Assembly (NCBI RefSeq): GCF_020630935.1
Contig: NZ_JAHDIG010000036.1
Location: forward strand, 1 to 35,838
Direction of reading: 5' to 3'
DNA from: Bernardetia sp.
GTDB taxonomy: Bacteria > Bacteroidota > Bacteroidia > Cytophagales > Bernardetiaceae
DNA: 35,838 nucleotides
In this document: positions 1 through 35,838 of the stretch, piece by piece
Numbering within the stretch: position 1 is the stretch's first letter
Layout: each line of letters begins with the position of its first letter
Notes under the pieces: generated by a model
Database searches by the model: none
What the model was told of the DNA's origin: nothing
What the model saw: the letters and a program-made list of their open reading frames with translations, nothing else
Translations under genes and position numbers: made by a program

Positions 1-377
1 CAAGACTATTTAGAACAAGTCGTCTTTGCATAAATCTTTCATGCGTTTACCCTACTGAAATGAAGTCATTAGGAAGACAACGAAAATGGTCAGTTCAAAA
101 ATATCAGAATGTAAATGAATGGCTAAGAAAGTTTTTGATTGTGCCTATTGAAAGTGAAGATATTTTAGAGATTTACTCCCAAATAGATGCGTATAGCCAA
201 GGAAAATTAGATGGAAATCCATTACCTACTGGACTTTCAGCAAGAAATATGGGTAAAAATGATATTTGGATTGCTGCAACTGCTCATATTTTGGAAGCTA
301 CATTAATCACGATGGATAAAGACTTTGAACATTTAGACAAATTTTATTTTGATGTTATTACTTTGAAAAGAAATTGA
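1..377 (+). CDS. PIN-domain ribonuclease toxin, VapC-like (5' end outside window)
   Basis: The reading frame is open from base 3 to the stop at 375-377, so the ATG at 60 is an internal methionine and the real start lies left of the window. The visible part is the C-terminal two thirds of a PIN domain. It reads LCINLSCVYPTEMKSLG, which corresponds to the 'ISVVTxAEI' strand with its conserved acidic Glu, then a helical stretch, then GKNDIWIAATA and TMDKDF, which carry the two later conserved Asp residues. PIN toxins of VapBC modules cleave RNA at a Mg-dependent acidic cluster and are held off by an antitoxin, usually encoded just upstream; that would be outside this window. The family assignment is firm. 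Toxin-antitoxin membership is inferred from the family. Confidence 0.8.
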   Translation, partial: RLFRTSRLCINLSCVYPTEMKSLGRQRKWSVQKYQNVNEWLRKFLIVPIESEDILEIYSQIDAYSQGKLDGNPLPTGLSARNMGKNDIWIAATAHILEATLITMDKDFEHLDKFYFDVITLKRN

Positions 378-391
378 TTACATATAGGCAT

Positions 392-417
392 CTAAACAGA
401 CTAAAGTCTGTTCTACA
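392..417. repeat. 26-nt palindromic intergenic repeat, copy 1
   Basis: Just after the PIN gene stop there is a perfect 8-bp stem AACAGACT with loop AA and AGTCTGTT, flanked by CT on the left and CTACA on the right. A second copy with the same flanks and loop but two compensated stem base pairs lies at 18642-18667. Confidence 0.6.
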
Positions 418-420
418 ACA

Positions 421-457
421 AAAAACCTTTCAAAATTTAGTTTTTGAAAGGTTTTTT
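421..457. terminator. Bidirectional intrinsic terminator between the PIN gene and rpoC
   Basis: A perfect 15-bp stem pairs AAAAACCTTTCAAAA (421-435) with its complement at 442-456 around a 6-nt loop. It has a T-run on the right and an A-run on the left, so it can stop transcription from both converging genes. Confidence 0.8.
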
Positions 458-487
458 GATGTATATCAAAACAAAGATGTTTCAGAA

Positions 488-3400
488 TTATCCTACTTCT
501 TCAGTAGTTTCTTCTTCTTGTTGTTGTCTTAATTGCTCTAGCTGTGCTTCTGTGCGAGTAGAACGAACATTTTCATCAGCCAAAGTATCTTCAAGTTTGT
601 CATACGTTTTCTCATCATAAACGATAAGGTCTTCGTACTTACGCAAACCAGTACCTGCTGGAATAAGGTGTCCTACAATTACATTTTCCTTCAAACCATT
701 GAGGTCGTCAGACTTACCACGGATAGAGGCTTCGCTGAGTACCTTAGTAGTTTCTTGGAAAGAAGCTGCCGACATAAAGCTCTTCGTACCGAGAGAGGCT
801 TGTGTAATACCACGCAATGTAGGCTTAGAAACGGCTGGCTGTGCATCTCTGACTTTAGCCACTTTCATATCCTTACGACGCAGACTAGAGTTTTCATCTC
901 TAAGTTCACGAGCTGTGATAATCATACCTACTTTGAGTTTAGTAGATTCTCCTACATCTGTAACGATTTTCTTATCCATAAAGGAATCATTCTCTGCACG
1001 AACTTCAAATTTATCTACAATCTGATTCGGCAATAATGAAGTATCTCCTGGATCGATAATCTCTACTTTTTGCATCATCTGACGAACGATTACCTCAATG
1101 TGCTTATCATTGATTTTTACACCTTGAAGACGATAAACGTCTTGGATTTCATTTGTCAAATATTCTTGAACGGCTGTCGGTCCTTTGATTGCCAAAATAT
1201 CGGCTGGCGTGATAGCACCATCTGAGAGTGGCATACCTGCTTTCACAAAGTCGTTTGCCTGTACAAGAATGTGCTTAGAAAGCTGTACCATATATTTCTT
1301 AACAATACCATCTTTCTTAGACTCTACAAAAATTTCTCTGTTACCACGCTTGATTCCACCATAACTTACAATACCATCAATTTCTGATACTACGGCTGGG
1401 TTAGAAGGGTTACGAGCTTCAAAAAGTTCGGTTACACGTGGAAGACCACCCGTAATATCTCTACTCTTCGAAACTGAACGAGGAATTTTTGCTAAAATCT
1501 GACCTGCTCTTACACTTTGTCCTTCTTCAACAGTAAGATAAGCACCAGCAGGGACACTACTTTCTGCTCCTTCACCTGCTGCATTTACAACAGTAAGAGT
1601 AGGGTTTCTTGTCTTGTCTCTACTCTCAATGATTACTTTCTGACGGTGTCCTGTTTGCTCATCAGATTCTTCTTTATAGGTAATGCCTTCATCAATACCT
1701 TCAAACTGTACCGTTCCATCAAATTGTGAAAGGATTACAGCGTTGAATGGGTCAAAGTTATAAAGAGCATCATTTTTCTGAACTATCTGACCATCTTTAA
1801 CAGTCAAGAATGAACCATAAGGAACATTGTGAGAAGCTAAGACTTTATTTTCATTGTCCTTATCTACAATTCTCATCTCACCAATACGAGACATGACTAC
1901 ATTTCCTTTCTTGCCCTCTTCATCTAACGTACTGATAGTTCTTACTTCTTCTAAGATAACTTTACCTTCTTTCTTCGCCTTGATAGTAGATTCTACGGCA
2001 ATGTTAGAAGCCGTACCACCGACGTGGAACGTACGAAGAGTAAGCTGTGTACCTGGCTCACCAATAGACTGTGCTGCAATAACGCCAACAGATTCACCTT
2101 GTTGTACCAGTTTGCCTGATGCAAGGTTGCGTCCATAACATTTTGCACAAACCCCAACACGAGTTTCACAAGTAAGAACAGAACGTATTTCTACGGCTTC
2201 TACTCCTGCTTCCTCTATACGTTTAGCGTCAATTTCGTCTATCAAATGTCCAGATTCTACAATGATTTGATCTTCATTTTCTGGATGGAATACATCGTGA
2301 AGAGAAACTCTACCTAAAATACGGTCAGAAATTGGTTCAATAATTTCCTCTTGTTCTTTAAGTGCTGTTACTGTCAGACCACGAAGTGTTCCACAGTCCG
2401 TTTCATTTACAATAATATCTTGGGCAACATCTACCAAACGACGAGTAAGGTAACCAGCATCAGCCGTTTTAAGAGCTGTATCTGCAAGACCTTTACGAGC
2501 ACCGTGTGTAGAGATAAAGTATTCCAAAACGTCTAGTCCTTCTTTAAAGTTAGAAAGAATAGGGTTTTCAATGATTTCACCTACCGAACCTTGTAAGTTC
2601 TTTTGAGGTTTTGCCATCAGACCACGCATACCACCTAACTGACGAATCTGCTCACGAGAACCACGTGCACCAGAGTGCATCATCATATAGATGGAATTGA
2701 ATCCTTGCTCGTCATTTTCAAGCTGATCCATGAGTTCGTCTGTAATACGACGGTTTACTTTTGTCCAAATATCAATTACTTGGTTGTAACGCTCGTTGTC
2801 TGTAATCAGCCCCATAAAGTAGTTTTGCGTAATCGCTGCTACTTCTTCTTTCGCTTCTTCTACAAGACGTTGCTTGTTGTCTGGAACTGGGATATTGTTG
2901 ATACCAATAGAAAGACCACCACGGTAGGCTTGGTCGAAACCTAAGAATTTAATCTCATCTAAAAATTCTGCTGTGCGAGCCATTCCGACTTGCTTCACAA
3001 TTTTAGAGATTACCTTTTGAAGTGTCTTTTTACTCAAAAGTTCGTCGATATAACCAGATTCCTTAGGAACACACTTATTAAATAAAACACGTCCAGCAAC
3101 AGTTTCAATCATCTTGTACTCTAACTCGCCAGTATCTTCATTCAATACGTGTGTACGAAGATGTATGTAGGCGTGCTTAGAAATAGATTTATGATTGAGA
3201 GCCATGACAACTTCCTCTTCTGAGTAGAATTTCATGCCTTCTCCTTCAATTTTCAATTCTGGTGTACTTCTTCTTCCTTTTGTTAAGTAATAAAGACCCA
3301 AAACCATATCTTGTGAAGGTACAGTAATAGGATTACCACTTGCAGGAGAAAGAATATTATGAGAGGCAAGCATTAAAAGTGAGGCTTCCAAAACAGCTTC

Positions 3401-4873
3401 TTGTCCGAGAGGAACGTGAACAGCCATCTGGTCACCGTCAAAGTCGGCGTTGAATGCCGTACAAACTAATGGGTGTAATTGAATTGCTTTACCCTCAATA
3501 AGTTTTGGTTGGAAAGCTTGAATACCCAAACGGTGCAAGGTAGGTGCACGGTTAAGGAGAACAGGGTGTCCTTTCAATACATTTTCCAAAATATCCCAAA
3601 TTACTGGGTCTTTTCTATCAACAATTTTCTTAGCTGATTTTACTGTCTTTACGATACCACGCTCAATGAGTTTGCGAATAACAAACGGCTTGAATAGCTC
3701 GGCAGCCATATTTTTAGGAAGACCACACTCATGAAGTTTGAGTTCTGGCCCTACTACGATTACCGAACGTCCCGAATAATCTACACGCTTACCCAAAAGG
3801 TTTTGACGGAAACGTCCTTGTTTACCTTTGAGCATATCTGAAAGTGATTTCAAAGCACGGTTTCCATCACCACGAACAGCATTTACTTTACGAGAGTTAT
3901 CGAAAAGAGAATCAACAGCTTCTTGAAGCATACGTTTTTCATTACGTAAAATTACTTCAGGAGCTTTTATGTCTATCAATCGCTTCAAACGATTGTTACG
4001 AATAATAACACGACGATACAAGTCATTCAAATCAGAAGTTGCAAAACGTCCTCCATCTAATGGAACTAACGGACGCAATTCTGGTGGAATAACAGGTACC
4101 ATTTTAATAACCATCCAAGATGGGTCATTAGGAACATTTCTAGATTTGGCATCACGGAATGCTTCCACTACACGCAAACGTTTCAAGGCTTCTGCCTTAC
4201 GCTGTTGTGAAGTTTCATTCATTGCAGCAGCACGCAAATCATAAGAAAGTTCGTCTAAGTTTAATCTTTGTGGGTCAAGAAGCATTACAATAGCTTCTGC
4301 TCCCATTTTGGCAATGAATTTTTCTGGGTCGCTATCATCTTTCTGCTGATTCTCACGAGGGAGTTTGTCCATAATGTCCAAATACTCGTCTTCAGTCAGA
4401 AAGTCTAGGCGTTGTAACCCTTCTGCTTCCATTACCCCTGGCTGTACTACAGCATAACGCTCATAGTATATAATTTGGTCTAGTTTTTTTGTCGGTAGTC
4501 CGAGCAAATAACCTATTTTGTTAGGCAATGAACGGAAATACCATATATGCGCTACAGGAACAACAAGTTGAATGTGTCCCATACGCTCACGACGGACTTT
4601 CTTTTCCGTTACTTCTACGCCACAACGGTCGCAGATAATTCCTTTGTAGCGAATACGCTTATACTTACCACAATGACACTCCCAGTCTTTAACAGGTCCG
4701 AAGATACGCTCACAGAAAAGACCTCCCATTTCGGGTTTGTAGGTACGATAGTTTATCGTTTCTGGTTGAGTAACTTCTCCGAACGAGCTATTTAAAATAG
4801 ACTCTGGAGATGCCAAGCTGATGGTGATTCGCTTGAAATCGTTTTTTAACTTTTTGTTCTTTTGGAACGACAT
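488..4873 (-). CDS. rpoC: DNA-directed RNA polymerase subunit beta'
   Basis: This is the beta' subunit, which supplies the catalytic Mg site and clamp of RNA polymerase. The 1461 residues are full length for Bacteroidota. The N-terminal zinc site is visible as Cys66, Cys68, Cys81 and Cys84. The absolutely conserved NADFDGDQM carries the three metal-binding Asp residues at 477, 479 and 481. A second cysteine cluster ([11 protein letters not shown], plus an upstream Cys in ETDCGTLRG) is followed by the trigger-loop/bridge region [18 protein letters not shown]. The start gives the expected N-terminus with the ITISLASPE motif. The oddity is context: rpoB, normally directly upstream in one operon, is absent, and a divergent TIR gene sits there instead. 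The gene has its own promoter candidate. It converges on the PIN gene across a strong terminator. Confidence 0.99.
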
Positions 4874-4908
4874 GGGCGATGCAGGTTTGGATTTGGAGTA
4901 ACAATCTA

Positions 4909-4916
4909 CAAAGGTA
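4909..4916 (-). promoter_or_regulatory. Candidate Bacteroidota -7 promoter element for rpoC
   Basis: On the minus strand the sequence reads TACCTTTG, a full match to the Bacteroidota -7 consensus TAnnTTTG, about 35 nt before the rpoC start codon. No clear -33 TTG is present, although the upstream stretch is very T-rich. It would allow rpoC to be transcribed without rpoB. Confidence 0.5.
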
Positions 4917-5410
4917 TGAAATTATTTTTAAAAATCCTTTTTTTATTAGAAAAATTTTTGTAGGAGATAATTTTACTAGCAAAACAAGGAAATAGCAAAG
5001 AATAGGTTTACCATTTTTAATATTGAATTTATGTAACTTTCAATATTCAATGTGTTTATGGACACTAAGCTGTATAATTTATTACTTAACTGGGCTTACG
5101 CAACATGATGCTCTGTGTGCCACAGAGTAGGGTTTGTAAAATCTGAAACTGTGTCCTGTACTAATCTGCATAACTCTAGTTAATTAATTGTAACCTAGAC
5201 TGTAAAAAATGAAAATAGTTCTAGTAACTCTCTTATTTTTATTACTATTTTCCCAAAAAGTTGTTTAAGAACGAAAAACTCAACAAGTTAGAGGGTAGGA
5301 GAATATAGAAATTATAAAAGGATTTGATGATATAATTCTTTTTAAAAGAAATTGCTTATTTTTAGCTACATTCTAATTCATTCAAAAAATAAGCTAAGGT
5401 TAGTTTTCTT
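4917..5410. other. Gene-free spacer between rpoC and the TIR gene
   Basis: This is an AT-rich spacer between divergent genes. I see no open reading frame of substance and no 3' end of rpoB. Its one clear structured element is the palindrome at 5110-5128, preceded by GGGCTTACGCAACATGATG, which could be debris of a mobile or repeat element. The stretch just before 5411 presumably holds the TIR gene promoter, but I could not pick a convincing one. Confidence 0.5.
5110..5128. repeat. Short palindrome in the rpoC-TIR spacer
   Basis: A perfect 7-bp stem CTCTGTG pairs with CACAGAG around a 3-nt loop TGC, with a possible extra G-T pair outside. No T-run follows, so it does not look like a terminator. 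It has the same short-stem, tiny-loop shape as other intergenic palindromes in the window. Confidence 0.5.
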
Positions 5411-8203
5411 ATGACAAAAGATGCCTTTATTTCGTATGGGAGAAAAGAAAGTCTAGGCTTTGTGGGTCGGATTTATCAATCTTTAAAACTAAAAGGTTAT
5501 GAAATTTGGTTCGATAAAGTCAATATTCCAGATGGCGACGATTATTCCAAACGTATTTCTCATGGCATTGAGTCGGCTCATAATTTTATACTTATTCTTG
5601 CTCCTCGTTGTCTTACTTCTGCTTACTGCCTTATAGAATTGGAATATGCCAGAAAACTAGGAAAGCGAGTAATTCCTGTCGACCAAAATGTTATTTTTGA
5701 TACAAAAGATGCTCCTTTGTCTTACGAAGAGCGAAGTGTTTTGGTGCAGTTTTACGAGGCTAATGGAATGGAAGTCTTGCCTATTTTTAGTAAAAAAGAC
5801 GTCTTGAACCGTTCGCATCAACTTCTAGGAAAAACAGACTGGGTACATGCTCGTCAAAACCTTTCGGAAGATGACATCAACCAACTCTACAACTGGCAAC
5901 TTAGCTATGAAAATACGTGGAGCAAGCACGATGATGTAGAATTTATCAAACAGAATACTATTCCTATTTTTGGAAAAGATATAGATAGTTTTGAAGACGG
6001 ATTTGAAAGAATTATAAAAGTAATAGAGAACCAAAAGGAGTATGTTCATTTACATACTGAACTATTGCAAAAAGCTCTTTTTTGGCAAAATAATCGACGA
6101 CAAACCAATCTTTTGTTGGTAGGAAAAGAAAGACAAGAAGCTCAAAATTGGCTTACTCAAGTTTTTGTTGCGCCTAATCAGCCTCCTTGTGTGCCTTCAG
6201 TATTGCATAGTGAGTTTATAACTGAGTCTAAGAAAAACGCTGATAACTTGATGTCAGAAGTTTTCTTGTGTTTTGCAAAACAAGAACAAAAAGAAACTGA
6301 AAAAATTCGGAAAGGCTTGATAAAAGCTGGAGTTACAGTTGTGCTTCCCAGTAACTCCATACAAAGAGAGATAGAAAAAGGATTTGATACTTCTGATTAT
6401 GTGAATGATATAAAAGAACAAATTGCACACGCCGATAATTTTGTCTTTGTGCTTTCGCCTTCTTCCGTTCAAAATTCAGATTGCCTTAGAGAACTTCGCT
6501 TTGCTCTCACATTTCATAAGCGAATTATTGTTGTTTTGGCAAAAAAAGTGCAGACAAACACTCTTCCAGAAGCCTTACGTGCGCTGTCCTCTTCCTACAT
6601 TGACCTAACTGATAATAGATTAGAAGATAATTTTACAGAAAACCTAGATTTTGAAAAAGATTTGAATGAGCTTCTCTGTATTCTTGAAGACGATTATGAT
6701 TATTACAGAAATCATAAACGCTATCTTGCACAAGCTCTAAAATGGGAAGAACAACATCAAAATGATGCAATTTTACTTCGTGGACACAATTTAGATAAGG
6801 CACAAACGTGGCTTCATCAAGGAAAAACGCAAGGAAACAATACTACTAATTCTAAACTTAATACTCCAACAAAGCTACACGAGAAATTCATTGAGGAGAG
6901 TATTGCCAAAATAGGAACGCTTAGTAACGAAGTTTTTATTTCGTACTCTCGTACTGATGGCGACTTTGCCCGTTGGCTCAATGAAGAACTTCAACTCAAT
7001 GGCAGAACAACGTGGTTTGACCAAGAATGTATTCCTGCAGGTTCAGACTTCGGAGAAGAAATTAGAAATGGCATCGAAACGTCAGATAATTTTTTATTTA
7101 TTATTTCTCCAGCTTCGATTTCCTCACCCTATTGTAAAGATGAAGTTTTACACGCTTTGGAAATGGGAAAACGAATTATCTTGGTTCGTTTGCAAGCCGT
7201 TGAAGAAATGCCAAATTATTTCCCTAGTCATATTCAATGGATAGATTTTTCTAAAAATAATTTACAAAGCGATAATGGACAGCAATTTAGAGAGCTTCTA
7301 AGAGCCTTAAATATTGATAGAGAGCACACCAAAAAGCATTCAAGATATCAACAGAAAGCCTTAGAGTGGAACAAATATGAAAAAAACTACGCTTTTCTGT
7401 TACGAGGAAACGAACTTGCTATTGCTGAAAACTGGCTAGAAGAGTGTAAAAAGCATAATAAAATTCCTACACCTACCTCTATTCAAAAAGAGTTTATTTC
7501 AGAGAGTATAAAATCTGTAAACGCCCAAAAAAGAAAACAAGAAAAAACTATCCTAAGATTACGTGTCTTTTTGGCTTTAGCTGTAATAGCTCTTTTGGCT
7601 GCCTGTGGATTAGGGTTGTGGGTACATTCACTAAATTTAAAAAATAAAGCACAACTCAAAGCCTTAGCCACAGCCCAAGACTCCTTGATTAGGACAAATG
7701 AAAAGGAAAAACTGCTCAAGTTTCAAAACTACTTTCAAGCAGCTAATTATCAAAAAAATTCTACCAATTACGAAGAGGCTCTAAAAAACTATAGAATAGC
7801 CTTAGACTTTGCTGATTCTGCTCAAACTGCTACTGTCGGAAAAGAAATTAAGAATATAGAAACTATGATTCCGAAGAAAGAAATGTTTTTCGAATTGATA
7901 GAAAAAGGAGAAATAGCCTTCAAACAAAAGAAATTTTTAGATGCCTATACCTACTACCAAAAAGCTGATTCGATTGGCTATAATCCTACATTCATCAAGA
8001 CACATTTGGAAGTTTTGGATGAATATGTAAAATTAGAAATCAATAAAATGAAAAATCAAACCGTTTATCTTTTAGAAAGAAACAAAGAAAAACAGGCGTA
8101 TGAAAATGTCGTAAAAGCCCTTCTGCTTGCTCCCAATGATACTTCTCTCTTAGCTCTTGAAAAACGAGTAATGCGACAAATGCTAGGAAAAGAGAACAAC
8201 TAA
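5411..8203 (+). CDS. Triple-TIR protein with membrane helix and TPR-like C-terminus
   Basis: The 930-residue protein is built from three repeats of a TIR domain plus a helical linker. TIR1 covers about residues 4-130 (AFISYGRKE, WFDKVNIPDGDDY, CLIELEYA with Glu76). TIR2 covers about 282-400 (EVFLCFAKQ, CLRELRFA with Glu361). TIR3 covers about 507-612 (EVFISYSRTD, WFDQECIPAGSDF, CKDEVLHA with Glu578). Each is followed by a linker of the type ALxWxxxxxNxxLLRGxxLxxAxxWL...FIxES (about 208-272, 433-500, 640-705). A single membrane helix lies at about 718-738, then TPR-like helices at 770-915. The Glu after the conserved Cys corresponds to the NADase glutamate of TIR enzymes and is kept in all three. 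TIR2 has lost the canonical first strand and BB loop. Bacterial TIR proteins act in NAD-based immunity or in scaffolding; which applies here is unknown. The gene stands alone, divergent from rpoC. Confidence 0.88.
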   Translation: MTKDAFISYGRKESLGFVGRIYQSLKLKGYEIWFDKVNIPDGDDYSKRISHGIESAHNFILILAPRCLTSAYCLIELEYARKLGKRVIPVDQNVIFDTKDAPLSYEERSVLVQFYEANGMEVLPIFSKKDVLNRSHQLLGKTDWVHARQNLSEDDINQLYNWQLSYENTWSKHDDVEFIKQNTIPIFGKDIDSFEDGFERIIKVIENQKEYVHLHTELLQKALFWQNNRRQTNLLLVGKERQEAQNWLTQVFVAPNQPPCVPSVLHSEFITESKKNADNLMSEVFLCFAKQEQKETEKIRKGLIKAGVTVVLPSNSIQREIEKGFDTSDYVNDIKEQIAHADNFVFVLSPSSVQNSDCLRELRFALTFHKRIIVVLAKKVQTNTLPEALRALSSSYIDLTDNRLEDNFTENLDFEKDLNELLCILEDDYDYYRNHKRYLAQALKWEEQHQNDAILLRGHNLDKAQTWLHQGKTQGNNTTNSKLNTPTKLHEKFIEESIAKIGTLSNEVFISYSRTDGDFARWLNEELQLNGRTTWFDQECIPAGSDFGEEIRNGIETSDNFLFIISPASISSPYCKDEVLHALEMGKRIILVRLQAVEEMPNYFPSHIQWIDFSKNNLQSDNGQQFRELLRALNIDREHTKKHSRYQQKALEWNKYEKNYAFLLRGNELAIAENWLEECKKHNKIPTPTSIQKEFISESIKSVNAQKRKQEKTILRLRVFLALAVIALLAACGLGLWVHSLNLKNKAQLKALATAQDSLIRTNEKEKLLKFQNYFQAANYQKNSTNYEEALKNYRIALDFADSAQTATVGKEIKNIETMIPKKEMFFELIEKGEIAFKQKKFLDAYTYYQKADSIGYNPTFIKTHLEVLDEYVKLEINKMKNQTVYLLERNKEKQAYENVVKALLLAPNDTSLLALEKRVMRQMLGKENN

Positions 8204-8207
8204 TGAA

Positions 8208-8236
8208 AACAAAATGCAACCAAGTTTCATTTTGTT
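8208..8236 (+). terminator. Weak terminator-like hairpin after the TIR gene
   Basis: A 9-bp stem AACAAAATG (8208-8216) pairs with CATTTTGTT (8228-8236), four bases after the TIR stop codon. No strong T-run follows, so termination is only likely. Confidence 0.35.
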
Positions 8237-8345
8237 GGGTCTTCAATATGAAGGTGTAATAAAGATAAAACTTTTTACTTAAATTTTGTATTTTTACTAC
8301 ATCATTTATTCTATCTAATGTATTTTCTTTTCAACATCTCTAGCT

Positions 8346-11291
8346 ATGATAAAAAATAATTTCTTATTTGTTGTTTGTTTTATTTTTATTTTACATTTTT
8401 CGCTAAGTTCTGAAAGCTCTGCACAACGTACTTGTGAAACTACTGAAACAGAACACTTTTTAAAAAACAAAGACCATATTGCAGGAAGTGAAGCCTTTGA
8501 AAATAAAATAAAACAAGTTAGAGCAAATATAGCAGAGCAAAAAAGAAGAGAACAAGAGCTTCAAAAGAAAGGAATAATTGCCAAAACCAATCAAACAGAA
8601 TCTACTTACAAAATTCCTGTTATTGTTCATGTCATTCATAATGGCGAAGCTATTGGAGAGGGTACAAATATTTCTGCTGAGCAGATTTATGGTCAAATAG
8701 AAGTTTTGAATGAAGATTTTAACTTTAGAAACCCAGATAGAGATGAAACATTAGATATTTTTAAAGATGTGGCTGACAACCCAAGTATTGAATTTGTAAT
8801 GGCTACTGTCGACCCAGAGGGCAGACCTTTGGATGAAGTAGGAATTCATCGTGCTAAAGGCTGTCTAACAACTTGGAGTCAAGCTTCATTTAATACATAT
8901 GTAAAACCAAATACTGTGTGGAACCCTAATCTATATTTTAATATTTGGGTGGCCAACTATACAAAACTTGGGTATGCACAATTTCCTGTCTTCTCTGATT
9001 TGGATGGAATAAAAGATGAAAATGGAGCAGCCAACACAGACGGGATTGTAGTTAGGTACAAAAGTTTTGGTTCGATAAAAAAAACACCTAATATCCCCCA
9101 ACTTATAGAGGGTGCGCCTTTCAACGAGGGACGCACAACTACACATGAAGTAGGTCATTTTTTTGGACTGATGCATACTTGGGGAGATGAAAATTTAAGT
9201 TGTGCAAGTGATGATTTTTGTGAAGATACTCCCAATACCAAAGTACGTCAAAGTGGATGCAATCTCAACGAAGAAGCTTGTGTGGAAGGAGAAATAATAA
9301 TGTCTCAAAATTTTATGGATTATACTGATGACCGTTGCATGACTTTATTTACAAAAGACCAAGTAGAGCGTATGCATGCCGTTTTAGATATTTCTCCTCG
9401 TAGAGGAACACTATTAGATTCTGATGTAGCTGAACCTCTTGGAAAGAATGTTTTTGCTATTTTTGAAACATCAAAAAATAGAGTTATTAAAGGAGGTAAC
9501 ATAATGTTTGATAATCAATCATTAGCTACTGGGGGGGCTACTATTCAAGGATATGAATGGACATTTGATGGTGGCACTCCCACAACTTCTATAGAAAAAA
9601 GCCCAACTATTACTTACAACCAAACAGGAAAATATTGGGTAACTCTCAAAGTCATAGGTGATGAAGTAAGTGATAAGTATAAAGTTGTTCAAATAGAAGT
9701 AATTGACGATAATATTGTTGCACTAAACCAAACATCTCTAAACTTTGAAGACAGAAATTTTGAAAGAGAAGGTTGGAGCTTTGAAAGGTCTGATATTACG
9801 AATTGGAGAATTTCTTCTAATGGAGCTTATGGAACTAGCAACTTTTCTGTATATGCTCCTAACGCAACCTTCCGTGCTTGTGAAACTGAACTGTCTTTTA
9901 TCTCTCCATTTATTAATATTCCTTCTAATCGCACTGTTGAAATTAGCTTTGATGTAGCTTATGGCTTCGATGAAGATAAATTACCTGATTCACTGGAAAT
10001 TTCGTATTCTACTGATGCAGGAGATAAATTCAAAACACTATGGAAAAAAGGAGGATATGATATAAGAACTGCTGTCAATCAGAAAAACACTTTTACTCCT
10101 TCATCTTCTCAATGGAAATCGTATAAACTTTACTTGGAAGTTGAAGGTGATAGTCGTTTCATACAGTTTAAGTTTCAAAACATAGGAGCAAATAACAACA
10201 ATTTGTACTTAGATAACTTGCAAATCCGTCAAGCAACTGATTTACAAGCTCCTGTTGTAGATTTTGATATCAGTTATCCTCTACTTCTTCTTTCAGAAAC
10301 AGGATATCTTTATTCTCAATCAGAATTTGGTGTAGATTTTACTTGGACAGTTGCAGGAAATACAAATCTACAAACAACAGGTATTTCTCCTCAAATTAAC
10401 TTTACACAAGAAGGTCTTTATGATGTTACCCTCCAAGTGAGCAATACTATAGCTACTAAAGAACGTACAGAATCAGATGCGATTAAAGTTGTGGAGGGAA
10501 GCAGAGTAACGAATATTAGTCCTAAAAATGTCATTGATGAAGAAATTAATGGCAAAGCCCTTGCAGGACATGATGAGCAAGCCACAATACATAAAGCCGA
10601 GTTTTTCAATGGTTTAGGAGTAGGCAGAAAACTATATGCCGTCGATATTTTCTTTGCTGATGCAGATATTAGCAACCCAAATGAAACGTTTGATGTTGTT
10701 TTGTGGTCAGTAGATAATGATGGAAAACCAAGTGAGGAACTCTATCGCCAAAATGTATCTTATTCTCTCATTGAAAAAGATATTTTTGAGAGAAAGCAAT
10801 TTACAAGAGTCGTTCTTGATGAGCCTCAAAGTATTCCTAATCAGATTTTTGCTGGAGTGGCTTTAGAGTATGAAAGTGGAAATACTTTTTCCATCTTTAC
10901 AGAAAAAAAACAAGAGGGTAAGGGATGGGAACAGAAATCGAACAATGACTGGCTGGCTTACTCTACAAGTCGTGGACAAAACTATTCAAATGCAATTTCT
11001 ATTGTTGTATCTCCAGAAGGCGTTTTGGGAACAGATAACAACCTAGATGACCAAATCAAGCTCTACCCAAATCCAAACAATGGCAATTTTCAGCTAGAAA
11101 CTCAAAACATAGGTATTGAATCTGTTGAAGTCTATAATTCTATTGGACAAAGAGTATATCAAAAAGCTATTCCAAATGCGTTTCTATCTACCTTCGAAAT
11201 CCAGCTTCATCGTCCTTCCAATGGAATGTATTTAGTCAAGATACAAACACATAAAGGTGTGATTACACGCAAAATCATCATTCAAAATTAG
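8346..11291 (+). CDS. Secreted M43 (pappalysin-type) metalloprotease with PKD domains and T9SS sorting domain
   Basis: This is an extracellular zinc protease. Residues 1-27 form a signal peptide with a phenylalanine-rich hydrophobic core ending at SSAQ. A propeptide-like charged helix (about 50-75) precedes the catalytic domain. The zinc motif HEVGHFFGLMH gives ligands His267, His271 and His277 with catalytic Glu268, and Met324 in QNFMDYTDDRC is the Met-turn, as in the cytophagalysin/pappalysin family. PKD-like domains lie at about 368-455 (YEWTFDGGTP) and about 688-766, with a beta-sandwich region between them and another after. The last 80 residues (from about 902, LYPNPNNGNF to RKIIIQN) are a type A sorting domain for the type IX secretion system. 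The protein is therefore expected to be exported across the outer membrane and then cleaved or surface-anchored. A G7 tract at 9531-9537 interrupts the otherwise AT-rich coding sequence. Confidence 0.93.
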   Translation: MIKNNFLFVVCFIFILHFSLSSESSAQRTCETTETEHFLKNKDHIAGSEAFENKIKQVRANIAEQKRREQELQKKGIIAKTNQTESTYKIPVIVHVIHNGEAIGEGTNISAEQIYGQIEVLNEDFNFRNPDRDETLDIFKDVADNPSIEFVMATVDPEGRPLDEVGIHRAKGCLTTWSQASFNTYVKPNTVWNPNLYFNIWVANYTKLGYAQFPVFSDLDGIKDENGAANTDGIVVRYKSFGSIKKTPNIPQLIEGAPFNEGRTTTHEVGHFFGLMHTWGDENLSCASDDFCEDTPNTKVRQSGCNLNEEACVEGEIIMSQNFMDYTDDRCMTLFTKDQVERMHAVLDISPRRGTLLDSDVAEPLGKNVFAIFETSKNRVIKGGNIMFDNQSLATGGATIQGYEWTFDGGTPTTSIEKSPTITYNQTGKYWVTLKVIGDEVSDKYKVVQIEVIDDNIVALNQTSLNFEDRNFEREGWSFERSDITNWRISSNGAYGTSNFSVYAPNATFRACETELSFISPFINIPSNRTVEISFDVAYGFDEDKLPDSLEISYSTDAGDKFKTLWKKGGYDIRTAVNQKNTFTPSSSQWKSYKLYLEVEGDSRFIQFKFQNIGANNNNLYLDNLQIRQATDLQAPVVDFDISYPLLLLSETGYLYSQSEFGVDFTWTVAGNTNLQTTGISPQINFTQEGLYDVTLQVSNTIATKERTESDAIKVVEGSRVTNISPKNVIDEEINGKALAGHDEQATIHKAEFFNGLGVGRKLYAVDIFFADADISNPNETFDVVLWSVDNDGKPSEELYRQNVSYSLIEKDIFERKQFTRVVLDEPQSIPNQIFAGVALEYESGNTFSIFTEKKQEGKGWEQKSNNDWLAYSTSRGQNYSNAISIVVSPEGVLGTDNNLDDQIKLYPNPNNGNFQLETQNIGIESVEVYNSIGQRVYQKAIPNAFLSTFEIQLHRPSNGMYLVKIQTHKGVITRKIIIQN

Positions 11292-11367
11292 ATAAGTCAA
11301 AACTTAATTTTTATTAAATAACTCTTCTATCTAGTATTTTTGTTAAATGAGAATAAATTTTGTTTTT

Positions 11368-11395
11368 TTGTAAAACAATATAAAATATAGCTTTA
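11368..11395 (+). promoter_or_regulatory. Candidate promoter for the STAS-like gene
   Basis: A TTG at 11368-11370 and TAGCTTTA at 11388-11395 are separated by 17 bases. This resembles the Bacteroidota -33 TTG and -7 TAnnTTTG pair with one mismatch. It lies 20 bases before the ATG at 11415. Confidence 0.4.
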
Positions 11396-11414
11396 ACAAC
11401 ACCATCGTACCGAT

Positions 11415-11834
11415 ATGATGCCTTTTTATGAAAGCCCAGATAAGTCTATTACTTCTTATGTGAACAACAAGGAGGAATATATTCTTATCAAAATGGAGGG
11501 AGATATAAATGAAGAAGAGTATAAAGAAGTATTTCTACTTCTTTTAGATAAAGAAAAAACACACGGCTACACTAGAGTTCTTTTCAATCAAGAAAATGTA
11601 GGAGAAGTTTCTTCTAAATCAAGGGCTTGGCTCGTTTTGAAATTTATGCCTATGCTTCAAAAACAGCTTGGCGAAAACTTTAAAGTCGCAGTAATAAAAT
11701 CTAGCACTACCTTTCAGCGTATTGCAGCTCAAGTACTTTTAAAATCATTGATGGCAATCAATAACAAATTCAAAATTGCTTATTTTGAAGAGCGAGTAAC
11801 AGCAAAAGAATGGTTATTATCTGCTAAAAAGTAA
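11415..11834 (+). CDS. STAS/SpoIIAA-like small protein
   Basis: The soluble 139-residue protein has the alternating strand-helix pattern of the SpoIIAA-like/STAS fold. It runs ITSYVNNKEEYILIKMEG (strand), DINEEEYKEVFLLLLDKE (helix), YTRVLFNQENVGEVSS (strand ending in the loop where STAS proteins carry their switch residue), a long helix, then KVAVIKSSTTFQRIAAQVLL. Many Bacteroidota have such proteins annotated as STAS/SEC14-like, with no defined role. It has no membrane segment or signal peptide. It is followed by a terminator, so it is probably monocistronic. A SpoIIE-type phosphatase lies about 1.8 kb away on the other strand, and such phosphatases often act on STAS proteins; that link is only an inference. 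The two adjacent ATGs make the start uncertain by one codon. Confidence 0.5.
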   Translation: MMPFYESPDKSITSYVNNKEEYILIKMEGDINEEEYKEVFLLLLDKEKTHGYTRVLFNQENVGEVSSKSRAWLVLKFMPMLQKQLGENFKVAVIKSSTTFQRIAAQVLLKSLMAINNKFKIAYFEERVTAKEWLLSAKK

Positions 11835-11861
11835 TTCAACACTATTGACTTTGCAAAAAAC

Positions 11862-11902
11862 AAAAGCATTTTATTCTTATCTTTAGAATAGAATGCTTTT
11901 TT
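11862..11902 (+). terminator. Intrinsic terminator after the STAS-like gene
   Basis: AAAAGCATTTTATTCT pairs with AGAATAGAATGCTTTT, with one internal T-G pair, around a short A/T loop, and is followed by a run of T. Confidence 0.7.
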
Positions 11903-11926
11903 CATATACAAAATTTTCAAAGACCT

Positions 11927-12769
11927 ATGATAGCCAAGCAGCCCATTCGATTCGCTATTTCTATAATTCATTTAGCTATCGCTATTTTTTGTGGCAGTTT
12001 TATAGTTATGGAAGTATTTCAAAAAGGATTTTTAGCTTTTAATGGCAGAGATAAAATCATTTTCTTGGTACTAGCTTGCATTGTTGTAAGTGCTATTGCA
12101 GCTAGTTTGGCTTGGCTTTCCCATTATATCACAACGGCAAAAAAAATAAGTTATATTCTTGTATTTAGTTTCACTTTTTTACTGCTACCCTTGTTACCAG
12201 AATTGAAAAATACGTCAGACATTATAAGTTTTTCTATGGTTATTGCTACTGTAGCCAGTTTTATATTTCTCTTGGCTTTTTCTAAAATAACACATCATCA
12301 AACAACAATACAATCAACAGAAAATAATTCTTTAGATGCTGATTTTTTGGCTTCTGAATTAGATAAAAACACTAATTCGTCTATTTTTTGGAAACCCAAT
12401 CATATTGTAGCTTTTAGTTCTTTGGTTTTTGCACTTGCGCTTTTTATTTCACTGACAGATATGGGTGCGCCTTCTTGGGTTATTAGTGCTCCTTCAGCTT
12501 TTTTTATAGGTAGTGTAGTACTTTGGATTTTCCCAAAAATAGGAAGTTGGATTTTTTCTGTGGTCAGTATTTTGGCTGCCATAGGAATAACAGGGATGTT
12601 GATTTATACCTCCATAACACGTCAAGGATACGACTCAAGTGAAAGCATAAAATTTATTCTTTTTTTTTCTGTAATTGTGGGCAGTATTTGTCTTCTCTGT
12701 ATTGGCATGGCAATGCTACTTTTAAGCAAAGAAGCCCAACAAGAGTGGATAGAAAATAAACCCATCTAA
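11927..12769 (+). CDS. Integral membrane protein of unknown function, paralog of the next gene
   Basis: The 280-residue, very hydrophobic protein has about seven or eight predicted membrane helices: an N-terminal pair (FAISIIHLAIAIFCGSFIVM and FLVLACIVVSAIAASLAWL), a middle pair, a hydrophilic loop around residues 125-155, then a C-terminal set. I do not recognise the family. It opens MIAKQPIRFAISIIHLAIAIF and closes IGMAMLLLSKEAQQEW, matching the opening and closing of the gene at 12798 at nearly every position, so the two are tandem duplicates. The spacing of 28 bases suggests co-transcription. There are no catalytic motifs, metal-binding clusters or charged residues inside helices that would hint at transport. 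Confidence 0.75.
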   Translation: MIAKQPIRFAISIIHLAIAIFCGSFIVMEVFQKGFLAFNGRDKIIFLVLACIVVSAIAASLAWLSHYITTAKKISYILVFSFTFLLLPLLPELKNTSDIISFSMVIATVASFIFLLAFSKITHHQTTIQSTENNSLDADFLASELDKNTNSSIFWKPNHIVAFSSLVFALALFISLTDMGAPSWVISAPSAFFIGSVVLWIFPKIGSWIFSVVSILAAIGITGMLIYTSITRQGYDSSESIKFILFFSVIVGSICLLCIGMAMLLLSKEAQQEWIENKPI

Positions 12770-12797
12770 AATACTTCACTTACCAAACTACTAAATT

Positions 12798-13631
12798 ATG
12801 ATAGCCAATCAGCCAGCAAAGTTTTGTATTTCTTTAATTCATCTGTCTATTGCTTTATTCTGTTTTTCTTTTTGTGTAGGCTTTACATTGGCAGATAAAG
12901 AAGGTTCTTTTCTTGCTTTAATAAAAAGCAATGACTTCTTTGCTGTTTTGGTTTGTTTCCTTGTTGGTATTGTTGCGTTGGTAGGATTTATATTTTGGCA
13001 AAGGGACGACTCCAAAAATGCAAAAAAAACAAGTTATTTGGTTAGCTTTTTAATACTCATACAATATTTAGTAATCACGCTTGCAGAACAGAAAATGAAG
13101 GTCAATTTGGTTTTAGGCTTATTTCTTTTTCCTCCTATATTGCTTATTTTTTTATTGGGAGTTTCAGAAATGGGAAAAGAAAGCAAAAAATATCAGATAG
13201 CTCATGATACTATTTTAGACTCTGATTTTTTAGAGCCTTTCGAAATACCTCAAACTACCAACTATTTTTTCAAAACAAATCGTATTATAGCCATATTTTT
13301 GGGAGTCGGTGCTATTATGATGGTTTTGAATAATCTTTTCAATAGAATGCCAGATGCTTTTATCCCAGTTTATGTAAGTCTTTTGGTAGTCAGTTTTTTC
13401 CTTCTTGTCCTTCCTAAACTTGGAAGTTGGATAGCTTATATTGCGCTCAACCTTTTAGCTCTAGGAGTTTTTGGAGGTATGATATACCTTTTGTTTTTCC
13501 AAACGAAAGATGTAGATAATAATTTTGATAAGATTGTATTTGCAGTTTCGACAGTTTCTTCTGTCAGTTTCTTTTTCATTGGAATTGCGATGCTACTTTT
13601 TAGCAAAGAGGCTAAGGAAGAAAGAAAATAA
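12798..13631 (+). CDS. Integral membrane protein of unknown function, paralog of the previous gene
   Basis: The 277-residue protein has the same topology as its upstream neighbour: MIANQPAKFCISLIHLSIALFC at the start, a helix pair before a central hydrophilic loop (about residues 128-158, containing DTILDSDFLEPFEIP, which matches NNSLDADFLASELDK in the paralog), then PKLGSWIAYIALNLLALGVFGG (matching PKIGSWIFSVVSILAAIGITG) and the closing IGIAMLLFSKEAKEE. The conserved (S/A)DFL in the loop, the PK(I/L)GSW motif and the terminal SKEA are the best candidates for functional positions. The function is not recognised. The stop codon is separated by a single base from the stop of the converging phosphatase gene, so no terminator fits between them. 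Confidence 0.75.
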   Translation: MIANQPAKFCISLIHLSIALFCFSFCVGFTLADKEGSFLALIKSNDFFAVLVCFLVGIVALVGFIFWQRDDSKNAKKTSYLVSFLILIQYLVITLAEQKMKVNLVLGLFLFPPILLIFLLGVSEMGKESKKYQIAHDTILDSDFLEPFEIPQTTNYFFKTNRIIAIFLGVGAIMMVLNNLFNRMPDAFIPVYVSLLVVSFFLLVLPKLGSWIAYIALNLLALGVFGGMIYLLFFQTKDVDNNFDKIVFAVSTVSSVSFFFIGIAMLLFSKEAKEERK

Positions 13632-13632
13632 A

Positions 13633-15063
13633 TTATACGACTCTAATTCCAGCTACACAAATATCATCTGTTTGTGGCATAGTATTTTTCCAAGTATTTA
13701 TTTCGTGTTCTAATTTTTGATGTTGAGTTGGTATGTCTTCTGAAGCAAGAAGCAATAATTGTTCACGAAAACGTTTTTTGAGGTACTTCGTATTCTTTTT
13801 TCCTCCAAATTGGTCTTGAAATCCATCTGAAAAAAGATAAAGCATATCTCCCTTAATTACAGAAATCGTTTGTGTTTCAAATTCTTTAGCAGTTTTGTAT
13901 TGGCTACTACCTATCGGAAACTTTGAACCTTTGTATTGCAGCATTTCACTATCACGCACTACCCAAAGTGGATTTTTAGCTCCTGCAAACTGTACTTTGT
14001 AGTCATTTCTTTTAAAAACCAATACACCTACATCCATTCCGTCATTTACTTTTGAGTTGATTTGTTTGAGCGAAGTTGTAATTTTATGGTCTAATTGATA
14101 TAAAATTTTTGAAGGGTCGTAGTTTTTTTGTTCTCTGATAATTTCATCTAAAAAATTTGAACCCATAATAGTCATAAATGCTCCTGGAACGCCGTGTCCA
14201 GTACAGTCTGCCACTACCAAAACAGAAACGTTATTTTCTTCATCTTGATAAAACCAATAAAAATCACCACTCACAATATCTTTAGGCTGAAAAAATAAGA
14301 AGGATTCTTGAAAATAGTTTTTGATATTGCTTGGGCTTCCCAAAAGTGCATTTTGAATACGTTGGGCGTACGTAATACTGTCTCTAATATGATTGTAGGT
14401 CTGTTCTAAGGTTTTGCTTTTTTCTTCAATGACTAGATTTTGAGACCTTATTTCTTCATTATTTTCTTTCAAAATTCTTCCTTGTTCTTCTATGCTCTTT
14501 TGGTAAGCAACTAATTCTTCTTTAAAGCTACCAATTATGATAAAAAGCAAAATAAAAATATTGATACGGTTACTTAGACGCACTTCTAAAAAATAGTTTG
14601 TCTTTGGATAAAAATAAGGCTCTACATAATCGTAACCCAACTTTACACTGATAAAAAGCAGCAAATTCATTATAAAAAATGGAATAATAACTTTCCACCT
14701 ATCAAAAAATAAAATGGGCATAATAGCAGTAACAATAAAATATAGCTCTATTCCAATTTCTTTTCCTAAACCTAATGCCATTACAACAAAGTAGATAGGA
14801 ATATCTAAGCAGAAGCCCAACCTAGCAATATGGTATTTGCCTTTTTTATTGAGTTTTAATAGCCCAAACAGAATAAAAATAGCTATCAGATTTGTTGCAA
14901 CAGGGAGATAATCTGCTAGAATTAGAAAAAAAATAGTGTAAGCAAGATTTGATATAATACCCAACCAACAGGCAATATTTAGCAAACGAATACGCCTCTG
15001 TTCCAAAGGGGTTTGCTCTGTATTTATTCCCCAGTTCAATATTTTCTTGATGAGTTTTATCAT
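13633..15063 (-). CDS. Membrane-anchored SpoIIE/PP2C-type serine phosphatase
   Basis: This 476-residue signalling phosphatase has about six membrane helices in residues 28-180, a coiled-coil-like helix at 183-240 (KEELVAYQKSIEEQGRILKE onward) and a SpoIIE (PPM) domain at about 245-476. The metal-binding acidic residues are visible: GDFYW (Asp267), VADCTGHGVPGAFM (Asp286), SDGFQDQFGG (Asp413) and TDDICV (Asp466/467). The intervening 'DSITYAQRIQNALL' segment is characteristic of Bacteroidota and related SpoIIE phosphatases that follow a sensor region. The substrate is typically a phosphorylated STAS-type protein, with the membrane part acting as sensor. It is a single gene, converging with the membrane-protein pair; no cognate kinase is seen. 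Confidence 0.9.
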   Translation of the reverse strand: MIKLIKKILNWGINTEQTPLEQRRIRLLNIACWLGIISNLAYTIFFLILADYLPVATNLIAIFILFGLLKLNKKGKYHIARLGFCLDIPIYFVVMALGLGKEIGIELYFIVTAIMPILFFDRWKVIIPFFIMNLLLFISVKLGYDYVEPYFYPKTNYFLEVRLSNRINIFILLFIIIGSFKEELVAYQKSIEEQGRILKENNEEIRSQNLVIEEKSKTLEQTYNHIRDSITYAQRIQNALLGSPSNIKNYFQESFLFFQPKDIVSGDFYWFYQDEENNVSVLVVADCTGHGVPGAFMTIMGSNFLDEIIREQKNYDPSKILYQLDHKITTSLKQINSKVNDGMDVGVLVFKRNDYKVQFAGAKNPLWVVRDSEMLQYKGSKFPIGSSQYKTAKEFETQTISVIKGDMLYLFSDGFQDQFGGKKNTKYLKKRFREQLLLLASEDIPTQHQKLEHEINTWKNTMPQTDDICVAGIRVV

Positions 15064-15139
15064 TACTTCAATTTACGAAAACTCTGTGCAAAAAGACAAA
15101 CCAATACTTTACTTTATCAATTCTTAAATTATACAAACC

Positions 15140-15173
15140 AAAAACCACTAACAAATTAATGCTAGTGGCTTTT
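15140..15173 (-). terminator. Intrinsic terminator after ahcY
   Basis: On the minus strand AAAAGCCACTA pairs with TAGTGGTTTTT across a 12-nt loop, with one mismatch, and is followed by a T-rich stretch. It begins about 55 bases after the ahcY stop. Confidence 0.6.
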
Positions 15174-15230
15174 ATAATTTATCAAGTCATAATAATTAAT
15201 CGTTAATCATTAACAATTAATCACTATTTC

Positions 15231-16553
15231 TTAATAACGGTAATATTCTGGCTTGTAAGGTCCTTCTGGAGTTACACCGATGTATTCAGCTTGGTCGTTA
15301 GAAAGAACGTCAAGCTCAATGCCTAATTTAGAAAGGTGCAAACGAGCCACTTTTTCATCTAGGTGCATTGGAAGCGTGTAAACTTCGTTTTTGTAGTTAT
15401 CACGGTTAGTATAAAGTTCGATTTGAGCCAATACTTGGTTTGTGAATGAGTTAGACATTACAAAAGAAGGGTGTCCTGTTGCACAACCTAAATTTACTAA
15501 ACGTCCTTCTGCCAACACAAGAATCTGCTTGTTATCCTCCAATGTATATAAATCTACTTGAGGCTTGATTTCTACTTTCGTGTTGCCGTATGTTTTGTTA
15601 AGCCACGCCATATCGATTTCGTTGTCGAAGTGTCCGATATTAGAAACGATAGCTTTATCTTTCATATTCAAGAAATGCTCTTTTGTCAAGATGTCTTTGT
15701 TTCCTGTTGCAGTAACAATGATATCAGCTTCTTTTACAGCTTCTTTCATTGGTTTTACTTCAAAACCATCCATTGCAGCTTGAAGCGCACAGATTGGGTC
15801 AATTTCAGTAACAATTACTCTTGCGCCAGCACCACGAAGAGAAGCAGCAGAACCTTTTCCTACGTCTCCGTAACCACCTACAACAGCAACTTTACCAGCC
15901 ATCATTACGTCAGTAGCACGACGAATCGCATCTACACAAGACTCACGACAACCGTATTTGTTATCAAATTTAGATTTTGTAACTGAATCGTTTACATTAA
16001 TACAAGGCAATGGAAGAGTTCCCTTACGCATACGCTCATATAAACGGTGAACACCAGTAGTAGTTTCTTCTGAAATACCACCAATACCAGCTACTAATTC
16101 AGGATAACGGTCTAAAACCATATTAGTAAGGTCGCCACCATCATCAAGAATCATATTCAGTGGCTTACGGTCTTCACCTTCACCAAAGAAAAGAGTTTGT
16201 TCGATACACCAGTCAAATTCTTCTTCGTTCATGCCTTTCCAAGCAAAAACTGGAATACCAGCAGCAGCAATAGCAGCAGCAGCTTGGTCTTGTGTAGAGA
16301 AAATGTTACAAGAAGACCATGTAACTTCTGCACCAAGAGCTACCAAAGTTTCTATCAAGACAGCCGTTTGGATTGTCATGTGAAGACAGCCAGCAATGCG
16401 TGCACCTTTAAGTGGCTTAGATTCTCCATATTCTTCACGAAGAGCCATCAAACCTGGCATTTCTGCTTCTGCTAATTGAATTTCACGACGCCCCCATTCT
16501 GCTAGAGTGATGTCTTTTACTTTATAACGAGTGTCTTTTTTTGCTTCGACCAT
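15231..16553 (-). CDS. ahcY: Adenosylhomocysteinase (S-adenosylhomocysteine hydrolase)
   Basis: The enzyme hydrolyses S-adenosylhomocysteine to adenosine and homocysteine in the activated methyl cycle, using bound NAD. At 440 residues it is the bacterial length. It shows the family block [20 protein letters not shown], the substrate residues Asp138 (LDDGGDLTN) and Glu163, and the catalytic trio Lys193, Asp197 and Cys202 in [16 protein letters not shown]. These keep the spacing of rat Lys185, Asp189 and Cys194. The NAD-binding loop [10 protein letters not shown] lies at 226-235. The C-terminus PEYYRY carries the Lys/Tyr tail that reaches the partner subunit in the tetramer. It is a single gene with its own terminator. 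I saw no recognisable SAH riboswitch in the 310-base leader region. Confidence 0.98.
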
Positions 16554-16863
16554 TTAAAGAAAATAGTTTATTAAAAAATGTATAATTTAGTTTTCTATTC
16601 TATTGTCATTCAATCAGTTGTAATGCTATTTTATTCTCTAGTTTTAAGAGAATGATAAAAAATACTTATCTATCTGAAAATGAATGAGTTGCAAATTTCG
16701 TAAATACTTTTGAGAATACAAAATTGAGACACAACAAATATGTTTATTTGTTGATAATGCTTTTCTATAAAAAAGCAATAAGAACATAATTGATTACTCT
16801 TGAAAATTGAATTTATTCGAAAAAATAACCTACCAATTTCTATAAACTGGTAGGCTTTCTTTT
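16554..16863. other. Spacer between ahcY and the 505-residue gene, with hairpins
   Basis: This gene-free stretch of 310 bases holds a perfect 9-bp stem CAACAAATA/TATTTGTTG (16732-16753, loop TGTT) and a small GCTTTT/AAAAGC hairpin (about 16759-16776), plus the terminator at 16829-16862. The ahcY promoter must lie here, but no clear TTG plus TAnnTTTG pair could be chosen. Confidence 0.4.
16829..16862 (-). terminator. Intrinsic terminator after the 505-residue gene
   Basis: CCTACCA (16829-16835) pairs with TGGTAGG (16848-16854). On the minus strand the stem is followed by TTATTTTTT, a few bases after the stop codon of the upstream gene. Confidence 0.75.
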
Positions 16864-18381
16864 CTACAAGTTATTATCAATGATTTCTTGCCTAGCTTTT
16901 TGTTCTCTTTCTAAGGTGGCTTGTTTTCTCTCTTCTTCAGCTACTGAGAGCTTGTCTGTTGGACAAGGATACTCAAACAAACATTTGTCTTTGATAGCCT
17001 CTTCAACAATTTTTGGCACCATTTCCTCCCATCCTTCTTTTCCATTCTTAATCATTTCCAAGACATTATCAGAGAAAATATGTAGTATTTTGGTATTGAT
17101 ATTCTGAATGGTAGCTAGTTTGTTTGTTTCTAGTAGATACTTATAGAGAAAGGCTTGCTTTGGAGCAACTTCAAAATCTTCACAACCTAAAATTTTCTCT
17201 GTTCCAGGAATACGTGAAGGATAAACATACATCTTGACATTTGAGCCAAAGAGTTTACCAAAGGCTTCCAAAATTCCTCCATTAAGATTAGTATAAAACT
17301 CATCTTCAAAAACATCTGCCAACGAATAAATACCCAAAATAATTCCGATTTTTTTACCTCGGTTGAAGAGTGATAAATATTCTACCAGTCTGTAATACTC
17401 TTGATAATTGGAAATAATTACAGTTTGTCCCATCGAACAAAGAATATCTACTCTATCTAAAAAATCTTGGTCGCTGATTGTTCCCTCTGCACGAAGATTA
17501 GCAAGTGTTAGTTCCACTAATACCATTATATCTTTTTCTGCTACATCATCTTCTGCTTTAAACATATCCAAACCTCTACGCAACATATCTACATTGACAT
17601 GTGTAGGAGGACGGAAACGCCCACGCAATGCCAAAATATTTTTTTTGTAAAGAGCTTCTGAAGGTTGTAATACATTTCCATTTGCACCAAACATAGCAGC
17701 ATTACTCATTCCATTCTTGACAAGTTTTAAGCTCATCAGACGATTATCTACATCTTCAAAGTCTTTTCCTGTCATTCTAAACATATCTATTTCTATTCTG
17801 TCCCTAGAAAGATTGTCCATAAGAGAAGTGAGCATTTTGTCTGGGTCATTGGCATGATAGAAACAAGCATAAATTAGATTTACTCCCACAATTCCGACTA
17901 CTTGCTCTTGTAAAAACTTATGGTTATCTAACAGATTCATGTGAATGATAACTTCATTGGGAGGCGTATTTGGCTTTAGCTGAAAACGAACACCAATCCA
18001 ACCATGTCCACGATTTGTTTTGCTATAATTCAGAACTTCAATCGTATTGGAAAAAGAGAAAAAACACGTGTCTGGGCGATGTTCTCTTAGCCTTTCTTCT
18101 ACCAATCGGTATTCGTGTTCAATCATTTTGATGAGACGAGACTCACATACATAACGTCCACTTTCCTCAGCACCATAAATAGCATCACTGAAAGCCATAT
18201 CATACGCTGACATCGTTTTGGCAATCGTTCCAGAAGCTGCTCCTGCCTTAAAAAACTGTGCAGCTACTTCTTGTCCTGCACCAATTTCAGCAAAAGAACC
18301 ATAAATGCTTGCATCAAGATTGACCTTTAATGCTTTCTGTTTAGTGGTTAATAATCTTTCAGAAGTTTCGTGTTTACCCAT
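16864..18381 (-). CDS. Conserved 505-residue protein of unknown function
   Basis: The soluble protein belongs to a family seen in many bacterial phyla. Its hallmark is an N-terminal block that here runs DASIYGSFAEIGAGQEVA, FFKAGAASGTIAKTMSAYDM and FSDAIYG. Database entries for it carry unconvincing names (TonB-dependent receptor, NMN adenylyltransferase); neither a receptor barrel nor a nucleotidyltransferase HxGH motif is visible. Other strongly conserved-looking blocks are GHGWIGVRFQ, VVGIVGVNLIYACFY, the DRIEIDMFRMTG segment, VDNRLMSLKLVKNGMSNAAMFG, and LRGRFRPPTHVNVDML. The last 40 residues are a charged, probably helical tail. There is no signal peptide or membrane helix. It is probably monocistronic, with a promoter candidate upstream and a terminator downstream. 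The role is not known to me. Confidence 0.8.
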   Translation of the reverse strand: MGKHETSERLLTTKQKALKVNLDASIYGSFAEIGAGQEVAAQFFKAGAASGTIAKTMSAYDMAFSDAIYGAEESGRYVCESRLIKMIEHEYRLVEERLREHRPDTCFFSFSNTIEVLNYSKTNRGHGWIGVRFQLKPNTPPNEVIIHMNLLDNHKFLQEQVVGIVGVNLIYACFYHANDPDKMLTSLMDNLSRDRIEIDMFRMTGKDFEDVDNRLMSLKLVKNGMSNAAMFGANGNVLQPSEALYKKNILALRGRFRPPTHVNVDMLRRGLDMFKAEDDVAEKDIMVLVELTLANLRAEGTISDQDFLDRVDILCSMGQTVIISNYQEYYRLVEYLSLFNRGKKIGIILGIYSLADVFEDEFYTNLNGGILEAFGKLFGSNVKMYVYPSRIPGTEKILGCEDFEVAPKQAFLYKYLLETNKLATIQNINTKILHIFSDNVLEMIKNGKEGWEEMVPKIVEEAIKDKCLFEYPCPTDKLSVAEEERKQATLEREQKARQEIIDNNL

Positions 18382-18454
18382 AGCTATTATAATTTCTAAT
18401 GTGTTGAGAGGAAAGTAATTAATATAAGTAGTGCAAAAATCAGACTTAAATTTA

Positions 18455-18462
18455 CAAATATA
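18455..18462 (-). promoter_or_regulatory. Candidate -7 element upstream of the 505-residue gene
   Basis: The minus strand reads TATATTTG, a full match to TAnnTTTG, about 75 nt before the start codon. No clear -33 TTG is seen, so support is partial. Confidence 0.35.
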
Positions 18463-18594
18463 ACGTGAGAAAAGCTATTATGTTCGTGTTAATTTTACAC
18501 TAATTATTTTCAAATGAATCTTAATAGAAAAAACAAGGTTATTTATCTGTAAAAATCTCTTTTTTATCGAAATGAAACTTCTTATTTAGAATCA

Positions 18595-18630
18595 AAAAAA
18601 ATGACACTTTTTTATGAGTATCATTTTTTT
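18595..18630 (-). terminator. Intrinsic terminator after the VWA gene
   Basis: AAAAAAATGACAC (18595-18607) pairs with GTATCATTTTTTT (18618-18630), with one mismatch, around a 10-nt loop. A/T runs on both sides make it usable from either direction; the minus-strand VWA gene ends 42 bases away. Confidence 0.65.
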
Positions 18631-18641
18631 GACCTTTTTAC

Positions 18642-18667
18642 CTAAACACTCTAAAGAGTGTTCTACA
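18642..18667. repeat. 26-nt palindromic intergenic repeat, copy 2
   Basis: The stem AACACTCT, loop AA and AGAGTGTT sit in the same flanks (CT on the left, CTACA on the right) as the copy at 392-417. The two differing stem pairs are compensated on both arms. It lies 4 bases from the VWA stop codon. Confidence 0.6.
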
Positions 18668-18671
18668 TTTA

Positions 18672-19769
18672 TTAAAACTGTCTTCTTCTATTTTTCTTAA
18701 AGTCTTCAAAAACAAGCTGCCCAAGTCCTTTTAAATTGGAATAGTAGGCATTTCCTCCGTTTGTAGCTGTAAACTCTCTTACAAAACGTTGTAAGTATGG
18801 GTCAGAGGCAATCATAAATGTCGTAATCGGAATTTTGAGTTTTTTACACTGTGCTGCCAAATTCAGCGTTTTGTTCAAGATAGTCGAATCTAACCCAAAG
18901 CTATTTTTGTAATACTTCAAGCCTTTTTTTATACACGTTGGCTTTCCATCAGTTATCATAAAAATTTGTTTGTTTGGGTTTTTCCTACGTCTCAAAAGTC
19001 CCATGGCTAGTTCTAAACCTGCGACTGTATTGGTGTGATAAGGTCCTACTTCAAGATATGGTAAATCCTTTACTTCAATCTGCCAAGCATCATTTCCAAA
19101 GACAATAATATCTAGCGTATCTTTTGGATATTTTGTAGTGATGAGTTCGGCAAGTGCCATTGCTACTTTTTTGGCTGGTGTAATTCGGTCTTCTCCATAG
19201 AGAATCATAGAGTGCGAAATATCAATCATCAAGACGGTAGAGGTCTGTGCTAAATATTCCTTTTCTCTGATGGTGAGGTCGTTTTCTGTCATATAAAAAT
19301 CCTGTACACCCCAGTTGATTTGAGCATTTCGGATAGATTCTGTATATGAAATTTGATTCAAATCATCTCCAAAACGGTACGGACGTTCGTCTGCTGAAAT
19401 ATCTCCACTATTTCCATGAAATTTAGTCTTATGATTTCCTCCCTTCGATTTTTTGAGCTTTCCAAAAATCTCTTCTAACGCAGCCTTTCTAATCGTTTGG
19501 TCGCTTTTAGGTGTTACTTTTATTTCTCCAGTAACCTGATTTTCCTCCAAGTAGCCTTTTTCTTTTAGGTCTTCAAAGAAATCGCCTATTCCATAGCCTT
19601 CTCCTGTTAGGTTGTGCTGCCTGTCTAAATCTGTTAGCCACGACATTGCCTTTCCGACATCTCCTCCTGCCATAGATAAAAGTTGGAGAAAAATGTCTAA
19701 CAACTTATCAAAACCACTATTTTTTTTTGATTTGGGTGGTGTATATTTTCCGAAGCGATAGCCTTCCAT
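18672..19769 (-). CDS. VWA-domain protein
   Basis: The 365-residue protein has a von Willebrand factor A domain in its C-terminal half (about 178-360). The MIDAS metal site is intact: DISHS (Asp183, Ser185, Ser187), Thr246 in HTNT and Asp274 in MITDGKP. The N-terminal half is charged and probably helical, with a basic stretch at about 105-117 (KLKKSKGGNHKTK). Such proteins usually bind partner proteins through Mg and often work with an MoxR-type AAA+ ATPase; no such ATPase is beside it here. There is no signal peptide or membrane helix, so it is cytoplasmic. It is a single gene, divergent from the nucleoside phosphorylase, with 148 bases between them. Confidence 0.85.
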   Translation of the reverse strand: MEGYRFGKYTPPKSKKNSGFDKLLDIFLQLLSMAGGDVGKAMSWLTDLDRQHNLTGEGYGIGDFFEDLKEKGYLEENQVTGEIKVTPKSDQTIRKAALEEIFGKLKKSKGGNHKTKFHGNSGDISADERPYRFGDDLNQISYTESIRNAQINWGVQDFYMTENDLTIREKEYLAQTSTVLMIDISHSMILYGEDRITPAKKVAMALAELITTKYPKDTLDIIVFGNDAWQIEVKDLPYLEVGPYHTNTVAGLELAMGLLRRRKNPNKQIFMITDGKPTCIKKGLKYYKNSFGLDSTILNKTLNLAAQCKKLKIPITTFMIASDPYLQRFVREFTATNGGNAYYSNLKGLGQLVFEDFKKNRRRQF

Positions 19770-19917
19770 AGTTTTTTATTTTTAAATTTCTATTTTTAGC
19801 TCAAACGAATTGAACATTCATATAGTTTTGGCAGAATTATACAATCTTTTATGTTATATTGATTCTTGATAATTCAATTATCCATTCTCAATTAGTAAAA
19901 TTATCCATTAAAACTCA

Positions 19918-20781
19918 ATGATTCCATCTTCCGAACTTATCATCAATCCAGATAATTCTATTTATCATCTCAACTTACAATCACATCAGATTGCAGATAC
20001 TATCATTACGGTAGGCGACCCAGAGCGTGTGCCATCAGTAAGTAAATTCTTTGATAAGATAGAATTTAAAATCCATAAGCGAGAGTTTATTACTCATACA
20101 GGGTTACATAAAGGGAAACGAATTTCTGTCATTTCTACTGGAATGGGAACAGATAATATTGAAGTTTTGATGACAGAATTAGATGCACTCGTCAATGTAG
20201 ATTTCAAGACTAGAAAAATAAAAGAAAACCTAACTTCACTTAACATAATCAGAGTTGGAACATCAGGTTCTTTGCAGGAGAGTATTCCAGTAGGGACACT
20301 TTTAGCTTCTCAAAATGCTGTCGGAATGGATACATTGATGCAGTTTTATAGACTAGAGCAGAGCCAAAAAGAACAAGAAATTTCTGAACAAATCAAGCAA
20401 AATGCACAAGTAGGTTTTAATCCTTATGTAGTTTCAGCAGATGAGAGTTTACTTCATCATTTTACAGAAAATAGTAATATCGTAAAAGGAAATACGCTCA
20501 CTTGCCCTGGTTTTTATGCCCCACAAGGAAGAGAAGTGAGATTGAAGCCACAGACAGACAATTATTTAGAAAAAATCAGAAATAAAATAACAGATTTTCC
20601 TCTTACCAATATGGAGATGGAAACGGCTGGATATTATGCTTTGAGCAGACTTTTAGGACACAAAATGCTTTCTTTGAATGCTATTTTGGCAAACCGAATC
20701 ACACATCAGTTTTCAGAAAACCCACAAAGAGAAGTTGATAATCTGATTGAATATACTTTAAACAAGGTAGTGAGTTTATAA
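19918..20781 (+). CDS. Nucleoside phosphorylase (uridine phosphorylase-like)
   Basis: This 287-residue enzyme belongs to the nucleoside phosphorylase-I family, which cleaves nucleosides with phosphate to base plus ribose-1-phosphate. The phosphate-binding GDPER (33-37), the GMGTDN loop (75-80) and RVGTSGSLQ (112-120) follow the uridine phosphorylase pattern. NMEMETAGYYAL near residue 232 carries the Met-Glu pair that binds the ribose. The sequence is closer to uridine phosphorylases than to hexameric PNPs or MTA nucleosidases, but substrate choice cannot be fixed by eye. It stands alone on the plus strand and converges on the polyketide synthase gene across a hairpin. Confidence 0.85.
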   Translation: MIPSSELIINPDNSIYHLNLQSHQIADTIITVGDPERVPSVSKFFDKIEFKIHKREFITHTGLHKGKRISVISTGMGTDNIEVLMTELDALVNVDFKTRKIKENLTSLNIIRVGTSGSLQESIPVGTLLASQNAVGMDTLMQFYRLEQSQKEQEISEQIKQNAQVGFNPYVVSADESLLHHFTENSNIVKGNTLTCPGFYAPQGREVRLKPQTDNYLEKIRNKITDFPLTNMEMETAGYYALSRLLGHKMLSLNAILANRITHQFSENPQREVDNLIEYTLNKVVSL

Positions 20782-20783
20782 AG

Positions 20784-20815
20784 TTGTTGGTGTCGCTATG
20801 CTAAAACACCAACAA
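20784..20815. repeat. Palindrome between converging genes, possible bidirectional terminator
   Basis: TTGTTGGTGT (20784-20793) and ACACCAACAA (20806-20815) form a perfect 10-bp stem with a 12-nt loop. It lacks a T-run. A related palindrome with the same arm occurs at 28374-28396 on the other strand, so it is better viewed as a repeat. Confidence 0.5.
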
Positions 20816-20845
20816 TGGTATTTAAGATTATTGAATTGTAAAATA

Positions 20846-21949
20846 TTATTGTTCTACAACTTCAAAAAGAGCAGATTCTACAGTCAGCCCTGGACCAAAA
20901 GCAAGAGAAGGAATGAGCTGATTATTTTTGAGTTGGTAGGCTGCTTTGTTATGTAACAGTTCTTTCAAAACAAAAAGGACTGTTACAGAAGACATATTTC
21001 CGTATTCTTCCCAAATTTTGAAAGGAACATCTAGTTTAGACTTATCCATTGAGAGCTTTTTAGCAAGCGTATCTAAAATCTTTTTTCCCCCTGGATGGAC
21101 AGCCCACTGTGAAATGGTGTCTGAATTTTTATCTACCTCTAGGCCTTTCATGAGCTTGTCTAAAATCTGATTGATTTCTTCTCCCAAAATATCAGCCACA
21201 TAAGACGAGAGACGCATTTCAAAACCTGTATCTCTGATATACCACGCCATATCTCGTTTACCTTTTGGAACGAGGTCGCAATAAAAATTCTTTAAAAGTA
21301 AATTAGTCTTGCCTTTCTGTGGTTTAGATTCTACCAATACGGCAGCAGCACCGTCAGCAAAGATAGAATTAGCCAAAAGATTATCGTCATCGGCTTGCTT
21401 TTGGAAGTGAAGCGTACAGAGTTCAACTCCCACAATCAAGACTTTTGCATCCGAAGCCAAGCAGAAAGCATTTGCCACTTTGAGCGCATTAAACGAAGCA
21501 TAACAACCCATAAAATTTATAGCCGTTCGCTGTACGGAAGAATTTAAACCCAAATTTTCTAAGAGTTCAATGTCAATTCCAGGGGCAAACATTCCTGTAC
21601 AGCTTACTGTAATCAGATGTGTAATTTCATTTTCCCTACCTTCAATAATGGGTTTTGCAGCTTCCAAACCTAATTTTGTTGCCCACTTTTCATAGACTTT
21701 CATTCGCTCGGCAGTCGTTGGAAAAGGCTCTAAATCTTCTGTATTAGGATAAAAATCAAAACCGTTTTTTTTGGTATAATCTTCTAAAACTGTATAGCGA
21801 TTTTTGATTCCAGTAGCACGTTGTAGGATTCGGATTTTACGCTTTTCATCTTTTGTTTTGCCCATAAAATGCGCTGAAAAGTCAGCACTTTGTTCTTGAG
21901 AAATAGTAAAAGGAGGATTGGCAGTATTGAGGGCAGTAATATAGCTCAT
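20846..21949 (-). CDS. Type III polyketide synthase (chalcone synthase-like)
   Basis: The 367-residue thiolase-fold enzyme condenses malonyl-CoA units on an acyl-CoA starter without an acyl carrier protein. The Cys-His-Asn triad is visible as Cys149 (INFMGCYASF), His285 (WAVHPGGKKILD) and Asn318 (YGNMSSVT), the order and spacing of chalcone/stilbene synthases rather than of FabH or HMG-CoA synthase. The C-terminal loop LAFGPGLTVESALFE matches the family GFGPG loop. The product cannot be predicted. In many bacteria a methyltransferase or oxygenase gene follows, making alkylresorcinol or pyrone products; here the gene stands alone, with an unknown operon beginning 73 bases downstream on the same strand, so the tailoring partners, if any, are elsewhere. 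Confidence 0.93.
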   Translation of the reverse strand: MSYITALNTANPPFTISQEQSADFSAHFMGKTKDEKRKIRILQRATGIKNRYTVLEDYTKKNGFDFYPNTEDLEPFPTTAERMKVYEKWATKLGLEAAKPIIEGRENEITHLITVSCTGMFAPGIDIELLENLGLNSSVQRTAINFMGCYASFNALKVANAFCLASDAKVLIVGVELCTLHFQKQADDDNLLANSIFADGAAAVLVESKPQKGKTNLLLKNFYCDLVPKGKRDMAWYIRDTGFEMRLSSYVADILGEEINQILDKLMKGLEVDKNSDTISQWAVHPGGKKILDTLAKKLSMDKSKLDVPFKIWEEYGNMSSVTVLFVLKELLHNKAAYQLKNNQLIPSLAFGPGLTVESALFEVVEQ

Positions 21950-22022
21950 TAAAGTAAGTTCTGACAGAAAAATAACATCTTAAATAATCTACAAGGTACG
22001 GAAAAATGAAAAGAAATATTAG

Positions 22023-22784
22023 CTATTTAATTTCCTCTATCTCAAAATCAGTTCGTTGCCCTGCTTTTATTTTGAGTTTGTAATCTGCAACAGTTTTAAT
22101 AGTATCGGTCAAAAAATAATCTGTTAGGATTTGAAAATCTATTGTTGTATCCTTTTCTACATCAAAATAGATTTTGTCTGTAAGTTGGTTATTTTGATAA
22201 AACTGTGAGGAAAATGGATTTACGCCAAAGTTATAGAAATTGTAGTGAGCGACAATAGATGGATTATGTGGCAGAACTTTCAAATTGATAGGGTCAAAAA
22301 TTACCCCACCACCAGAAAAATAATGAAAGGCTACCAAATTATATTTACTGTGTGTTCTGTAAAGCAATAAGTTGTGTAACTTACTCAGATGCTTGCTATA
22401 ACCATTTTCGAAATTCAAAAATGAACCATCTTCTTCTCGTTTTAGAGGTGAATATTCGTAAAAATCCTTGACAATGTGATTCTCCAGTAATTTCCACTCA
22501 TAGACATCTGTATTGTACAGAGAATCAGAATAATCTAACTTTGTTTTTACAGAATAGAAAATCTCACTTTTTGGAGAATAATAACCAGAATTTTCTACAT
22601 CAAACTGTTCTCTTTCCAAAATAACGTGTTTTTTCAGTTTGATTTTTTCCACTAAAAAATGCTCACTTTTCTCTATCGCAGTTATGTCTTTAGCCTTTTG
22701 CTTTTCTTGAGTGTTCCAATAGAATATGCACAAAACGCCCACCAAAGTCCAAGCGAATAAAGAAAATATAGTTTTAGTTTTCAT
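22023..22784 (-). CDS. Locus A gene 3: membrane-anchored protein of unknown function
   Basis: The 253-residue protein has one N-terminal membrane helix (TIFSLFAWTLVGVLCIFYW, residues 5-23) and an otherwise soluble, probably periplasmic domain. I do not recognise the family. It opens MKTKTIFS exactly like the gene before it, and the DNA around both start codons is identical over 27 bases. The C-terminus (VADYKLKIKAGQ..FEIEEIK) aligns with the end of locus B gene 2 at 29774-30520 (YKVKAKKHLQPFDYEEIK). The start codon overlaps the previous stop by four bases (ATGA), so translation is coupled. There is no lipoprotein box and no recognised catalytic motif. Confidence 0.75.
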   Translation of the reverse strand: MKTKTIFSLFAWTLVGVLCIFYWNTQEKQKAKDITAIEKSEHFLVEKIKLKKHVILEREQFDVENSGYYSPKSEIFYSVKTKLDYSDSLYNTDVYEWKLLENHIVKDFYEYSPLKREEDGSFLNFENGYSKHLSKLHNLLLYRTHSKYNLVAFHYFSGGGVIFDPINLKVLPHNPSIVAHYNFYNFGVNPFSSQFYQNNQLTDKIYFDVEKDTTIDFQILTDYFLTDTIKTVADYKLKIKAGQRTDFEIEEIK

Positions 22785-23356
22785 CTTAAATAGTATTCAA
22801 TGGGTTCTGGATGGAAAATATCTGTTAGTCTGATTCCTATTTTATCGTTTTCTATTACTTCAACACCTAATGTACTATACCCTGTTGCCCAGTAGCTAAT
22901 ATTTTGAAACGTTTCATCATCTGCAAAATTCATTAAATTTTGGTATAAATAGAGCTTATTTATCTGTTTTAATGGACTATCTAGGCAATGATTAGAATCG
23001 TTTTGAGAAATGACTTTTTTATAGAATTTATTGTTTGTCAAAGGATATTCCTTCATGTCATCTAGTGAGATTACACCTTTTTTATATCTAAGTTCAGCCA
23101 GTTTGTGAGCATTTTTTAGGTTAAAAAATGTGTATCGCTCTCTTTCACTACCAATTATAGCGTATCCTGCGTGAAATAAATAGTTTAAATATCTATCTTG
23201 ATGAGTTAGTTGAATTGACTTTTTCAATACTTTGCTACTTTTCTCTATGGCAAGAATTTCATTTTCTTTGTTCGTATTTTGAGAAGCAAAATAAAAAATG
23301 CTTACCACGACAATCACAACCCAAATAGAAACAGAAAATATAGTTTTAGTTTTCAT
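22781..23356 (-). CDS. Locus A gene 2: membrane-anchored protein of unknown function
   Basis: The 191-residue protein has a single N-terminal membrane helix (about residues 5-24) followed by a soluble domain. It is a paralog of its downstream neighbour: both share MKTKTIFS, the helix and an AIEKS motif (EILAIEKSSKVL against DITAIEKSEHFL). It is also related to locus B gene 2: GVISLDDMKEY here matches APISIDNLKPF there, both followed by a helical stretch with LYLYQNLM against HNLYQRVQ. The gene overlaps the end of locus A gene 1 by 11 bases and the start of gene 3 by 4 bases, marking one operon. It is shorter than its relatives, so it may keep only the N-terminal domain. Confidence 0.75.
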   Translation of the reverse strand: MKTKTIFSVSIWVVIVVVSIFYFASQNTNKENEILAIEKSSKVLKKSIQLTHQDRYLNYLFHAGYAIIGSERERYTFFNLKNAHKLAELRYKKGVISLDDMKEYPLTNNKFYKKVISQNDSNHCLDSPLKQINKLYLYQNLMNFADDETFQNISYWATGYSTLGVEVIENDKIGIRLTDIFHPEPIEYYLR

Positions 23357-24305
23357 CTTTGTAATACTTGTTTAGGTAGTCAAAATCTTGTTTGATAGTC
23401 AAAATAGTGTCTCCTCCTTCAAGAAAAGTTGGAACTTTCACAGCAAATTTTTGAATGCCTTTTCTAAACTCTTTCGGAATGATGATAAATCCGTTCTCAT
23501 CAAACTTCGTTTCTATGTTTGCTGGGTCAATTAGACGAGTAGTTTCTTTGTCAAAAGGAATTACACTCATCGTACTGATATAATACGGCTTGTCTTTTCC
23601 TTTTTCATAATGCACATACGGCACAACTTTTATATCTTCTATTTTCAAATCAAGAGGATAAAGCAAATATTTCTGTGAAAGCATTTTAGAATCTTCATAA
23701 TACATTGTGGCAAGCTGCGCCTCAAAACGAGAATAATGGAAAGCTCTCAAATAATCGTCTGTATCAAAATAAAAATCTTCTAACTCTTCGTTTGTCATTC
23801 CATCTTCAAATACAAAGTTTTTATAACGTTTTGAAAGTACAGAATCTATGACTGATACTTTTTTGATATATTCTTCAAAGGCAGTAACGATATTTGAACT
23901 CGGTACTTTTGGAGGGAACTTTGGCATTTCTACTTCTTTTCCTTCGTATGAAACTGTTACTATTTCTATTAATTCAACTCTTGGCTTCTCAAAATATTGC
24001 TCATGAACATTCCGATAGATTTTATCTAATTCATCTCTTTGTTTTTTGAAACGAGTATGTATCTTTCTAGTAGTATCATTTTCATCTATGCCATTTGATT
24101 CAATATGCCTTTCTGCACTTCTCCACGCCTTTCCTGCAAGCTCTTGATATTCATCTCTTAGCTCTCTATTCTGATGATAGTTATAGCCTAAAATATCTTT
24201 TTCCGTTTCAGAATAACGACTATAAAAAAAGGTTTGGTAGCCAAAAAAGCCCAACAAAAGCAATAAAATAGCTACTGGCAAGTAAGGATTTTGTAGATGT
24301 TTCAT
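23346..24305 (-). CDS. Locus A gene 1: membrane-anchored periplasmic protein of unknown function, possibly GldM-like
   Basis: I chose the ATG at 24305 (319 residues) over a TTG two codons upstream. A short basic N-terminus is followed by a membrane helix (YLPVAILLLLLGFFGYQTFF), a long helical domain and a C-terminal beta-rich domain. It is clearly paralogous to locus B gene 1: KRYKNFVFEDGMTNEELEDF matches ERYTNFELEDGLDNSQLNQL, SRFEAQLATMYYEDSKML matches ARFQTQLTKMYADDIQLI, and NIETKFDENGFIIIP matches NLETQFDEKGFLIIP. The layout (one helix, then an alpha domain containing an 'RFQxQL' stretch, then a beta domain) recalls the N-terminal half of the gliding and type IX secretion protein GldM/PorM. 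That resemblance is weak and is an inference. It heads a three-gene operon. Confidence 0.75.
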   Translation of the reverse strand: MKHLQNPYLPVAILLLLLGFFGYQTFFYSRYSETEKDILGYNYHQNRELRDEYQELAGKAWRSAERHIESNGIDENDTTRKIHTRFKKQRDELDKIYRNVHEQYFEKPRVELIEIVTVSYEGKEVEMPKFPPKVPSSNIVTAFEEYIKKVSVIDSVLSKRYKNFVFEDGMTNEELEDFYFDTDDYLRAFHYSRFEAQLATMYYEDSKMLSQKYLLYPLDLKIEDIKVVPYVHYEKGKDKPYYISTMSVIPFDKETTRLIDPANIETKFDENGFIIIPKEFRKGIQKFAVKVPTFLEGGDTILTIKQDFDYLNKYYKDEN

Positions 24306-24371
24306 AACCAAAGAACGAAGAAAGTAAATAATTATGCGAAATATTTCGAATTCTAATTATATGAAGAGAGA

Positions 24372-24517
24372 TTCGTTCCTACGGAACTTAGCATTGGGAA
24401 AACTGTTAAATTACTACCAATGGTTTCATCTCTACAGAGACTGGAAAATAGTTCTGTAAGGACTTTCCATTGGTAGCCATAGAATTTTATAGATTATAAG
24501 CTCCGTAGGAGCGAACC
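24372..24517. repeat. Composite palindromic element of four small palindromes
   Basis: This 146-base inverted-repeat element lies between locus A and holB. The outer arms TTCGTTCCTACGGAACTTA (24372-24390) and the complement of 24499-24517 match at 17 of 19 bases. The inner arms CTACCAATGG and CCATTGGTAG (24414-24423, 24467-24476) match perfectly. Four small palindromes of one pattern are present: GTTCC-TAC-GGAAC, TCTC-TACA-GAGA, and on the other strand GTCC-TTACA-GAAC and GCTCC-TAC-GGAGC. Transcribed, it would fold into a long branched hairpin. Confidence 0.65.
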
Positions 24518-24562
24518 ATAAATTATTTCTCAGTAAAAAATAGTACAAATCAATAAATTTAT

Positions 24563-25669
24563 TTACCTCAAAAGTCTAGCAATCTGAACTGATAAATCCA
24601 TAAAAACGATTTTAGAGTTTGCATTTCGTTCCAAATGAAAATAGGCTTCGTCTATCTTTTCTACCAACGAAAAAATATTTCGCTCATCAATTACCTTAGC
24701 AAAATTTTCTACAAACTTTAGTGTTTCGGATTCTGTACGGATAAGCTGCTGTGTTCCAAAATTAGAAATTAAAGATTCTCTCAAAATAGTAAGAGCATAC
24801 TGCAAAAGCGTTTTTTGTCCTTCTTTTCCCAAGCTGTGAAACAAATCGGCTTGCTCTACAAAGCCAGCATAATCGTGCTTAAAACAAAGTCGCATCCAAT
24901 CTCTAAACCATTCTTGATTTTTATTTTGTGTATGCTTACTCAGTTTCATCGCCTCGTTCAAATTCCCATCTACCAAAGGCGCAATTTCGGCAGCTTCATT
25001 TTCTTTGATATTCTGACTTATCAAATACTCTTTCACTTCTGCATCCGAATAACGAGGAACTTGAATAAGTTGGCAACGAGAAAGAATAGTAGAAAGTATT
25101 TTATCTGTTTTTTCGCTTACTAATAAGAAAATGGTTTTCTTTGGAGGTTCTTCTAATCCTTTCAAAAGTGCATTGGCAGCACTTGCATTCATATATTCTG
25201 GCAACCACAAAATCAGAATTTTATAGCCTCCTTCATACGCTTTCAAGGATAAAATTTTTGAAATATAACGGCTTTCTGCCACCGAAATACTAAACTGTTT
25301 CCCTTCTGTATCCAAATATTCTGACCAATCTTGCAAAACTGGAAATTTGCTTTTTGGTAAAAATTCTCTCCAGCCTTTCATAAACTCTTCTCTCTCTTTA
25401 TAGGCTTTTGCTTTGGCTGTTGGAAAGACAAAATGCAAATCTGGATGAATTAGTTTTTTATAGCGCACACACGAACTACATCTTCCACAGGCATCATTTT
25501 CTTGTTTGTTCTCACAGCTCAAAAATGTTGCATACGCCCACGCTAACGAAAGTGCCGTACTTCCTTCATAGCCTAAAAAAAGCTGTGCATGTGCTACATG
25601 GTTATTATGAACAGCCGTAGTAAGTGTTTTTTTGAGAGATTCTAAACCAAGTATATCAGAGAAAAGCAT
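24563..25669 (-). CDS. holB: DNA polymerase III delta' subunit
   Basis: This is the clamp-loader subunit that, with delta and gamma/tau, opens the sliding clamp. The 368-residue protein shows AHAQLFLGYEGSTALSLAWAYA in place of a Walker A loop, as expected for a non-hydrolysing delta'. It has a four-Cys zinc knuckle at Cys52, Cys61, Cys64 and Cys67 (CGRCSSC), and HPDLHFVFP after it. The NALLKGLEEPPKKTIFLLVSEK block corresponds to the Walker B/sensor region. ILSRCQLIQVP contains the conserved SRC motif of clamp-loader proteins, which contacts a neighbour's ATP. The C-terminal domain is helical. It is a single gene; the composite repeat lies on its 3' side. Confidence 0.95.
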   Translation of the reverse strand: MLFSDILGLESLKKTLTTAVHNNHVAHAQLFLGYEGSTALSLAWAYATFLSCENKQENDACGRCSSCVRYKKLIHPDLHFVFPTAKAKAYKEREEFMKGWREFLPKSKFPVLQDWSEYLDTEGKQFSISVAESRYISKILSLKAYEGGYKILILWLPEYMNASAANALLKGLEEPPKKTIFLLVSEKTDKILSTILSRCQLIQVPRYSDAEVKEYLISQNIKENEAAEIAPLVDGNLNEAMKLSKHTQNKNQEWFRDWMRLCFKHDYAGFVEQADLFHSLGKEGQKTLLQYALTILRESLISNFGTQQLIRTESETLKFVENFAKVIDERNIFSLVEKIDEAYFHLERNANSKIVFMDLSVQIARLLR

Positions 25670-25836
25670 TGTATCTTAACGATTAATTATTAGTGATAAG
25701 TGATTAATGAATACGAAAATCATTTACATTAATCTTTATTTGAACCCCTCCAATCTTTCAAAAAAAACAGATAAAAGTTCAAAGCTATAAACAAAGATAA
25801 CAAAACATTTTCCTTTGCTTTTTGATTTTATAAGCT

Positions 25837-26277
25837 ATGAAATTAATTATAGAAACTCCGATTGCTCGTTCGGCAAGTGAAGTTTGGAAAGGCTTTACAG
25901 AAGAACTTTTTTTACAACTTAGTCCACCTTTTCCAAAGCTCAAACTCAATCGTTTTGATGGCTGCAAAGTAGGCGATGAAGTACATTTAGAATTAGATTT
26001 TGGAATTTATAGCTCTAAGTGGATTTCTTATATCGTAGAACAAGCCGAAACAGAAAGCGAAATTTATTTTGTAGATACAGCCAATGATTTGCCTTTTCCT
26101 CTCAAAACTTGGAAACACCACCACAGAATTAAAAAAATAGATGAGAATAATTGTATCATTATCGATGATATTGATTATTATACTTCTTCAAAAGCCTTAG
26201 ATGCTGTTATTTATCCAGGGATGTGGGCGCAATTTGCGTATAGAAGCCCAGTTTATAAAAAGTTTTTTGAAGAATAA
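25837..26277 (+). CDS. SRPBCC (START-like) ligand-binding protein
   Basis: The 146-residue protein has the SRPBCC pattern: an N-terminal strand (MKLIIETPIA) followed by the 'SASEVWKGF' helix, antiparallel strands (GDEVHLELDF, SKWISYIVEQAE, EIYFVDTAND), the segment PLKTWKHHHRIKKIDENNCIIIDDIDY, and a long C-terminal helix (DAVIYPGMWAQFAYRSPVYKKFFE). This fold binds hydrophobic ligands in a cavity. Members with this PFPLKTWKH..R segment are common hypothetical proteins in Bacteroidota with no defined substrate. There is no signal peptide. It is followed after 88 bases by the NRDE gene on the same strand, so the two may be co-transcribed. Confidence 0.7.
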   Translation: MKLIIETPIARSASEVWKGFTEELFLQLSPPFPKLKLNRFDGCKVGDEVHLELDFGIYSSKWISYIVEQAETESEIYFVDTANDLPFPLKTWKHHHRIKKIDENNCIIIDDIDYYTSSKALDAVIYPGMWAQFAYRSPVYKKFFEE

Positions 26278-26365
26278 AATGCGTAATTTTGGGTTTTACT
26301 CTATTGTTAAAGTTAAAGGCAAACCTTTAACCTACATCATACATTTGTAATTCGTAATTCATTTC

Positions 26366-27139
26366 ATGTGTACACTCACTTTTGTTCCTTTAGAAAAAGG
26401 AAATTTTCTTCTGACTTCTAGCCGAGACGAGCAAAAAACTCGTAAAAACTCTCAGCTTCCCACTTTCACAGAAATAAACAAGACAAAAATCCTTCGCCCT
26501 GTCGATGGCGACGCTGGAGGCTCTTGGATTGGAATAAATGACAAAGGTCGTACGCTTTGCCTTTTAAATGGAGCTTTTAAAAAGCACGTCAGAAACACGC
26601 CGTACAGAAAAAGTAGAGGAATTATTCTGATGGAACTTTTGGCAACAAAAAATCAAGAAGACATTGAAAATTATGACTTTAGCAAAATAGAATCTTTTAC
26701 ACTTGTTTGGATTGAAAAAACCAAAATGTCTGTTTCTCTGACTGAATACCGTTGGGTAGAAGAAGAAAACAAACTTTACAAAAAAAATATAGATACAAAG
26801 TTTGCCTATATCTGGTCATCTGCTACGCTTTACACTTCTGAAGTAGCCGAAAAACGAGAAGAATGGTTTGAAGAGTGGTTAGAATTCTATCTTAAAAAAG
26901 GACAGAAATTAGATACAATTTCACAAATCTTGTGGCATTTTCACGTCAAGGGAGGAGAAAAACAAAATGCTACGCCAAGAGAGCAAATTATGATGAGTGA
27001 CCCTTATGGTGGAACGGTTAGCCTGACACAAATCATCTCACATTTTGATAAAAACACTCCAAACAATAAACTCTCTATGAAACATTATAATCTCAATACA
27101 ATGAAGAGTAGTTTGGATGAGATGGAGGTAAAATCATAA
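26366..27139 (+). CDS. NRDE/TANGO2 family protein
   Basis: The 257-residue protein begins MCTLTFVP with a Cys at position 2, the candidate N-terminal nucleophile of the Ntn-hydrolase-like TANGO2 family. The name-giving NRDE tetrad is SRDE here (TSSRDEQKTR, residues 18-26), and the conserved DGDAGGSWIGINDKG and CLLNGAF follow. The C-terminal SDPYGGTVSLTQII segment fits the family's closing strands. TANGO2 relatives have been linked to acyl-CoA or haem handling in eukaryotes, but the bacterial role is unclear. The start is fixed by the Cys2 rule. It ends at a strong terminator shared with leucine dehydrogenase. Confidence 0.85.
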   Translation: MCTLTFVPLEKGNFLLTSSRDEQKTRKNSQLPTFTEINKTKILRPVDGDAGGSWIGINDKGRTLCLLNGAFKKHVRNTPYRKSRGIILMELLATKNQEDIENYDFSKIESFTLVWIEKTKMSVSLTEYRWVEEENKLYKKNIDTKFAYIWSSATLYTSEVAEKREEWFEEWLEFYLKKGQKLDTISQILWHFHVKGGEKQNATPREQIMMSDPYGGTVSLTQIISHFDKNTPNNKLSMKHYNLNTMKSSLDEMEVKS

Positions 27140-27141
27140 AC

Positions 27142-27180
27142 AAAAAAAGCGAATTGTATTTTCTACAATTCGCTTTTTTT
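27142..27180. terminator. Bidirectional intrinsic terminator
   Basis: A perfect 17-bp stem AAAAAAAGCGAATTGTA pairs with TACAATTCGCTTTTTTT around a 5-nt loop, three bases after the NRDE stop codon, with A and T runs on both sides. It serves the NRDE gene and, from the other strand, leucine dehydrogenase. Confidence 0.85.
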
Positions 27181-27188
27181 ATGAATTG

Positions 27189-27221
27189 AACCGTCAACGA
27201 GACGTGAAGTCGTCGTTGAGG
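27189..27221. repeat. CGTCGTT-type intergenic repeat, copy 1
   Basis: AACCGTCAACGAG is followed after 9 bases by CGTCGTTGAGG. TCAACGA and TCGTTGA form a 7-bp inverted pair. The same two half-units, in the other order, occur at 31630-31661, and a diverged minus-strand copy lies at 28412-28446. Confidence 0.5.
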
Positions 27222-27229
27222 ATATTTCC

Positions 27230-28324
27230 TTATCTCACAGTTTTGATATGAGCAATTTGGTCGATTCTTTCTTGTGCAATCTGAATCGCTACATTTTGAG
27301 CATTTTTATTTTCATCTTGCGACTGTGTGATTACTTCCAAACACATATCGTAAAGACGTTCTGTTTTCTGAACTACCCACTCACGAGGAAGAGAAGCATA
27401 TTCTGAATACACATTAATTACACCACCAGAATTAATCAAAAAGTCTGGTACATAAATAATTCCACGCTCAAGGCAAGCATTACCGTGGATTGTCTCGTCT
27501 TTGAGCTGATTGTTAGCACAACCTGCAATAATCTGACACTTCAAACGACTAAGTGTTTCGTCGTTTACTGTCGCACCAAGCGCACAAGGAGAATAAATAT
27601 CAACGTCCAAATCATAGATTTCTTCCAAGCCTACAATTTCTACGTTATATTTATTAGCAATATCTATCAAACGGTCTTCATATACGTCTGTAACATAGAT
27701 TTTTGCACCTTCTTTGGCTAAATGTTCAATGATGTATTCGCCGACGTGTCCTGCACCCTGTACAGAAACTTTTTTGCCTTCTAAACTATCACTTCCATAA
27801 GCCTTTTTTGCTGCTGCTTTCATTCCCATATACGTACCCAAGGCAGTAAATGGAGAAGGGTCGCCCGAACCACCACGATTTTCAGCCAAGCCTGTTACAT
27901 GTTTGGTTTCCATTGCAATATAGTCCATATCAATCGTCGACATTCCTACGTCTTCGGCAGTGATATATTTTCCATTGAGGCTTTCTACAAACTTACCAAA
28001 ACGACGCAAAAGAGCTTCATTTTTTTGAGTGCGTGCATCGCCAATAATTACAGCTTTTCCACCACCAAGATTAAGCCCAGCGATAGAGTTTTTATACGAC
28101 ATACCACGAGAAAGACGAAGGGCATCCGTTACTGCTTCCGTACTTGTGGCATAGTTCCACATTCTAGTTCCACCCAAGGCAGGTCCTAAAACGGTAGAGT
28201 GAATACCGATGATGGCACGAAGTCCAGAGTGTTTGTCTTGGCAAAAAACAAGATTTTCGTGTCCCATTTTTTGCATTTGTTCCATTACAGATTCTGTTGT
28301 CGGAGGAGTGAGTGTTGCTACCAT
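27230..28324 (-). CDS. Leucine dehydrogenase (Leu/Phe/Val dehydrogenase family)
   Basis: This 364-residue NAD-dependent amino acid dehydrogenase oxidatively deaminates branched-chain amino acids to keto acids, or aminates in reverse. GPALGGTRMW is the substrate-binding loop. The paired lysines of Bacillus LeuDH (Lys68 and Lys80) appear as Lys78 (MSYKNSIAGL) and Lys90 (NLGGGKAVI). The NAD-binding GAGHVG is at 190-195. ITAEDVGMSTIDMDYI matches the family. The length and lack of extra domains fit the octameric leucine dehydrogenase; valine or phenylalanine preference cannot be excluded. Bacteroidota use it to make branched precursors of iso-fatty acids. It is a single gene. Confidence 0.9.
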   Translation of the reverse strand: MVATLTPPTTESVMEQMQKMGHENLVFCQDKHSGLRAIIGIHSTVLGPALGGTRMWNYATSTEAVTDALRLSRGMSYKNSIAGLNLGGGKAVIIGDARTQKNEALLRRFGKFVESLNGKYITAEDVGMSTIDMDYIAMETKHVTGLAENRGGSGDPSPFTALGTYMGMKAAAKKAYGSDSLEGKKVSVQGAGHVGEYIIEHLAKEGAKIYVTDVYEDRLIDIANKYNVEIVGLEEIYDLDVDIYSPCALGATVNDETLSRLKCQIIAGCANNQLKDETIHGNACLERGIIYVPDFLINSGGVINVYSEYASLPREWVVQKTERLYDMCLEVITQSQDENKNAQNVAIQIAQERIDQIAHIKTVR

Positions 28325-28373
28325 AGTTTTTAAAGAGGAAAAGAGGTAATAAGTATGTTTGTGTTGTTAATTA

Positions 28374-28396
28374 GTTGTTGATGAAGACACCAACAA
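28374..28396. repeat. TTGTTGGTGT-type palindrome, copy 2
   Basis: The minus strand reads TTGTTGGTGTC then TTCATCAACAA, an imperfect stem of the same arm as the palindrome at 20784-20815 but with a shorter loop. It lacks a T-run, so it is not an obvious terminator. Confidence 0.4.
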
Positions 28397-28411
28397 GGGC
28401 AAGGTTAAGTT

Positions 28412-28446
28412 TAATCCTCGTTTATGGTTAAAAACCTAAACGACGC
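28412..28446 (-). repeat. CGTCGTT-type intergenic repeat, diverged copy
   Basis: On the minus strand CGTCGTTTAGG is followed by AACCATAAACGAGG. This has the order of the copy at 31630-31661 (CGTCGTTGAGG, then AACCGTCAACGAGG). The arm change TTGA to TTTA is matched by TCAA to TAAA on the other arm, so pairing is kept. Confidence 0.45.
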
Positions 28447-28899
28447 TTTTTATTTTTTTAAAAGAATATTTCGTTCTATTTAATGATTGTATCTACAACT
28501 TTACAAATAAAGAATTTTATTAATGTTGATTGGTTAAATTCTACTCTAAAACAAAATATAATTTTGAAGTCTATTTTTAGAAAGAATTTTATTCGTAGAA
28601 CTGATTTTTTAATTCTCTGTTCACAAAAATATAATAATTATTGAATAAATCGCTATCTAACTGATATTCAATTAGTAAGCTATTTAATTTTACTTAAAAA
28701 TTCGTTTCATAAAATATACATATCACAAAATAAAAATTTGATTTATGACTATTTTTCAATGTGAATAAATTGTTAAGTAATAAAAATACAGTAGGAAATT
28801 TTTTTTCATTTTTTCTAAAAAAAAATCGATTATTTTCGATATTTCAACCTTTGAAGTCCATTTTGCGTTAGTTTGTCTTTATCTACACACCTAAAATCT

Positions 28900-29769
28900 A
28901 TGAAGTATATTCGGACGATGCTCCATCCACTACGCCCCTTTTTGCCAGCTTCTTTGCTGCTTGCCACTTTGCTATGGTTTGGATATTCTCATTTTTTGAA
29001 AGAAAAATATACAGAAAATGAAAAAATGATTTTTGAGGAAGGGATTAGATTAACTAAAGAACTGTCTTATCAATACTATGAAGAGTTTACAGTTGATGAA
29101 GGAATTATTTATGAAGGAGATTATATAAGAGAATTTGCCATGCGAAAAGCATATTCAGAATTATACACAATAGATAGAAAGCTAGATAGTTTAAAACAAA
29201 CATTGATTGTAAATGAGCTTGATAATATAAAATTTTTAGAAAATACAGAAATTCCAATTACGTCTATTTTTGAAAAATATGTAACAGAGGCACAAGAAAT
29301 AGCTCCACTTCTTAAAGAAAGATATACGAATTTTGAATTAGAAGATGGCTTAGATAACTCACAACTCAACCAACTTTATTTTTCTAGGGATAGTTTGGAA
29401 AGTAAATATCATTTAGCTCGTTTTCAAACTCAACTGACAAAAATGTATGCTGATGATATTCAGTTGATAAGGCAAAAAACAATCACAAATAAAATAGAAG
29501 CTATTCTATCCAATTATGTAACGACTATTCACCTTTCAGAAAATAGAAACTATAACAGTCCAGATGGACGAAATAATGCCTTGTATCTTACTACATTATT
29601 TCCTTTTGATACTATAATTACAAAAATTATTGAACCTAGAAATTTAGAAACTCAATTCGACGAAAAAGGATTTTTGATTATTCCTCCTTCTCTAAGAAAA
29701 CAAAATACTAAGTTAGTAATCAAAATAATCTCAGAAACAGATTCAGTCTCTTTTACTTATAAAAGGTAA
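28900..29769 (+). CDS. Locus B gene 1: membrane-anchored periplasmic protein, paralog of locus A gene 1
   Basis: The ATG at 28900 (289 residues) is preferred over a TTG at 28873; a further ATG at 28918 would start MLHPLRPFLP and is also possible. A membrane helix (FLPASLLLATLLWFGYSHF) is followed by a helical region and a beta-rich C-terminus. Three blocks match locus A gene 1: ERYTNFELEDGLDNSQLNQL, LARFQTQLTKMYADDIQLI, and PRNLETQFDEKGFLIIPPS. The protein has no Cys pairs, no signal-peptidase site after the helix and no catalytic signature, so it should stay anchored with the bulk in the periplasm. The next gene starts four bases after its stop, so the pair is an operon like the gene 1-gene 2 pair of locus A. 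Confidence 0.75.
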   Translation: MKYIRTMLHPLRPFLPASLLLATLLWFGYSHFLKEKYTENEKMIFEEGIRLTKELSYQYYEEFTVDEGIIYEGDYIREFAMRKAYSELYTIDRKLDSLKQTLIVNELDNIKFLENTEIPITSIFEKYVTEAQEIAPLLKERYTNFELEDGLDNSQLNQLYFSRDSLESKYHLARFQTQLTKMYADDIQLIRQKTITNKIEAILSNYVTTIHLSENRNYNSPDGRNNALYLTTLFPFDTIITKIIEPRNLETQFDEKGFLIIPPSLRKQNTKLVIKIISETDSVSFTYKR

Positions 29770-29773
29770 GTTT

Positions 29774-30520
29774 ATGAAAAGAACAAAACAAAATATTGCA
29801 ATATCGTTGTGGATGCTTCTTTCTCTGTTTTGGGGATGCTACTATTCGTTTTACAGTCTGAGACACTCTGAGCAGAAGCAAGCAATAACCATTACACAAC
29901 AAAAAACTAAAGAACTTAGCCAAAAGCTGCACATACAAAAAGCAAAAAGAATAAACATCGACATAAAAAAGCACGGAAACAATCCAAGAGATAGACAGCT
30001 ATATAACCAAATTACGATGGCTTACTCAGACGTTAAAAAGCTCTATGCTAATGCCCCAATTAGTATTGACAATTTAAAACCGTTTCTTTCTGATAGTGTC
30101 GCTTTGTACTTACACTTAGAAACTAAACCTCTTGAAGATATAGATAATCAAATAATAGAAGATATTTATCAACACAACTTATATCAAAGAGTACAAGGTT
30201 TACTTTACAAAGAGTATTCACGACTTTATGGAATACACTGTGGTTTTAATAACGTTTTTTTGATGACTTCTAGTGACACAACTCTAGGATTTTATGGACT
30301 TGATGTATCTGATTACGTGGAAATTCCAAAGAGAGATATTACAATACTAAATCAAAAGTATAGAGAAGATATAGAAGGAGTACTATTTTTTAAAAACAAC
30401 ATTAATAAACCAGTAATTTTTCAAGTCGATACGCATACAGACGATGGAGTTATAAGCAAAAAATATAAAGTCAAGGCTAAAAAACATTTACAGCCTTTTG
30501 ACTACGAAGAAATAAAATAG
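29774..30520 (+). CDS. Locus B gene 2: membrane-anchored protein, paralog of locus A genes 2 and 3
   Basis: The 248-residue protein has an N-terminal membrane helix (ISLWMLLSLFWGCYYSFYSL, about residues 10-29), then a helical, Lys/Gln-rich stretch and a C-terminal beta-rich part. The SLxxKLH and APISIDNLKPF regions correspond to locus A gene 2 (KSIQLTH, GVISLDDMKEY), and the end YKVKAKKHLQPFDYEEIK to locus A gene 3. One such gene here therefore corresponds to two tandem ones in locus A. No known family is recognised. Its operon partner lies immediately upstream; the DUF457 hydrolase starts 47 bases downstream and might be co-transcribed. Confidence 0.75.
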   Translation: MKRTKQNIAISLWMLLSLFWGCYYSFYSLRHSEQKQAITITQQKTKELSQKLHIQKAKRINIDIKKHGNNPRDRQLYNQITMAYSDVKKLYANAPISIDNLKPFLSDSVALYLHLETKPLEDIDNQIIEDIYQHNLYQRVQGLLYKEYSRLYGIHCGFNNVFLMTSSDTTLGFYGLDVSDYVEIPKRDITILNQKYREDIEGVLFFKNNINKPVIFQVDTHTDDGVISKKYKVKAKKHLQPFDYEEIK

Positions 30521-30567
30521 CTTTCACTACTTTTTTCCAGTTTGGAAGACTGTCATACAAAAAAAAT

Positions 30568-31626
30568 ATGGATTCACTCACACAAATTGTATTAGGAGCA
30601 GCCGTTGGCGAGCTTGTCGCAGGAAAAAGAATTGGCAACCAAGCGATGCTTTGGGGCGCAGTCGCTGGAACAATTCCAGATTTAGATGTTTTGGCAAATC
30701 CTTTTTTGGATATCGTACAAGAGTTGCGTTGGCACAGAAGCCTTATGCACTCAGTTTTGTTTGCCATTTTGGTTGCGCCACTTTTAGGTTGGCTTTTCAA
30801 TCGTTTGGGAACAAAATATAATCTCAAATACCTGTCAGAAATGAGTTTTTGGCGTTGGACAAATCTATTTTTTTGGGGAATGCTCACCCACTCGTGGCTA
30901 GATATTTTTACGACGTGGGGAACAAAAATATTTTATCCTTTTTCTGATTATGGCTATGCGACCAAAACCGTTTTCGTAGTTGATTTTTTCTATACTGTTC
31001 CGTTCTTGATTTTGCTGCTTTGGGCTAGGTTTTTACCTGCTTTTAAAGACAAACTCTACAATAAAAAGCGAGCTTTTTTAGTGTGGTTTGGCGTAGGAAT
31101 GTCATCTTTTTATTTGCTTATGGGTGTAGTGAATCAGCAGCGAGTGAATATCGTTTTTGAAGAAAACTTAAAAGCTCAAAATATAGATTATCTGCGCTAT
31201 GACACCAAAACAACACCATTAAATATTTTACTTTGGAACAATATCGTAGAAACTGAAAACGGTTATTATAGTGGGTATTATTCTGTATTAGATAAAGATA
31301 AAACTATAAAATACCATTACTTTGACAAAAACTGGGAGCTTCTAGCCCCTATCAAAGACAACAAAAAAGTACAACAACTCTTGGAAGTTCCACAAGGCTA
31401 TTATACTGTCAAAACGTACCAAGAAGACGAAAATAAAATGTATCAAATCAATGACCTTCGTTTTGGGCAGTTAGACGGCTGGCAAAATGGAGATGGCGAT
31501 TTTGTTTTTACGTACTTGATTACAGAAGACAAAGATGGAAAGCTCTCTTTTGAGCAAAAGAGAAACAAATTTGATGAAGGTTTTCAGCTGATGATGCAGC
31601 TTTTAGGAAGAGCTTTGGGTAAATAG
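30568..31626 (+). CDS. Membrane-bound metal-dependent hydrolase (DUF457/YdjM-like)
   Basis: The 352-residue protein begins MDSLTQIVLGAAVGELVAGK, the usual opening of the YdjM/DUF457 family. Likely metal ligands are visible: PDLDVL (Asp38, Asp40), WHRSLMHS (His56, His61) and LTHSWLDIFTTWGT (His and Asp around residue 110). These sit between about five membrane helices in residues 25-205. The C-terminal 150 residues are soluble and unique to the Bacteroidota version. Members are thought to be phospholipase- or hydrolase-like inner-membrane proteins; the substrate is unknown. It converges on the TM2 gene across a CGTCGTT-type repeat. Confidence 0.85.
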   Translation: MDSLTQIVLGAAVGELVAGKRIGNQAMLWGAVAGTIPDLDVLANPFLDIVQELRWHRSLMHSVLFAILVAPLLGWLFNRLGTKYNLKYLSEMSFWRWTNLFFWGMLTHSWLDIFTTWGTKIFYPFSDYGYATKTVFVVDFFYTVPFLILLLWARFLPAFKDKLYNKKRAFLVWFGVGMSSFYLLMGVVNQQRVNIVFEENLKAQNIDYLRYDTKTTPLNILLWNNIVETENGYYSGYYSVLDKDKTIKYHYFDKNWELLAPIKDNKKVQQLLEVPQGYYTVKTYQEDENKMYQINDLRFGQLDGWQNGDGDFVFTYLITEDKDGKLSFEQKRNKFDEGFQLMMQLLGRALGK

Positions 31627-31629
31627 GAA

Positions 31630-31661
31630 AACCGTCGTTGAGGTCAGAACCGTCAACGAGG
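31630..31661. repeat. CGTCGTT-type intergenic repeat, copy 2
   Basis: AACCGTCGTTGAGG and AACCGTCAACGAGG follow one another with four bases between. They are direct repeats except that the central GTT is replaced by its complement AAC, which also makes TCGTTGA and TCAACGA an inverted pair. It sits between converging genes, where no other terminator is seen. Confidence 0.5.
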
Positions 31662-31665
31662 TTTA

Positions 31666-32691
31666 TTATTCTTTTGGCAACACATTTGAAAACTCAAAAG
31701 GAGAAATCACTTCGCCCACAGTAGCTTTGTAAGTTTGTCCTTCAATTTGTTCTATTCGCATAAAGAAAGTAAGTGTTTCATCAAAATATTCCCAAACAGT
31801 AACTTTATTTGCAGCCGTTTTAGCTGTAATTTCGTGTCTCCATCCTGTTTTTGAGTTTTCTCTAAAATAATCAATATCTTGATAACTCAATACCGATGGA
31901 GGACGTTTGTTGCTCTGAATTTCATCTTCTAATTCTCTATCAATCGCAAAAATATTTACTTTTCTTGCCAAAATGGTGTGAAGCTGCGTTCCTTCATTTC
32001 TCATATACAGGTGAAGTGTTTCCTTTTCATTGATGAGACGAAATTCTTTTCCACTATTTCCATTATCCCAATCGTATTGCCATTCTTGTACGGTTTCCCA
32101 TGTGGTAAGGTCAAAATCCACTAAAAAACCAGCCTTAAGATTCACAATACTAAGTCGCATAGGGTCAGCTTCTGGCGTTTCCAATACTCTTGGAGCAATT
32201 GGGCGTATTTTAGAAATATTTTTCTTAGCAAGATTAATATTTGTGTCTTGTCCTTTTTTCTGTAAATCGTAAGGCGTTCGGAGCATAAACCTAGAACCTT
32301 TTGCCGAAGAAGCCAATGTAGAACTTGTTGTTTGCGTATTTCGAAGTCCGTAACGATATTTTACTAAAACGTGTCGGAGTGTTTGGTCGGCTACCTTATT
32401 GTTGTAGGACTCCACCATTGAAGGGATTCTAAATAAATCTATAAACCACCAAATACCAAAGCCTCCTGCCGTAAACCAATACAAAAACTGTAACACCCAC
32501 TGATTCAGATAAGCGTAATGTGTTCCGAAAACAAGCAGATTCAGAATATAACCTATCGAAGTAGTGCGTGCATTTCGATTGTACTCTTCAAAAAATTCTC
32601 TTTGTGCTTCTTGTGGCAATTCTGAAAGTTGTGCAGTAACAGCATACGGAAGTTCACGAGTAAGAGAAGGAGGTAAAATTAAATTTCCCAT
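31666..32691 (-). CDS. TM2-domain protein with a long C-terminal domain
   Basis: The 341-residue protein has, at about residues 44-92, two membrane helices in the TM2 pattern: an ILNLLVFGTHYAYL helix, then FLYWFTAGGFGIWWFIDLFRIP with the family's GGFGIWWxxDL motif. Before it lies a soluble segment rich in Glu (ELPQEAQREFFEEYN). After it come about 250 residues of soluble sequence ending in strands (KETLHLYMRNEG, VTVWEYFDETLTFFMRI). TM2 domains occur in eukaryotic and bacterial proteins with mostly unknown roles; the bacterial domain usually forms nearly the whole protein, so this long tail is notable. It is a single gene with no recognised partner. Confidence 0.75.
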   Translation of the reverse strand: MGNLILPPSLTRELPYAVTAQLSELPQEAQREFFEEYNRNARTTSIGYILNLLVFGTHYAYLNQWVLQFLYWFTAGGFGIWWFIDLFRIPSMVESYNNKVADQTLRHVLVKYRYGLRNTQTTSSTLASSAKGSRFMLRTPYDLQKKGQDTNINLAKKNISKIRPIAPRVLETPEADPMRLSIVNLKAGFLVDFDLTTWETVQEWQYDWDNGNSGKEFRLINEKETLHLYMRNEGTQLHTILARKVNIFAIDRELEDEIQSNKRPPSVLSYQDIDYFRENSKTGWRHEITAKTAANKVTVWEYFDETLTFFMRIEQIEGQTYKATVGEVISPFEFSNVLPKE

Positions 32692-32813
32692 TTATGTATA
32701 ACAGATTTTTCGACTTGATAATGCTACTATGGCTTACGTAAAAACATCCTAAAAGATAGCAAAAAACTATGAATTTAGGAATCTTTAGCGATTCTTCATA
32801 TTATTTTTTGTTC

Positions 32814-33614
32814 TTAATTAAATTTACTCTTTTCTGCTATATTTTGTTTCAACTTTAATTCTAGTTTGAGAGCTTTTGGGAGCAAAATTCTATTTTCAAT
32901 ATCAGCATGTATTTTGAGTTCGGTTTCAAAATCTTTGAGTTCTGAATACAACACTTTTATCAAAAGAGGTGTTTGTTTATCTATTTTGTAGTTATTGGTT
33001 AGTTCTCTGATACCTTCCATTTCATCATCATCTTGTTGGTGTTGGCGCAAAAAACGAGAAATAGAATGTTCTTTCATAGGATAAAAAACCTTAGTCATCG
33101 GTATTTTTCCATAAAAAGCATTATCTAAAAGGGTAATATAATCGAAGAGCGAACTTTCCTCCTCAAAAATATGATGAATAAAGTCTTCTGCAAAAAGAGG
33201 AAAAGCAATTTTCAAATCTTCAATAACCATTTTATAATGCTCTTCAAATCCTTTGCTATTACAATCGTTTACCAATTTTGACATATAAGGTAAACTACGA
33301 CGCATAAAAATACGGTGGGCATTCTTTAAATAATCAATTACTAACTCTATCGGATAATGCGAAATATGCTGATTCAGAGTCTTAAACGAACTCGTATTTC
33401 GCTTCTTACGAACAGCTTCCTCCAAATGCTTTATTAAAATCGTTGCATCTATTCCCCTTTCTCTACACGTTTGGGCAAGTGTTTTATGAGAATGATTGTA
33501 AAAGTCTATTCCAAAATAGTGTAAGACAGCAGCAGAAACATAGTTTCTTGAAACTAAAGCACTTATCTTTTCTGAAGTTTTAAAATCTGTATTATTGTTA
33601 CTTTTACCTTCCAT
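32814..33614 (-). CDS. RIC/ScdA-YtfE-like di-iron protein with hemerythrin domain
   Basis: This 266-residue protein resembles iron-sulfur cluster repair proteins that protect clusters under nitrosative or oxidative stress. The N-terminal ScdA_N-like domain (about 16-70) has VSRNYVSAAVLHYFGIDF and LAQTCRERGID in order. The hemerythrin domain (about 80-250) carries the full di-iron set in the YtfE pattern: His100, His148 with Glu152, His183, and His236 with Glu240 (compare YtfE His84, His129/Glu133, His160, His204/Glu208). The unusual point is the N-terminal domain: the CCxG cysteine motif after FGIDF is replaced by YNHSH. No Crp/Fnr regulator gene is adjacent. It is a single gene. Confidence 0.85.
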   Translation of the reverse strand: MEGKSNNNTDFKTSEKISALVSRNYVSAAVLHYFGIDFYNHSHKTLAQTCRERGIDATILIKHLEEAVRKKRNTSSFKTLNQHISHYPIELVIDYLKNAHRIFMRRSLPYMSKLVNDCNSKGFEEHYKMVIEDLKIAFPLFAEDFIHHIFEEESSLFDYITLLDNAFYGKIPMTKVFYPMKEHSISRFLRQHQQDDDEMEGIRELTNNYKIDKQTPLLIKVLYSELKDFETELKIHADIENRILLPKALKLELKLKQNIAEKSKFN

Positions 33615-33689
33615 ACGCTTCGTATCATTTGAGAGAACAAGATATTCTACAAAAATATAGATTTTTCAGAAAAAAACACCAAAAATTAA

Positions 33690-33720
33690 AGAACCTGCAA
33701 AAGTTTGTTTTGCAGGTTCT
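33690..33720 (-). terminator. Intrinsic terminator after the HMA-DoxX gene
   Basis: A perfect 13-bp stem AGAACCTGCAAAA pairs with TTTTGCAGGTTCT around a 5-nt loop. On the minus strand it is followed by TTTAATTTTT. It lies 31 bases past the stop codon of the HMA-DoxX gene. Confidence 0.8.
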
Positions 33721-33751
33721 GTTTTGTAATAGATTGTTTGTGAATCACTTG

Positions 33752-34561
33752 CTAGATAAAAAGCATCACGCCAGCCATTGCTACCATCACCAAATCTTCA
33801 ATAATAGTAACTGTACTCATAGGCAGATTAAAAACATCTCCCAAGCAAGCACATTTGATTTTTTTCTTATCCAAATTACTCTTTATAACACCAATACTAC
33901 TCACTCCTAATACCACAACTGTAATTAAGTTGGTATAAGATGGAAAAATATTGATAAGATAAGTCACTCCGAGAGCAAGCTCAACAAAAGGATAAATATA
34001 TCCCCAACCTTTCCACTTTTCGGCTACGATGTCATACATTCTATAAGAATTAGCAAACCCTTCTAAGTTTAAGAGCTTGAAAAAGGCAAAAACAATAAAA
34101 AATCCAGCCATAAAATGGCGCATCAAGAGCATTCCAGAAAAGTCGTGAAAAGGATATTGTACCAAAATACTTGTTCCCAAAATAAAACCAACAATCAGAA
34201 TAAGAGGCTTATAAGTAGAAATAGACTTTTTGGGTAGCTCTATTTCTTTGCCTTCTTCTGACTGATTTGATTTGGTATCAACTTTTATTTCCTCAAAAAC
34301 TATATTATCTATCTTACTTTGTTTTTCTACGATGAGATAGTTTCCAATTTCAGAGAGCTTTTCTTGTAAAACAGAAATAGGAATATTCTCTTCAAAATAG
34401 ATTTTTCCCTCTCCATTTTCTACACTAACTTCTGCCTTTTCAATTTCGAGAAAGTTTTCTAATGTTTTTTTTACCTTAGCTTCACAGCCTTTACAAGTCA
34501 TTCCTGTAATGGTATATTCTTTTGTTTGGACTTTATTTTGGGTTTGTTCTAGTGTTTCCAT
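33752..34561 (-). CDS. Heavy-metal-associated domain fused to a DoxX/MauE-like membrane domain
   Basis: The 269-residue protein has an N-terminal HMA domain (about 14-80) with the metal-binding motif GMTCKGC (Cys23, Cys26), as in copper chaperones. A charged linker (about 84-110) leads to four or more membrane helices (about 114-269). The membrane part has the MauE/DoxX pattern, including LMRHFMAGFFIVFAFFKLLNLEGFANSY and a cysteine-containing cytoplasmic loop CACLGDVFNLPMSTVTIIED, which resembles the CGCFG...LPLS segment of MauE-type proteins. It lies 135 bases after the multicopper oxidase on the same strand, so a joint copper-handling role is likely. The redox function of the CxC loop (Cys-Ala-Cys) is an inference. 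Confidence 0.85.
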   Translation of the reverse strand: METLEQTQNKVQTKEYTITGMTCKGCEAKVKKTLENFLEIEKAEVSVENGEGKIYFEENIPISVLQEKLSEIGNYLIVEKQSKIDNIVFEEIKVDTKSNQSEEGKEIELPKKSISTYKPLILIVGFILGTSILVQYPFHDFSGMLLMRHFMAGFFIVFAFFKLLNLEGFANSYRMYDIVAEKWKGWGYIYPFVELALGVTYLINIFPSYTNLITVVVLGVSSIGVIKSNLDKKKIKCACLGDVFNLPMSTVTIIEDLVMVAMAGVMLFI

Positions 34562-34603
34562 AATTTATATAAAGAAAAATTTTGAATCTAATGATTGAAA
34601 TAA

Positions 34604-34624
34604 AGTGGACTCTAATAATCCACT
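34604..34624 (-). terminator. Weak hairpin between the copper genes
   Basis: AGTGGA (34604-34609) pairs with TCCACT (34619-34624) around a 9-nt loop. On the minus strand it is followed by TTATTTC. It could be an attenuating terminator after the multicopper oxidase gene. Confidence 0.3.
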
Positions 34625-34696
34625 ACTACTTATAAAAACGATGGCTTGACCTTAGAGTTATTCAGAATTTTGTCCATTTTTTATATCATTTTGACT

Positions 34697-35838
34697 TTAA
34701 TAAATAATCTGTAATCCTGCCCCCCAACCAAACTGACTATCATAATTTCCAGAAAGTGCAAAGTATTGTCCTAAAATATAACTTGTTCCTATGGTGTATC
34801 GTAGCTTGTCTTGATTGATGCTATATTCTATTCCTGCATCAGCTCTCCAACGTTTGGTAAGTGGAAAGTCTTCTCGTTCTAGTTCGATTTGAAAATTTCC
34901 CTCGTGGTCTATTCTCAAATCTGACCAGATGTGCATAGGCAAAAAGTAGCGAATACCCAAAAGTCCTTTTATTTCTGCATTTGTTGAGTTAGTTTCATCA
35001 TTGACTTGTTCTACTGTTTCTTGTTCGGCTTCTGCTCCAAGATAAACAGTAAAAAATTGCTTCGCACCAAAATAGCGCATTGCTTTTGCTGTTACTTCAT
35101 ACTCATTTTTATAATTGGTATTTCCAGTAAGACTGATTTCATTTCTAAAATTGAATAGTCCTGCTTCTCCCCAAAGTCCGTTGGTTTGTGCTGCCACATT
35201 TGCCATAGTGTACCAACGTTTATCTTCTCTTGCAAAGCGTTTGTAGGCTGCTCTTGAGGTAAGCATAGGTGTAGTATTTTGATAATTTACAACTCTAGCC
35301 ATTCCAGACATCATGTGGTAGAGTAAATGACAATGAAAAAACCAATCTTTTTCCTCAACTGCATCAAACTCTATGATTGTTGTTTCCATTGGTGCAACAT
35401 TAATAGTATGTTTGAGAGGAGCAAAATCGCCTTGTCCATTTATTACTCTAAAAAAATGCCCGTGTAGGTGCATAGGATGGCTCATCATGGTAGTGTTGTG
35501 CATCACAAAGCGTACTGTCTCACCTTTATTAATTTTGATTTTGTCAGCTTCTGAAAGTGGGGTATTGTTTATCATCCACACGTAACGCAACATGTTTCCT
35601 CCCAAATACAAATGAATGATTCTAACAGGCTGTTCTTCATCAATTTTGGTAGAAGTTTCAGATTTTAGCATCGTATAATCAAAAATAGTTTCTTCTGGAT
35701 TTTTCTTTTTTAGTTGTTTGTAGCCTGTCATTTTTACACCCATTGGCTGAAGCATAGATTTCATCATAGGATTGTTTTTGCTCATCATCATTCCTTCTTT
35801 TGAGGCTTCATGGATTTTACCTTTTTCGTGGTTCATTT
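34697..35838 (-). CDS. Multicopper oxidase (CopA-like) with C-terminal outer-membrane-barrel extension, 5' end outside window
   Basis: The frame is open to the window edge, so the Met at 35836 is internal and the N-terminal cupredoxin domains are missing. The visible part begins with a Met-rich segment (MMMSKNNPMMKSMLQPMG) like the copper-binding insert of CopA. The last cupredoxin domain follows, with HPMHLHGH and HCHLLYHMMSGM carrying the type 1, 2 and 3 copper ligands (counting from the first visible Met: His120, His123, His125, Cys169, His168/170, His174, Met179). After about residue 195 the sequence changes to about 185 residues of alternating aromatic strands (EISLTGNTNYKNEYEVTAKA, KGLLGIRYFLPMHIWSDLRI, QFGWGAGLQIIY) ending in an aromatic residue. 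This is the look of an outer-membrane beta-barrel and resembles the separate CopB protein. It would oxidise and sequester periplasmic copper at the outer membrane. Confidence 0.85.
   Translation of the reverse strand, partial: MNHEKGKIHEASKEGMMMSKNNPMMKSMLQPMGVKMTGYKQLKKKNPEETIFDYTMLKSETSTKIDEEQPVRIIHLYLGGNMLRYVWMINNTPLSEADKIKINKGETVRFVMHNTTMMSHPMHLHGHFFRVINGQGDFAPLKHTINVAPMETTIIEFDAVEEKDWFFHCHLLYHMMSGMARVVNYQNTTPMLTSRAAYKRFAREDKRWYTMANVAAQTNGLWGEAGLFNFRNEISLTGNTNYKNEYEVTAKAMRYFGAKQFFTVYLGAEAEQETVEQVNDETNSTNAEIKGLLGIRYFLPMHIWSDLRIDHEGNFQIELEREDFPLTKRWRADAGIEYSINQDKLRYTIGTSYILGQYFALSGNYDSQFGWGAGLQIIY

Follow-up and report, generated by a model that had tools for sequence, protein, structure and literature searches.

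We propose, tentatively and with rather less than even confidence, that two loci in a 35,838-nucleotide stretch of a Bernardetia genome (the window) are members of a dispersed operon family of this genus, the products of which would be pairs of short GldM-like membrane proteins, perhaps forming hetero-oligomers and, more speculatively, sharing GldL. Locus A, on the minus strand, comprises gene 1 (23346-24305; 319 aa), encoding one N-terminal membrane helix, a helical domain predicted to resemble domain D1 of GldM and a beta tail possibly equivalent to D2; gene 2a (22781-23356; 191 aa), encoding one N-terminal membrane helix, lacking the beta tail and shorter than other gene 2 proteins; and gene 2b (22023-22784; 253 aa), with one N-terminal membrane helix and EEIK at the C-terminus. 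Locus B, on the plus strand, comprises a homologue of gene 1 (28900-29769; 289 aa) and gene 2 (29774-30520; 248 aa), the latter again with one N-terminal membrane helix and a C-terminal EEIK. Gene 2a overlaps gene 1 by 11 bases and gene 2b overlaps gene 2a by 4 bases, and a 4-base gap separates the two genes of locus B. Re-reading of the genes in the window showed that the initial annotation had placed both loci correctly and had rightly described each as gene 1 followed by smaller single-helix proteins.

The gene 1 proteins of loci A and B shared 31% identity over 301 columns (BLASTP, E 1e-37), far above chance, confirming the earlier view that the loci are paralogous, and the two matching blocks first noticed in gene 1 both fell inside this alignment. 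The likeness reported for the smaller genes stood in part: pairwise matches of locus B gene 2 to gene 2a (E 0.010) and gene 2b (E 0.011) were weak, and the kinship was carried by homologues that bridge them. Specifically, locus B gene 2 as the sole query retrieved other gene 2 copies (29-31% identity, E 1.7e-32 to 6.4e-18) and, weakly, A-type gene 2 sequences of other genomes (E 5.8e-6 to 2e-3); the window's own A-type gene 2 was not reached in the same search. Genes 2a and 2b were 48% identical across their first 50 residues. Comparison of gene 1 with gene 2 gave no clear sign of shared ancestry: with the membrane helix removed, their profiles scored 17.0 against a decoy of 15.6 in one direction and 15.4 against 16.8 in the other, near the decoy ceiling.

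The host is a Bernardetia-like marine bacterium, and six such operons lie dispersed in its assembly. Across the genus we found 19 gene 1 loci, all 19 followed by a gene 2 sequence, so that the survey of co-occurrence suggested earlier turned up no gene 1 locus without its partner; three further gene 2 places were decayed. Gene 1 was present in five of seven genus genomes, with no intact copy in two, and in none of the 284 genomes sampled from the rest of the order. The gene 1 alignment was built from the 17 intact copies, two broken ones (L034 and L041) being excluded. Across the 16 loci in which gene 1 has a single full-length partner, gene 1 distances correlated with gene 2 distances (r 0.805), a value as high as this occurring in 0 of 5000 permutations. 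In locus A, NG86 dN/dS ratios were 0.11-0.32 for gene 1 (10 orthologue pairs) and 0.21-0.25 for gene 2a (6 pairs). At the level of sequence, gene 1 and gene 2 were shown to be co-inherited and to evolve fast, with purifying selection in the cases tested and loss by decay in some genomes. Weak matches to gene 1 across the phylum, found in 4 of the 395 genomes searched (E 1.3e-4 to 0.009), were set aside, the frames at three looking coiled-coil or unrelated by eye and the fourth crossing stops. Two gene 2 matches outside the genus were also rejected; one lay in an efflux-protein-like frame, and the other, P0007, also matches two canonical GldM proteins (E 2.4e-5 and 5.7e-5).

None of the five window proteins matched a Pfam or NCBIfam model at its curated cut-off; locus B gene 2 came nearest, scoring 17 bits against DUF3810 where 28 are required (E 0.0039). 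Searches of all aligned members (17 gene 1, 23 gene 2) in Pfam and of the gene 1 members in NCBIfam likewise reached no curated cut-off. No GldM model matched in either, GldM_1st (PF12081) staying unmatched in Pfam at E up to 0.5, and PDB sequences gave no convincing match to gene 1 or to either profile. The 19 shared loci and the correlated distances uphold the earlier proposal that the two genes form a unit.

The predicted structure of gene 1 did point to a known fold. The AlphaFold2 model, built on three sequences and better than four others, had a mean pLDDT of 63, with ten-residue blocks at 56-94 in D1 and 36-49 at residues 211-250. Foldseek placed structures of GldM/PorM, the shaft of the type 9 secretion and gliding motor, at ranks 1-5 (best 6ey4, E 7.9e-4), with low TM-scores of 0.31-0.38 by query. 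With VIA-align, ranks 1-8 were all GldM/PorM (Z 14.3-11.2) and the next row had Z 6.5; helical models often reach Z 14 with this method, leaving the drop to the following row as the only meaningful figure. The top row, 7sax_A (Z 14.3), covered 192 residues at 5.1 A, and 6ey4 (Z 11.2) covered 170 residues at 3.8 A. These VIA matches fell within model residues 4-217, that is, the membrane helix and D1. In this one model, and at fold level only, gene 1 was shown to be a GldM/PorM-like protein with an N-terminal membrane helix and helical domain D1; its beta tail, with a hairpin weakly resembling the end of D2, may correspond to that domain. The initial annotation recognised no family, which holds for curated families and fails in that the gene 1 model specifically matches GldM/PorM. 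A strong match to a well-described family, which it had set against its proposal of an undescribed system, was for this reason half found, gene 1 being a probable fold-level relative and not a member.

Profile comparisons were run against 60 shuffles, and since gene 2 had reached 87% probability against a pilin-like family over its membrane helix, a match we rejected as homology, the helices were cut off in these tests. For a few shuffled profiles the score was absurdly high, at about 130, and these were counted as decoys beating the observation. Gene 1 scored 24.6 against the GldM-type profile (best shuffle 18.3), and the gene 2 helices scored 28.4 against D1 (best shuffle 12.2), whereas four wrong-domain pairings were at noise. 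The hhalign probabilities against GldM were low, 3% for gene 1 and 15-36% for gene 2, and in an earlier test helices 3-4 of gene 1 scored 13.7, below the best shuffle of 16.4. The gene 1 tail, modelled at low confidence, scored 19.7 against D2, with 1 of 60 shuffles higher; both the gene 2 tail against D2 and gene 1 when compared with only the short GldM-like proteins were at noise, 4 of 60 shuffles scoring as high in each case. The gene 2 model was poor (pLDDT 47), so the absence of GldM from its Foldseek and VIA lists says nothing either way. It is possible that the helical part of gene 2 is D1-like; its tail matches nothing.

Gene 1 resembles GldM/PorM, at fold level and in a model of pLDDT 63, in having a D1-like domain behind a single N-terminal membrane helix, but differs in several respects. 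Gene 1 proteins are 278-322 aa long (17 proteins, two from a likely start) compared with 525-555 aa for 20 GldM, leaving no room for D3-D4. The motif (T/S)PRQ precedes the membrane helix in 0 of 18 gene 1 N-termini compared with 21 of 23 long GldM_1st frames; the GldM alignment used 20 of these 23, filtered on length and motif, and the PRQ counts therefore use all 23. The arginine of this motif contacts GldL in GldM, and in such 5:2 rotary motors the axle is a dimer within an ion-driven pentameric membrane ring. In addition, the operons encode two different proteins per locus, whereas two reports describe GldM as a dimer forming the shaft of a single motor, which one gene cluster encodes (PMC5790014, PMC9389320). 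The order also contains other short GldM-like proteins, namely the P0006 family, the 357-aa family of L140 and P0007, which likewise have a membrane helix, similar length and no D3-D4 but, unlike gene 1 and gene 2, have a clear D2 signature; P0006 reached 95% probability against GldM in profile comparison. Among the P0006-, L140- and P0007-type loci read, none was noted by eye to adjoin a gene 1/gene 2 pair. One gldL above cut-off was found in six of seven genus genomes. GldM belongs beside gldL in the gldKLMN cluster, and gldL adjoined the gene for a canonical 534-aa GldM away from the operons; no further gldL above cut-off was found in the genus genomes, and none at the gene 1 loci read.

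We tentatively favour a reading in which loci A and B would be copies of an operon family dispersed in Bernardetia, and the gene 1 product would be GldM/PorM-like but short, consisting of one inner-membrane helix, D1 and a tail perhaps equivalent to D2, without D3-D4. GldM protomers are described as packing through D1 helix 1 and swapping D2 strands (PMC5790014), and on this ground the gene 1 and gene 2 proteins may assemble in the inner membrane as a periplasm-facing hetero-oligomer. If the pairs bind a GldL ring at all, they would, with one GldL found per genome, share the canonical one. Speculatively, they could act as accessory or idling shafts which, unable to reach the outer-membrane ring, tune or brake the gliding/secretion motor; the same source reports that D4 of PorM suffices to bind PorN (PMC5790014). 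The fullest form of this idea, a mosaic of type 9 motors in which heterodimeric short shafts are interchangeable on the single GldL ring, full-length GldM motors driving secretion and gliding while several short, locus-specific ones idle, act as brakes or serve the periplasm in other ways, appears quite unlikely. The products may instead retain a GldM-derived fold without a GldL role, as adaptors or static scaffolds of the periplasm with an inner-membrane anchor, a possible though somewhat doubtful explanation: it would account for the missing D3-D4 and PRQ motif, for the single canonical gldL, and for the occurrence in the genus of other short GldM-like proteins, one of them lipoprotein-like by eye, but the aligned copies retain their N-terminal membrane segment, which, like D1, is included in the alignment to GldLM structures, and no scaffold partner is known.

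That the proteins are unrelated orphan membrane proteins with a helical bundle, their GldM match reflecting chance or AlphaFold2 memory of known folds, is unlikely. The sequence profile link of gene 1 to GldM is weak, its model comes from three sequences and gene 2 gives no fold match, but GldM/PorM takes all of the top eight structural rows, the last of them 4.7 Z units above the next row, and the shuffles are beaten, in chain order, by the correct domain pairings but not by the wrong ones. Rapid divergence, several scattered copies and frequent decay would also suit a membrane-anchored conflict system (toxin plus immunity, or anti-phage defence), as would the single hit in PADLOC, between gene 2a and a type I specificity subunit (E 8e-4, 16.8 bits). 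However, this match is short and weak, the other four window proteins gave none, no phage record matched gene 1, the neighbours are mostly housekeeping-like and gene 1 is motor-shaft-like, making a conflict role very improbable. Should the favoured reading of short GldM-like pairs be true, a shaft module would have been copied, divided between two partners and used again beside a single GldL, and its naturally short shafts could serve to test the role of D1 without D3-D4 and the acceptance of other axles by GldL; our searches of the open-access literature returned no report of such proteins.

The inversion of loci A and B around four genes, noted earlier, did not hold up as a feature of the system. 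The two sites lie 1.7, 2.1 and 2.0 Mb apart in G001, G002 and G003, respectively, and the mirrored arrangement is a local accident of this genome. Locus A adjoins a HolB-like gene in all four other genomes with an A locus, and locus B adjoins a leucine-dehydrogenase-like gene in three other genomes (neighbours named by eye). By the same inspection, the genes flanking the operons are mostly conserved and housekeeping-like.

Locus A (minus strand; gene 1 at 23346-24305, then genes 2a and 2b) and locus B (plus strand; gene 1 at 28900-29769, then gene 2) lie on contig C36 of a 4.75 Mb Bernardetia assembly. Reading both loci confirmed their positions in the initial annotation, and the two gene 1 proteins, there taken as paralogues, shared 31% identity (E 1e-37); the match also claimed between the smaller genes was recovered through relatives, not pairwise. 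The one named relative of gene 1 is L013 of Bernardetia sp. MAG-102 (66% identity). A gene 1 search located six copies in the assembly, those of A and B plus a single copy on each of contigs C28, C64, C21 and C1; loci A and B are members of a larger family rather than a lone pair. A gene 2 stands behind each of the six, that on C64 leaving the contig end, with its apparent remainder opening at the end of contig C110. Two gene 2 copies are present at locus A, at the C28 locus and at a plasmid locus of Bernardetia sp. Wsw4-3y2. The Wsw4-3y2 operon (L148, 5001-7378; tandem gene 2, all genes annotated 'hypothetical protein') sits on a replicon of 602 kb that is entered as a plasmid and typed non-mobilizable; fructose-bisphosphatase precedes it, as it does the C64 copy (the C64 neighbour named by eye). 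Genes 2a and 2b have identical first 25 bases (22761-22785 and 23333-23357, minus strand) and are 48% identical over residues 1-50 but not clearly alike further on, a pattern such as may be seen after tandem duplication and subsequent conversion of the gene start.

An order-wide profile search returned 21 gene 1 rows representing 19 loci, two broken genes (L034 and L041) each counting as two rows. The proposal that genes 1 and 2 act as a unit was upheld: gene 2 sequence lay behind gene 1 at 19/19 loci in these related genomes, and none carried gene 1 without it, the gene 2 of L036 being split by a transposase-like frame (named by eye). Gene 2 occurred without an intact gene 1 at three further places, all decayed: L054, with a truncated gene 2 start and a transposase-like frame upstream (named by eye); L085, with a frameshifted gene 2 and 39 remaining residues of gene 1; and L056, a gene 2 fragment of 49 residues. 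Gene 1 and gene 2 distances were correlated across 16 loci (r 0.805; 0/5000 permutations as high), which shows joint inheritance, not physical contact. The gene 1 profile matched 5/291 sampled genomes of the order, all in the window's genus (seven sampled), and the gene 2 profile 8/291, six from the genus and two others. At E 0.01, gene 1 matched 5/395 sampled phylum genomes, the window's own and four weak matches that were set aside; phage records searched with gene 1 gave no match.

The inversion of the two loci around a four-gene block did not hold elsewhere, the A and B sites being 1.7, 2.1 and 2.0 Mb apart in genomes G001, G002 and G003, respectively. Locus A adjoins a HolB-like gene in 4/4 other genomes and locus B a leucine-dehydrogenase-like gene in three. 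The latter site (window 28300-30600; L040, L041, L054) holds gene pairs of differing clades between genomes. Because its gene 2 belongs to the C21 clade in G000 and G001 but groups with the C1 clade in G002 and G003, the sequences suggest that the gene pair was replaced there, although long branches make replacement uncertain. By the NG86 method, with synonymous sites near saturation in several pairs, dN/dS was 0.11-0.32 for locus A gene 1 (10 orthologue pairs), 0.21-0.25 for gene 2a (6 pairs) and 0.03-0.08 for the HolB-like neighbour (10 pairs); the claim covers locus A gene 1 and gene 2a, and none is made for gene 2b versus G000 or for other loci. Gene 1 is under constraint, yet within the same genome pairs its dN is roughly 2- to 5-fold the HolB-like value.

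The initial annotation recognised no family, and in the sequence libraries searched with gene 1 nothing indeed exceeded the cut-off, but a structural model of gene 1 matches GldM/PorM, the shaft of the type 9 secretion/gliding motor. AlphaFold2, given locus A gene 1 and two relatives, predicted for the former (mean pLDDT 63) a membrane helix, a helical bundle containing a beta hairpin, and a low-confidence beta tail. The best five Foldseek matches in the PDB were GldM or PorM (top E 7.9e-4, low TM-scores), and VIA-align placed GldM/PorM at ranks 1-8 (Z 14.3 to 11.2, 165-198 residues), ahead of a dehydrogenase at rank 9 (Z 6.5). Because helical models often reach comparable Z by chance, as the tool itself warns, we gave weight to the Z gap and the single-family top eight. 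The match spans the membrane helix and D1; according to PMC5790014, GldM D1 (32-232) is helical and D2 (233-320) and D3 are beta.

Genes 1 and 2 were compared with GldM in profile-profile tests (hhalign, membrane helices removed, 60 shuffles). With a profile built from GldM together with short GldM-like proteins, gene 1 scored 24.6 (best shuffle 18.3), the alignment being in order; its D1 part alone scored 19.5 (1/60 shuffles higher, an outlier) and its tail against D2 19.7 (1/60 higher). The helices of gene 2 reached 28.4 with D1 (highest shuffle 12.2), in a 50-column stretch that follows the membrane helix, and four wrong-domain pairings stayed at noise. Counting against a GldM likeness, gene 1 versus the short GldM-like proteins alone (16.7) and the gene 2 tail versus D2 (11.6) were at noise, each with 4/60 shuffles as high; gene 1 helices 3-4 failed a separate profile test, and probabilities for correct pairings were 0.3-36%. 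Sequence support for the GldM likeness of gene 1 is modest. Gene 1 is thus GldM-like chiefly on its predicted fold, and gene 2 only possibly so.

A true GldM was ruled out for gene 1, which is too short to hold D3-D4, lacks a curated-model match and has no gldL neighbour, whereas a 534-aa GldM adjoins gldL in the window's genome; the PRQ motif occurs in 21/23 long GldM_1st frames but 0/18 gene 1 N-termini. As described in PMC5790014, GldM D1 dimers are packed through helix 1 with swapped D2 strands, and PorM D4 is enough to bind PorN; PMC8986121 reports that GldL Glu49 is needed for motor function, along with an interaction between the GldM helix and helix 2 of GldL. A hydrophobic N-terminal segment is present in the aligned copies, and by analogy we infer that the partners would pair like GldM protomers, facing the periplasm. 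Speculatively, the pairs might, with an altered helix, use the single GldL ring; one gldL exceeded the cut-off in each of 6/7 genus genomes (a second match in G001 was short and under it), and none was found in G006, which is 84% complete. Alternatively, they may form a static scaffold with a borrowed GldM fold, or have no relation to GldM at all. We regard the loci as a shortened GldM-like module that is encoded together with a second protein and has multiplied within a single genus; searches of the open-access literature, including that on Bernardetia and gliding, yielded no report of such proteins.

Further short GldM-like proteins lie outside the gldLM cluster (P0006, L090 3443-4393; P0007, L101; and L140, L141, L143, L144), distinguished by a clear D2 signature of W, then DTT, then Y near the end; the P0006 family matched GldM at 95% probability, above its decoys. 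A protein that scores above the GldM_1st cut-off and, judged by eye, begins like a lipoprotein (L095 701-1390; L124, L128-L131) had matches in 7/7 genus genomes, its sequence being examined in six. In a 426-aa frame (L127 676-1956) from another family of the order, a region that matches GldM_1st is apparently joined with GldL-like HWP membrane segments. A 642-aa GldM_1st protein (L121 226-2154) has a lipoprotein-like start replacing the usual one, and its genome also holds a normal-looking GldM (L126).
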